NCBI GenBank assembly: GCA_009192285.1
Contig: CM018603.1
Location: 2,534,588-2,598,587 of the forward strand
Direction of reading: 5' to 3'
Length of the DNA: 64,000 nt
Source of the DNA: Morchella semilibera
Lineage: Eukaryota > Ascomycota > Pezizomycetes > Pezizales > Morchellaceae
Position 1 is the first letter of the stretch, and every line of letters begins with the position of its first letter. This document shows, piece after piece, positions 1-64,000 of the stretch. A program made the position numbers and the translations under genes. Under the pieces are notes generated by a model. That model was not told the DNA's origin and did not search any database. It was given only the letters and a program-made list of their open reading frames with translations.

Positions 1-842
1 TTTACCGCGGTTCTTTGATAGGGTATGGATACATGCAATCTGCAAAAGAGATGCGCACGTCTCCCGAGGAAAGGCCGCAATGCCAGGTGGGTAATACCTA
101 TTGAATATTGCAATCAAAACGGCCCTTCTGTTCGGATCAGGTTTGATAACGCGCCCGGCCGACTTTGCATTGATCACCCATGTAAAAAGTCCAAAGGGTG
201 AGGAGTTGTAGGCTGTGAGACTTCCGGCTGGCCGATAGATAGCCGATAGGCGGTAAAGTAAAGACGATCCGGATAGCGATTCGCCCCGTGAAATAGCAGA
301 AATCGTATGGTGGAGAAGTGATGTGCATGATGCACTTTACATATTTATGCAGGCGGCTTCTAAATTATGGTCTATTTCTGTTGGGGAGCCGAGAATGTTA
401 CTCCGCATAACTAAACAGTCAACACTTCCCCAGGGCACAAGAACGACATTTTAGCTTTAGGCTACTCTAGAGGCACACAAAAAAAACATCCTGAATTATC
501 TCTTACAGAGCAAACAAGTGGCGGTTGTTATCAACGTCTATTTGAAGTTCCCATTGAAACAACATTCTCTAAAAAGAGAGAAGAAACAAAAACCATAAAA
601 GCAAACTTTATAATGCTGACGCCGTTCAGACCCCTAAACCTCAAAAAAAAAAAAAAAATACATATGAAAAAAACCCTAAACCCATGAAATTTTTTTATGG
701 AAGCCTCCCAAATTGTCATAACAGCTTTGTTTTTCGTCACCAAAGCCTTTTTTTGCACCCATTCCGCCTTCATATTACAAAAACCGCCTGTTCTCCACCG
801 TCCAAGAGAATCATGAAATACAAGGATTAAGGACTATCTTAT
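1..842. other. intergenic, downstream of the desaturase gene
   Basis: I see no gene here. The short open frames have no recognisable motif. The stretch from about 600 to 780 is A/T-rich on either strand and probably includes the 3' UTR of the desaturase gene that ends at 843 on the minus strand. A TACTCTAG motif, repeated elsewhere in the intergenic DNA, lies near 463. Confidence 0.5.
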
Positions 843-2362
843 CTATGAGGCAGGAGCAAGGGCGATCGGTGCGGCAATTCTAGTGACCTGGTCACCGGCG
901 CGAACAATCCGTTGGTTGTTTGAGTCGAGGGCGGTAAAGACCTCCTTGTTTTCCTTTTGCGCTTGTTTCCAGATTTCGACTTCGCAACCACCACGGATGA
1001 CAGCGACACGGAAGTTAGACAGAAGGTTGTGGGCAGCGTTGGAGTGGTTGTAGACACCACCGTTGAAGATGGCGGTAGCGTCCTTTCCAATTCCTGAGTT
1101 GATCATAGCCTTACCACCGGGGTGGTCGTTGAGGAAAGAAGTGACATCATGGACGACACCAGCGACGAGGACGAGAGCACGGCCACTCTTGGCCTGTTCC
1201 TGGTAATCTTCGAATTCCATGACGGGGAGTTGCTCGAGAGGAACACCCCAATCGAGGGTAGAACGCTTCTGATCAAGCTTCTTCTGTTGCTGCTGAAGTC
1301 TACCCTTCTCGATTTCGTTGCTGCGAAATTGCTTAAGATCGTAAGCGAGACCAAGCTGCTTCCAGGTCCAGATACACCACTTGGTAGGGTCATCTATTCA
1401 ACCTATTAGCGGGCGATTCTATATATATATATATCTTGAGGTCAAAAGAAAACTTACATTGGTGCCATTCGATAGCATTGCGGTAATCGCTGGGGAACTC
1501 GTGGTGGAAGTTGTGGTATCCTTCTCCGAGGGTAACAAGAGCGGTAATGACGTGATCCCTCGGTGAGTTACGGTCATCGAATGGTTGTTCACCGAGCCAA
1601 TGGGCCAAAGAGTTGACACAGAAAGTGGCCTGCTGGACGAAGAAGACTCTGAGAATACCGGCGTAAACAAACCCACCAAGGTAATCACCCCATCCAAGAC
1701 CAGCAACAAGAGTAGGGAAGATCAATCCCATGAAAACCACAACCCAGAGGTAGTGCTTGTGTTGCCAGACAACGACGGGGTCCTGGTTCAAATCAGAAAT
1801 GTCGGTGCGGCCAATGCGCTTCGGATTTTGCTTCATGACCATCCATCCCAAATGAGAGTACATAAGACCCTTGCGGACACTGTAGGGGTCTTTGTCGGTA
1901 TCGGTGTAGCGGTGGTGAGCTCTATGGTCTCGCGACCACCAGCGGATGGATCCCTCGACGGCACCACCTCCAACAGCGGCAAGGAAGATCTTGAGTGGAA
2001 GAGTTGCAGAGTAGGATGAATGGGCCCAGAGACGATGGTACCCGGCGGTAATACCGAGACCAGTCCAGAAGTAATAGAGGATTGACCAAATGAGGGTATT
2101 TCTGTGCAAAGGAGTGTAAAATGAACCCCAGATACCGAGAATTGGTACAATTACAATGAGGGTAATGTTGAGTTTGTGCAGGTGCTGCCACCAATTCTGC
2201 ATGGTGATGGGCTATTTGTGATAGAAATGTCAGTATCGCCGGACATGAAATTGAGCTACAAGGGGGCCGTGAGATTTTTACCTGATCGGTGATATGGGGT
2301 TTGTTAGAAACAGGACGTTTGGCCGCCTGTTCCCCGGAGGGAGAAGCTGAAGAAGCAGCCAT
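843..2362 (-). CDS. ole1: acyl-CoA delta-9 fatty acid desaturase with C-terminal cytochrome b5 domain
   Basis: Makes monounsaturated fatty acids by introducing a cis-9 double bond into stearoyl/palmitoyl-CoA at the ER membrane; the fused cytochrome b5 domain supplies electrons. Three exons read 2362-2282, 2211-1458 and 1393-843, with GT-AG introns of 70 and 64 bp, giving 461 aa, close to the fungal family length. The three histidine boxes are visible: HRLWAH at about residues 86-91, HRAHH at about 123-127 and HNFHH at about 263-267, spread between hydrophobic segments. The b5 domain shows the heme motif HPGG at about 369 and a second heme histidine near 395 (YNHSN). The intron 2 junction restores the family sequence WHQYDPTKW. 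The start chosen is the first ATG ([10 protein letters not shown]); the codon just upstream is GTG. No broken residues seen. Identification is very secure. Confidence 0.96.
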
Positions 2363-5300
2363 CACGCAGAGGTGCTAAAGTAGCTTTTTTGCGTGTGTGT
2401 GATTGTGATGATGGTAAAGCGTAAGTTGATGATGGATGGATGGAAGGCACACACAAAACCGGAATTGTTACCGATATCACCGTGAACTCCCCTTAAGAAG
2501 CTGGTCCGGGAAAGAAGAAGGATGGAAGCTCAGCGGGGGAGCAATCTGTACTTAAAGACCTAAAAAGGGGGGGGGGGGGGGGTAGGCCTCATTGAAATTA
2601 TTTCTTTGGGCCCTACAATACTGATAGCGATAATCGATAACCAACTAGACCTAATTTAGCCACTCAAAACACCGTTGCCTCCCCCCCAAAAATCCAAAAC
2701 TCTCTTCATCTCACTCTGTGTCCGCTGTTGGAAGAGAGCCGCGTAAGGAAGCCCCTATCCTAAGATTAGCTAGTGGCCGTCCCAACAACGCACTCAACAA
2801 AAACGGCTCACCCTCCACTCCCCCCAGTCCCAAGCCCAGATTCCGTGTTGCACAAAACATCTCTCTCCCCAACGCCTGTCCCTGTCGACCTTACATGTAT
2901 GCAGGCACCCTGTTCTGCTGTTTGGTCCCCTCGTCCATGTTGAGGACCGCGCGTTCGACTTGCCAAATACTCGACGATTTACAAACCCAATTACACTCTA
3001 TCCACCACTGCCATGATGTGGCAAGTTTCTCAATAGAGTGGCGAGAGGTAGAGAGAATAGAACGGGTCTGGATATTTAAGATCTCCATGGATCCAAGAAC
3101 TTCGCAGTACCATGCAAAAAAAAAAGGAAAAAGTTCTAGGGTGAAGTCAATCTTGCATCTGTCATCGTCCCCCATGTAAGTGCCGTGACAGGCATACGCC
3201 TAGAGTGGGTAATTCTCGGCACGCAAGTCGACAGACTCTAGATTCTGTTCTGCCCACGTACGTCTTATCGATAAACTTCTCCATATCTAACTGTCGACGG
3301 CTCTTTGGATTTTCTTTTGAGTGAAGTGTGCTGTTAAAAACATCCGACGATCATTCGACTCATTGGCTTTCCTCTACCTCAACATTTTTCTTCGGATATG
3401 TGGGGTTTTTCACCACCGCATAACATACATGCATACATGTAAGCACATGTACCCATCGACTCAATTTTTTTTTCCCCTCCAGTGATTCTCCCGAGGACGA
3501 TTCCCCGAGGTCTCATTTGCCGAACCAAACTGCACTTGCATCCGTATGCGATAAGGTGCTCTCGATAAGGGCTCCCCCCTCCCAAAAAAAAAGTTCGCCT
3601 TCCCAAAGTCGGAAGGATTCCAGAACAAGTGTCAGGGCCATAAGGCTCGGTAAATTTATTACGCGAACACGCTAGAATTTAACCGCCAGGGTTACGATAA
3701 GATGTCTGACTAATTTAACCTTAGATAGTAGTTTCGGGGCTACAATTGATACCTTCCCGGACGTGCTAAAACCAAAACAGCATATAAGTCAAGACAAATA
3801 TTTATAACAGGGCATGATGGTGTCTGGTCTGGCTTCTTAACCCTTGGGCAATTTCACAAAAGAAATACGAACTTATCGTTAGCCGGGAACCTAATACCGA
3901 CAATCCCTGTTTTATACACTTTACATCACGTCTTATTTGATAGGTGGAGGTTCGGCGGCCGCACTGGCGAGGCTGATAGTTCCTTCAAACCTTGTTTCGT
4001 TGAGCTCGACTGATATCCACCTACATATCTATCGACAAAAGACATATTATACCGAGCACTCCGGGCAGAATCATGCCATATCAACCCTCCAATGGAACAC
4101 ACAAGTTTATCTCCACCCTCACAGGAACATTGTTGGGACACTCGAAAAATATTCGATACAAACAAGCTTTGCAATTGTTGGGCATCATTTTACCGAATAT
4201 CAAACTGTACATCCTTATAATTGATGTACTCGAAGCACCCGTGAGGTAGCACTTACTATATGTGGCTCATGAGCGACAATAGAGTGTTGGGATACAGCAA
4301 ATACATAATCAATATGGCATGTCTATTTCCTCTCTTGGGTGCATGCAATCTGCTTGTATTCATCCGGGGTTATTTAGAGGTTATGAATAATAAACCAACG
4401 GCGACCCCCACATGCCCAGCATTCAAAACATTGAAGATTCATATCAACCACTGAATTGCATGCACACACTCGAAGAATGAATAGATATAAAACCGGCTAT
4501 CTTAACGAATTATCTCACATCTATCTTATCTATCTGTATATCATTACTAGAAACTAGGAATGAGCGCTGGTTCCTGGTAGCAAACTGACGTCGTTTCACA
4601 GTTATACCAGCAAATTCTTTAGAAAAACGTCGTACTAGCACCGAGTATCATATATGCATCTTTCTAGTCGATAATCGAAATTTGAACCGATCAATTTCTC
4701 CAAGATCAATTGAACTCGTCACTGCCAAGCATGTGCTCGATTGGTCAATATTTTGCAACCTCCAGAAAAGGCTCCTAGAGTACCTCAATAGCCCTTTAGT
4801 CTAGTGGTAGAGCCTCTCACTCCGGTACTCCTACCACCAAGCTACGCTGTGTTTTCTAGGCAAGTGGCCCAGAATATCAAGCCCAAGATCTACTTATATC
4901 ACCGTCCAGAGATAGGTACCGGCCCTTAAAAAATACATTCTCGTCGGGATATATGAGTATTTGAATTTAAGTGAGCCCTGGACCGCCTTACAAAAAAATT
5001 ATTATGTAGCAAAGGAAGTCCTTTCATTGAGCATAGGTCACCACTTGTGCCTTATATAATAACCCCATATAATGGAATGAATAGTAAGATACGTCATAGT
5101 ACACTTGCGAACAAATTCTCGCCCGACAAACGGCGACTGTAAGCCCGAAAAATTGAAGACAACTCTCTATCTTGTACACTCTACCAGTAATTCCTATATT
5201 GGACCAAAGCTCCCGCAAACCATATGTTGCGAAACAGAGGGGTGCCAAGATGTGCAGGTCACGTGAACGCTGCTTGTCAATGGATTATCACTCGTTTTCT

Positions 5301-5372
5301 GAGATGCAAACCGAAATGGCCTTTTTCTTGACAAGACACTATACAACGCCATGGGTAGTCGTAAAGTGTATA
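2363..5372. other. intergenic; desaturase upstream region
   Basis: No supportable gene. The first 350 bases upstream of the desaturase ATG hold its promoter and leader, including a G16 tract. A 153-codon open frame at 2718-3179 has no recognisable motif and low-complexity composition, so I did not call it. TACATGTA palindromes occur near 2893 and 3432. Confidence 0.5.
2567..2582. repeat. poly-G tract (16 G) upstream of the desaturase gene
   Basis: Uninterrupted run of 16 G on the plus strand (C on the sense strand of the minus-strand desaturase), about 205 bp upstream of its ATG. It is one of many long G/C homopolymers in this window. Confidence 0.9.
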
Positions 5373-5546
5373 CAGTCGCACCTCGTTATGTCGTTAGCGT
5401 ATTTTGGGGGCCAAACCCCTACGAGATAGCAAATATACGAGACAGCAAATAGCTTTTGGTGGAGAAGAGCAGTACCTGTCCCTCAAATCCGTACGAGACA
5501 GCAAGAGATTCGAGATATCGAGATACGAGATAGCGAGGTGCGACTG
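5373..5546. mobile_element. pogo/Tigger-like MITE, copy 1 (174 bp)
   Basis: A non-coding element bounded by terminal inverted repeats: it opens with CAGTCGCACCTCG and closes with CGAGGTGCGACTG. It is flanked on both sides by TA (5371-5372 and 5547-5548), the target duplication of Tc1/mariner-superfamily transposons. The tip resembles pogo/Tigger tips (CAG...ACCTCG), from memory. The body carries repeats of a GAGATAGC/GAGACAGC unit near the right end. A shorter relative sits at 7728-7862. No transposase lies in the window, so it would depend on an autonomous element elsewhere. Confidence 0.85.
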
Positions 5547-7727
5547 TATTTGGAACCAAGAATCCATGTCTAATAGTTGGAACGTGGGTGGTCGTCGTAA
5601 CAAACGTTTACGTATTACATGTATTTAGCACCTATTTTATAATCTAATCTGTCCCGCGGAATGCTCTGAATAAAAGAGATTCACATTTAAGTAGACAGAG
5701 AAATGTGGAAACCTGTCTATTAAGAGAGTCACCAGCCGTAGCCTTGGTCCTGTTGCCCCGGACAGCCGAATGTCTAGCTCACATTAGCAGTCCTGAAGCC
5801 CGACCTCTGATCTGTACCGTACTTTCTGGGACGATGACGAAACTGGATAAACGACGGATGGCAAGTTCTCAGTCGGCCATAGGATTGGAAGTAAAGGGGT
5901 CGGCGCGCTTTTAACTACAATGTACATGTAGTCAATTCGCCGTTGAACAAGGCTCGTCATTGTCCCAGGCAAGACGGTACGCATGTTACAGTATATAAAG
6001 CATTGTCGCGTCTACTTGGTGGGTGTTCAGCTAAATGTCCATCTACCACTGAGGAGAGAATATATTATGTTACCTTCAACAAGCTCCAGCTAGATATACG
6101 TGAAAGTGAGTTAAGTGTTCTATTACTGTGGCTTGGTGGATAAGCTTAGGTAAAATGGCGACCTGTCCCTAAGCTGCATGTATCTAGAGGTGGAGGATTC
6201 GCTTAACCTTCTTAATCTCTGAGTTGTCGATCTGAGATCCCATCATCTAATGGTTTTGTCTTGCATTAGCTATCAGAACACACAGCGCCTCACAGCACCC
6301 TGTATGTTGAGTTCCCAAGGAGATGTGTGACCTGAAGGCTTTATATGCTCATATCAAGAGCGTTTTTTGGTGAGGCGGAAAACATTCGGTGATTGAAGCC
6401 CATTGCCTGAAGGCCAAATGCCAATAAGCTCAAAGGCTATAACCAGGCAGGCCCAACAATCTAATCCCTCGCCTTCCGGCACCTTTATATCACTGCTTGC
6501 TCCAGCTCCCCCTATTCCTGACGCTCCCCGCAGTGCTGATCTAGGGAACTACCAAGTCCTGGATATCCCGCGGCGCATATAGGCACCGATATCGACTCTC
6601 GATATCAGCCAACGATCTACCGACCTGCCACTTCACTACCCCCCCGTAGTTTCTCCACGACAACAAGATGAGTGCGTACGGTAATAAACATATATATACT
6701 TCCCACGATACTCCCCCCTTATGTCCGTTCCCAGCGCCTAGAGAAGTATGACGACGTTGAAGTAAGCGGCACGCACCCAGAGCTGCCGTCAATCATCAGC
6801 CAGGTCCAATCATTAGTTCCCAACATCTCAGAACCAATTCATCTATCGAGCGTCTAAACCTCCCATAAAATAACCCTATTTAGACGTCATTCAGATTGTT
6901 ATTTATAGGAGGGTACACTGGGCGGATCTGTTCGTTGAACATGCTAATTGTGGTGATATTTTAGGACCTGTCCGGTTGTACTGTGGAGGAACATAGTGAT
7001 TCTAATGAAAGCCTGCTAGATTGCTGCCAAGAAACGAAAAAGGGCAATATAGCTGCGTGTTCGGTAGGAGGATAATAGGGTCCCTTTTTTTCTTTAACCT
7101 GGGCAAGGTGGTGGTGGGTTGGGTGGAAAACCATAACGGAGGCACCGGGGCCCGATATCATCATATGTGATATTGTAGTACACATTGGGAATTCTGGCAG
7201 GTTTCTCGAGAGGTATCGCTTTCGTCAAAATATTCTGCAACCGAGCATGCCTAAGCACCCGATTTCTCGGCAGGAAAAGGGCCCTGTCCCCCTGACAGGG
7301 GGATAGATCTATCGACCTAGCTTAAGAGATAGACGTAGCTTCGGGTCGGGATTCGATTGAGTGTAGGCTTATCTCATTGAATTATATCATTACATACATG
7401 TATCTACGTGCACCTTCTTGGAATACTACCTGGTTAAACACTATATTGTATCGGGATTATACCAAAGAGAAGTAGATTCCCCCGGCTATTCGGGTCTATC
7501 TATCCAATCTTCACAGAAAGTCACTCGAACCGCCTATTCTTCGGATCGACGTTAATAGTTAGACCCAAGGTTAGTACAACGCACAACAGAGTATCTCACG
7601 ATTGCTGACTCGATAGATTCTAGTAATTCTCCATATATACATGCAGTTAAAGCCGAGGCACAAGCCCTCCGGCTCCCGATACTACTGTCTACCCGGTATG
7701 TGGCGACGGTTGTCTCCGATCACAATA
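5547..7727. other. intergenic between the two MITE copies
   Basis: No gene supported. Short open frames on both strands lack motifs. Notable only for TACATGTA palindromes near 5611, 5920 and 7397, and a small perfect hairpin around 7289-7305 (TCCCCCTG, one base, CAGGGGGA). Confidence 0.5.
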
Positions 7728-7862
7728 CAGTCGCACCTCGTTATGTCGCTAGCGTATCCTGGGAGCCAAACCCCTACGAGATAAGTTTTTGGTGGAGAAG
7801 AGCAGTACCTGTCCCTCAAATCCATACGAGACAGCGAGATACGAGATAGCGAGGTACGACTG
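7728..7862. mobile_element. pogo/Tigger-like MITE, copy 2 (135 bp)
   Basis: Second copy of the element at 5373-5546 in the same orientation. It has the same left tip CAGTCGCACCTCG, a right tip CGAGGTACGACTG that differs by one base, and TA on both flanks (7726-7727, 7863-7864). Relative to copy 1 it lacks about 15 bp after the CCCTACGAGATA stretch and about 20 bp near the right-hand GAGATA repeats; the rest matches closely, including the shared TTTTGGTGGAGAAGAGCAGT segment. The high identity suggests fairly recent spread. Confidence 0.85.
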
Positions 7863-8704
7863 TATTCCCCAGGAAGTAGCCGCAATATTTTTTTTTCTTT
7901 TTTCTTCCCACGAGAAAGAGAGATCGAGGGGGCCAACCCGGTCCCTCAATCTGATCGGGCTCAAGCGAGAAGCAGATCGCCCCCCACCTCTCCTACCTCT
8001 CCTACTTCTCCTCCGCTAGAATCCGGGCCCGTTCGTCGCGTTCCGCCCGTACGTACCCCAAATACAAGTCTTAGAGGCGTAGAGTACTATCAAGCCCCTG
8101 CTGCATGCATGGATCTGCAATCAACCCCATGTTGAGGAGTACAGTACTCTAGTTGGCGATAAGATAAGTTTTCTTATTTCTATTATGCATTACTGTGCGA
8201 CACAATATCAGTTGTTGAAATGATTAATATTCCCAGAGATTATCGGGGAGCGTAGGTACGTAAAGTAGAGTAGAGGAGGTACAGTGAGTGACAGAGCGTG
8301 CGTTAGAGAGAGAGAGGGATGGATACACACATCCGTGCCTAAGTCTAGAAAAGAAAAAAAAGGAAATAAAAATAGGAAATAAAAAAAGGAAATTAAAAAT
8401 TAAAAATAAGCAGTAACACCTGTTGTGTACCCTTATAATTCTCCAACCTTTAGGGCAGCTCCGCGACACTCAGCTGGTAGCGTACCTGGTTTCGGGTCGC
8501 TCCGTGCATCGATGCTTCCCCACGAGCTCCCTAGCTCTAAAATACACTGTGCCGGTGTTTTTTTACATGATGGATTATCGTGCAACTAACGTTAAAATCG
8601 GCCGTGGCTTTACCCTACTTTCTCCTGGTATTCGGTCCTTATCGTATCTATGTTCGGATATCGTATGCTCTGTAGCGAGAGAGAGCTCACCACCACCAGA
8701 GCAT

Positions 8705-8758
8705 GCACATACACACACACACACACACACATGCACATGCACACACACACAACACATA
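8705..8758. repeat. (CA)n microsatellite
   Basis: Two CA runs separated by ATGCACATG, on the plus strand, about 320 bp upstream of the permease start. Confidence 0.95.
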
Positions 8759-9071
8759 TATACACCGTACTATGTATATATAGAAAGTAATCTCAAGCCA
8801 ATTTAACTTCAAGACCACATTCTACACTTGTTGCTAGCAATTGGGGCACTCGCAGCCAACCAACAACTCATACTCCTCCCGCAGGGCCAGGCCCCAACTA
8901 GAGTACATGTAGGTTGCTGTACCAGTCAACTATCTTACCACGAAACTGACCTCCAATTCCAGTATCCATTCCCGTCGATCAAAAACACTTGTGGGGGAAC
9001 CATAGCCAACAAGCACACGGCATATCAACACAAAAACCAAAAAACCAAAAGTGCAAATACTTGTCTGTATC

Positions 9072-9077
9072 TTATCA
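9072..9077. promoter_or_regulatory. candidate GATA-factor (AreA-type) site next to the permease start
   Basis: TTATCA here is TGATAA on the minus strand and fits the HGATAR site of fungal nitrogen regulators such as AreA. It lies only 2 bp before the ATG, so it may sit in the leader rather than act as a promoter site. Nitrogen control of UapA-type permeases by AreA and UaY is known in Aspergillus; a role here is inference. Confidence 0.3.
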
Positions 9078-9079
9078 GC

Positions 9080-12000
9080 ATGTCCGAACCAGACCAAATA
9101 GGACCAGCCATGGGCCCAAAGAAAACCCTCTTGGACCGCGTCCGCGCTGTTAAGCGTGCATTCCTAACCAGGCAAGCCCCCCCTTCTCCAATTTCAACCC
9201 CCCCACCGCACCGCACGGCCGCTAACCCCACAATACAGGGACGGCCTCCTCGGGACTTATGACTATGGCTTTCTCTTCCGCGTACGCATTACCTCTCCTA
9301 ATCTTCCACCTGCCCATCATTCTAACATTCTCCCCCCCTGGTCCACAATATGTAGCCTAACCTCCCGTTCATGCGTCGCCCGCGCAAGGCCGCCCCATTC
9401 TTCGGCCTCAACGACCGCATGCCCGTCGTTCTCGGGCTGATCCTGGGGTTCCAACAGTATGTTTTTTTTTTCTTCTAAAAGAAACTAATGCCACCGGACC
9501 CAGTTTTATTGATTTTTTGGTATTTGGTTATTATTAGTGCACTAGCAATGTTGGCGGGCGTGGTTTCGCCACCAATCATTATCGGAAATGCCGTTAATTT
9601 GGGGCCGGAGATGACGCGGTACTTGGTGTCGACCTCGTTGATTGTTTGTGGGATATTGTCGGCGATACAGATCACGAGGTTCCATGTCAAGGGGACGCCG
9701 TACTATATAGGCACGGGATTGATATCAGTGTAAGTTATTGGCCGTTTTTCCTTCTTTTTGGCACCCGGCGCCAGGAGTGATTGGAATTAGGCTTATGGTA
9801 TGGGGGAATCGTGTGTAGGGTTGGTACGTCGTTTTCAGTGATTCCAGTTGCGCTGGGCGCATTTGAGCAGATGTATCAGAATGGAAAGGTAATGGGTGCT
9901 TCCGCTCCTTAGCTATTTGCGTGCACTAACCTGTCGATAGTGTACGTTTACACCCTAATTGGAGAACGCCCAAAAATGGCTAGGAGGCATCTGTCTAATT
10001 TATTTGATTGGTATACTACAGGTCTTACTGATGAAAACGGCGTCCGTCAGCCTTGTCCTGATGCCTATGGTAAATAATATCCGAGTGATATTTCATGATT
10101 AAATTCAAAAAAAAATATAACTAACACAGGTTTTTTCAGGCGCCCTTCTCGGGACTAGCATAGTCTGTGCTTTCCTCGAGATACTCATATCTTTTATGCC
10201 TACTCGGTGGATCCAACGTGTATTCCCCCCCATAGTCACTGGTCCCACCGTGTTGCTCGTAGGTGTAAAGCTTATTAGCAGTGGGTTCAAAAATTGGATG
10301 GGAGGATCTGGGTCATGTATGAATAGGCCAGAGACTGGGCTGTACGCCCTGTGCCCTACTATAAATGCGCCACATCCACTACCATGGGGTGCAACGGAGT
10401 TTATCGGTATGCGGGACCCGGAGATAAAAATTGGGCAAGGCTGATAACTATAGGGTTGGGTTTTTCCGTATTCATTACAATTATATTGTGTGAGCGGTTT
10501 GGGAGTATGAAACCATCTTGCGCCAAATAGTAGGTGTATTTCTCTGACTATTATGATAGGCCCTATTATGAAGTCTACTAGCGTTGTGATTGGTCTCCTT
10601 ACTGGATGCATCATCGCTGGAGCGACCAATTATTTCGATAAGACTGATATCAATAACGTAAGTTAATGCTGCAAGGTTCTATAATTCGAGATTGATGCTA
10701 AATTTTCAATTAACCTCAGGCGCCTGCGGTCTCGTTCGTTTGGGTGCACACATTTAAGCTCTCAGTTTATGGGCCACTAGTATTGCCGTAAGCATATATC
10801 CCCCTCCGTGTTGTGGGGTAAATAGCTAAACTGCGCCATGCAGCCTGCTAGCTGTGTACATCATTTTAGCCTGCGAAGCAATTGGTGATATAACCGCAAC
10901 CTGTGATGGTATGTTATGACACCCTCCAAGCACCTCACGAAGCATCAACTAACTGTTGCCTCAGTCTCCAGACTAGATGTTGAAGGTGAGCTGTTCGATT
11001 CACGGATCCAAGGAGGTTTGTTGGCCGATGGCCTCAACGGCCTTATTGCTGGCCTTGCTACAATTACTCCGATGTCCACATATGCCCAGAACAACGGTAT
11101 GTCCTCTGATATCCATCCCTATTGAGTAGAAAATAGTAATAGAAATGATAATTTCAGGTGTGATCGTAAGTGTCTTATTGATGGATATATGAACTTTCAA
11201 GTTTCAAACATTCGAATCAAGAATTCCCTGACAGTTATAGGCTCTTACCCGATGCGCAAACCGGAAGGCCGGCTATGCAGCCTGGTAGCTACTCCATCAA
11301 TTGGGTTTCATTTCTCGTTCGAATCATGCTGTATCTGACACTTGTTCCAGTTCTTTTCTTATAATCATGGGTGTTTTTGCAAAGTTTGCAGCTGCTCTGG
11401 TCGCAATCCCATCGGCAGTTCTCGGCGGTATGACAACGTTTCTGGTAGGCTTCCGGGTTTCGGATAATGGAGCATGTGGAGACTGATTCATGGGGGATCT
11501 GCAGTTCTGCGCTGTTGCGGTGTCTGGAATGAGTATCACGGCGACTATGCCGTTCAGTCGACGCAGTGGGTTTCATTCCCCCCTATATGCTCGGATCCTA
11601 TAGTTAAATGTATACTGACGTATTTTGATTTTTTATCGCTGTGTAGATCGATTCATCCTTACTGCATCTCTTTCAGTGGGGTGAGTGGCATACTGTCTTG
11701 ATTAAGTATCTTTTGCGCAAGACTGACCGAGTGAAACCCTAGATACGGTGCCACCCTTGTTCCGGATTGGTTTGAGTGAGCTCTATCCCCGCCCCAAATC
11801 TTTTGACACTCCTATTCAATAGCTGTGGTGCTAAATGCTATGGCTCCACAACAGACATTTCTTCACTTATTCAGGAGGGGGAGGCTTGCAGGGGCTGATC
11901 GATGCCGTAAATCTCATTATGGAGACCGGGTTCGCCATAACAGCCTTGTAAGTTGAATTAGCCTTGCTTTTAGTGACATCTGCAAGACCACGTTATTATA

Positions 12001-12221
12001 TCTGATAGACTGACGTCGTCCACTTTTTTTTTTCTTCTTTTCTTTAATGCAGCATCGCAATTATCCTCAACCTCTTCTTAGATGAGGAGATCGAGGAAGA
12101 CACCGGCTTGGAGATAACCAGCAGCAACATCACCAGATTCAACGGCGTAGAATCTCCAGATCTATCGGCTGAGAAGTCTGGAAATGAGACATCTGCTGAT
12201 ATTGCTGCAAAGCAAGTTTAG
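9080..12221 (+). CDS. NCS2 family purine (uric acid/xanthine) permease, UapA/UapC-like, 21 exons
   Basis: Plasma-membrane proton symporter for purines, by similarity to Aspergillus UapA/UapC. Exons: 9080-9171, 9239-9281, 9356-9456, 9538-9729, 9819-9888, 9941, 10022-10069, 10140-10406, 10454-10504, 10560-10657, 10720-10787, 10844-10908, 10965-11096, 11158-11165, 11241-11284, 11351-11444, 11505-11565, 11647-11680, 11743-11775, 11855-11947, 12053-12221. They sum to 1764 nt, 587 aa (UapA is about 574), with the frame open throughout. Visible family marks: the QH motif at 78-79, CEAIGD with the substrate glutamate at about 355, and the NCS2 signature QNNGVIALTR at 407-416. The first intron uses a GC donor (AG/GCAAGC). 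Exon 6 is a single T and exon 14 has 8 nt. Paralog-level specificity (xanthine versus broader purines) cannot be told. Not a pseudogene on this model. Confidence 0.92.
9941..9941 (+). other. apparent 1-nucleotide exon of the purine permease gene
   Basis: The single T at 9941 lies between two well-formed introns. The 52-nt upstream intron (9889-9940) starts GTAATG, has a branch-like CACTAAC and ends GATAG. The 80-nt downstream intron (9942-10021) starts GTACGT, has TCTAAT and ends ACTACAG. Including the T gives codon 167 as TGT (Cys) and keeps frame into LTDENGVRQPCPDAYG; leaving it out shifts the frame. UapA has a Cys at the matching place (NGFCQLDE, from memory). Confidence 0.7.
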
Positions 12222-15200
12222 CTAATAGCGCATATGCGCGTATTAGACTTTCTGGTTGGGTTTATGATTTTTCATGTTCATTTTAATATTTGATTAGTTA
12301 TTTATCAATGTCGTGATAATTAAGTATTATTTGTTGAGGTTTCTTGAGCGGAAGAAATTTTTTGTTACCTTACTTCCATGTGGGCCAATTACGCCATCCC
12401 ATCACGCAGGGTTGAATACCGTTATGATTCGATAGAAATTTGATACAGTGCTAAGATCCGGGGTTGCGCTATTGCTGCGGATGCAACTTCTGGTAGAGGA
12501 TAGTGTCAGAGGGGCAGATTGCTAGAAGAGATGTCTGACAAGATAAGGGATGCTACCTGTATCTAGCACGTGTGTGTGATACTCTAGATACGTCTTGGTG
12601 TTATCATTTATGTTTTTGACGGTGTTGATCAAGATAGCTAAACTACCCCTCAGTGAGAGGAAAGGGAAACGATGGGGCGGCGGGCCCCTCGGTGTTTTCC
12701 CCGCGCACACAAGTGTGGTAGGGTCTGTATGGTTGGCAGGCCTAACGATCTCACCGACAGACGGTTTCCAGGCGTGCGCATCTCCCTCAACCACCGTTTT
12801 GATAACCCAGAAGTGTCATAGGCAGGCGGCGGCGGCGGCTTGATGTATGTACTTTACTCTACCTAGTAGAAATTTACCACCACCTCCGGAGAGAATATGC
12901 TCTCCTCCATCCAATAGTAAACCGTGGCTGGAGGAGAGGGCTGATCGGCAATTTGCGGAGTCAGTCCCTGCAGGGCAGCTGCAAGCGTAAAGAACTTCAT
13001 GTGGTCTTCGTCTCCGCAAAAACCACCCCGTCATGGATTATCACCCTTGTAGAATATGTATCGAGCAATGTACTCTAGGCAAAGTGCATACTTTCTTCTC
13101 AATATGATACAGCTGTACCGCAGAGTACTCTGCGACTTCTACCTACATACCTACATACCTACATACATATGGTTACATGTATGATGTAGGCCCAAGAGTC
13201 CCCCCAGAACTTGAGCTCCTCCAGAGTCATACATACATGTACATACTAATGTACCTGCTCGAGGAGGTATGTACTTGAGGTTGTATTTGCAGTACGACAT
13301 GTATGAAAAAGTACCTACTAGTAACAAGGCCCCCGGGGATAGCGGGAAAGGATCGCGGTATTTTTTCCCGCCATCGCCTCCACAAGAAGGGGTAAGGAAA
13401 CAAACAAGCGCACCGAAATTAGGCTACTGCATGATTGGCGACGGCGCCTGGTAAAACATTCAGGCCATGTCACCGAGTCCATGGGAATCCAATAAATTTG
13501 CCGTTCCGCAGCTGCAGGAACTTTTTTCTTTCATCCTTCCTTGACGGTACTCTACATGTGCATAAACTTCCCTGACCGTTTGCCTGATCTGAATTTGTAT
13601 GTGGCTTCTTCTTCTTCTGCTTGGTGGAGAGCCTACTACTGTTCCACTTGGGGAGCTAGTACGGGAGGTTAAAGGGCTCGGCATAATTCGAGGTTGTCTG
13701 AGGACGAGAGAAAGTGATAAGGGACAGATTAACCCGAACACTGCAAGAGCGATGCACGGGATGACGAGTTGCTCTTCAAAGCTCGGTGGGGACTAAACCC
13801 ACTAGTACATAGGCATTCCCGTCTGGGTCTGGATAGACCTAACAGTTGTTGTGTTTGTGGTTGTTGGTGGTTGGTGGTGGTGGCGAATCGATGAGAGACA
13901 CGGCGGCGGCAAAAGGACGCTCACAGTCTTTTTTTTTTTTTTTACTATGTCCTGGACGAGCTTCATCTCATCCGCAAGCGATTTAAACGCAAATGGCGGG
14001 GTCTCTAACCTAGCTGGGCCAGTTCGTACCTACTACACCTGGCTTAATGGGGAAAACGTCTTGTAGCTAACTACATGTACGGAACAACAGAGGCACGGCC
14101 GGAGTTTCCCCACAAGACTGGAAAAAAATATATTCCGTATTTCCGTTGTTACGCCTGCCTGCTCGCGCGGAGTCGCGCCCCAACGTTTCGGGTGAATCCG
14201 GGTTATTAGCCGGACTGTCTACAAACGTCGGGTGAGAATCACTTCAGAGATAAGTGCTTTACCTACAACTCCCTCTATGGCCGTGCATTTTCCCCGTCTG
14301 ATTCTGAAGGGATCCGGCCATCGTCTTATGTATGGCCATCGTTCGGTTCCCCTCATATATTATGGTATATTTATATGGTATATTTATCGTGTGTTGGATA
14401 ATCGCCTGCTTTTTGAGCGTTTTTCCTCGCTACGTTCTAGGCCGCTGTACTCTATGTATCTAGAGTACATGTAAGAATTATATAGTTACCTGAAAAGTGG
14501 CTGGTTGGCTGGTAGCCCACCTTGATGTACCGGAATCCTCTTTATGTAGGTATTACTGTATGGGTGCTAGCTTGCAAGTAATTTCTCCGTAGCCTGCTCA
14601 ACGGAAAAACTTTTCGTCGGAGCGGAAGATAAATTCATCTTTGTACTAGTACGCACTGGGGTAGCCACCCATCCCGGTGGAGCCCCTCCCCCGATCCACC
14701 GCAAGGGAGAGATGTTGGTTACAAGTACTATGCCAGATTCGCGCGGATGTGGGGCATTATCCATAATTCCCGGTTCCTTAACATGTGAAGGGCATCAAGA
14801 AGCGAAGTGCCTGACAGGAAGGCAGAAAGGAAGGAGAAATCCAGGAGCAGGAGGAGGTTGTTTCCGGCGGCCATATCGAGAAAGCCCGGGGGGGGGGGGG
14901 GGTTACAGGGGAAAGGTGGGAGTGCTCTTTGCCTATTGTCCAGATATCTATGGTTATTCTGACCAAATTATACGACGGGGCGTTGGGCCTGTTGCCTGTT
15001 CCTGTCGTGACGGACAAACCAAATCGAAGGAAGCATTCCCAACGATCTCGCATGATGTGGAGACCTGGATCGCGTATGTGCCTGGCGAAGCCATGTGCAG
15101 GGTCGAATAAAGAGAGTAAACGGAACGACTCCCCGACTTCCCTCCGGTGCTTCAAGTCAGCTTACCCCCGCAAAAATAATAGTATCATGGTTTGTCAGTA

Positions 15201-16266
15201 CCCCCACGCAAAAGCTCGATGAGCTAAAGTGGGAGGTAATGTCCCTGAACGAGCGCTCTCTAGCCGTACGGAGACAATGCCGAGGGTGAAACCGTAAAGC
15301 CCGTAAAGCTTGATGAAACAGCAAAAGGTGCGGTAAGGGCCCCGGGCGGAGAGGGCCCCGGGCGGAGGCAAGATACATGTACGCACATGTACGCAGCGCG
15401 AAACAAAAATCCTTTTCCGGTCCCTTATGCCTGGCCGGGCGGCCGAAAAGGCGGAGAAGGGGGAGCGTGGTTTCCTTCGAAACCTAAACTCCAGGTGGCT
15501 AGCCGCATTGTTTAAATCATGCGCAGGCGGACATACTCTTGTCAAGTTACGCCGCATAGCCATAGATGAGTAGCAGGGCCGCATTTCACAGAACCCATCA
15601 CAGCTGAAGTGTGCATATGGACAGCAGAAACTGGTCATGTCAGAAATTTCTATTATTTACCTAGCTTCGCAGGATTGTTCTTGTAACTCCAGGAAACTGC
15701 AGTTCATCTACCGTACCCCTTTTTAACACTCCCCTCATCCTATCATGTTGCAAGCCATGGCCTGCTGTGTGTTTTCTTCTCCATACCCCACTGCATATCA
15801 GACATACGGCGTACCACCGAAGCCGCACCATGAGGAACGATGGTAGCGGTTGTCAAGCCAATTTTGTTTTTTCTATTGATGGATGAGGTTGTTAGGTGGC
15901 CATCTGCCGAATTAATCCCTTTTTGGGCAAAAGTATTATTTATGAGCTTCAAGGTGAGGGGGGAAGGATTTGTCTACGCCTGGCGGCTCCCCCACACAGT
16001 GGTATCAGATGAAATTTCCACTTGATCAAAGATAGGATGGTTGGATAGGTGTGATTCAACCCCACTCTTTCATCACTCAGCCCGTGGAGCCCCGAATGAG
16101 AGTGCGCACGCCCATTTTGGTTCCGCTTAGCCTCCAAAGAAAGACTCACAAAACGTGCGTGTTGCGTAGTGTCTAGCAGCTATCTCAAAGGTCACAACGA
16201 AGTTTAGGTACGTACTTCTTGTGTGTGTGTTCTAGTAACCACATCTGGTACAAGAAGACCGCCCTT

Positions 16267-17371
16267 CCCCAGATCATTTCCCCGCCTGTTTCCCCGATCA
16301 TATAGAGTGTAGAGTAATAAACAAAGAAAGTTGTTGGTCCATTAATTCAACACAGCCCTCTGTAGCCCACACGTTCGAAACTCAGCAGCAGCAGCAGCAG
16401 CAGCGCATTTGGAAACGTCTCTTATCTCCACCAGTCCGCAGATGCAGTAAGCCAGCCAGCCCCGCTCTCTGCATTTCCCCAGTTCTCTCTAAGATAGACG
16501 AAAGGCGTGGCATTAAGCTGTGCTTCAGATCATAACTGACATGGTCGGTGTGCTGTGTGAGCAGAATCCAAAATCCAAATAATAACAATCAAAAACCTTG
16601 GGGGGAGGTGCTGTTAGAAGAAAATTAGGCGATTTATTTTGCTCGCCAGCTTTGCATCAATAAATTTGTCCTACACCCCCTCCGCGGCTCAGTAGTCCCC
16701 ACACATTGACCAGTCAACTACTAATACTTACCACAGTCTAAGCACTTACTCGCCCTAGGGGAACAGCGGCAAGCAACATCACAGTGCCTCATCTTTCTTT
16801 TCTTTCTTTCCTCCCTTTTTTTTCTTTCTTTCCATTACCTAGATGAAGTTTTCACGTTCACATTAGCTAGCAAAACTGTATTTTTTATTTTTTTTTATTT
16901 TTTATTTTTCCTATCCCCCCCCCAGTCCCCCCGCGCTTGGAAGGAACCCTTAAACAGACCACGCATACACATCCGCCTCATCACAAACCCTTCTTTTTTT
17001 TTTTTTTTTTTTTTGTATCCTCTCATCATCAGCGTCATCAGCGTCATCGTTCCTCTCTCTATTGCTGAGTGTTTGCTGTTTTGTGGTTGTGCTGTGCTGC
17101 TTTACTACTGTCTACCTACTACTGCTGCAGCAGCATCCGTCCCACCCTCCCCTTCCCAGTCCGTAAAAAAAGAAGCAAAAAAAATATTTCCCCGAACATC
17201 GGGGGCCAGCGATCGGTAGACCTACAAAATCCAACACACACGCCCCCCCCCCCCCCCCCCCCCCTCTGTGAATCTTGTTCACACACCCCCCCCTCTCCCA
17301 CACACCCATTTTCGTCCCCTTTCCCATCCCACAGGCCGTCTGAGACCGCGCCTGGCTACATATAACCCCGC
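16267..17371. promoter_or_regulatory. cluster of candidate CreA sites upstream of creA
   Basis: The CreA consensus SYGGRG occurs on the minus strand (as CYCCRS on plus) at 16267-16272, 16280-16285, 16680-16685, 16919-16924, 16929-16934 and 17366-17371. creA genes in other fungi are reported to be self-regulated. The region is C-rich, so such hexamers are expected to some degree by chance; I give this as a candidate only. Confidence 0.25.
17243..17264. repeat. poly-C tract (22 C) in the creA leader region
   Basis: Uninterrupted run of 22 C about 290 bp upstream of the creA ATG. Confidence 0.9.
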
Positions 17372-17553
17372 GGACGCCGTCTCCATTATTTTTTTTCTCC
17401 ACACTATTTACTCGCGTCCGTCATCGCTTCATCATCACCACCCACTACAAACAGCCTCCACAATAACCTTCCCCCACACATAACTAGCATCAATCAACAA
17501 TAACAATAGCAACTAAAAAAAAAAAAAAAAAAGAAACCCACATCATCAATCAC

Positions 17554-18837
17554 ATGCAACGACCCGGCTCTAACAATATTTCTTCTCTCTCAGCCCTCCT
17601 CCTCCAATCTCCTCAACAATCCTCGATACCTCAACCGATGTCTTTTCACGACGATAGAAATCACCAGATGGGGATGAATAGTCTTCTACCCCCTCTTGGT
17701 AGCCTCTCTCAACAGGATGCGATGCAAGATGGACGACCTGAATTGCCTCGACCATATAAGTGTCCTCTATGTGACAAGGCATTCCACAGGTTAGAACATC
17801 AGACTAGGCATATACGTACTCACACTGGGGAGAAGCCTCATGGTTGCAATTATCCTGGGTGCTCAAAGAGGTTCAGCCGTTCTGATGAGCTTACAAGACA
17901 CTCTCGAATTCACACCAACCCCAACTCCCGGAGAAGCAACAAAAACCAGCAAGCTGCTCTTGCTGCTGCTGCTCAAGCACAGCACGATGGTTCAGCTATC
18001 TCCACAACTGGTAAGATGATGCCTCCTCCACCAAAAATCATTTCAAAATCGGCTCCTCCATCACACGTGGGCTCTCCCAATGTCTCGCCCCCTCATTCAT
18101 ACCATGGGATGCATGCACCTTCAATTCATTCGGGGTTATCGCCTTTCGGAAGGGCCTCGAGCAGTCCTTCGCTCGGTGGGATGAGTAACCAACAGGGAGC
18201 CTCTGGATTGGATTTGAGCATGCTGGCCCACACTGCTTCACAACTGGAACGCGAGAGACACTATTATCCTCAGCAGCACAGTTACTACGGAAGCCGTCCC
18301 GCACTTCCGGCGCTGTCTCATGGCACTCAGCCAATGTCTCGGTCTCACTCACACGAGGATGATGATCCATACATATCTCATCGCTCAGTAAAGAAGTCTC
18401 GCCCCAGTTCCCCGGTTTCAACTGCACCCTCATCGCCCACTTTCTCCCACGATTCGTGCTCTCCCACGCCCGAGAGCACCCCACTTGCTACTCCAGCGCA
18501 CTCTCCCCGACTGTACCCCCGCGACCGCGATCTCGAGTACAACATGCAGCTTCCCAGCATCCGGCACTTGTCATTGAGACACATGCCTGCTCTCGCGCCC
18601 ATGGAGGTCGCTGATCCTTACAATGCGGGAAGCCCTCCTGTACAGTCTTCACATCAGACAAAGGGACTCAGGTTAGGTGATATTATCAATCGCCCTGATG
18701 GTGCCCAGAGGAAGCTTCCCGTCCCCAGAGTTCACGTTCACGATCTTCTCAATAATAGCTCTGGCATGGGATACTCATCAGCTTCATCGTCGACGTCAAA
18801 TTCGATAGCTGGAGGAGATTTAGCCGACAGGATGTAA
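17554..18837 (+). CDS. creA: CreA/Mig1-type C2H2 zinc-finger carbon catabolite repressor
   Basis: Nuclear repressor that binds GC-rich SYGGRG sites and turns off alternative carbon-use genes when glucose is present. It is a single exon of 427 aa, near the usual CreA length. Two tandem C2H2 fingers follow [10 protein letters not shown]70-C73-H86-H90 and C98-C103-H116-H120. The linker is TGEKPH, then the basic tail NPNSRRSNK, all typical of CreA. An alanine/glutamine-rich stretch (about 132-145) follows the fingers. The C-terminal half is rich in Ser/Pro, with clusters of SP sites (about 290-325). It ends with the conserved [20 protein letters not shown] and VHDLL segments seen in CreA repressor regions. 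The ATG is the first in this frame and is preceded by a long leader with homopolymers and out-of-frame ATGs. No oddities in the coding region. Confidence 0.96.
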
Positions 18838-21800
18838 TTAGCGATTTCTTTTCTGGAAATGGTGCGGAATTTTTCTTGGGATTCGGACGGCGAACATTTT
18901 TATCTCTATTTTTTTCGGTTTTTTTCTTTTTCTCTTTTTTTTTTTTGAACTGTTATTATTAGAGGGATTATGATTGGGATAAACCATGAATGGAACTTTT
19001 GGGCGTTTGTTTCTGGGACATGGAAGTTTCTTTACTTTTTATTATTATTAAATTTCTCATCTCCACTGTCATCACACACACTGCACATTTTTATCTCCTT
19101 TGTCATTTCTTGTCTATGTTTTGGGGGCGGATATTTTTTATAGAAGACCCTAGAGGTCACTTTTGTCAGAGCGTTATAAAGAAGTACCAATATTGTTTAT
19201 TCTGAAAGAGAAGGAGTGCCGAGTCGATGGGATCAATGTATTTCTATGTCAGTTTTCTACGAGATTCATATGCTCGAGAAGTAGTGTTAGATGGTTTTAA
19301 TTTTATTTAGAGCCTTGCCTTGAGTTGTACAACTCGGGTTACCCAAACTAAACTCGCCCCGGAGTCTTCATGCAGTACTTATCTTACTCTCGGAATAGAT
19401 ATGAGAATAGATTAAATCGCGATCAGTCCACTCTACTTCCTTGGCTCGCCGGCTCTCGGGAACCCCACATATGTACCCATTACCTTTAGGGGGAGGGGGG
19501 GACTCGGGAGAATGACCGGAAGAACAGATGGCCCTTGCAGCCACCCGCGTCCTACATCTAACTACCGAAAGATGTGGCTACCAAACTCAGATCCATTGAC
19601 AGAATCAAGTACTACAATACCATCCAGAAGTTGGAGGGGGAGCGGTGAAAGTGGTGAGAATCGTTGAACAGGATCCAGGCAGGTATTACGACCTGCTACA
19701 AAATAAAAAGGGGTGATAATACTCTAGAGTACTATGGAGGAGGAAGAAGGAGGAGGGGTGAGGTAAGAAGTGAGGAGAGCTACCTGCTTCAAGACAGTAC
19801 ATAACATAACAGCACTTCAGCTTGAGAATTCTCTTATCTTGTCCCACAATTCAAGGGAACATGTTGCATGTTCGATCGTGTTCTTTTTTGATACATCGCA
19901 CCAAAGAGAACTCCAATCCTATCGGCAGCCCCCACTGGGTCACCACCATTCCCTCCCTGAATGAGCACCCCCCCCTCCCATGAGGAAACCCCACAGAAAC
20001 CCCAAATTTCTTGCCCATGGTTGGAATATAGCCGGGCTGCTGCGAAAATAACCGGATTACATATGTCATTGACGACGAACCAAACCGATGGAGAAGCAGA
20101 GAAAATCGATGCGGATGAATATGTAGGCTTGCAGTTTCCGAAAGGGTGAAGCTCAAAGTCCGAGAATGGGGCTTTGCTGGCGCTTACTTTCCATAAATCC
20201 ATGTTTATGTTACCTCCTCGAGTAGGTAGCTACCCCAGACTTTTTTTTTGTTCATTCAGCAGGTACCTTTTCGTGCCTCTAGCTTCTCCAGCTTTAGGAA
20301 ACCTACCCCATGCCGTTCTCGGATATGGATAAGGAAAAGAGGAACAATGGGGGTGTTTCCCAACCGCTCAGATAAGTTATGTGGGAGGCCGCGTTGCCAA
20401 TTTGGATCAGTGCAAGCGTTCCATGTGCCAGATCAAGTAACTTTCTCACAGCTCCGTTTCACAGCAACGACCTCCCCAATACATGCATTCGAAACTGATG
20501 AAGGGAGTGGGGCAGGACGATTTGATATTCGCTTTCTCTAAAAAAGCCCCTCCGGGGAAGGAAGAATGCAACTCTAAAGAGATTTACAGCGAATGCACGG
20601 TTCCCATCAGATTATTATGTAGTTGACTGGCGGAGTGTCGCCCCGAATCTCCGTCAACGTGATTTCGAGAACGCAAGGTGGAATTGTTCTCCAGAAAATA
20701 TACCATGTCTGGCCCCCCGGATCGCCGCAGCGGGTGTAAATTATATTGCGACCCCAACACCCTGGAGTCGAACTCCCCATCATGGAATATGTAATGGGCG
20801 ATCATTGACGCGGGGGTCAGTAAGGAAATGTACCTAGTCTCCCCGTACACTCATCTTTTGTTATATTAAATCTTCTGAACAACTCGATTTGTTTGTTTCC
20901 GGCGTTTTGTACACTGCTAGGGTGGGTGCAGTTATGCACAAGAGTTCCGGGAAATGGTCAATATGCAATCAGGTACTTTATATCGCGTGATGCTCAACTA
21001 CTACTACTACCTAGCATAGAAGTCAATTGTAAATTCTAGTTCTTCCCAATATGATGGTGGTGATCGGAGACTTCTGCTAATCTACCGGCTATAATCTGCC
21101 GACTCGACGCTGATAATCTTGATAACCCAATATCACTAGCATCTGCTCTAGATATTTTATTTGGAGTGTGAACATCATTTTTGAAATTAGATTTAACCCG
21201 ACTTCTGCCTGCTAGCTGTTAGTAACCCTCCGAGAGAAGTATCAGATATATGACCCCACATATGAAGATCATTCTTGTCTAGCTTAGTAGTAGTATAAGC
21301 CTTGCCCCGTGTGTGGTTCAGGTAAAGTGAAAGCACCTACTTATCCTACGGTAGGCATCCGTGGTATTCAAGGAAACCTTTAAAAATGACGAGTCTTCAG
21401 GGCCTACCTACCTACCTACATGGCGGGCTATGTATCGATGGCGGGAATTGTAGATCACATTTTCCTCCCTTTGGAATGGGTATGTCCCGTGCACCGTGTA
21501 ATGTACTGCGCATACTGGGCTTTTCCTTCGATTCTCCAGGGTGCTCTGAATGAAGTGGCCAAAGGCGTGGCCGGTATTCAAATTCTATGCAGACCAGCAA
21601 AGCAAAGTTCCCGGCCGAAACCCAAGCCAAGCCACTATGTAGAGTTGTAGTTAGGGAGATCTCGGGTCGAGCCCTGAAGGATACTTGTATGTACCTATAT
21701 CAAAAACATAATTTGGTAATCTTATCTAGGCATCGTGAACGTTTTCTGTCTATTATTCTAACCAATACCGGTTGACTACAATGTCGCCAGTACCTCCAGA

Positions 21801-24501
21801 GGTCTTGCCTACTAACGCCGTCTCGTACACAAGGCAACGTCTTTTACATCTTTGTGCAACGATCCAAAACCCTAGACTGTGCTCTGAGATGTCTCGTGTC
21901 TCGCAAAAAAAGCAACAACGCGATTCATCGAGAAAGGCATTGGAATCGCACTCGATTCCATCCATCATGATCAAGCCGACCGAGACGGTGGGAACTTAAG
22001 TTCGCTGGTCCCTGCGGGGGTAAGTTTGATGGCCGGCTGCGTGCACCGTGGAAGAGGAAGTCCTGGTATTGAAAGACTACTGGAGGATAAATCTGATCTC
22101 TTCGATGAATGGCATGCCTGATACAAAGTTTTTTTCCTATAATTCCTTTTCCCACTCCCCCCCCCCTCCTTACCCCTTTCCCCTCATTTTTTTTTTCTTT
22201 CCTAGAGTCCACTCGCCTCAAGTGATGTTGATGAGCCAGTGGTGGTTTACTTTTTTTTTTTTTTTTTTTTTTCCCACCCCAAAAAGTATCTCTCCACATA
22301 TGCTATCCTACTACCACCCCCCTCGTTTTCCTGTTTCCTCATCTGCACGTTGCGGGGGTCGGCCTTGTGTGCTGGGTCGGTCGGAATCAGTTACCTATCG
22401 TAACCAAAATTAGGTAGTCATATCCCCAAATCTTACTTCAACAAAAAAAAAAAACCCTTTGCTGTCAGGAGTTGTTGCCGCTTGTATCTGCGGAGCAGTG
22501 CTTAGTCTCTAACATCATGTGGAGTTGATTCACAGAGTAGGGTAAAGCACACAGTTGAGACTACAGTCCGGCCCAGCCATTGACCTAGTGCTGCATGCTG
22601 GGGGACAAGGAAGAATGAAGGAAGGAAGAGAAGGCCACCGCGTTTCTAGCGTACTTGAGTTTTTACAAAAATCAATGTCGATAGTGTAGGTACGTACACG
22701 GGAATTGCTCACACACGCACGCACACGTGCTATCCGGCAGTCAGTCGAGCCATTATTTGGTAATCTTCATTCGATGCAGCTCGAGAGGGGTGACATTTTC
22801 TTTTTTGCTTATTTCGTCCCAGAAAACGACTTGTCGACGTAGCCAGCTGTTAGTCAGTGTTAACTGTTAACTCTAACACATAATAGAGTTCTATCAGGAT
22901 AGAGCTCAGTCAATTTTTCCTGTGACTTGTTGGGCGCCCATGTGACACGAAGCCATAAGGCGGAGAACGCACCGAAAGATACAAATGTAGATGCAGGAAG
23001 AGTGTTAAAGTCAAACGGAAAACGAGGGGTAATGACGAAATGTTGATATTCGATATGAGAATCCTATTGCTCTGGAAAAAGTCGGACGGTAAATATTCAG
23101 CTTTCCCCCCGCTCTGGAGTATGATGTCGTCAGATATACCATATTTTTTTTTTCTTCCCGTAGTATCCAAGGGTTCAATCAAGGGTCTCGTCCCTCTCTT
23201 CTGACGTATGATGTCTACAACTCGTGAGTAGGGTGGAAAGAACACCTATTGTCACACCGAATCACCAACTCACAAGTCACGAACCACAAAATAGAGAAAG
23301 GAAACATCCCCCTTCATAGAATACTTTCCCCTCCCCCTGTTCTCCAACCCTGCGGAGAACCTGGGGTTGGGTGTTTGTATCTACGGTAATAACTGATCCG
23401 AAAGTACCCCACGATTCGAATCACACCAAATCTCTGTGTTTCCGATGCCCCGCAATTGATCCCTCAGGAGGTGCACCACGAGACACAACATCACAAATTC
23501 ACAATAAATCTCCATGACGTTTGGAATTTTGAATGGGGGCCTATCGCGCTTGTCTAGTCCCTGGGGCGAAGATACCGCGCCCACCTGACTCGATATTACT
23601 CTTCCCCTCCTAGGAGCGGTGAAGGAAACGATATGAAGATGAGCCGGAAAAGCAACAGGTGGGAGGAGGCTCGGCAGACACAAAAAAACAATAATATGAA
23701 ACAAAAAATAGGTCTATGATATCAAGTCACATCACCTCATATCCTCCTGCTATTGACGGATGGTTGTTGTCGTGCTGGCGCAGAATTATGATGACGAGTA
23801 CGACTTGAGGGGAAAGACGCCTCTGCGCCAACCCTAAGTCCCCTCTGCCCAAAGGGAGAAAAAGAAAAAAAAAGAAAGAAAAAAGGAGAAATGGCTTCAC
23901 AATCACCATCACACCCATACGAAAATACTCCAAAATACCCCGCCTCTGGAGCCCCACGTTCCAGCTCCAAGATAAGCTTCTTTACCGCCAAGATTTCAAG
24001 CGAAGTGTCGATCCAGGGTCCTTTCCCTGAATAAGCATAGCCTTGCGGATCCGCTGCGCAACGGCATCCGATATTGGGCTTCACGGTCCGGTTTGATTAT
24101 CAAGTGGTCTACATAACCTCCCACCGCCGCCGGCAGATGCTCGGCCGGAAACTGGACGAGAAAATGGATATGATGGCCTGTGAGCGCCCCCCTCCAAGGT
24201 GAAGCGGAGTGGATGGGGATGGAATGGACGTTACGTACATTGGCAAAAGAAGCCCTTGCGCAGGACCCACGGCCAGAAAAAAAGGAATTGCTGCACAAGT
24301 AGCGGGACCAATCATTGACGTCGGGTAACGATAAGGCAAAATATTGGGACAAATTAAATCCAAGTGATACCTACGGAATGTTTGCCTACTTGATTCGCAG
24401 GCATCCGAAACACTTGCCTCCTCTATCCTCACCGATCGAAGGCATTTTCTACACCGCTCTTCGGAAATTATTATTCAAAAGCCCGAAGTTCATAAGAACA
24501 A

Positions 24502-24512
24502 CCCTAACCCTA
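24502..24512 (+). repeat. telomere-like word CCCTAACCCTA
   Basis: Nearly two units of the CCCTAA (TTAGGG) fungal telomere repeat inside non-telomeric DNA. Similar words occur at 40502-40513, 41488-41498 and 46497-46508. They could be interstitial telomere fragments or telobox-type regulatory words. Confidence 0.5.
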
Positions 24513-27500
24513 TAGGATTACCTTACGTGGCAGGCAGGTGAGTTTCAGTGCGGCAGCCCACTATTTTCTTTTTATTTATTTTTTATTTTTTTCGTTGCTC
24601 TTGCCGCTTTGAGTCTGCAAGTCTCAACATCATGTCTGAGCGTCGAACATCGTGGGGTTCAGTCCCCGAAAGGTGTTTGATGGACCTCATAAGAAGAAAC
24701 AGAAAGAGGTGAAGGGAATGTCTACTGATTGGAAAGCACAGGCCAGCTCATCGATCTCATCCCAGTAACTTAATCTCCGGCAACATATCCGGCAGGTCAA
24801 CCCTAGTCTATGGAAGGATAAGTAATCAGCTTAAAGACAGAGGAAACAATTTTTTTTTATTTTCGTGGGGGAAAAGCATCATGCAATAGACAAATCTTGG
24901 TCGATCTTGTTCCTCTTGTGAACATTTCCGGCCCCACTTTTTTCTTCCCCCATGAATAGCAAAAATAGCAACTCCGCAGGAAGAGAGTGGGATGGAGATA
25001 TGAATCATTTCCCTGTGTTGCCACAGCATTCAAAACCAGTCTACAGGATTGTCTGAAGATCCCTCGTAGCTGTAGCGGCGGCGGCAACCTAACAAGGCGT
25101 CCGTGAACAGGCAGACAGGATAGGGTCTGTGTGTACAGCATCGAATCCACTGGACAGAAAGGACTTATCATCTCCTCATAAGGAGATATAACCAACCGAA
25201 AAATCACCAACATGACCAAGTGTTCATTAATATTTCTTCTCTTCTATTCTCTACGCTTTGTTTCCTGACCGCCCACTATATCCATCCGGCCGGTCCCCCC
25301 TGGGCTGAGACAGAAGTCCACGACTTCATTGTGGGGGGAGGGAAGGAGGTTTTGCTTTAACAAGCAGCGATATCTGGCTATCAGATGTATGTTGCGGCCA
25401 GCAGACCTCCCCCGGGGAGAAAGCGGAAGAGGGAGCCCTACGACTATCCGATTATTTTGCAACATCTATCTAATGAATTTTCTTCCCATGTCGTCGGGGC
25501 GGCCCGGCCTCGAAACGTCTGACAGGAGGGCCCCTCAAAATTGACAGTGTATGAGGGGGGCGGAGGGATGAGGGGAGGAGACGAGGGGGCGGCATGGTAC
25601 AGCGCTGATGTTTTGACGGGATGCTTAGGCTTCTCGGTCAGCAGCAGTCAAGTTAGAGTACGCGTGCGCTGTCTGCTGTCTGCTGTCAGAGTCAGAGTCA
25701 TTGCTTTCTTGTCTGCCCCACAGTTGATAAGTTGTTGATGATATAGCTTCTAGTCAGTCATGTACGACAGCGGCTGTGACAGCGCGCAGTAACTACAGTT
25801 ACAGCCGCGGTTTTGGGTGAGTTTGGCATGCTTACTCGATGCAGTAACCCTACAGGGCGGACTCTGACGGGCCGATATTTCCATCCCCACTTTACCCTAC
25901 AACTGAGTAAGTGTGCCTGCTCTTTAGCTCTTGACCAATAAGCAACCGGTACTTGAGTTTTGCAATCCAATCACGTGCTTGAATTAATTTCCCCACCCCT
26001 TTATTTTCTTTCCAGATCTTTCATATGTAGAGGTACTTAGTTGGGAGGTACCTTACATGAATGGATATAGGCAGGTACCTTACCTTCATGTCGGTACGTA
26101 GGGGGTACCGGTACATATCATGTAGTTTCCTGTTCTCGCCTATATGAAACTCCCAGAGTATGTGTTTACTTATATACAGTTACCTATTCTACATCATATA
26201 GCCTGTACTATTATATTATTACCCCCCGCGCCAAGAGGTTCTAGAACATGTGTGCTACCTGAAGAAACACCTCTACCTGTTACGACCCACGACAGGTCTG
26301 TTACCTAGATACTTACCCCACGACGCACACCATGCCCATCTCAATTATCTCGTGGGAAGGAAGAATGATCTGATAACCCTCCCCCCCCCAACCATACTCA
26401 CATGCTCTTCCCTGGTGGTTTTAATTTTAACCCATGGAGATGGCCGTCCAGCCGGCACTTTATCGTGAACCCTAGTACCTCTCCCCCCGTACTCCCCCGT
26501 AGCTACATGTATATACTACATGATGTACTCTACCCTAGAGTTTTTGGGGTTTTAGCTCGGCCCTTTGGTCTCCCGAGCCTACCCTCGAACCTAGGTATAT
26601 TGATACATGTATGTATGTACATAATGTACCCCAGACATTACATTACAGCAAACGTGAGATCGGTGGGGGAGCTCGGGTATGGGGTTTATTCCCCGGGACC
26701 GGGGTTTCGGGGTTTGGGGGGGGGGGGCTTGTGGGTTGGGGTTGGGGAAATTAGGGTAAGGTAGAGAGATACCTAGATGGAAGGGGGCGGGTGTGTCACG
26801 CAGGGTACCCAGCATAACACTTGCTTTGCTTGCTCCAACGTCCCTCAGGCCTCAGCTACCTACGTGTGCAGCCCACGTCTAGGTACATCCCGAGGTAGCG
26901 TAGGTATACGTAGAAGGATACCTGTTGTAGACGTCCTTTGAGAAATGTCGGGTGAACTTGAACCGAGTCATACTCTATGATCCCCTCCCCCTCCCCCTCC
27001 CAATATCCCCATTCCATGTCCCTTTCATCCTACCCACCCACCAACCAACTACATGTAGCCAACCGACGTAAAATTCTAGAGCACTAGTTACGGCTGTATG
27101 TGAGTGCGGGAACGATCTATGGATGGCCATGGCCATATTGGCCGGGGGTGGGTGCTTAGTTCCATACATAGGGTACCTGGCTACTAGTAGTTACGGGTGA
27201 ATGGACGGCCGCGGTAACGGCTAAAGTCTATTTTATTTTATTTTATTTCTTTTCTGCCTCTTTTTTTTTTTTCCTTCTTCCTTAGGAGGGGGGTGAGGTC
27301 ATAGTTAGGTTGGGTTTGCGTAGGAGCTTCGGAGGATGGGCGGCAGGGCAGAGCAGGGCAGGGCGGTGTAGAAGAGGGGGGGGGGGGGGTTATTGGTGAG
27401 GAGTGGTGATAGCTAGGTAGTTGAGCTACTTGATACCAACTACTCTGGAGCAATGTATGCCGCACGTGTATATTCAACGAAACAACACTGGCTGCTGCTG

Positions 27501-28102
27501 CTCCTCTCTAAGCTATATTATTATATTACGAGTCTCCATACCAATCGGCCAAACCAGATCAGCCCAACGCGGCCAGCCTGCTCTACCACCCCCCCCCTCC
27601 TTCTCCCAATATCAGTGACTGACCGATAGGATAGAACCTGGCCGCCCACTACTCCACTCCACACTCCACTCCACTCCACTCCGGGTACAGACAGGCTCTA
27701 TCTCGCCACTTGTGGTGCCATCCACGGCCGGGGACGTGGGGGGGAGGGGGTCATGGTGTCTGCCTTGCTTTGGTTTTTGCTTACCTTGGGTGCTTGCGCG
27801 CTCAGTGTTTTTTTTTTTTTTTTTTTTGCATTCCCACTGTGAGCCCTAGCGTAGCATAGCATATAGATAGGTGTTGTATGGATTTTGGCGAGGTGAGGTA
27901 AGGTGAGGTATGGTAAGGTGTGCGGAAAAAAAAAATGGAACAGAGCCGTGAATTTAGCCGGCCCCATATAATAAATATAATCCCTCGGCCGGCCGAAGAT
28001 AATCCGAAGGGGTATCTAACTTACTTGCCATGTTGGCTAGTACCTAAGGGTTTCGGGCGACCGAACTTAGTTTTTTTTTTCTTTTTTCTACATCGGGCTG
28101 AG

Positions 28103-28126
28103 CTCCTCCTCCTCCTCCTCCTCCTC
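28103..28126. repeat. (CTC)n microsatellite
   Basis: About eight CTC/CCT units on the plus strand in the gene desert. Confidence 0.95.
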
Positions 28127-28766
28127 GTAGCTGATAGAGCGGCAGCAGCAACAGAAACGGGTAGAGATTACATTACATTCTTCCTTCTTTAGACACGGAA
28201 GGGGGGGCTGTTGGTGGTGGTGGTGGCGGTGGTATGGTAGAAGTTGGCTGTAGAGAGAGAGCTTCCAGCCGGCGGCGCCTATCTTTAGAGGGAGTGTGGT
28301 GGTCGGTCCGTCGAATACGACTCCCAGCTCCCCCCCACGCGGCGCGAGATTAGATAGTACAATAGCTAAAGTAGATACTACTTGATATAGATTATTATTA
28401 TTATAACAGCGGCCCTGATATATCCCACTCTCTCCCACTCTCCCACTCTTGACCCCATTTATTATTATTACCCCACGGAGCAGTTAGACTGACCCTTTTT
28501 TTTGTTTTTGTGGCCCCGAGATAAGACTTTTGTGCCTTCTTCTATAGCTACGGGCTCTCCGTAGAGTAGAGTAGTAGCCGCAGTAAGAGCAATAGTACAG
28601 TAGGCCCGTGCAGAGAAGAGCTTGGTCTTGTTTTCTTGCTACGCCACAGATAGCTATGTAGGTACATGTAATCACAACCCCCCCCCGGGGAAGAAGCGCG
28701 GAGACGAGATAGGGATAAACATGGCCGGCCGGCGGCCGTCGGCGCTGCACTGTCACCGCTGTTGGC

Positions 28767-28863
28767 CAAACGAAACGAAACGAAACGAAACAAGCCGGTC
28801 CGGCCGGAGGTGGGGGGGAGATGAGCGCTTTTACGGTGGGTAGGGTAGGGTAGGGTAGGGTAG
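28767..28863. repeat. (CGAAA)n followed by (GGGTA)n pentanucleotide repeats
   Basis: A CGAAA array at about 28767-28791 is followed within 50 bp by an array of GGGTA units at about 28838-28863. The second is close to, but not the same as, the TTAGGG telomere repeat. Confidence 0.85.
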
Positions 28864-29289
28864 GTTACTGAACGAGTGATTTTTTATGTGCTCATAGGGG
28901 TGCAATTGAAACAATTGATTGATTGAGGGGATTTCATTTCAGCCGCACGCGTGGAATAGTGGAAGAATGGAGGAAGAAGATCTGAGTATGGCGCGAGAAG
29001 GCATAGGGGGTGGGTGTGTAAACCTCAGAGGAATTTTTTTTGTATGGGAATTAGACCGTTAGGCTAGGCACTAGTACAATTATGGGGGTAGATCTCCCAA
29101 TTTCTATAGACTGGTTGGCTGCAAACGCTGAAGTTTACACACCTACCCTCCATAGCTTCTCGAGCCATACATACACTAAAAAAGGCCCGTACCTGCATGA
29201 AGAGTACATACATACGGATAGATAGATATAGAAAAGTAGTAGCGGAGTACCGGGTACGTTGACTGAATAGCCGGTAGAATTGCAAAAGC

Positions 29290-29355
29290 AGGCAGACAGG
29301 CAGACAGACAAGGAAAGACAAGACAAGACAAGACAAGACAAGGCAAGACAAGGCA
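29290..29355. repeat. (GACA)/(ACAAG)n repeat array
   Basis: GACAG/GACA units run into ACAAG units with some GGCAAG variants. The array is translated in several frames as false open frames. Confidence 0.9.
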
Positions 29356-31198
29356 AAAAGGCAAATAAGGCAGGGCGGTAATCGATACAACATGTATGAT
29401 CTAGAGATACCCGCAACGGTAATCAAACCAGGCCTGAATTATCAGCAACAACACGATCAAGGCTGAAGAACTCGATATACAACAAAACAAACAACAACAG
29501 CAGACTGAGGCTAGAAACACAACGGATCCCTTCGTCCAACCTCGGAACGTAGACCATACGCTGATTCCTTCCCCTTCCGACCAAACCTCCATCCTTCTTC
29601 CCTTCCCTCCGATCCGATTCCCTCCTATGTACTCTCCTCTCATCTCCTCTCCTCTCCTCCGCCCGAACACCTACTCGCACAGCAGCAGCAGCAACGGGCC
29701 AAAGGAGGGAAGACCATGTAACCGTCCCACCAAACCCCATCCCCAACCGGAGAGCGCAGCGGAAGACCCCACACACATGCTAAGCTCTTCTTTTTTCCCG
29801 GCCCGGGGGAAACACGCAGGCTGGGCTTAGGAGGGATTTTCCCTTCCGCTCTGTGTTCTAGAAGGGACCTGCAATAATTTGGTGGTGGTGGTGGCACTTC
29901 CCACCATCCAAGCACAACTACGTAGGCCTATGCACTCAAAAGAAAGCGGGATGGATGGCAGGTGTGTACCTACATTAATCATGATGTATGTAGGTAAACG
30001 GTACGGTACGGTATAGCAGGGAATAAGGGATTGTCTTGTCTCGCTGTTCTCCCCGTAGCGGAAAAATGTTTTCCCCCTGGCCTGCAGGGATGGCTTTGAA
30101 TATCTGCGTATGTGCAGTATTAGGGGCAGGAAGGAAGTGAGAGAGAGAGAGAGGTTCAGACCTCCCTCCCTCTCCCCGCAATCTGAATGTTACTCCGGGG
30201 GGCAAATTTGGGCACCTTGCGGGTAGGTAAGTGGGCCGTTGGATTGGACCCTGAGGGTTAAAAGAAGGCGAATTAAATTTCTAGACATACATACATACAT
30301 ATCCAAGGGGAAAAAAAAAGCAAATTTCCGGGGGAGAACGTTTTTCCCCAGCTTTTCTTCTTTTCTTTTTGGTAGGGTAGTGTCGGGAGCTCTACCGATT
30401 AAGTTAAAGTGTGGAGATTTGGGGGGTTTTTGTTTTGAAGGTCCGGGTTTTTCATAAGGCCGTGGGTAGTGATCATATCCTCTATCCCTATCCCTAGTTA
30501 TCCCCATACTCTACTCACATACGGGAGTTATGGGAGGTAGGGTAGGGAAGCTCTAGCTACGAGGACCCTACAGATCTACAAAGCCGCTGGAGCGGCCAGC
30601 TAGTTACAAGTACATGTAGTTATTCCCCTCATTACCATTGGCCCGGAAAAATCATTAGCCCCCCCCCTTTTCCGGGCAGGTTTCCGTCCGCATCTCCATG
30701 ATCGTCGGTCCCCATCTCATCTGCATGCAGCGCAGCGTGGTGATGAGTGATGATGCTGATGAAGGGCAAGCAAGCAAACCTGTGACTGTGCCTGTAATAC
30801 ATACCTGCATTGCCTCCCCCAACTGCTAGAGCAGCACCACCACCCATCGAATGATGCATGAAGCATTGGTGATATCGCAGTGCACAGCGAGGTACTTATC
30901 GCATCAGTTGCACTGCGCCCTGCCTGCCTACGTAAGCTGACCGCACATCATGTCGCACCGATCATTGCCCCCCCCCCCCATATTCCCTCCGCATCTTACC
31001 CCATACATACACGCGCCGCCCCCTCGTGCATTATCTGCATCTGCCTAATCGCTTCTTATGCCCTGATCTCGTGCTGCGCCGCCATCGCCGCCGCCGCCGT
31101 GGGCCCGGGGACGGCAGAATCGGGGTGGGTGTGGGTGGTATGCCGAGATTTATATCTACATGTACCTACAGGTTGGGGGCCGAGATGCAATGTACCCC

Positions 31199-31325
31199 GT
31201 ATGTATGTATGTATGTATGTATGTAGGGAGGGAGGGATACATGTATGTAGGTTTGACGGGCCGGCCAGACGGCGCGGTGTGGCGCGGAAGCTTCCTTCCT
31301 TCCTTCCTTCCTTTCTTCCATCCTT
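31199..31325. repeat. (GTAT)n and (CTTC)n microsatellites
   Basis: GTAT units at about 31199-31226 and CTTC units at about 31290-31325. Both produce the low-complexity open frames seen around here on both strands. Confidence 0.9.
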
Positions 31326-31912
31326 CTTGTGGGGAGGGGGTAATTAGGCGGTCTATATGTGCGCTCTGTGTAGCCATGCGGGCGGAGAAGGAAGGGGAGG
31401 GGAGGGTCCAAGAGGAGCGGAAGCTGCCAAAGAGTTCCGGGTCTGCAGGTGCGGCAATTTCTGGATGTCTTGCGGATATATGTATTGTACATAGTTATAG
31501 ACACCAGGGGTTGGTACAGAGTAGGAATTCATCTCACTTGAGTGGTTTCTCATGTCTCTGATAAATTGGTTTTTGGGGTGTAAAAAGTGGTTAGTGGAAA
31601 TCTCCATGTGAGCTAACTGAATGTAGTGACCGAGTGATTGTTTATGTTTCGGACAACTAAAGTACATCAATCAACTCTCTGTACCGTATGAACTTCTTAT
31701 CATGTACCACACCACGTACAATCACATCACGCCACACCGTTGATTACTATTATCTTTCCACCCAAACCTTTAAAATCTAAAAGGCCCAACATCTAAAAGA
31801 CGGACAGAAAGGGGTAAAAAAGAACTTTTTACTACAATGTAGTCACAACCATCACCTACACCGCGAGACCCACATCACCACAGATTAGCACACAAGAAGA
31901 GACTAAACCACA

Positions 31913-34090
31913 TCACGAGAACAAAGGAATATACAAATGTTCTCCCGTCTCCACGACTTTCAGGCTATCGCCAACCCTGAGGACGCTGCGCGCATCGGCG
32001 GGCACGAGCTGCATGCCCAGACATGCATTCTTTGGTGACCCTGCGTCGATGTTGCGGTACGAGCGCAGGGTCTTGTCGGGTTCTTGCATGTGTTTTTCTC
32101 CGTTGTCCTGGTTTACGTTTGGGAGGCGGCATCGGACCGTTCGTGCAGCTGTAGTGGTTGGTTTGTATTAGAATCTGCTGTTGCTAATGCCTGATGCTGC
32201 CGCCGCTGCTACTACCTAATCTGCTGCCCTACCCCTAATAAACAAAAAAAGGGGGGGCGATGGGGGGTGAATGTTTGGGTGGAGATGGAGATGAGCGCCG
32301 CTTACCACAGTAGTACATCCTGCTACCAAACGTAATCTTCTTCCAATCATCTTCGGCGAAGGCCTTTGGTCCCGAAACTGCAGGTTCGTGGTTATTAGCA
32401 CATCGAGTACTTAGCTTGGCTTGGCCCAGATATCAATGATCACCAATGTCAGAAAACGAAACGGGAAGAAGCAAAAAACGAACCAATGATGTTTGCGCGA
32501 AAACGCATCACACTAAGATCTGGGATCTCTTCTGTGATCCTGCTATTTAGTTCCCGCACTGAGGCTAGGTTGAGCATATGCACTGGATACTGTAAAAAAA
32601 AATCAAGCAAACTCGCTAGTCAGTAAAATTGTAAATACGATCAGTGTGGCCCAGTCATGCATAATGTATAATAACGTAGTGTGTGTGGGGGGGGGGGGTG
32701 TAATAGACAATATCGGGACATACCGCATCCGCAAACCCAACCACGCTCTGGAAACCCAGTTCCTCTTTCCTCGGGGCATTTCTATGCACCTCTCTCAATC
32801 TCTCCTCGCAGGTCCTAAAGAGTCTAACCTCCCCCTCTGCGCCAAGGAAGGCCGCGAGCTCCTTCAGCTCGCTCTGGATCACACTGCTGACGTCGTATGC
32901 CTCGGGGCTACATTTCCATATCTTGACTTTGACGAGGGGGAAGCCAGCCATGGCCTCCCTGCTGCCCGACAGTGGCAGGTGGACCGTCCTCGTGCCGCCC
33001 GTACCCGCTGGGATAAGTGACAGCGGGAATGAGCGCGGCGTGGCTGCGAGGGGGAACGTGATACTCAGGGTCCCGCCGGTGGGGGACTTGGGCTGGGTAT
33101 GGATTGTTGGTGCAATGAGCGCCATCTGCGGGTATTGGCGCTGCGTGATAAAGGTCCATTCAGGGGTGCCAGTGCGCGGGCAGGATCGGAGTTCGGCGAA
33201 CATCTGTGGGGTCACGCAGGTTGGGTTAGAAATGAACTGATAATTTATGACTGGGGGGTGGGGGCCGTCCTCGCTCCCGTGGGACTACTGCGGGGTGCGG
33301 GGGTAGGTGGGCACGGGGTTTGTTGGGTAGCATGGGGTTTTTGGGGTTATTTTTATTTATTTGATATTTGGAAAAAAATGTGCCGCGTGAGAAATCATGA
33401 AACAGCATTTGCTGGTGCCGCGTAAGGCGATACATTGGGTCTTGGGTGTATCGTTTTAGGGTATTGGGAGGTGAAAGAAGCAAGTATAAAAGCAAATATA
33501 TAAAATGCAAGTAGACAGGTATGTTGTTTCGTGATTTCTTTCACAAGGAGCAAAAAAAAAAATTTAAATATGCCGGGGTAGTAAAGGTAAAAATCGAAAA
33601 GCAATTCAAATGGAAGTTTTCTTACGAATTGACGGTCATGCTCAAAGCTATCACAACACACGGTAGTTAGCTTTACACATTTTTTCCCCTTCCATATTTT
33701 TTTCTTTCGTTATTTCTCTATTTTTTTATTCTTTTTTTGCCGCGGGGGGCTGCAAAGTACAAAAATAAAAAAGCAAGACAAAACAACAAGTACCACTTAC
33801 CCAGTAGGCACTACATTCACCTCATCCAGCTCAACACCTCTGCAGCTCTTGATGGGGTAAATCCACAGGCTCTTGACCTTCCAATCCTCATCTCCGTCCG
33901 GGCCATACTGAAACTCATCTGCAAGGTTGCTTTTCCCCGGGCCCAACCCCATCTTCTCGCCCTTTGGCTCGATGTCTGCCGTTCTGAGCAACCGGGTGAG
34001 CACCAGCCAGCTGATGACCGCCGCGGCACCTGACACGAAGAATTGCTGCAGTGACGAGACTGCCACGGTGGGGGGAAGTTCCACGGCCAT
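31913..34090 (-). CDS. MOSC-domain molybdenum protein, membrane-anchored, mARC-like
   Basis: Likely a molybdenum-cofactor enzyme of the amidoxime-reducing component (mARC) type; the substrate is unknown. Six exons: 34090-33801, 33647-33626 (only 22 nt), 33203-32724, 32589-32484, 32377-32306 and 32148-31913; 401 aa. Intron 2 is long for this genome (422 bp); intron 4 uses a GTTCGT donor. A hydrophobic segment at about residues 17-33 suggests a membrane anchor, as in mARC. The MOSC N-terminal domain begins VKSLWIYPIKSCRGVEL (about 79) and runs through PTGFEHDRQFMF, assembled across exons 1-3, to FITQRQYPQMALI. The MOSC core shows FRANIIVSGPKAFAED, then RCRLPNVN with C330 placed like the Mo-ligand Cys of mARC, and DKTLRSYRNID. 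The gene is divergent from the RAD51 paralog, 1.4 kb away. The start used is the internal ATG (MAVELPP); an in-frame ATG 14 codons upstream is possible. Confidence 0.9.
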
Positions 34091-35492
34091 GGTGAACGAA
34101 AGAGAGGACGAGAATGTGATTTGATGTCTCACGACGGCCGAGAGCGGGAGTCTAGTTCTTCTGTAGGGTAAAAGATGTACAAGTGTATGTATGTACGGTA
34201 CCGCGTGTGTGTTAAACCGGGGGGGGGGGGGGTTAGCTGTGGGGGGGTTAGAGTAACAAAAAAAAATTAGAAGTGACGGTGGGATCGCTGATCGTAACCC
34301 TGTGACTGCTGGATAATAGGGATGGGAATCGACGAGATGTACAAAAAAAACAAAACGAGTGCGTTAATTCGCACACCGAGTGACGATGGTAGGATGAGGT
34401 GTTGGAAATGATAGTAGATGCAATAGTGCGATAGCTTTTTCTCCACGGAAAACCCCTTTCACTCAGTGTGTATGCACCCCTCTCGTTTATGAACCCGGGG
34501 TTTCTTTCACTCCACGAATGAGTGCGCAGCGGGTGGTGATTATCTGCAGGTACAATTAAGCTGTGGGATGAGCTGTTTCGAATGAGAATCCCAGCAAAGA
34601 GAAGGAGGGGAATTGGGGTTGGTAAGGGGGGCAGTGGTACAGAGGGTCGCGGAGATTTTGATAGCTCTGGAACAGTCAAGTTCCAATATGATCGTCAATC
34701 ATGTCTGGATGTGCAGAATTTCTCATCCAGCCTAATATAGGAGTGGAGGATCGTGGAAGCTTACTAGAGGGGCTGTGGAACCCCTACTAGTAATGTCAAA
34801 TTTTTTTTTTGCTAGCTGCCGGGAACCGTTGGGGAGTGGAAGGAAGGAAAGGGAGATGCGCAGGTCAGGGTTAATGCGGCTCCAATCGTGAGGCTTAGTA
34901 CTCTTAGGTGTTTATTTTTTTTTTCCCCTGACGATCTCGATAAGCCCATATCTAAAATCCGATTAACGGTTCAGAATCCGATATCCAGGGTCGAGTTAGT
35001 ACATGTACTCTAGGATAGAATAGAATTGAGTACATAGAAGTTTACCACATAGAGAGTGTCCTACATTTAGTTTTTTTAGTTTTTTTTGAACCAGGTCAGT
35101 AAACCCGGTTATGATTTGCTAGACAGAAGAATCTTGGAGGAGAAGCTTCCGTCTGAACAATATCGGGATACTCTATCTACATGCATACATTTCCTAGCTA
35201 TTTTGCTTTTTTCTCCTTTTTTCTTGTTGGACTCCCCCGATAGACTTTTCCGTTTTTTCTGCCCCTGTACCATTTTTTACCCTTACGGTTGATAGTTTAT
35301 CTCACGTGTCAAACACCACCATCGTAACCGTGCACCATCATCAATGTCATACATCACCATAATACACAACCATCACCATCACGCATCACCATCACACATC
35401 ACCATAACATAAGCAGCAACAGCATACACATGTAACTCAACCAGCCCCCCACACACATACATTCCGAAACAAAACAACAAACACCAAGCACC
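34091..35492. other. divergent intergenic region between MOSC and RAD51-paralog genes
   Basis: Shared upstream region of two divergent genes. No gene is supported; the 143-codon minus-strand frame at 34248-34679 has no motif. It contains a G14 tract near 34219-34232 and an array of CACCAT/ATCACC words (35329-35412) just before the RAD51-paralog start. Confidence 0.5.
35329..35412. repeat. CACCAT-type degenerate hexamer array
   Basis: Imperfect repeats of ACCATCACCAT on the plus strand, 80-165 bp upstream of the RAD51-paralog ATG, probably in its promoter or leader. A similar array lies in front of the RING gene at 58234-58285. Confidence 0.8.
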
Positions 35493-37173
35493 ATGGCATC
35501 AATCTCGTCTTCCCGTAAGCAGGCATTCATACTATTCATGCAATGATGTTTCTAGCCCTACCTTCTCAGCTCCTCATAGTTAACACTACCCAAACCAGAC
35601 CGTCTGCACTCTATCTCAGCCTCCCAGGCCCTGACCACCTCTACCACCTCCCAGTCACCCACAATTCCCACCGGCTCCTGCACCCTTGACAGCCACCTCT
35701 CACCAGCAGCTGGCCTCCTTCCAAGCAAGGTTCATGAGCTCTGCGGCCCTCCCGGGGCTGGGAAAACTTCAATGGCGTAAGTTGTTCAACAATCGCACGT
35801 TGCACATACACACCTCTACCCCCTCAATGGCCAGTTTTTTTTTGACCAGCCGGGTAGGATGCAGATGGCAGTAAATACCCTCCTATCAGGACATCGCGTT
35901 GCCTGGATAGACACATCACACCCGCTCCCAAAATCCCGGCTGCTGTCAATGATAGCTGCGCGCGCTCGGTCAGACGAGGACCCACAGGGCTACATGGCCT
36001 CACTAAAGACCTGGCAAGCTTGGTCTCTACCGCATTTGCTGGCGCTGCTCTTGTATCCTCAGCCGGGATCTACATTCCCTCCGGAGGGCACAGGGCTGGT
36101 GGTGATCGACAATGTGGGCACGGTGTTCACAGCGGCGTATCCACCCGGGAGTGAGGACTTCAACAAGAAGCCACTCCCAGGTGCCGAAAAGCGCAGACTA
36201 GGGTCAGGGTCAGGGTCAGCATCGCCAGGGCCAAAGGCCCCGCCGCGGAAGTTTGCGGTCATGGAGACCCTGGCAAAGGCGCTTGAGCGGCTGGCGGTCA
36301 CAAGGAAGATAGCGGTACCAAGCCCCGCTTCCACTCCCGTAACCGCGATGTTAGCTAAATATGTAGATATAGATAATTATAATAAATCAAATGAACACGC
36401 GTGTAATCGCCGGGTCAAACGCAATTCTTCAGCCAGCCGTTGTATCGCCATTGTGGTCTGCCGCGCTCTACACAAGACTCTACATCCACCGTAGTAGCAT
36501 TTCCCCTTCCAAACTAGCAAACCCCAACTCGGTGCCTATCGAGCAAATCCGCTTTGTCTCGATCTTGAAAGGGAACGGCACGACTTACCATGACTTTGAA
36601 AATGGTGAGGTTGAGCGCAAAGTCGTCGTTGTAGTCGTGCAGATCCATGACGGCGGCATATCAGACGTAGAGCTCATTGACCCTCTCACCGCCGCACCCA
36701 CGCCTGCGCCTGTAGTAGCAGCAGAAAAGAGGGTATCTCCTACCCAGTCACAATCAACCGACACAACCATATCCGCATCGGCGTTGGGAAAGCCCAACGG
36801 CCCCGAGCCCGACCCAACCCAGGTATCATCAATGCCCTTGGAGCCCATAGCGCAATCACCGCCCACCTCACCGCTCTCACCGCTCTCACCGCTCTCACCG
36901 CCCCCACCGCAGTCCCCATCGCCACCCCCAGCCTCGTCTACAAACTCACCAAAGCTCACACCCCGGTCCCAGTCACTGTGCATGACCGGGTCGTCGGGGC
37001 TGAAGCGGCGGAAGACGGGGCTGGAGATTGGAATCGTACGGGGCAGTGATGAGGAGGACAGTGATGACGGCTGGTCTGATGAGGATGGGGGCCTAGGCGA
37101 CAGCAATGCGGATACAGGGGTAGCGCTGTCAACGCCGGTAAAAGAGATGACACACCTACGAAGGACGGGGTAA
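35493..37173 (+). CDS. RAD51/RecA-family paralog ATPase with long disordered C-terminal tail
   Basis: Probable recombination-repair accessory ATPase (RAD51 paralog such as the Rad55/Rad57/Rad51C group; which one I cannot tell). Four exons: 35493-35514, 35599-35776, 35858-36314 and 36373-37173; 485 aa. Family features: IPTGSCTLDSHL, then the Walker A motif GPPGAGKT (57-64), the strand VAWIDTSHPL (about 81-90), Walker B LVVIDN (about 147-152), and the TNQ-like segment IIIINQMNTRV formed across the last intron. VSPLWSAALYTRL and an RFVSILKG strand follow. After about residue 300 the protein becomes Pro/Ser-rich, with a repeated PLSPLSPLSP stretch from a 9-bp DNA repeat. It then has a KRRK patch and an acidic tail with SDEEDSDDGWSDEDGG. 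The core is complete; the tail is much longer than in typical Rad51 paralogs. Exon junctions rest on frame and motif continuity. Confidence 0.85.
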
Positions 37174-40100
37174 ATGCGAGTGGGCTCACCACTCCTGCGG
37201 CTGCGGGGGAAGCCGGGGAAGGAACGGGGTAGAGTGGGTTGAGGGATGGTTTGTGGGGAGACACGAGTCTCGGATTAGCAGTGCCAGCCCGGTTTGAGCA
37301 TCGGCATCAGCATCATGCTATAATTTCATCGGACGATGGTAATTTCCGGTTATGCGCATTCTTAATCATTGACACTATACCGTACCATGTAGTTACGAGT
37401 ATTAGTTAGCCTTCTTCTCCCTCCTCCTCGGTAGTTGGCATTATTGTATCTACCGGTTTTGAATTTAAGATTCTTTGAAGATTCCTCAGCTTTCATGTGA
37501 GTTAGTAGAGTGACAGCTGCATGATCCAGCCCGGCTGAGAGAGAAGGGTGCTTTTGAAACTCCTCACGCCATGGAGCAAAAAAATAATCGCTCTTTGGTA
37601 CACCTCTCCCTTCCATTTTAGATTACATGTATTTTCCCCGGACGCGGGGGGCTGTTTGGGGTATGCGCATTCGCGGGGAATATAATTTTTTTTTTCGTGG
37701 AGAGGACATTGTGAATTCTTTATTCAAGCACATGTTGAAAAGAAAGAAAGAAAGAAAAAATTATTATTATTATAATTATAATTATAATTACGGGGTACCG
37801 GGCCGCCCCCGATCTCTATCTCAGTCATCAAGCTAAGGCATTCATTCAATTTCAACCTCCCCACCCCATTTAGATATGGGACGATAGGCATTTGTTGAAT
37901 TCCCCGAGATCGATCTCAACTTATATGTACTCTAGATATTACGGATGCATTACCTTATTCTGGAGATCCGGAATAGCTAGTTAACTACAGTAGCTGGGCT
38001 GCATGTAACCCCTCCCTCATCTCGTTGAGGTATTAATTAATAAAAAAAAACATGCACGCATATATATCCACGATCTCAGACATATCGCGATGTAACAGAG
38101 ACCCCCCCCCCGGGTTTCAGGAGGAGGTTTGGAAGTCGGTTGTGATGTGATGTGATGCGGATCCATCCATTCCCCCTGCAGCTGGCACGTAACGGCTATT
38201 CTGTGAAACCTTGTAGTGTGGTGGTGTAGTGTAGCTAGCCACAACATCAGATGTTATATGGGGCGATGGTCTTATCTATTTTTTTTCTCTCCCGTTCCGG
38301 CCATGTCCTTCCCGCTATCCGAAAAAAAAAAAATCCCTGGTCATCGCTAGGTTTGGGAGAATGCTACATGTAGCAGCCGAGTTTGGTTTTTTGATATCAG
38401 TATGTAATTATGCACCCCCCCCCCCCCTCAAATTATCATTTCATTACCTACGGTGGGGCGGGTGGGGGTGGGGAGGGAGGGTCCCGGGGCCGTAAACTGC
38501 CGGCGGATCACCCGCTGTCAGGAAACCTAAAGCTCGCTTACAGAAAGGGGGTGGAGAGGGTGCGTCCGGTAACGTAGCTAGCGATCTGGGTCGAGATAAG
38601 ATTTTACGGAAACCCGGGTGAGGATATATGCTGTACATACATCTATGTTGTATCCTACCATCTAGGTGTGGGGGCCGGAGTGTGTGCCGGTCCTTTGGCC
38701 GCGGCCGGGCATGGGGGCGGAAACATTTTGGGGGAGGGGGCGGGCGATCAGAGTGCTGCGGGGAGAGAGACCGCGCCGAGTGATATCCTGTGCTGGTGAT
38801 CTTTTATGGTGGTGGTGCGGGTGGGTAGATCGAGGTTCACCCCCCCCCCCCCAAACCAACCAAGCACCTTCTCCTCCATAGTAGTAATAACATCATTGCG
38901 CATACCTTGAATTCATTCTTGTCTTTTCTGGAAGCTTCAGACTCTGATAGAGTTTGCCATAAGGAGTGGATGGAGCTTCCGAGGCTATCGGCATTCATAG
39001 CTGTAATGTGATCCACGGGTCAAAACAGCCGAGGCCTATCGAGCCTGGGAATACAACCTAGCTTCTGCAGCAGTTGTGGCTCTTCAGCGGGTACATACTG
39101 CCTACTATCTCGACATAGAGTGCAAGCTCTCGCCACCAAAGCTTATGACGGCGTGCGGCCGCCGAGGGTAAGTCGGCCCAGGTAATAGTCGGTTGTGCAA
39201 GACGCCTCCTAGAGACTGAGAGATAAGCGACTTCCATGTGCTGGTGGGGAGAACATCGAGTGGTTCCATCCGTAGGGGATGGTGGGACCCCGATAGCCCA
39301 TGTGTTCCTTTTTCACATGTCTTTACTGTCTGTAGCTGGCAGATAGCCGGTATAACTCTCTTTCAATATTGGTTGAGAGCTTGGGATGGTACTCATGCCT
39401 AGGCAATAATCTATCATGCAATCCCATGTGCGACGTATAGATGTGCCATCCTATTCTCTTCCCTTGACGAGGGCAAAGCTTGAGGGTGTTGGGAACCATC
39501 AACAGCTCATGAATAGTCCGGATGACTTCCTCGCTGTTTGGTAAAAAATGTATCTCGCAGACACTATTCCGTCATCCCTCAGCAGGTTGAAATGCCGTGT
39601 ACCTGTGCCGAGCATCTTATCCAATCCACATAATAAAGGCCATCATTTGTAGCAGATCCTTAGAGGTCAGATAAGATGCTCGGCACATGTACATGCTCGC
39701 CACAGGTGCACACGGTCTACGTGCTAGACTCCGTCACAAGTGCCCGCTTAGCGGTGGACTTGGGTTGTGGCTGCTGTACCGGTAGTCATGAACTGTCACT
39801 CGCGAGTCTATCAGGGGTTGCATGCTGTTGTTGTTCTTAATATACATGTAGCTATAGGGGTAAGTATATTGGCGGGAGCAGATATATCATCCTTTCGTTT
39901 TCAGTTCGAAATAAGATTTATACCCCCATAAAACACCCTACATAAGAATGATGCACCTGTGGGTCTCTTGAGTGGCCAACTCTGTGGGGACGAGTCGACA
40001 ATATGTATGCTTAAGCCTGGGTTTGGTAATACCGCCCCGTCCGAGTGGTATTGGCGAACGGGGCCGCCGGTGATAACCCGCCTTGCCCGCGCCCGCCCCG

Positions 40101-42230
40101 AGCCAGAAGGAAGCACAGCTACTTACATAGCTATTATATTTCATACAAGGTGTCTACTCCCCGCCCGGGCCAAGTGAGCGGCGTTTGCCCCCGGACCTTG
40201 GGACATGTTGGTTCTCACCGCAATCCCTCTCTCCCTCGAGCAAACTGACCCGCAAGACTTCGCCTGCCAACCCGCCCGGCCATCCCCACCATCGGACATT
40301 CAGCCCTGCGCTGCCACTCCAGCTGTCCCGCCCCCCCATCGAGATATAGGCCCTTTACGATGTACACCATTACTAACTACTAGCATGCCAATCCCTCAAG
40401 CTAAGCTGCTCTGGCGATTATAAGGCGCCCTGGCATCGACGCCCGGGCTGATGATCTACTGAAACACCCCATACCACCACCACCACAACACATGTTGGAT
40501 GCTAACCCTAACCCAGTGCACTGCACTCACAGCACAAGACTACAGCCATCCAACTCCAGCGAGCCGTCAACAGTGCGGCCTACCATAACTACCCCCCAGG
40601 CGGCCCCCAATTCTGCCATTGAGCTCGAGAACCCAACTACAGACGTGCACAGCCAGAGATGCACAAGTTGACCAGCTGCCGCGCGCACCAGGGGGGGGGC
40701 TCAGTATGTAGGTAGGTCCATCTAGTCCGCCCAGTTCATACATCAACCTCTACTCCGCCCCTGCCACCACCAATACCTAAAGCGGCCCGCACCGAGGGGG
40801 GGGTATGTCAACGGTAGTGTGTGTGTATCGTCACGTAAGTCCGTCCATATACCGGCCATGTCTGGATGTAGAGTGACAGCCCGCCTGGCCCATCGTACGT
40901 CCATCATCAGAAAACCAAAGAACCAAAAGGATATCCAACCACGTACATTAGCCATACCATACCACCCAGCCCATTCCCCCCAGCTCACGCACTAGACACA
41001 GCTCTTCCGGGAAAGACAATATAGCCCCCTCAGTTGCTGGCCGGAGGCTCACCCCGGGCAGGGCGAGGTCAGCCCGTTTAGCACCCATATCTATTACTGG
41101 ACCCCCCTTCCTCACTGTACAAGTCAGTCATATACCAACCAACCGACTGACTGACCGACTGGGTGCCGGGCGTCCCGTTCGTGGACGAGGCCATCTGCGC
41201 TTCGTAGCAGTACATGCCGCAGCAAAACACGCACGGTATCCACCCCGCCTATAGCTAGCCAGCCAGAGGTCCTTCCTTCCTATATACATGATGTACCCGC
41301 CCATAGAAAGAGCAGGGCCGCATGCCATGCCCCTCACAGCCCAGCCCAGCCCAGCTCAGCTAGCTACTTACTTATCCATGTATCCTATCCACGCCGGCAC
41401 AGAACCAGTCTACCTACAGTTTCCCCCAAATAGGCTCTTGGTAAAAATCTAGATCACCAGGTATCACTCGACACATAACAGCTGCAGCCCTAACCCTACC
41501 TCCACAAAAAAAAAAAAGCCAAGAACGAACATATGTGATAAAAATCCCAATATTGAAATTCCAAGCACACTGTATATATATATGACCCCGTCCTGTAACG
41601 GTCACAACCCCGCCCCAAATTCCCTTAGCTTTCTGGACCCCTCCCCACCCCTTTTAGTGCCAGCTACAGTACAGTACCATACCGTGTATGTAGACCCCCC
41701 CTCTTTCCTTTTTTGCAGGGACAATGTATGCTATGCTATGCTATTGCTATCTCCCGGATAAAAAAATGTGTAAAGCCAACGCAGGAGTGAAAAAGAAAAA
41801 GGAAAAAGGAAAAAAAGAAATCCATGTTCGCCATCTCGCCATGCATATAGATCAGAGTAGAAAAAAAAGAGAAAGAGAAGAAAAGGTGCGATAGCTGAAG
41901 GTAGAGAGTACAAAAAGGCCCTCCCCATATCAACTAACCCCAGATGACGTCAAAGCCAACGCAAAAAAGTATCAAGCTGAAGATAATGCTAATGCTAAAA
42001 AAAAAAAAAAACGAGATCCCCTACCCCCACCCGCAAGCCAACCGATTCCTATAAGAAAAAAAAAAATAGCAGTAAAGATAACGACAAAGCAAAAGAGGAT
42101 AAAGAAGAAAAAAATGATAAAAGAAAAAAGAAATGTACATACCCATCAGTGTGAGTATAGTTACACCCCATCTATCCCATGCCCATTCCCATCCTATAAC
42201 ACGATCCCCAAACCACGCACGCACTGCAAC
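37174..42230. other. intergenic desert with a foldback element
   Basis: No gene supported. Open frames of 60-80 codons on both strands lack motifs, including the GC-richer stretch at 40.0-41.3 kb. It contains a foldback element at 39604-39687, telomere-like words at 40502-40513 and 41488-41498, C-rich runs near 38415 and 38840, and TACATGTA near 37625, 38365 and 39844. A strongly A-rich stretch of the plus strand at 41.75-42.13 kb may be the 3' flank of the RBR ligase gene. Confidence 0.5.
39604..39687. mobile_element. short foldback (inverted-repeat) element, 84 bp
   Basis: Two perfect 18-bp inverted arms, TGTGCCGAGCATCTTATC at 39604-39621 and its complement at 39670-39687, enclose a 48-bp spacer. 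Complementarity continues outward with mismatches for about 8 bp (GTGTACC versus TGTACAT). No coding capacity. It could be a foldback MITE or a structured RNA/DNA hairpin; only one copy is seen here. Confidence 0.6.
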
Positions 42231-44461
42231 TCACCACGCCCCCCCAACGAGACGTTGCCAAAAAGCCGCAAACGAAGAACACTCACAAGCAATCACCCAC
42301 GCCCCATCGACCCTAACCTCCAGCACCACCTCCAACACCTTCCCGACCAACCTATCCATCATGTCTGCCCAACCCCCCCTCTCCTCCTCGACCTCCTTAA
42401 TACCCGCCATGACCGCTATTCCCACAAATCAGCATCAGCAACCTTTGCCCTTCACCAAAAGGAAAAGAGGGGGAGAGCAGACTCACCGGACCCTAACACG
42501 CTCCCCTGCATCTCACCACGGCGATAAACCCACCCCTCGGTGCGGCCAAAGCGGCGGAAATACTCCTTCTCCGCGTTCTCCGCGGCGCGGCGGATTGCGC
42601 CGGCCTCGTCCTCCTGCACGTAGAGATTACAGGAGTCGCACTCCTTACACGGCGTGCCGGGATCCTGGCGGAAGTGCTGGCAAAAGTGCTGGTAGCCCTC
42701 GGTTCCGATATCGGCGCGGCAGACGTAGCACATGATGTACCCGCAAGGGCATGTGAGTTTGTTGCAGCCATCGGATTTGATGAAGGAGACATTACAACGA
42801 GGGCACTATATCATATCAGTCAGGCAGGCATTATGGGGAAATAGAGAGAGAGGGGTACGCACGGTACGTTTGACGGCGTCGGCCATGGCCTTTTCGACGA
42901 AGATGCGGACACTATCGGATTCTTGTTCAAAGCATTTATGGAACGGCTGCCATTCCTTTCCGCACTCAATGCAGCTCTCTCGGCCGCAGCGAGTCTTGGC
43001 TCCACATTTAAAGAGCTTACCACGATGCTGGGCTGCAATCTTGCTAGCTGCCTTCGCCGCTTTCCTAGTTGCAAACTGGACGGGCCCGGACTGTGGGAGC
43101 ACCTGCAGCGTAAGCATAAAAACCATTACGGCTAGCAGCAGGAGCAGCAGTGCGGCCATAAACGCCCACGGCGTCACCACCACCGCCGCAACCGCAGCAC
43201 TGATGGACCCCCCAGACCCAACAACCACCCTCCTAACCCTCCACTGGACCTCCTCCGCCACCTCCGCATAGCAGCAAAACGGGCACTTTACCAGCTGCAG
43301 CCCACACTTGTCCAAGCTCTCGCTCACAATCTTCTCCTCCAGCGCCCTCATGATGTCCTCCGGGAGGACCTTCTTCAGCAGCTCCGGCGCCACAAATGCT
43401 TCACACGCCGGGTCCGCAGCAGCTGAGAGGCAGCGCACGCTGCACGTCTCGGGCACCAGGTTACGGCCCTGTCCATATAACCCTTCCTGGACGCTCCGCA
43501 GCAGACACCCGTGGCAGAAGAAGTGGCCGGAATCCGCGGAGCACACGGCAATCTCGTCCCAGGGATAGCTACCGTAGCAGCACTCGCACTCGACGAGTGC
43601 GTCCGCAGTTGCATGTTCGGCCTCGTTGAGGAGGCGTGCCATGGCGCGGTCAGCCGAGATCTGAGACTCCCGGGTGGGGGCCGCCAGGGCAAAGAGCTCC
43701 GCGTCGAGCTCCTGGTTCCCGGTTGGTGTTGTGGGAGGCAGGGTTGGAAGGCGAGTTCCGCGGAAGAACGAGGAAAGGGAGAAGCGCCATGACCTTGTAG
43801 CTATAGTGGAGAGTGTCTGGCGGGCATGTGGGTACGAGTTGTTGTGTTCGGCCATGACGGCCTTGATTGTAGATTTCGAGAGGCCTTTGAATTCCTTATT
43901 GCTGTATGGTGTAGCAGGTTGAATGATGTGAGTGATAATTTATGCAGATGTTGAAAGGGGAAAAAAGGACTGAGTGATAGTCCATGTAGCAAAACAAAAA
44001 AAAACAAAAAAACAAAAACAAAAACAAAAACAAAAATAGGAAGGTAGGTAGGCAGATAGGTACACTTACAGTAGCGCCCTCGCAGCCTCTCGATACCCCA
44101 CCGTCCTGAACCTCTCCCATCCCTCGAGCTTAGCGCCTATACGACGACGGGGCACGCCACCATCCTTACTCCGGCGCAGGATCATATCCGTAACGACAAA
44201 CAGGCGCGACTCTTGCGAAAGTGTCTCAAGCAGATGGCGGAACTCATCCACATCGACATGGGGGAAGACCTCGATGAGGGTATCTAGTGCCGAGTTGAGG
44301 GCGGCTGTTTCCGTGTCGGCGGTGTTATCGGGGGTGATGGTAGAAGGTGCATTTGAGGTGACTGACCTGGATGAGGAGGGAGAAGTGGAGGAGGAGGAGG
44401 AGGAGGAGGAGGAGGAGGAAGCAGCAAGGTTATTCTTTGAACTGGGATATTGGAACAGCAT
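42231..44461 (-). CDS. RNF216/Triad3-like RBR E3 ubiquitin ligase with CUE-like N-terminus and internal hydrophobic segment
   Basis: RING-between-RING ubiquitin ligase. Exons 44461-44070, 43901-42863, 42805-42487 and 42415-42231; 644 aa. The N-terminus starts with a serine run (about 16-27, from a GAG/CTC microsatellite) and a CUE-like helix set (LNSALDTLIEVFPHVDVDEFRHLL). RING1 runs from C236 (ECCYGSYPWDEIAVC...HFFCHGC). The IBR begins KCPFCCYAE (about 336) and is interrupted by a very hydrophobic segment of about 35 residues (about 365-399), then resumes with LFKCGAKTRCGRESCIECGKEW. RING2 starts at C478 (CPRCNVSFIKSDGCNKLTC) with catalytic-type Cys at about 496. It is followed by GYQHFCQHFRQDPGTPCKEC, diagnostic of RNF216-like ligases. 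The last exon (GIKEVEEERGGWADMMDRL...) fits in phase but is less certain. Divergent from snf8. Confidence 0.87.
44384..44421. repeat. (GAG)n microsatellite inside the RBR ligase coding region
   Basis: About a dozen GAG/GGA units on the plus strand encode a poly-serine run near the N-terminus of the minus-strand ligase. The run length is likely polymorphic. Confidence 0.9.
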
Positions 44462-45425
44462 CGCACATGTTTATTGGAGATATGAGGTGTGAATATGTGT
44501 GTGTGGGGGGGGGGGTAAGTAGGAGATGGAGTGGGGGGGTAGGAGGGGGAGATGAGAAGAGAAGAGAAGAGAAGGGGGGGGGGGGGAGAGAAGGTTAAAA
44601 GGTTGTGTGGGAGGGGAGATGCAGTTCAGACCTCAGGCAGACTGACAGATATTTGTGGGCCACGGCGTGTAAATCCTATTACTATTATTACTGCATGAAC
44701 TTATATGAATAGCAGCACTGGCAATAATAGCAGCAGTCCGTAGGTAAGAAAGATCAGAGGTGAATGGCTGCTCTTCTTGTCGATTATCGATTATCACGAG
44801 ATGCAACAGGCACAGTACAGTTCAGGTCTTGTTGTTGTAGCCCAACAGCTCATAAACTCGATCGAGTCTATACTTATGTACCCATCCATTAATTTATAAT
44901 TATACAAGCAATGCGAGCATCGCCCGCGGATCCGAGAATCGCCCCATGATGTTTAGTAAATTATAAAATTAAAAAACCACAAGTATCTAAAAAAATCTAT
45001 TTACTCCCTCCCCTTCCCCCCCTCCTGCATGCCTTCTTCTTCATTCTTCACCCTGATTGGATCACCATCATAAACCCGACCGGGCGCTGCCCGATCAATT
45101 GAATCTCAAAGTCAATCTGCATCAGAAGAATCAGCCAGCAAGGTTGGGCCGGGTAACACATGCGCCGACATGATTTCCACAGCCGCACAGTTACGGATCT
45201 TCTTGGCTTATCCGCAAATTAAAACGATCAACCCGCATATTGATCATTGATCCTAGGCCGCCTGCTACAATATTATAGTAATAATACATAGACCTTATCT
45301 ATTGACCCCCCTCCTCCTCTCCCTATCGATCATTCACATAGCCATTAAACCTCCTCCCCCCCCCTCCATCTATCCAGAATCCACCACCACCAGAGACCCC
45401 CACCCCCCCCCCCCCAAACCTCACT
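44462..45425. other. divergent intergenic region between the RBR ligase and snf8
   Basis: Bidirectional upstream region with G tracts near 44506 and 44575 and a C tract near 45404-45414. No gene supported. Confidence 0.5.
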
Positions 45426-46163
45426 ATGCGCAAAGGCGTTGGCCTCGGCGCCCTCACGCGCACCACCCAAACCCGGAGCACCTTCACGACCCACGGCCTC
45501 GCGCTCCAAAAGTCCCACATCACGGACCTGCAAACGCAACTATCCCACTTCCAGGCGCAACTGTCCGCCTTCGCGCGCACCCACGCCACCGACATCCGCT
45601 CCAACCCAGCCTTCCGCAATGAGTTCGCTCGCATGTGCGCCGCCATCGGCGTGGACCCTCTCGCCTCGTCCAGCAACAAGAAGGGCTCCTTCTGGGCCGA
45701 GCTCCTCGGCGGCAGCGTCAACGACTTCTACTTCGAGCTCGCCGTGCGCGTGGTCGAGATCTGCCGCGCCACGCGCGCCGAGAACGGGGGGCTTGTGGCA
45801 GTCTCCGAGGTGCTGGACCGTCTGCGCCGCCGTGACGATGCAGACCTCAGCGAGGAAGATATACTGCGGGCTGTGGAGGCGCTGCGGCCGCTCGGCAGCG
45901 GGTTCAAGGTCGTGGGCGTGGGGCGCAGGCAGATGATCAGGAGTGTGCCCAAGGAGCTGAATATGGACCAGGCGACGGTGCTGGGGACCATCGAGATCTG
46001 TGGCTTTGGCGTGACGGCCAGCATGTTGCGGGTGAACCTGGGGTGGGAGGGGGCGAGGGTCACGACGGTTGTGGAGGACCTGGTAGGGGATGGATTGGTG
46101 TGGGTTGATGAGCAGGCGGAGGAGAGGGAGTATTGGGCGCCGACGGTGATGGGGAAGAAGTAG
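45426..46163 (+). CDS. snf8: ESCRT-II subunit Snf8/Vps22 (EAP30)
   Basis: Subunit of the ESCRT-II complex (with Vps25 and Vps36), which sorts ubiquitinated membrane proteins into multivesicular endosomes. It is a single exon of 245 aa, the usual length for the family. The N-terminus MRKGVGLGAL is the conserved EAP30/Vps22 opening. A helical region with heptad-like Leu/Gln spacing (about 25-60, LQKSHITDLQTQLSHFQAQL) follows, then RSNPAFRNEFARMCAAIGVDPLAS. FWAELLGGSVNDFYFELAVRVVEIC leads into two winged-helix domains, with IRSVPKELNMDQATVL at about 178. Base composition of this exon is notably GC-rich compared with the intergenic DNA, and the codons strongly favour C or G at third positions. 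No introns and no damage seen. It is divergent from the RBR ubiquitin ligase, which may be coincidental although both act on ubiquitinated cargo. Confidence 0.96.
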   Translation: MRKGVGLGALTRTTQTRSTFTTHGLALQKSHITDLQTQLSHFQAQLSAFARTHATDIRSNPAFRNEFARMCAAIGVDPLASSSNKKGSFWAELLGGSVNDFYFELAVRVVEICRATRAENGGLVAVSEVLDRLRRRDDADLSEEDILRAVEALRPLGSGFKVVGVGRRQMIRSVPKELNMDQATVLGTIEICGFGVTASMLRVNLGWEGARVTTVVEDLVGDGLVWVDEQAEEREYWAPTVMGKK

Positions 46164-47028
46164 AGGACGTTGGCTGGCTGGCTGGTTGGTCGGTTTATGG
46201 GCGTTTGGTTGGGAAATTGTAGATAGTGCTGGATAGGTAAATAGGTAGTTTAGGTAGTCTAATTATTATTATTAGTATTAGTAGTAGAGCGAGTGATATT
46301 GGGCTTGCTTCTGATATTGTGTGCTGTGTGGATAATTGATTTGATTCAATTGGATATGGCTGTAGGGTCAATGATAGTCGATGATGGCCAATGATAGCCA
46401 ACATTTTTCCAGCTTGGCGTCTGTAAATGTAAATGTGATTGTAAGACCAAAAACAAAGTAATTGTAACTCGCTCGGAAATTATTAACTGGGTGATACCCT
46501 AACCCTAGAGGTCATCAAACTCAATATTAGGTGCGTCGGTGCGTACCGTCTTAACATTCCCATTGATCTCTCAAAGTAATCCCGAGTTAAGAAGAAATCA
46601 TTTTAGGTTTTACAACTTTTTCACCACCTACACTATAACTATAAGCTTTCCCAATCCAAGAACCAAAAGCACAAACAACCAAGTTGTCGACCAGATCACG
46701 CACTCACACATCACACCATACCACATCGCAGCAGCCATATGAAAGCACGCCCAAGATAAATCCGTCAATTCTAAAAGCTAATAAAAATTCTACCATTTTT
46801 ATTTACCCCAGTCTCATCTAACAACCAACTTTCCCTTTTTTTGTAGTATAGGTGTATATATCCGCAACCGCAACTGCAACCACAGAGGTGCATGTAACGT
46901 CAGGGACCTGGTATCAAGGGCGCTTGTGCTCCAACAGAAAGAAAGAAAACAAGGGAGGTAGAAATGGGGAGGAGGAAAGCTAATTTCGAAATCGTTATAT
47001 AGTTGCGAGGACAGTACGTTTAGAACGG
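46164..47028. other. convergent intergenic region between snf8 and qcr10
   Basis: Holds the two 3' ends. No gene supported. The telomere-like word CCCTAACCCTAG is at 46497-46508. Confidence 0.5.
46497..46508 (+). repeat. telomere-like word CCCTAACCCTAG
   Basis: Two CCCTAA-type units in the convergent snf8/qcr10 spacer, in the same orientation as those at 24502, 40502 and 41488. Confidence 0.45.
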
Positions 47029-47616
47029 CTACCCACAAAATGTTAGCACAACCTCCAACGAGATAGACAGCCTATAGAGATGGATATCGGGTGCGCATAC
47101 GTTGTCAGAAGCGGGCTTCTCCCTTCCGGTCCAGTATCCTCCAATCAAAGGCAGTTTCTGTACACACCCCATCAGTTGGTTTTTAGTTTTATCGCGGGGG
47201 GGGGGGGGGGGGGAGGAAAGTATGAAGTATGAGATATGAGCAATGCTACGAACCTTGAGGATATCGTTCTGGACGCGGGGTACACCCTCGAGGATGTAGA
47301 TGGCGGTACAACCAGCAACGGCACCGAATGCGCCAGCGGCAAGACCACTATTTGGCCACGTCAGTCAGAGAGACGTGTACGAGATGCGAGAGATGGAGAC
47401 GTACATGTTTCTAAGAGACTTGATGGGGAAACCGGCAATGTTGATTTGTGGCCGGAACCTATGTGAGTTTGATTGTCAGTATCAAATGTATATCGGACGG
47501 ATAGATGGCGGGGGGTGCTCACTTGGGGCCGTAGGGAGAGGCATAGCGGGACTGCATGAAGGGATTAGAAAAAAAGCTTATTCTCTTTTATCTTTTGCAG
47601 GGGTTGTGCGTACCAT
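47029..47616 (-). CDS. qcr10: ubiquinol-cytochrome c reductase subunit 10 (complex III, Qcr10-like)
   Basis: Small single-span membrane subunit of mitochondrial complex III. Exons: 47616-47614 (just ATG), 47551-47523, 47458-47405, 47347-47254 and 47157-47101, then probably 47052-47029; about 86 aa. The read-through alternative to the last splice gives about 102 aa and the same stop. Recognisable sequence: SRYASPYGPKFRPQINIAGF, then the Gly/Ala-rich membrane helix GLAAGAFGAVAGCTAIYILEG, VPRVQNDILKKLPLIGGYW and REKPASDN, in the order found in fungal Qcr10. The first junction is ambiguous. ATG followed by a GTACGC donor leaves an ATG-only coding exon. A GC donor after six codons (MVRTTP) would be in phase too but has a weak context. 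The last residues are the least certain part. The fourth intron holds an 18-C tract on the sense strand. Confidence 0.75.
47196..47213. repeat. poly-G tract (18 G; C on the qcr10 sense strand)
   Basis: Uninterrupted G18 on plus, inside the 96-bp fourth intron of the minus-strand qcr10 gene, where it forms part of the pyrimidine content of the intron. Confidence 0.85.
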
Positions 47617-49722
47617 TGTGGTGATTGTGGTATGCGAAGTTCTGAGTGAGTGTGTGGTTTTGTAGGGTGGGGCGTAGAGGTGAGGGGAGAGGTGTGTAAA
47701 TGAGGCTGTCTTGTCTTGTCTGGCTGATGAGGATCTACTCGGGATCGGGTTGTGGTTTTTGTGTTGATAGGGTTGGCAAAGACAGGGAAACAAAACGGTT
47801 AGCTATCACCCGAACCGGGTGGCCCCACGTGAGAAAGTGAGGGAAAAAAACGAAAAAAAAAAAAAAAAAAAAAAAAAAAAGAAGCGGATTTTTTTTTTAC
47901 AACAACGCCATGAACCCTGGATTCTCGGTTTCTAGAATTGTCCAGTTCTTTCTGGGAAAGAGCACATAGGGCGGACCAGACCAAAATATATGGGAGTTAA
48001 TTAATTCCATGTACGCTTCGGATAATTCGCCATGTTTCCATAATCTTTCGTCGTTTGACGTTTGTTATTCCGACCGTCAGATACTAAATCACACCCACCA
48101 TACATCATGATACATACAAATCCGCCCTCGTGAGGGTTGATTAAAGTACCTACTCCTCCTCTCTACGAATTGTTTGTTGCCAGTCGGGCTTCATACCGTT
48201 GTTCACCAACACCAACACCACTGTCTGTCACTGTGGGCTTTTGCAAGGGATCAACAGTATCAGATGTCAGAGCGCACCAATCAGATAACGGCCAATTACA
48301 TACTCAATTTTTAACCTCCCTTGCACCCCACGATTTCCCGGCGTGTCCCCGCTAGTAACGCAGCCGCATTTCTTTTTTGACACACACACTCACATCATCA
48401 CAGCAGACAGCACACTTACAACGGATCCCCTTTCTAGCTTGCTTGGGAAGTGTCGACTCTGTGTAGGCAATGTTTCCCTCAGCCCACACACCTCTCTGGC
48501 TGTTATTTACATACATTACATACATAATGTCTGTTCTGCCATTTCCTGTTTTGAGGTTTTATCGGTCAAGGCAAGCTTCGCTGCCCTGCCTGGTTGGACG
48601 CAGGGAGACGAATTAAAGCTGTACGTATATGATGAGTATATACATACATAGCTACACATACCTAGCATGCTACCTACAGCATGTAGGAAGTTATATGTAG
48701 CTGCCTATATATAAGGTGTGCGGAGTCAGGATACAAAAAAGACTTAAGGAGAGAGAGAGGGAAGCCTGAGAAACAAAAAACGAAAAACAAAAAACGAAGG
48801 GGCCTGAAACCTTGATCGTCCGGCTCGTCTTACATACAGTAACTCCTCTTTAGCTTCTATCTTTGTCATATTCTTAAAAAGTACCGACCTCGGCCCCCAA
48901 AGCAAGCAAGCAAGCAAAAGGAGAGGGAGATCCCCGCACTTGTGAATATATACATATATATATATATTCGCCTTTCGATCATTTTATCTGACAGTTTCCT
49001 ATCCTGTCCTTTTTTCCCCTCTCCTCCTCTACACAAGTGATAGGAAAAATCTGTTCATTCACTTGACTATCTATCTTTATAGGGGGAAAAGAAGGTTGTG
49101 ATAAGTGAACAAGCTGTGAGGAAGGAGGAATATTAAGGTTGTGGTGAGTGAGAACGAGAAGTGAGGTTGAATACCAAGCTCTTTTTCTTTCACTTACTAC
49201 CTTTATTACCTTCAAATTATTCCTACTCGTCAGAAATCGTGGTTACACACCCTGGACCCACAGAGCCAGTGACCCGTTTTCGCCCGATGTTCTAAGGCCC
49301 TTACCCAGTTCTCATCGACCTTTCCACACACTACCAACTACTACATTCTACGGCTCATCCTCGAAACGCCCCCCCCCAGTCAGTACATCCACTCAAAAAC
49401 CTTTTCCTTCCCCACAGGCCAGCCGTACATATCCGGGTGCTTGTTCCTCTCTCCCTTCTTCCGGTTACCTCTTCTACCTGCTTGTCATCCCACGACCCAA
49501 AGTACAGACAGCTCAACCGTATTCAATCACCAACCACTCACAACCACTCACAACTTAACCCCCCCGTTCTTCCTTCGACCAACCTCACTATCTTCCCTTT
49601 CTCCCCACAACAGCAGCTCAAGACCACAATCAGCTGTTGCTAATTAACAGCAGTGTAATATATCATAATATAAACACCACAACCCCACACAAGGATCAAA
49701 CAGACAGACCACTACCACCACC
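47617..49722. other. intergenic; includes a long CT-rich leader of the next gene
   Basis: No gene supported. A28 at 47853-47880, AAGC repeats near 48900, AT repeats near 48950. The stretch from about 49160 to 49722 is pyrimidine-rich and open in several frames without motifs; it looks like the 5' leader of the gene starting at 49723. Confidence 0.5.
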
Positions 49723-50264
49723 ATGCCAACTAACAGACCTTTCCTTGCCAATCTGCTGGTAGCTTTCAGAGCCCATAGCGCCGCTTCAAAGGCCACGTCA
49801 AATAACTCACCATCCCCATCCTCCTCCAAGCCCACAAAGTCCCAATCAACCTCTTCGGCTGCGGCAGCTGCTGCCTCATCGTCTGCAACCGCCGCTGCAG
49901 CCGCCGCCGCCGCGACGCAGCACGCGAGCAACAACGCGAATCAGCAGCAGCCCACATTCACCTCGAGCAGGCGACGGAGGTCGTCAAGCAGCTCGACGGA
50001 GGGCTTCGTGGAGCCACCAAGCGGCGAGAAGTGGTGGATTGGTGGTAGAAACTCGGACGGGCAGGAGAGATTCTACCGGTTACAGCCAGTGTATGTGAAC
50101 TTTCTTCTTGTGCCCTCTCACCCCCGTCCTCCCCCCCCCCCCCCCAATCCCTTCATGCTAATAAACTCGAATGGAGGAGGTGTGTGTGTGATACTAACAT
50201 GATGGGAGTTAGAAGGAGACAACGATCCTATGATCGGCTATCACTGGATCGTTTGTCCATCTAG
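49723..50264 (+). CDS. small conserved fungal protein of unknown function (RSYDRLSLDRLS C-terminus)
   Basis: Two exons, 49723-50090 and 50213-50264, encode 139 aa. The intron has a GTATGT donor, a perfect TACTAAC branch site and a TTAG acceptor; it also carries a 15-C tract. The N-terminus MPTNRPFLANLLVAFRAHSA is amphipathic and could be a targeting or membrane-surface helix. The middle (about 25-85) is a Ser/Ala/Gln-rich low-complexity stretch, including an alanine run. The conserved-looking part is RRRRSSSSSTEGFVEP, GEKWWIGGRNSDGQERFYRL and, across the intron, VRRQRSYDRLSLDRLSI. I believe similar short proteins ending in repeats of DRLSL/DRMSL occur widely in Pezizomycotina, but I know no function for them. 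The RRxS and DRLS patches would suit kinase sites; this is inference. Confidence 0.78.
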
Positions 50265-53200
50265 AGCGCGAGCGCTCGCTCTCCCCCGGACCCGGTGTTC
50301 CCTAATATCCCGGGTGTAGGGAGATGAGCACCATGTATCTCTACCGGTTGTCCTGGAAAACATCCGTTGGGTTGCCCTTTAGTTCTGTAGAGGGGGGGAG
50401 GGGGGCTTACAGCATCAATGTTGGGGGGGCAATATTAACCTTGAAACGGGTTACATCTCCACTATGGGTGTTTTTTTTCTTTGATTTTCGTGTCACGATT
50501 TTTCTCCTTCTTCCTGGGCTGTCTATATGAAAGAGCTCTTGATTGTGTATTTTTGTCTGTTGGTTTATCTGCATGTGATTTTCCTGTCTCCTTCTCGTTC
50601 ACTGGGTTTTCCTCTCAAGCGTTGTTTCATCAAGGTTCTTTTTTACGTTCTCGTTTTTTTCCCCTTTCTCTTTTTCGGTTTACTGGATTCTTTAGGTATG
50701 GGCGGAACAAAAAGCATGGCTCGGGGTATTCATCATTTTAGCACAACCTTTTTTTTTACACTCTTGAAACACCTGGCGGGACACAACATCACATACTGCA
50801 AAGCAAAGCAAAATTGGTGAAACCGTGTGGGGGAGAATATGGGGGGGGGGCAGACTTCTAGAAAGGGATCGGATAGTTTCCCTTCTAGATTAGATCTCGC
50901 AAGAAAAACAACTTATCAACTAGGCTACACACCCAACCCCTACTTACTCTACTACTCTATACCGTCATACATGTACCCACCTGGGTACACACACACACAC
51001 ACGACTATACCAAAGTGGGAACAGCACAGCATAGTTTACAGGGGGATGAATAGCAATTCTCAAAAGAGAGGAGAATTGTGCAATACGAAGACAGGGTGGA
51101 TTCTGTTTGGGATTTCTTTCTTTCGTTTCTTTTTGGAAGGGGTTGGGGGGGTTTCATTACGGCGTGGATTCGTTTTTTTTCTTTCTATTATTGTTATTAT
51201 ATGGAGGCAGGCTGTGCGGTTGTTTGCAGTGGTGGTTTTGACCAAAGCCCGTAGATTTGTGTGTTTTTCCGTGGAGGAGCGCTTGTCTTTGCTTGACGAT
51301 TCCAACAGGAAAAAGAAGAAGCATTATCCTTTCACTGTTTCCTTTTTTTTTTTTTGTAACTTTTTTTCTTCTTCTCTTCTCCTGTTTCTACTTTTTTTCT
51401 TTTCTGCATCTATCTTTTTTGGCATTTTGCACCAGACATGCGGTGGATGCAGTTCGGGCGCTGTGGATATAGTGAGAGTTTAAAAAAGCAAAAAAAAACA
51501 TACAATATAAGATGAGTAGAGAGATCTTTGAATATACAGCACTTACACTTGCGTTTGGGATCGGGAGGCCAGGGTCGGGGTAAGTATGTCATACATGTAT
51601 GTACCTACATACAGCACTTAATAGAGATATAATACATACAAAGTGCCGCCCGTAGAGTGGGGGGGGGGGTAGCTAACAAAGTTATACCGGGTAACCGTAA
51701 ACTCGAGTTAACGACTCTACATAGCTGCCATTGCATTGTATGTAGCCATTAAATTGTGGTGTTACCCACTTTCTATCCGTTGCCCGATATAATTTATGTC
51801 CCAAAGTCACGTCATATATGGTCCCAGGGATACTTTTTTTTTTTCTTTCTTTCTTTTCCCCACTTCCCCCTCCGGAAGAATTGGCGGGGTGTTGTGTTAC
51901 CATTGCGTGTGTGCGTGCCTGCTAATATAATATATTGCTATGCTATTCTATGCTACATATGCCATGCAACATACTACGTACATGTAAGAAGACATGTACA
52001 TACTACGTATGTTATGTAGGGACCATATCCCCTCCATGTAAGAAGTAAGTAGTTATGCATCATATATGCATGAATGAGCCTCCTAGTCTAGGTACTCTGT
52101 CTGGCCATAAAACTCTTTCCATATAGGCTACATGATGTACATGTAATACATTCAATGGGAGCGCAGGTTGTACTCTACGCCTTCTTCTCCCCCCTCCCCC
52201 CCCTGGGTCGGACGAAATGAGAATTTCCCGCGGTGTGGAGTTGCTTTTTGGTATCTGGTATCGGAAGATGAGGGCTTGCTGCGGAGTCGATCCCGAGTAT
52301 TGTAGTGAGGGGGCAGTTTAGAACGGAATTTGAGATGGGGCGCGGTGATGAGGTTGCGGGTGCGCGAGAGGCTTCTTAAGTGGTGAGTGGTGAGTGAGGA
52401 GTGAGGGTGAGCGACGAGCAGCCATTGAAATATACCTATGTACCTACACGTTGCGGAACCATTGGTCGGCGTCAAAGGGGAGGGGAAGTACCGGCGTATT
52501 ATATGCAGGTGTCATGTCAGTTGGTAGGTACATGTACTTTATACACGTTTTTGCTAGATAGCTACGGTATTGTATGTATGTAGCTAGCTCAAGTACAAGA
52601 TGTAGCTAGGCAAATGGTATAATCTGCCACGGCCATGGGGCCATGGAGATAGGGATGTGTGAAGTACGTCGGGAGTTGCGTGCTTAAGCTCGGTGGTGGT
52701 GGCGGCGCCGGTTAAGTAGGCCGAGCGGTGCCGGGAAGGGAAGGGAAGGGAAGGGCAAGGCGGATTTAAAAGTCGGTGCAGGTCGCGTGTGTGCATGGAT
52801 GACTGCGTGCTTCACTTTCGCCTTGGGTGAATAGGATGGCTACATGTATAACATACTGTACCTACGGGTATCTAGACCGCCTTTGGGAGTCTGGGCTCTG
52901 AAGAATTACGGTTTGAATGAGGGGGACAGCTAGATCTGGGTTCAGCTTTAACTTTGATGCTCCTCTCCAGCCCTGCGTCTGTGTCTACTTGTAGATAGAT
53001 ATAGGCATGACGCTCTTAAACTTTCTCTGCCCAAAGTCTAAGCTAAACCTCCAAATCTACAGATATCCGGACCGGACCCAGAACCCTCACTTCTCACCAA
53101 ACAGAAATTAAACGAAACAATAACAGTTGGGTTCGCATGAGACGCCTAGTCTATAAGGTCAGCCAAGGGGAAATGTTCAACCTCACCCAGCTCACCTTCA

Positions 53201-56200
53201 TTACCTCTCCCTACATTTCACTACATATCACTACATATAGGAACTCACCAGCACCCCCGCCGTCCCACCACATTCCGTCTCACCTTCGGATCCTCGACAA
53301 TTGTCACACCACATCTGCCCAGAAGCGGGGTTACTCTACACGTGATAGCGAGCCCGCAATTATCATGTAACCGATACCGCTGCTATATTCATATCTACAT
53401 ACAGTATCTACATATCTATCTATCTAATCTAACGCCAAGGCATGTAACCTAATCTTGCTCAACAGCCCGCAGGCCAGGGTGTGTGGGGGGGGGGGGATTT
53501 ATAGGAGCGAGTGATAGGTTGTGATGCTGGCTTCGGATACTACATGTGGGTACATGTAGATATGCAGCACGGGAGTTGTGGCGAGGCTTAATACCTACTG
53601 CATGTAACCTTCCGGAATGTTGCAAGACTGTGGGGATATTGCAACTGCAGGTTACGGAGATGAAATATCTGGGCAGTGAGTGGTTACCTTGCAGCCATTT
53701 ACCCAACTTATATGGTAGTTTACGACACTGCATCGCCGCAGGCATTATATCACCACAACCCACAGCATGTCGATACCTCTAGGCAAGTGCTGTCAAATGC
53801 CTAGCTTATAGACAGGGCCTTAATCAGTTAATATGGGTTGCGTGCAATTGCCGATTGTAGGGGCAACATCTACGAGCAGGTACACATGCGCACACACGCA
53901 CTCACGCTGCTTGGTTGAAGCAAAGTCCCCGGTTTCCCTTCGCTTCGCTTCCCTTCCCTTACCGTACCCCCGGCCCCGCGTCCACAGAAATGAAAAGAAG
54001 CAAACCTGTATTTCAGAGAGCTGTTCGCCTTGTGATAAGTGTGGAAATATTTTTGACCAGCGCCGGTGCCTTCAATGTCACTACTTGAGCGCAGGAGTTC
54101 GATTGTCAGCGCATGTAACTACCAGCTGCAGTCCATCTACTTCGAAAGTCCGAAGGAGGTGGGCTGTGAGCCTTTCCTTCTCTCTTTTTCTTAGGGGCCC
54201 GTTTGGAATATCGGGCCCCGTACTATGATCTAGGTGTAAGTTCAGGGACTAAACGCCGTTTTGCTCCCTGGAACGCGATCTGGAGCTTCCTTTGCTGTCT
54301 AACGCCCGGAAACGAGATAGTTGCGAGTGTCAGGAGATTTAGAAAAAGATCAAACCACCCGGTCCTGCCTCGCACAACCACCCCCTACCATGCACAACTA
54401 TGTTTTGTCGAAAACGGTAAGCTTAGCTTTGCAAAGACGGTTTTGAGGGCAGAAAAGGAAAAAAAGAGAGGAGTGCACTTTGGGTAGACTGTGAGCTACT
54501 GTCCCTAGGTCACGCATCTCAAAACTTACCCTATACCCCAGATGCGTAATCTGAATCTAAACGGCCTCTGTGTACTGCGGGTGGGCCTGCGGCCCTACAT
54601 ACATAGATGGAAGATCCGTGTAGAGATTTCCCAGTAGTTCCCAAGCAAAAGACTTGCACAAGGAAAGCTGTGGCACCACCCCCAACCGCAGGGGCGGGGC
54701 AACAGAGATGGTCCTGAACAGTAGTGTGGCCTGCGCGCGAGGCCGCCTTGTCTGCGTAAACACTGGCCCTCCCCAGTTTCGCTACTTTGGAGATATGACC
54801 CGGGGCCGTGTCTCGGGGTACTTCAGAACGTTGGGAATCTCGTGGATTAACACCTAAACCAAACGCAACGAATATTTCTACCCCGATAGTCCTAAAATGC
54901 TTTGGGGGTATGTTCGACTAGTTGCCTCGGCCCGGTAAGCCCTTAGTCCCGACCGATCTCGAGGCATGGTTTCGGGGAAAAGCCTCAAGACCGCCGGTGG
55001 TGCACTGGACCACGGCTTCCCCTCGCTGCCAAGGCCAGCAGAGATCGCGTGACGATCCATGATCTGACCGGGCCAAACTACTCCTAACCAACCTACTCTT
55101 TTTACGGGCCACTAGACCCTAACCTCTATCCAATAGGATAAGTAAGTAATAGAATCGGGTTTGCCGGAAGAATCAACGCCCGGCGCTTTATCGCAGCCAT
55201 CTATACTACTCTTCCAAAGGTCATGGGGCTTCTTCTTTTCCCAATTACGATTCGTAATGTAAAGGGCAACCAATGCCTGAAGCATACGTTTTTTTGCAGG
55301 TCCGTCTAGACAGTACCGCCGTCTAATAGGCGCTGAAACAAACAGTACATAGAGTATAGTACCACTTACCAGAACTAGACCTTATGACCCCAACGACAGG
55401 GTGAGGGATGCCCCAAGATGTCGCTCTCATACACAACTTCTGGGTCTTGGAGGGGGTTAGAGCCGGTCGCGCATTGACCGTGGTTTATCTAGATCTTTTG
55501 GATTCTTATGTGGGTCGGGAGCTGTTAACCGTTATCATGGGCTTTTGGTGAGACTTTGATTTGGTGCGGTTTGGGTTTTTGACTGGACCCAGTGGTCAGT
55601 CTTGTACCGATACCGTATATATGATGATAGGGCCGTTCCTAGAGGCAGGGGGCGCGGTAACTGGCTTGACCGTTGTAGGCAGCACGTCTGTATCGACCCC
55701 TTTAACAGAAGAAATTGGAGAAACCTTTTGACGTTCGACTATGGAAGACTGTTTACGGTCGGTTTGTTTACCGTGACGCCCCCTTGCGTCTTTCAGGTAA
55801 ACTGACATGAGCGCAGACGCGAAGCTGATTTATCCCCACCTCTCTCTTTCCTTCCCGCATCTTACAGTACGGTATGGGCGGCCGCGGTCTGGGGTACACA
55901 CGACGACATGCTTGTAGGCGGCTAGATGTTCATGGATGAAGCCCGAAGTCTGCGTCCGTGGATTGATTTGGTAGCCTTAACTTCTTTTTAAGAGTTCCTG
56001 TCTTTTGCGGGCGTGCGATGATAGAAGTATACGTAAATAGAATATATACAAACCCCCGTGACGGGCTAGTTAGGGGCCACCAAGGAGCGCAGCATCCTGG
56101 CCTCCACTATAAGTCAACCAACTCTCGTGGGCGGTTCGATAATAGGCAGCTGCAGGTGTATGCGGTGCCGGAGATCTGATCATCTCTCCAGGGCAAGAAG

Positions 56201-58394
56201 GAGGCTGCAAGTGCGGCGGCAAGTCCAAGGGCTAGAACGAGCCTGGCTGCTAGCTGTACTGTTGGCGAATTAACTACTTAAATAACCAGTGATCCCATCT
56301 AAACTACGCCAACGGGGCCCCCGGCCAGGATTCGCACCGGCTTCAAACCCAAGTTCACAAAAAATCACTCGCCCAGGAAATACCCGGCGCAAGGATCCAG
56401 AATACACCAACTGAGCACAGAAATATTGTATCGGCCGGTTAGGGCGGTCCTCCTTTGAATGTTTACTACATCATTGAAGTATTTATTGTATTTTGGTTAG
56501 CTCCGAGATCGCAAGACCTAGAGGGGCGTTTAAAGATTACCATTTCCCCCATATAATATATATCTGCAAAAGTACCAACCAAGCAGAGATTTAATAATCT
56601 TTGCTTTTCGCAAATTTGAGAGTTAAGGAGATCGAGACAGCCCTCATCGGAATCACCCAAAACTTTAATTGACCTGCGCCACTTTAGGCTCCGAAACGAC
56701 GACTTGGCTAAATATTAAAGACCGATTTATCATGTTCCGGGCGCCTAGTCTCTTGTCAGATGTTCATGTTTATGTGTACCAGTGCTTGTGACCAAATCTA
56801 GAAACCGAAGCTTGATAGTATACAAGTCCCGGTCATTATCAAAAAGGCGGATTCTAGTGCCGTTGAAAATCGTTCATCACAGACCCTTGTTATCACTACA
56901 ATATCGGTGCTGGGTGCATATACCGCTCTGTGCAAGTGCCCGGTTGATATGGCCAATAGCACGCGGTATCGCCCGAGAACAAACGCCCTTTTGTTGTCTG
57001 TGTGATTTTTCTCACAAACTCTTTCGCTGGCCATCGCAAGGCATGAAAATGTCTCAGATTTGTTATCGTGCGTATGACGTGGGCATCTGGCCCTTTGGTT
57101 GTCGCTACCTATTCTCATAAGTTCATGGTGGATAGCACCCCGGCTATGTGGGGTAGCTGTGCGCGGCTATATTGTATTTCCTGATGAATGCATATTAGCT
57201 TCAGTCCTTAGAGGTTAAGAGCTCGGAGCGGCGTGTGTACCTGCGTACAAACTTCATGTGGCCTTTGTAGCCTCGTGATAGCAGCTGGTTGACTATAGGG
57301 TTGAGTGTCAATGATAGTTAACGTTCCCATAAATACTCATCGGGTCGCTTGGACGTTGAATAGGCTTGGCATAGATTCGAGATCGGAAGAAGGCTTTGTG
57401 CTTTCGTCGAGTCTATTTTGTAGGAACTAACATCCATAGGTTGCATAATTTGTAATCCAAAATCCGAGTATTTCACTCCCAAGAGGAGTAGTGGTTTTCC
57501 CGCTGCCGGCAACCGAAATTCTATGGTCGAGTAGGGCATTTTCGGGGCAGGACTGCTAGGAAAGAAAGCAGGTAGGTACTGTATGCATCTACCTAACAAG
57601 TAACCTCTGGCCTTCATCTACTAGTATTTTCGTCCTATCTTTTTATCTTCGGTTATTGTGCTGTTGACGTCCCCAAGCCGCCGTTTCAGAATTGCGTTCT
57701 GCATAAGTACCAGGTGAATACATATCCGGCGGTTTGTTTATTTGGGGTTCATTTCGGGCTATTTTTACTCGTTGTTCCGAGAAAACCAATCAGCCCGTTG
57801 TGCCGCCTTTCGGTTGGGATGCTGGAGACATCACGAAACCGGACAGAGGAGAGTGACGGAGGTGACGGATCTCGTCTTCAACATCACGAAACGCCCGCCC
57901 AGCCTAAGTAAGCATACTGACTTCTACACCACATCACCGCCGTTTTTATAGCCATTTCCTTTCCCTCTCCCCTTCTATTACCCGCTTCTTGATCTGCTGC
58001 TGCTGCTGCATCTGCAGCCAGTCCGCTGCCCCCTGCTCTCTTCCCCCCTAGCCCCTCTTGTTTGGTGCTGTTCTGCTTCACTTGTCGCCTTTTAATCTTC
58101 CCCTCTATCCCATCCCCACTTAACCCCCCCTCCTCCGAGGACATCGTTTCTATTGTTGCTTGGTCGACTTTTGAAAGTTGGAAACCCCTCCCTACCTCCC
58201 ACAATACCTCTCTATCTGCCACCCCCCCCCCCCCAACAACACCATCATCACCATCATCACCATCACCACCATCACCATCTTTATCACCCACAACTTGGCC
58301 GCTTGCCGCTTGCTCACATAAACTTTCTTGCTTTCTTCGATTCAGCGTCTCTGCCCTTACATCAGATCACCCTGGAGCAAGTGTCCGTGTATTG
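50265..58394. other. 8 kb gene desert and RING-gene leader
   Basis: No gene supported. The T-rich 50.3-51.5 kb part is probably the 3' UTR and flank of the 139-aa protein gene; its long open frames are poly-Phe/Leu artefacts. GGGAA repeats lie at 52733-52755 and G tracts near 51660 and 53488. A degenerate tRNA-like A box/B box pair is seen on the minus strand at about 56328-56417. An array of ATCACC words at 58234-58285 belongs to the leader of the RING gene. TACATGTA is frequent at 50.9-53.6 kb. Confidence 0.5.
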
Positions 58395-58697
58395 GTAAGT
58401 ACATGTACCTTCTCTGCCTGCTCTCACGTGCTGTCAAACACGTCTTTACGTGGCTCCCCCACACCGCATCAATCACATCATCATATCACATCGATCATCG
58501 AACCCCAGTATACAACCTCTAATCTATCCATCTTCCTCCGCCACCCCCATTTCTTACTGATTGACACATCAACTCTTTTTTTCTTCCACCACACCCCTCC
58601 TCTTTCCCTTCTCCGCATCGCAATACCCTCCTTTTCTTTTCTTTCTTTTCTTGTTTTCCTCCTTCTGTTGCTAATCCTGTGCACCGCCATCAAATAG
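58395..58697 (+). other. probable 5' UTR intron of the RING-H2 ligase gene
   Basis: A consensus donor (TTG/GTAAGT) at 58395 and an AATAG acceptor ending at 58697, with a CTAAT branch-like word about 25 bp before the acceptor and a long T/C-rich stretch between. Removing it (303 bp) joins leader sequence 141 bp upstream of the chosen ATG. Confidence 0.5.
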
Positions 58698-58838
58698 CCT
58701 TCTTTGACCCAACACGGTTTCAACGCCAGACTGTCCGCCCCACTACCCGGAGATTCGATCAGCGAGGAGCCTGTTTCGACCAGGGACCTCTCCGACTTCG
58801 TGACTCCTCACCAAACGAACATTCTGCATTCTCATCAG

Positions 58839-61182
58839 ATGGGCCAGGGTGCTTCAACACCCCAAAATGATGGCAGGGAGACTCAAAACCATGGGGCATC
58901 CAGATCAAGCGAACAGGATGAAGATGCAGGAAACAGAGGGGCACAGGGTCAAAATACGCCCGAAATAAGACCAGATGAAGCAACTACAGCCCTTAGGAGG
59001 AGCAGGCGGATACGAAATCACATCGATCACTTTGCACGGATAGGGAGTCGCTTATTACCAAATTCTTCTACGTCAACAACGCCTTCTAGTCGAGTACAGA
59101 ACCTTCGTAGTCGTAGATCACGGCTCCCTTCGCCTTCGTCTACCCCTGGAGGAGGATCGTCACCTAGTCGGACTACTTCCTCAACACGCCAGCGAATTCG
59201 TAGCACTCGACCCCAGTCAACCTTTGAGCCAGGAATTGGCGATTCTAATGGCGATGTTGATATGTTGGATGTATCAACAGAGCCATCGGTCGATACTAGG
59301 ACAACACCACCTACACCTAGCTCCGATACTCCTGTGGTCACTGAATCTAGGCGGTCTAGGATAGCAAGGGTCAGGTCATCAATGAGTTCTTGGCCAAGTA
59401 GTCTTCCAGATATTATTGGTGCAGGAAGACAAAATTCACGTTTTAACAGGAATAGCGCGCTCATGCCATACAATAACATTAATAGTGCTGATACGGACAC
59501 TGAGATGTCTCAAGCTGATGCGACACCTTCTTCACAGTCTTCGGATTCTTCACCTTCTCGACTAGGGGGGACTGCGGGTGGGTCTGGGGGTTTGGATGAA
59601 TTTGATAACCCGGCACGTGTGAGGCCAGGAGAGGACCAAGCTGCTATGTTGTCGAGACTTCTGTCGGTTGCTGCAGCTGCTACAGCTGCTTCTTTGGTTG
59701 GAAATACAGAACAAGCTATCACAGAAGCTCAGGACGTAGCAGGGGATAATGGTGGTGATGGTAGCTTTGAGTCTTTTCTACGAGCACTGCAGAATGGACG
59801 CCTAGCAGCAGCTCTTAGAAATGGAGGAAATGAGCTGGGTGGAGGAGCTCCTCCTGATGCCAACCAGGCAGATAATACGCTTATGGCACCGTTGAATTTC
59901 TTCCGGATGTTTCGCTTTGGGAGTACGAACAATAGCGAAGGGAGTGGGAATGGGGAGTCGGGAGAAGGCCCTCGTTCTCGTATGGTTCCAGTAATCATTG
60001 TTGGCATTCGTTCCGTTACTCCAAGGGACTCAACAGATGGGGGTGCTGATAGGCCGGCACCCTTTTTCGATGCTTTGGCAAACCTTCCTGTCAATCTCCC
60101 AAGTGTTCATAGGCGACCAAGGCCCAATAATCACAGGCGGGCTTCTATGGGCGCAACTCCAGCCAGCCCCTCAGGATATGATAGTCAAAGACATTCGCGC
60201 GCCACATCCTCCAATTCTTTGAGACCTGTATCAGATATTATCCCTGCATCTATACCGACTCCCTCAATTCTTTCAGATACCCCACCTGGACCGCATCCAC
60301 CACCATCAACGCCTGCCGACCCAAGCTTGCTATCTTTCCCCAACCCTTCCTTCACCAATGATACTCAGACATCAGCAGAAAGATCGGAAGGATCTGATGA
60401 AAATATGGGCAGTGGTACTAGGGAACGAACTAACCAACGTCGTCTGTCAAGGCGACTAAGTAGCTCTGACAGCATACCGCCATTCAACGCGTTAGGAGGA
60501 AGGTCTGCTGGATCAAGTAATAATAACTTTGCCGGTAGTTCCAGTGGTGCCGCTAGTAGTGGATCTGGCACTAGGCGTCCGCCGGGTAATGCGGAAGGTA
60601 CTAGAAGTTGGATCATTTATGTCCTTGGTGGCTCGTATCCAGAAGATCATCCTATCTTGACCACGCCAAGTTTGTTCACAGATGTAGGAAATATCTGATA
60701 GTTAATACCCTTTTAGACGTAGTGACTACGCTGACTCTGTGCGTCAACAGGCTCCAACATATGAAGATATGATGTTGTTATCTTCCCTTCTTGGGCCAGC
60801 AAAGCCTCCAGTTGCCACTCGGGATGATGTGAATTCTGCTGGGGGGATCTTCGTATTCGGTGAAGAGACCGCATTAAACGTCAATGTTGCCGAAGGGGAT
60901 CGGTGCCTGATTTGCTTGGGTGATTATGAAAAAAGTGAAGAATGTAGACTACTTTCAAAGTGTCAGCACGTTTTTCATAGGGAGTGCATCGATGAGGTAC
61001 GAAACTACTCCCGTAATTTAGTACAGTTGTAGTCAATACTGATTAAATTATAGTGGTTGACCACTGGCCGTAATTCGTGCCCGCTCTGCCGGAGCCAGGG
61101 AGTCAATGAGAAAGAACAGCCCCCAGCTACTTCTACGGACGCTCCCCCGGCAAATCCTGCTGGTGAAACGGCAGCCTCGTAA
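58839..61182 (+). CDS. RING-H2 finger E3 ubiquitin ligase with N-myristoylation-type start
   Basis: Three coding exons: 58839-60683, 60751-60996 and 61054-61182; 739 aa. The start chosen, MGQGASTPQN, is the first ATG in frame and carries a Gly2/Ser6 N-myristoylation pattern, suggesting membrane attachment. About 550 residues of Ser/Thr/Pro/Gly-rich, probably disordered sequence follow, with a basic RRSRRIRNHIDHFARIGSRLL patch near 50. Next comes the conserved segment SWIIYVLGGSYPEDHPILTT, and, joined across the intron, PSLFTDAPTYEDMMLLSSLLGPAKPP. The C-terminal RING-H2 domain reads CLICLGDYEKSEEC, then CQHVFHRECIDEW and CPLC. The last intron splits it after IDE, and splicing restores the invariant Trp. 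Zinc ligands are complete (C3H2C3). Ubiquitin ligase activity is inferred from the domain; substrates are unknown. Homologues with this arrangement exist in other filamentous ascomycetes, from memory. Confidence 0.9.
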
Positions 61183-64000
61183 AATTCCATGTATCCTAAC
61201 TATATTGTGTGGTTCGCTTCAAACTGCCATTCACATTTTCTTCGGACATTGTGGTAAATCATTAGGTGGTTTTTAGGATCCTTGTTCATATTCTAGGATT
61301 TACTAGCCTCTCCCCTTGCTTGTCTTTTATTCGCTCGGTTTTTTTTTGTTGTCCTTAGCAGTCTCTATTTTTCTCCTCTTGTTCAGGAAATAAGACGGTT
61401 TGGTCAGGTGCATGGTTGGTAGGTTGATTTTTTTTTCTCATTGGTTTTGCGATGTCTAATGCCAAAGTTTTACTGTATTTCCTTACTGTCGTGGCGCGGC
61501 GTCGAGTGTTGAAAATTCCCCTACCCTTCTCTGTTTGACTACATCAATGGCGGATTTGGTTGTCTCGTTTGTATCCTAGCACTCAGTGGGTCTTTTTCAT
61601 GCGCAAAAAGCTATTGGGTATATATTGGATGAAAACCCCGGGTTGTCACGTTTTTTCTTTATCTGCTTTCTTACGTTTTTTTTTATCCATATTCATCATC
61701 ATGAAGGAAAGTAACGGAGCCTTTCGGGGGTGGTTTTGGGGACTTCGGAATTTTCATTAGGCATAATATCTTTTTCTTTTTGCTTCTCTCCAACTTTGTT
61801 TTTTCCTGGTCGCACTTGAAAAAAAAAAAAAAAAAAAAAAAAAAAGAAAGAAAGAAAAAAAAAACTGCCGGGGTATTACAAACGGTGTTCTATATCTGTT
61901 ATCATTCTGGTTACAACTTTCCCACTGTTATTGTTATTGTTTTTTTTTTTGCCTTCCTTGGCGAGTTTTTCTTCATCTGTACTATTTCTTTTGTACTGTA
62001 GGACTCCACGTCTATCTTATGTAGAAGCTAATCGAACCACATATCCCCCATCAACCCAACCAATCTGCAATCCCTTTAACTACTACTTCTCCACATGATA
62101 TCTTGAATCAGTCCGCACACCACATGCAGCAGACCTATGCACACTCACTCACTTACCTACTAGTAACGTCAAATATTAGGCCCCAAACAAGAGGGAGGGT
62201 TTTGCACAGACCATACATACATACTGGGTTAGCTGCACTCAATTAGCGAGATTCCAGTATTCGGGTTCCTGGTTTGTGGTAAGGCATTGTTTAACGAAGC
62301 AGTTCCTAGGACTCGCTACGTTGCTCGTGGTACTACAAAAGCGCTGAGCCCCCCTCGTACTGCCCCCGGAACACTATTTAGTCCGGAACCTACCGGAATA
62401 TACAAATATTATATTTACATGTAGGTAAGCACCTCTCCGGCTCCATATGTATGCATACGATCATAGCGACCCAAGGTTGAGAAAGGCGTCTGGATAACTT
62501 AACTTGGCTTCAGCCTGGGGGCGCTATCATAATGTAGGTACATAACTGGATCTTCTTGCGATCTTCCGGAGGGGAGCATATGCAGCAAAGAGAGGAAGGA
62601 ACATGGGGGACAGGCTAACCAGCGGGTAAGGATACTGAGCTGGTGCATTACACCTGGCGTTCCGCTGGATTAATGCCTGTTTACGTTTCTGAAAGGTTCT
62701 CTATCGTGCCAGCTGGGTAAATTAATATATGTATATATAATCACCAAATTGCAATATATCATGCATATTATCATTGATCTGAACTACAGGCATAGTGGGG
62801 TAGTTTCAGTTCTCACTATATATGAGGGCGGTGTTATAGCAATCTAAACCCCTTCCTCCCCCTTTTTATTTCGTTTTGGTTTAGGAGTTGTTGTTACTAT
62901 CACGGTTCACATATGTCTCCGTCAGTGTTGTAATAGTAATACAATCTAAAAGATCACCCTCCACCCCCCTTTTTTTGAACCCCCAAAGCTTCCCGGACAA
63001 ACCACGTATTGTGGATTATAGATTTTTTTTTTCCTTTTTCCCCCCCCCCTCATCTTTTTCTTTCTTTCTTCATTTGCACACCGATAGTCCCGCAGCACGT
63101 ATAGTGGCAAATATCAGCTCATATCAATCCTTTTTTGCCTGCTACTTCCAGCTCTTAACTCCGTGCGTAGATAATATATATTACTAGTACATGTCGCTGT
63201 ACTTACTCACAAATTGGACAAGGCTTGCAGCATCATTTTGTTAGAGTATGATACATGTATTTATACAGCCACTAGCCTACTAGACTTAGTAGAGAACCCT
63301 ACTAGCATGGTACGGACCGGTATGTCGGGTACTTGTATAAAGGGTGTAGGGGTAGTCTGTCGCACCAATAAAAGCTTTGCTCGAAACGGAGAACTCCATC
63401 TAGAAGTCTTTAGCTTATAAATGGCTAGATAATCCCGAGATTCCTCGGCACAGGCCGAGAAATTACTTAGTCGTCTATACCCACGCGTATCTGGTACTCT
63501 GTCCAGGCCCCATAATATATCTCTCTACATGTATATACTTCAATACTACATGTACCAGGGACCTCGTGATGTGTATCTCCCCCCCCCCCAATCCTCGAGG
63601 GTATGAGTGATGTTCCGCACGTTATTCTGTGCGCATATTGCGATTGGCAGACATCGATAGATTAAGTACATGTATGTAGGTACATACAACAGTCCGTACT
63701 TGCCAGCTATGAAATGGAATACGTCACTGGGGGATCAATATGGCCATGGGGTTCCGCCCAGAACCTACAGTTCAGTTTTTATAAGCCGTTATTAAATCTA
63801 ATTTAACTAGTTACGCAATCCCGAAAAAGAACAATCGAAGATGTGCGTAGGAAGACATTCGCGGCCGTAACTAAAATACGGGGCTTTTAGATCATTGCAT
63901 CTTACTCTCGAAAGGTTTATACTGCTGTTGGCAACACAAATCCCAAGCACTTGGAACAGTCAATAAGCAATAAGTATTAGGCAATGCAAGTTGCTTTCTC
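61183..64000. other. intergenic; RING-gene 3' UTR and repeat-rich flank
   Basis: No gene supported. The T-rich 61.2-62.0 kb part is the likely 3' UTR and flank, with A27 at 61819-61845. Beyond it lie many TACATGTA copies (about 62418, 63253, 63527, 63551, 63668) and no motif-bearing frame. Confidence 0.5.

Follow-up and report, generated by a model that had tools for sequence, protein, structure and literature searches.

A single thymine, T9941, is very likely to constitute a spliceosomal coding exon of its own in a purine permease gene located in the 64,000-nucleotide stretch of DNA analyzed here (the window, corresponding to C1:2534588-2598587 of a 56.76-Mb assembly comprising 23 contigs, whose genes and introns suggest a filamentous fungus). 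This prediction derives from the genomic sequence and its comparison with related proteins. An earlier note on this region had proposed a one-base exon at this position, and the proposal is borne out by two independent measures, splice-site strength and protein alignment, on which the path through T9941 comes out best of the 289 considered, as well as by the Cys codon that this path restores.

Permease gene and anatomy of the joint

The permease gene occupies positions 9080-12221 of the forward strand and was modeled with 21 exons encoding 587 codons plus stop, giving an intact and unbroken reading of 587 amino acids. Its product matches UapA from residue 3 or 4 to residue 548 (5i6c, 783 bits, E 1.4e-234; 31ew, 787 bits) and the NCS2 family model TIGR00801 ncs2 with 475 bits, above the cut-off. 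This full-length similarity, together with two cysteines in the TM3-TM4 loop (C167 and C178), identifies it as a UapA-type NCS2/NAT permease, which, judged by similarity, may transport uric acid and xanthine. In the exon model, 19 of the 20 introns are of the GT-AG type, and those other than the two introns considered below, A and B, measure 47-105 nt (median 66.5 nt). Intron 1 (9172-9238) is a GC-AG intron (GCAAGC..ATACAG) with a good branch site, CGCTAAC; introns of this type account for 8 of the 135 introns in our splice model. The gene also contains a second microexon, exon 14 (11158-11165, forward strand), which consists of 8 nt (GTGTGATC) flanked by introns of 61 nt and 75 nt and whose reading matches the UapA segment NNGVIALTR.

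The one-base exon is predicted at the joint between exons 5 and 7, which lie 133 bases apart; all features of the joint are on the forward strand. Exon 5 (9819-9888, 70 nt) ends in phase 0 with the codon AAG for Lys166 and borders the first of the two introns with the sequence GGAAAG/GTAATG. This intron, A (9889-9940, 52 nt), has the donor GTAATG, the acceptor CGATAG and a predicted branch site, CACTAAC (9924-9930), with the branch A at 9929. It is followed by exon 6, the single T at position 9941, and then by intron B (9942-10021, 80 nt), which has the donor GTACGT, the acceptor CTACAG and the predicted branch site GTCTAAT (9993-9999), with the branch A at 9998. Exon 7 (10022-10069, 48 nt) holds the bases GT of codon 167 as well as the codon for Cys178. 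T9941 therefore sits between an acceptor and a donor that both look functional and are each part of a complete intron. On rereading, the sequence and coordinates that the earlier note had given for the two introns, their donors and acceptors and T9941 all proved accurate.

In the absence of T9941, exon 7 is one base short of the reading frame. Its inclusion joins the exons as AAG-T-GTC (predicted mRNA sequence across the joint, AATGGAAAG-T-GTCTTACTG), so that T forms the first base of a TGT codon for Cys167 and the frame continues in the exon model, as previously claimed. The accompanying claim that one intron spanning 9889-10021 would break the frame also holds, since skipping of T9941 leads to a frameshift and a stop codon in exon 8. 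An early stop likewise arises if intron A or intron B is kept. Because every one of these mis-spliced products carries an early stop, they are predicted to be non-functional. T9941 is thus needed both for the reading frame and for a conserved residue.

Splice signals and alternative paths

Splice signals were scored with a model derived from 256 kb of DNA (21 sequences, including the window) by iterative decoding with a negative intron penalty. The model is small, with introns found ab initio and transcript-free training; it comprises 135 introns whose flanking exons measure at least 20 nt, and the splice matrices were built without introns starting at 9700-10200. The sum of the donor, acceptor and branch scores amounts to 12.54 for intron A and 12.98 for intron B, corresponding to the 67th and 71st percentiles of the 135 model introns, respectively. 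With matrices built from the 122 introns outside the permease gene, the two introns lie at the 70th and 72nd percentiles, and with those from the 88 outside introns of at most 130 nt at the 61st and 70th. T9941 was also chosen in an unanchored ab initio decode, but we do not count this result as evidence because the same decode omitted exon 5 and read exons 8-9 wrongly.

One- and two-intron paths were enumerated from within exon 5 (donors from position 9841 on) to the end of exon 7, allowing GT or GC donors, AG acceptors and introns of at least 20 nt, and the 289 paths that were in frame and free of stops were kept. The path through T9941 ranked first by splice total (0.60, followed by -2.75), despite paying for two introns, and also by alignment, with scores of 162 against UapA and 131 against a paralogue from the same genome. 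The runner-up by combined alignment score, a path with a 29-nt intron, reached 151 and 118, respectively. None of the one- or two-intron alternatives equaled the path through T9941 on splice score or alignment. The earlier note had held that the only other in-frame path needs a 29-nt intron. This view was mistaken, as single-intron paths that are in frame and stop-free exist as well, with introns at 9896-10021 (126 nt, donor GTGCTT), 9889-10050 (162 nt) and 9896-9940 (45 nt), all of which lose the Cys codon.

In the first of these paths, the donor is shifted and one intron (GTGCTT..CTACAG) would yield the product QNGKVMGLTDENG, which has two additional residues and lacks Cys167. The acceptor and branch site are those of intron B, and as a word the donor GTGCTT is no rarer than GTAATG, each being found once among the 135 model introns, with GTACGT found twice. 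Because the donor words of all contenders are uncommon, only the matrix score separates them, and it places GTGCTT at the 16th percentile, compared to the 56th for donor A and the 67th for donor B. The splice total of this path is 3.9 below that of the path through T9941, its alignment scores fall to 142 (UapA) and 115 (paralogue), the disulfide-forming Cys is lost, and the strong signals at 9924-9947 are left unexplained. We consider this solution highly improbable.

Use of a downstream acceptor would produce one 162-nt intron (9889-10050) with a good donor, the acceptor CGTCAG and, 20 nt upstream of the latter, the plausible branch site TACTGAT. Its signal sum lies at the 56th percentile, and the frame is preserved. 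However, this intron must bypass the stronger CTACAG acceptor, and its splice total is -3.28. By deleting the segment between Lys166 and PCPDAYG, it also drops ten residues that align with UapA and the paralogue, Cys167 among them, and reduces the alignment scores to 122 and 98, compared to 162 and 131 with T9941. Its probability appears to be minimal.

Chance is a poor explanation for the AG-T-GT signals at the joint. We searched 133-nt spans for an AG-N-GT that kept a distance of 45 nt or more from either end and whose acceptor, branch and donor together scored at least as high as at the joint. Such an arrangement was present in 1 of 5,000 dinucleotide shuffles of the span and in none of the 44 model introns of at least 110 nt. 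It was also found in 12 of 60,000 random 133-nt segments outside the model coding sequence, drawn from the 21 training sequences, with these 12 representing two distinct sites. With T as the single base, there was no instance among either the shuffles or the random segments.

Across the genome, the permease joint is singled out by its coding context, not by the bare motif. The pattern CTAACN{2,16}YAGNGTANGT was not enriched genome-wide, with 36 matches compared to 43 for a reversed control. Coding-context scores were obtained for 34 matches, comprising that of the window and 33 of the 35 others, and ranked the window first but narrowly (21.8, followed by 20.2 and 17.9); an in-frame model was absent in 11 of the 34. 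The two matches left out, both on C10, have counterparts on C9 at identical or almost identical coordinates (24201; 1118123 and 1117965), which suggests that C9 and C10 are near-identical copies, perhaps representing two haplotypes. Five matches were read individually. The runner-up, with the score of 20.2, lies in a membrane-protein-like gene (C20:1085755-1086576, minus strand) and features a TAG-T-GTATGT look-alike of an acceptor and donor; on reading, it resembles an ordinary exon start rather than a one-base exon. Because the pattern is narrow, its outcome leaves room for further one-base exons in the genome. A scan of viral_contigs with the same pattern returned six matches, among which tblastn identified no relatives.

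Cys167 and the conserved disulfide

With T9941 included, the permease reads MYQNGKCLTDENGVRQPCPDAYG where UapA reads MYSNGFCQLDEAGNRLPCPEAYG, and the alignment to UapA (5i6c and 31ew) runs through the joint without a gap. The paralogue from the same genome, located at 3.86 Mb on C1, is uninterrupted at the joint, where it reads QYESGYCKVGTDGQRLPCPDAYG, and it lacks introns at the places of A and B. All three proteins share a pair of Cys residues that are 11 positions apart, with Cys167 and Cys178 of the permease corresponding to Cys174 and Cys185 of UapA. The statement in the earlier note that UapA has a Cys at the matching place is thus upheld by the gap-free alignment and extends to the paralogue. 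A Cys 11 positions before that of the PCP motif is found in 38 of the 289 paths, but only the path through T9941 provides it without gain or loss in the rest of the segment. The paralogue itself (C1:3860000-3865500) is UapA/UapC-like and has longer uninterrupted coding stretches than the permease gene. A third match to PF00860 in the genome is located at C21:1709500-1716500 on the minus strand, and its reading resembles that of an AzgA-type purine transporter.

The residue encoded at the joint is one whose role in UapA has been studied. There, Cys174 and Cys185 form a disulfide bond in the TM3-TM4 loop that is described as highly conserved in fungi and needed for folding and sorting, and an exchange of either residue for Ser was reported to cut expression markedly and to nearly abolish membrane sorting (PMC4837479). 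Given that Cys167 aligns with Cys174 of this disulfide, T9941 would complete the codon of a residue that UapA needs. The joint may also serve as a warning for gene prediction, since an automatic caller would probably give this permease a wrong loop.

These considerations bear on the possibility that the assembly is missing one base in exon 5 or exon 7, which would instead be separated by a plain 133-nt intron (9889-10021). Assemblies do contain errors of a single base, and the frame would be open across one intron of this kind in 359 of 532 trials in which one base was inserted near the joint, the best Cys-less insertions scoring 157 (UapA) and 126 (paralogue), compared to 162 and 131 for the path through T9941. 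Length alone does not exclude such an intron because 35 of the 135 model introns measure at least 133 nt, some of them probably false joins. However, it would be longer than every other intron of the permease gene (47-105 nt). Moreover, a Cys at the right spacing is restored by only 1 of the 359 insertions, and in this case the inserted base is the same as the one flanked by AG and GT inside the intron. Elsewhere in the coding sequence of 1764 nt, the frame is unbroken, and an AG-N-GT of this strength inside an intron would be a coincidence. A search of the assembly for a second copy of the locus, against which an error could be checked, gave one match and no such copy. Altogether, we judge a missing base to be very unlikely and retain T9941 as the predicted exon.

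Order of splicing and relation to known systems

Recognition of short introns in fungi is generally considered to occur across the intron, as a unit. At the permease joint, two ordinary short introns that lie one base apart are probably removed by two consecutive intron-defined reactions, leaving AAG-T-GTC. U1 paired with donor B (positions -3 to +6) would mask the AG of acceptor A, and the reactions would have to be consecutive because acceptor A and donor B could not be bound at once. Either order should work because the three bases preceding donor B are AGT both before and after the removal of intron A, with the donor scoring 4.53 in both states. Nevertheless, intron A is the likelier one to be removed first since, once it is complete, about 80 nt more must be transcribed to reach the acceptor of intron B. 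From these features, we infer that T9941 would be used in vivo, with the two sites excluding each other and the reactions probably occurring in this order, and we see no need for a special factor or for exon definition. The earlier note had raised stepwise splicing as one idea, and it appears reasonable to adopt it.

Removal of intron A also generates an overlapping donor, AA/GTGTAC, with a score of 2.69. As stwintrons are a known feature of fungi (PMC5639578, PMC12403724, PMC9024468), the joint could be read as a [D1,2] stwintron, whose outer donor is restored once intron A is gone. However, 134 nt would then be excised in total, which shifts the frame, and the competing donor, AAGT/GTACGT, is the stronger one, scoring 4.53. 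We attribute next to no probability to this arrangement and rejected it in favor of two separate introns flanking T9941.

A more far-reaching reading, which we regard as doubtful, is that the one-base exon acts as a checkpoint inherent in the gene. The mutual exclusion of acceptor A and donor B would force the pre-mRNA of the permease through an obligatory intermediate, and the tested shortcuts around it all introduce an early stop, so that the level of permease could be determined by the rate of the second splicing step. If so, this rate might be regulated, for instance by the nitrogen source. Irrespective of this idea, the joint represents an uncommon case that is compact and easy to test. 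As it packs an exon and two introns into 133 nt, it also offers a natural substrate for studying the successive use of overlapping splice sites.

Single-nucleotide exons had been described in the earlier note as almost unknown, with plant APC11 given as the example. This example is sound, but the rarity was overstated, as plant VPS55 and Fusarium CYP621A also contain such exons. In print, we found one-base nuclear exons in three gene families, one of them fungal (PMC4674806, PMC8831610, PMC12940212), and mitochondrial ones are reported for placozoan cox1 and, flanked by group II introns, for fungal rnl (PMC12308204). Exon 6 of the permease gene, as predicted from its sequence context, is very probably a further case of this rare but known kind, in a new gene and with T instead of G; our search of the open-access literature found no earlier report of a one-base exon in a purine permease.

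Two other systems share the close succession of splice sites. The recursive splice sites, or ratchet points, of Drosophila also juxtapose an acceptor and a donor and undergo stepwise processing, but they are described within long introns (PMC8605326), whereas the permease joint keeps one coding base between two very short introns. In fungal stwintrons, two introns are likewise so close that their excision must be successive (PMC5639578, PMC12403724, PMC9024468). There, however, the internal intron is described as splitting a splice element of the outer one, with no exon base in between (PMC5639578), whereas the frame of the permease needs T9941.

The plant genes APC11 and VPS55 resemble the permease gene in having a one-base coding exon between two introns (PMC4674806, PMC8831610). 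In VPS55, duplicates in flowering plants differ in that one has the exon and the other lacks it, similar to the two permease paralogues (PMC8831610). The base of Arabidopsis APC11 is an A, situated within an assigned 422-nt intron (PMC4674806), and both plant exons differ from that of the permease in being kept across species and confirmed by RT-PCR, in the case of APC11 also by fusion constructs (PMC4674806, PMC8831610).

The closest counterpart is the one-base exon of Fusarium CYP621A, reported in February 2026, which also lies in a fungal nuclear gene, between AG and GT, in a span that measures 139 nt in F. graminearum (PMC12940212). As in the permease, its base completes a codon of a conserved motif and was first inferred from the frame and family alignment (PMC12940212). 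In CYP621A, however, the base is a G in the middle of a Gly codon (AGGGT), found in all 24 sequences of that study and backed by 18 SRA reads, and the authors suggest that such a rescue is favored when the single base is a G (PMC12940212). The permease exon, by contrast, lies in a gene unrelated to CYP621A, is predicted from the sequence of a single genome and consists of a T that opens a Cys codon. Given T in the permease and A in APC11, G would not be required for a one-base exon and, if the prediction is true, would be dispensable in a fungus. A further exon of this kind, carrying another base, in a gene unrelated to the others and at a residue independently known to be essential, would show that such exons have arisen repeatedly.
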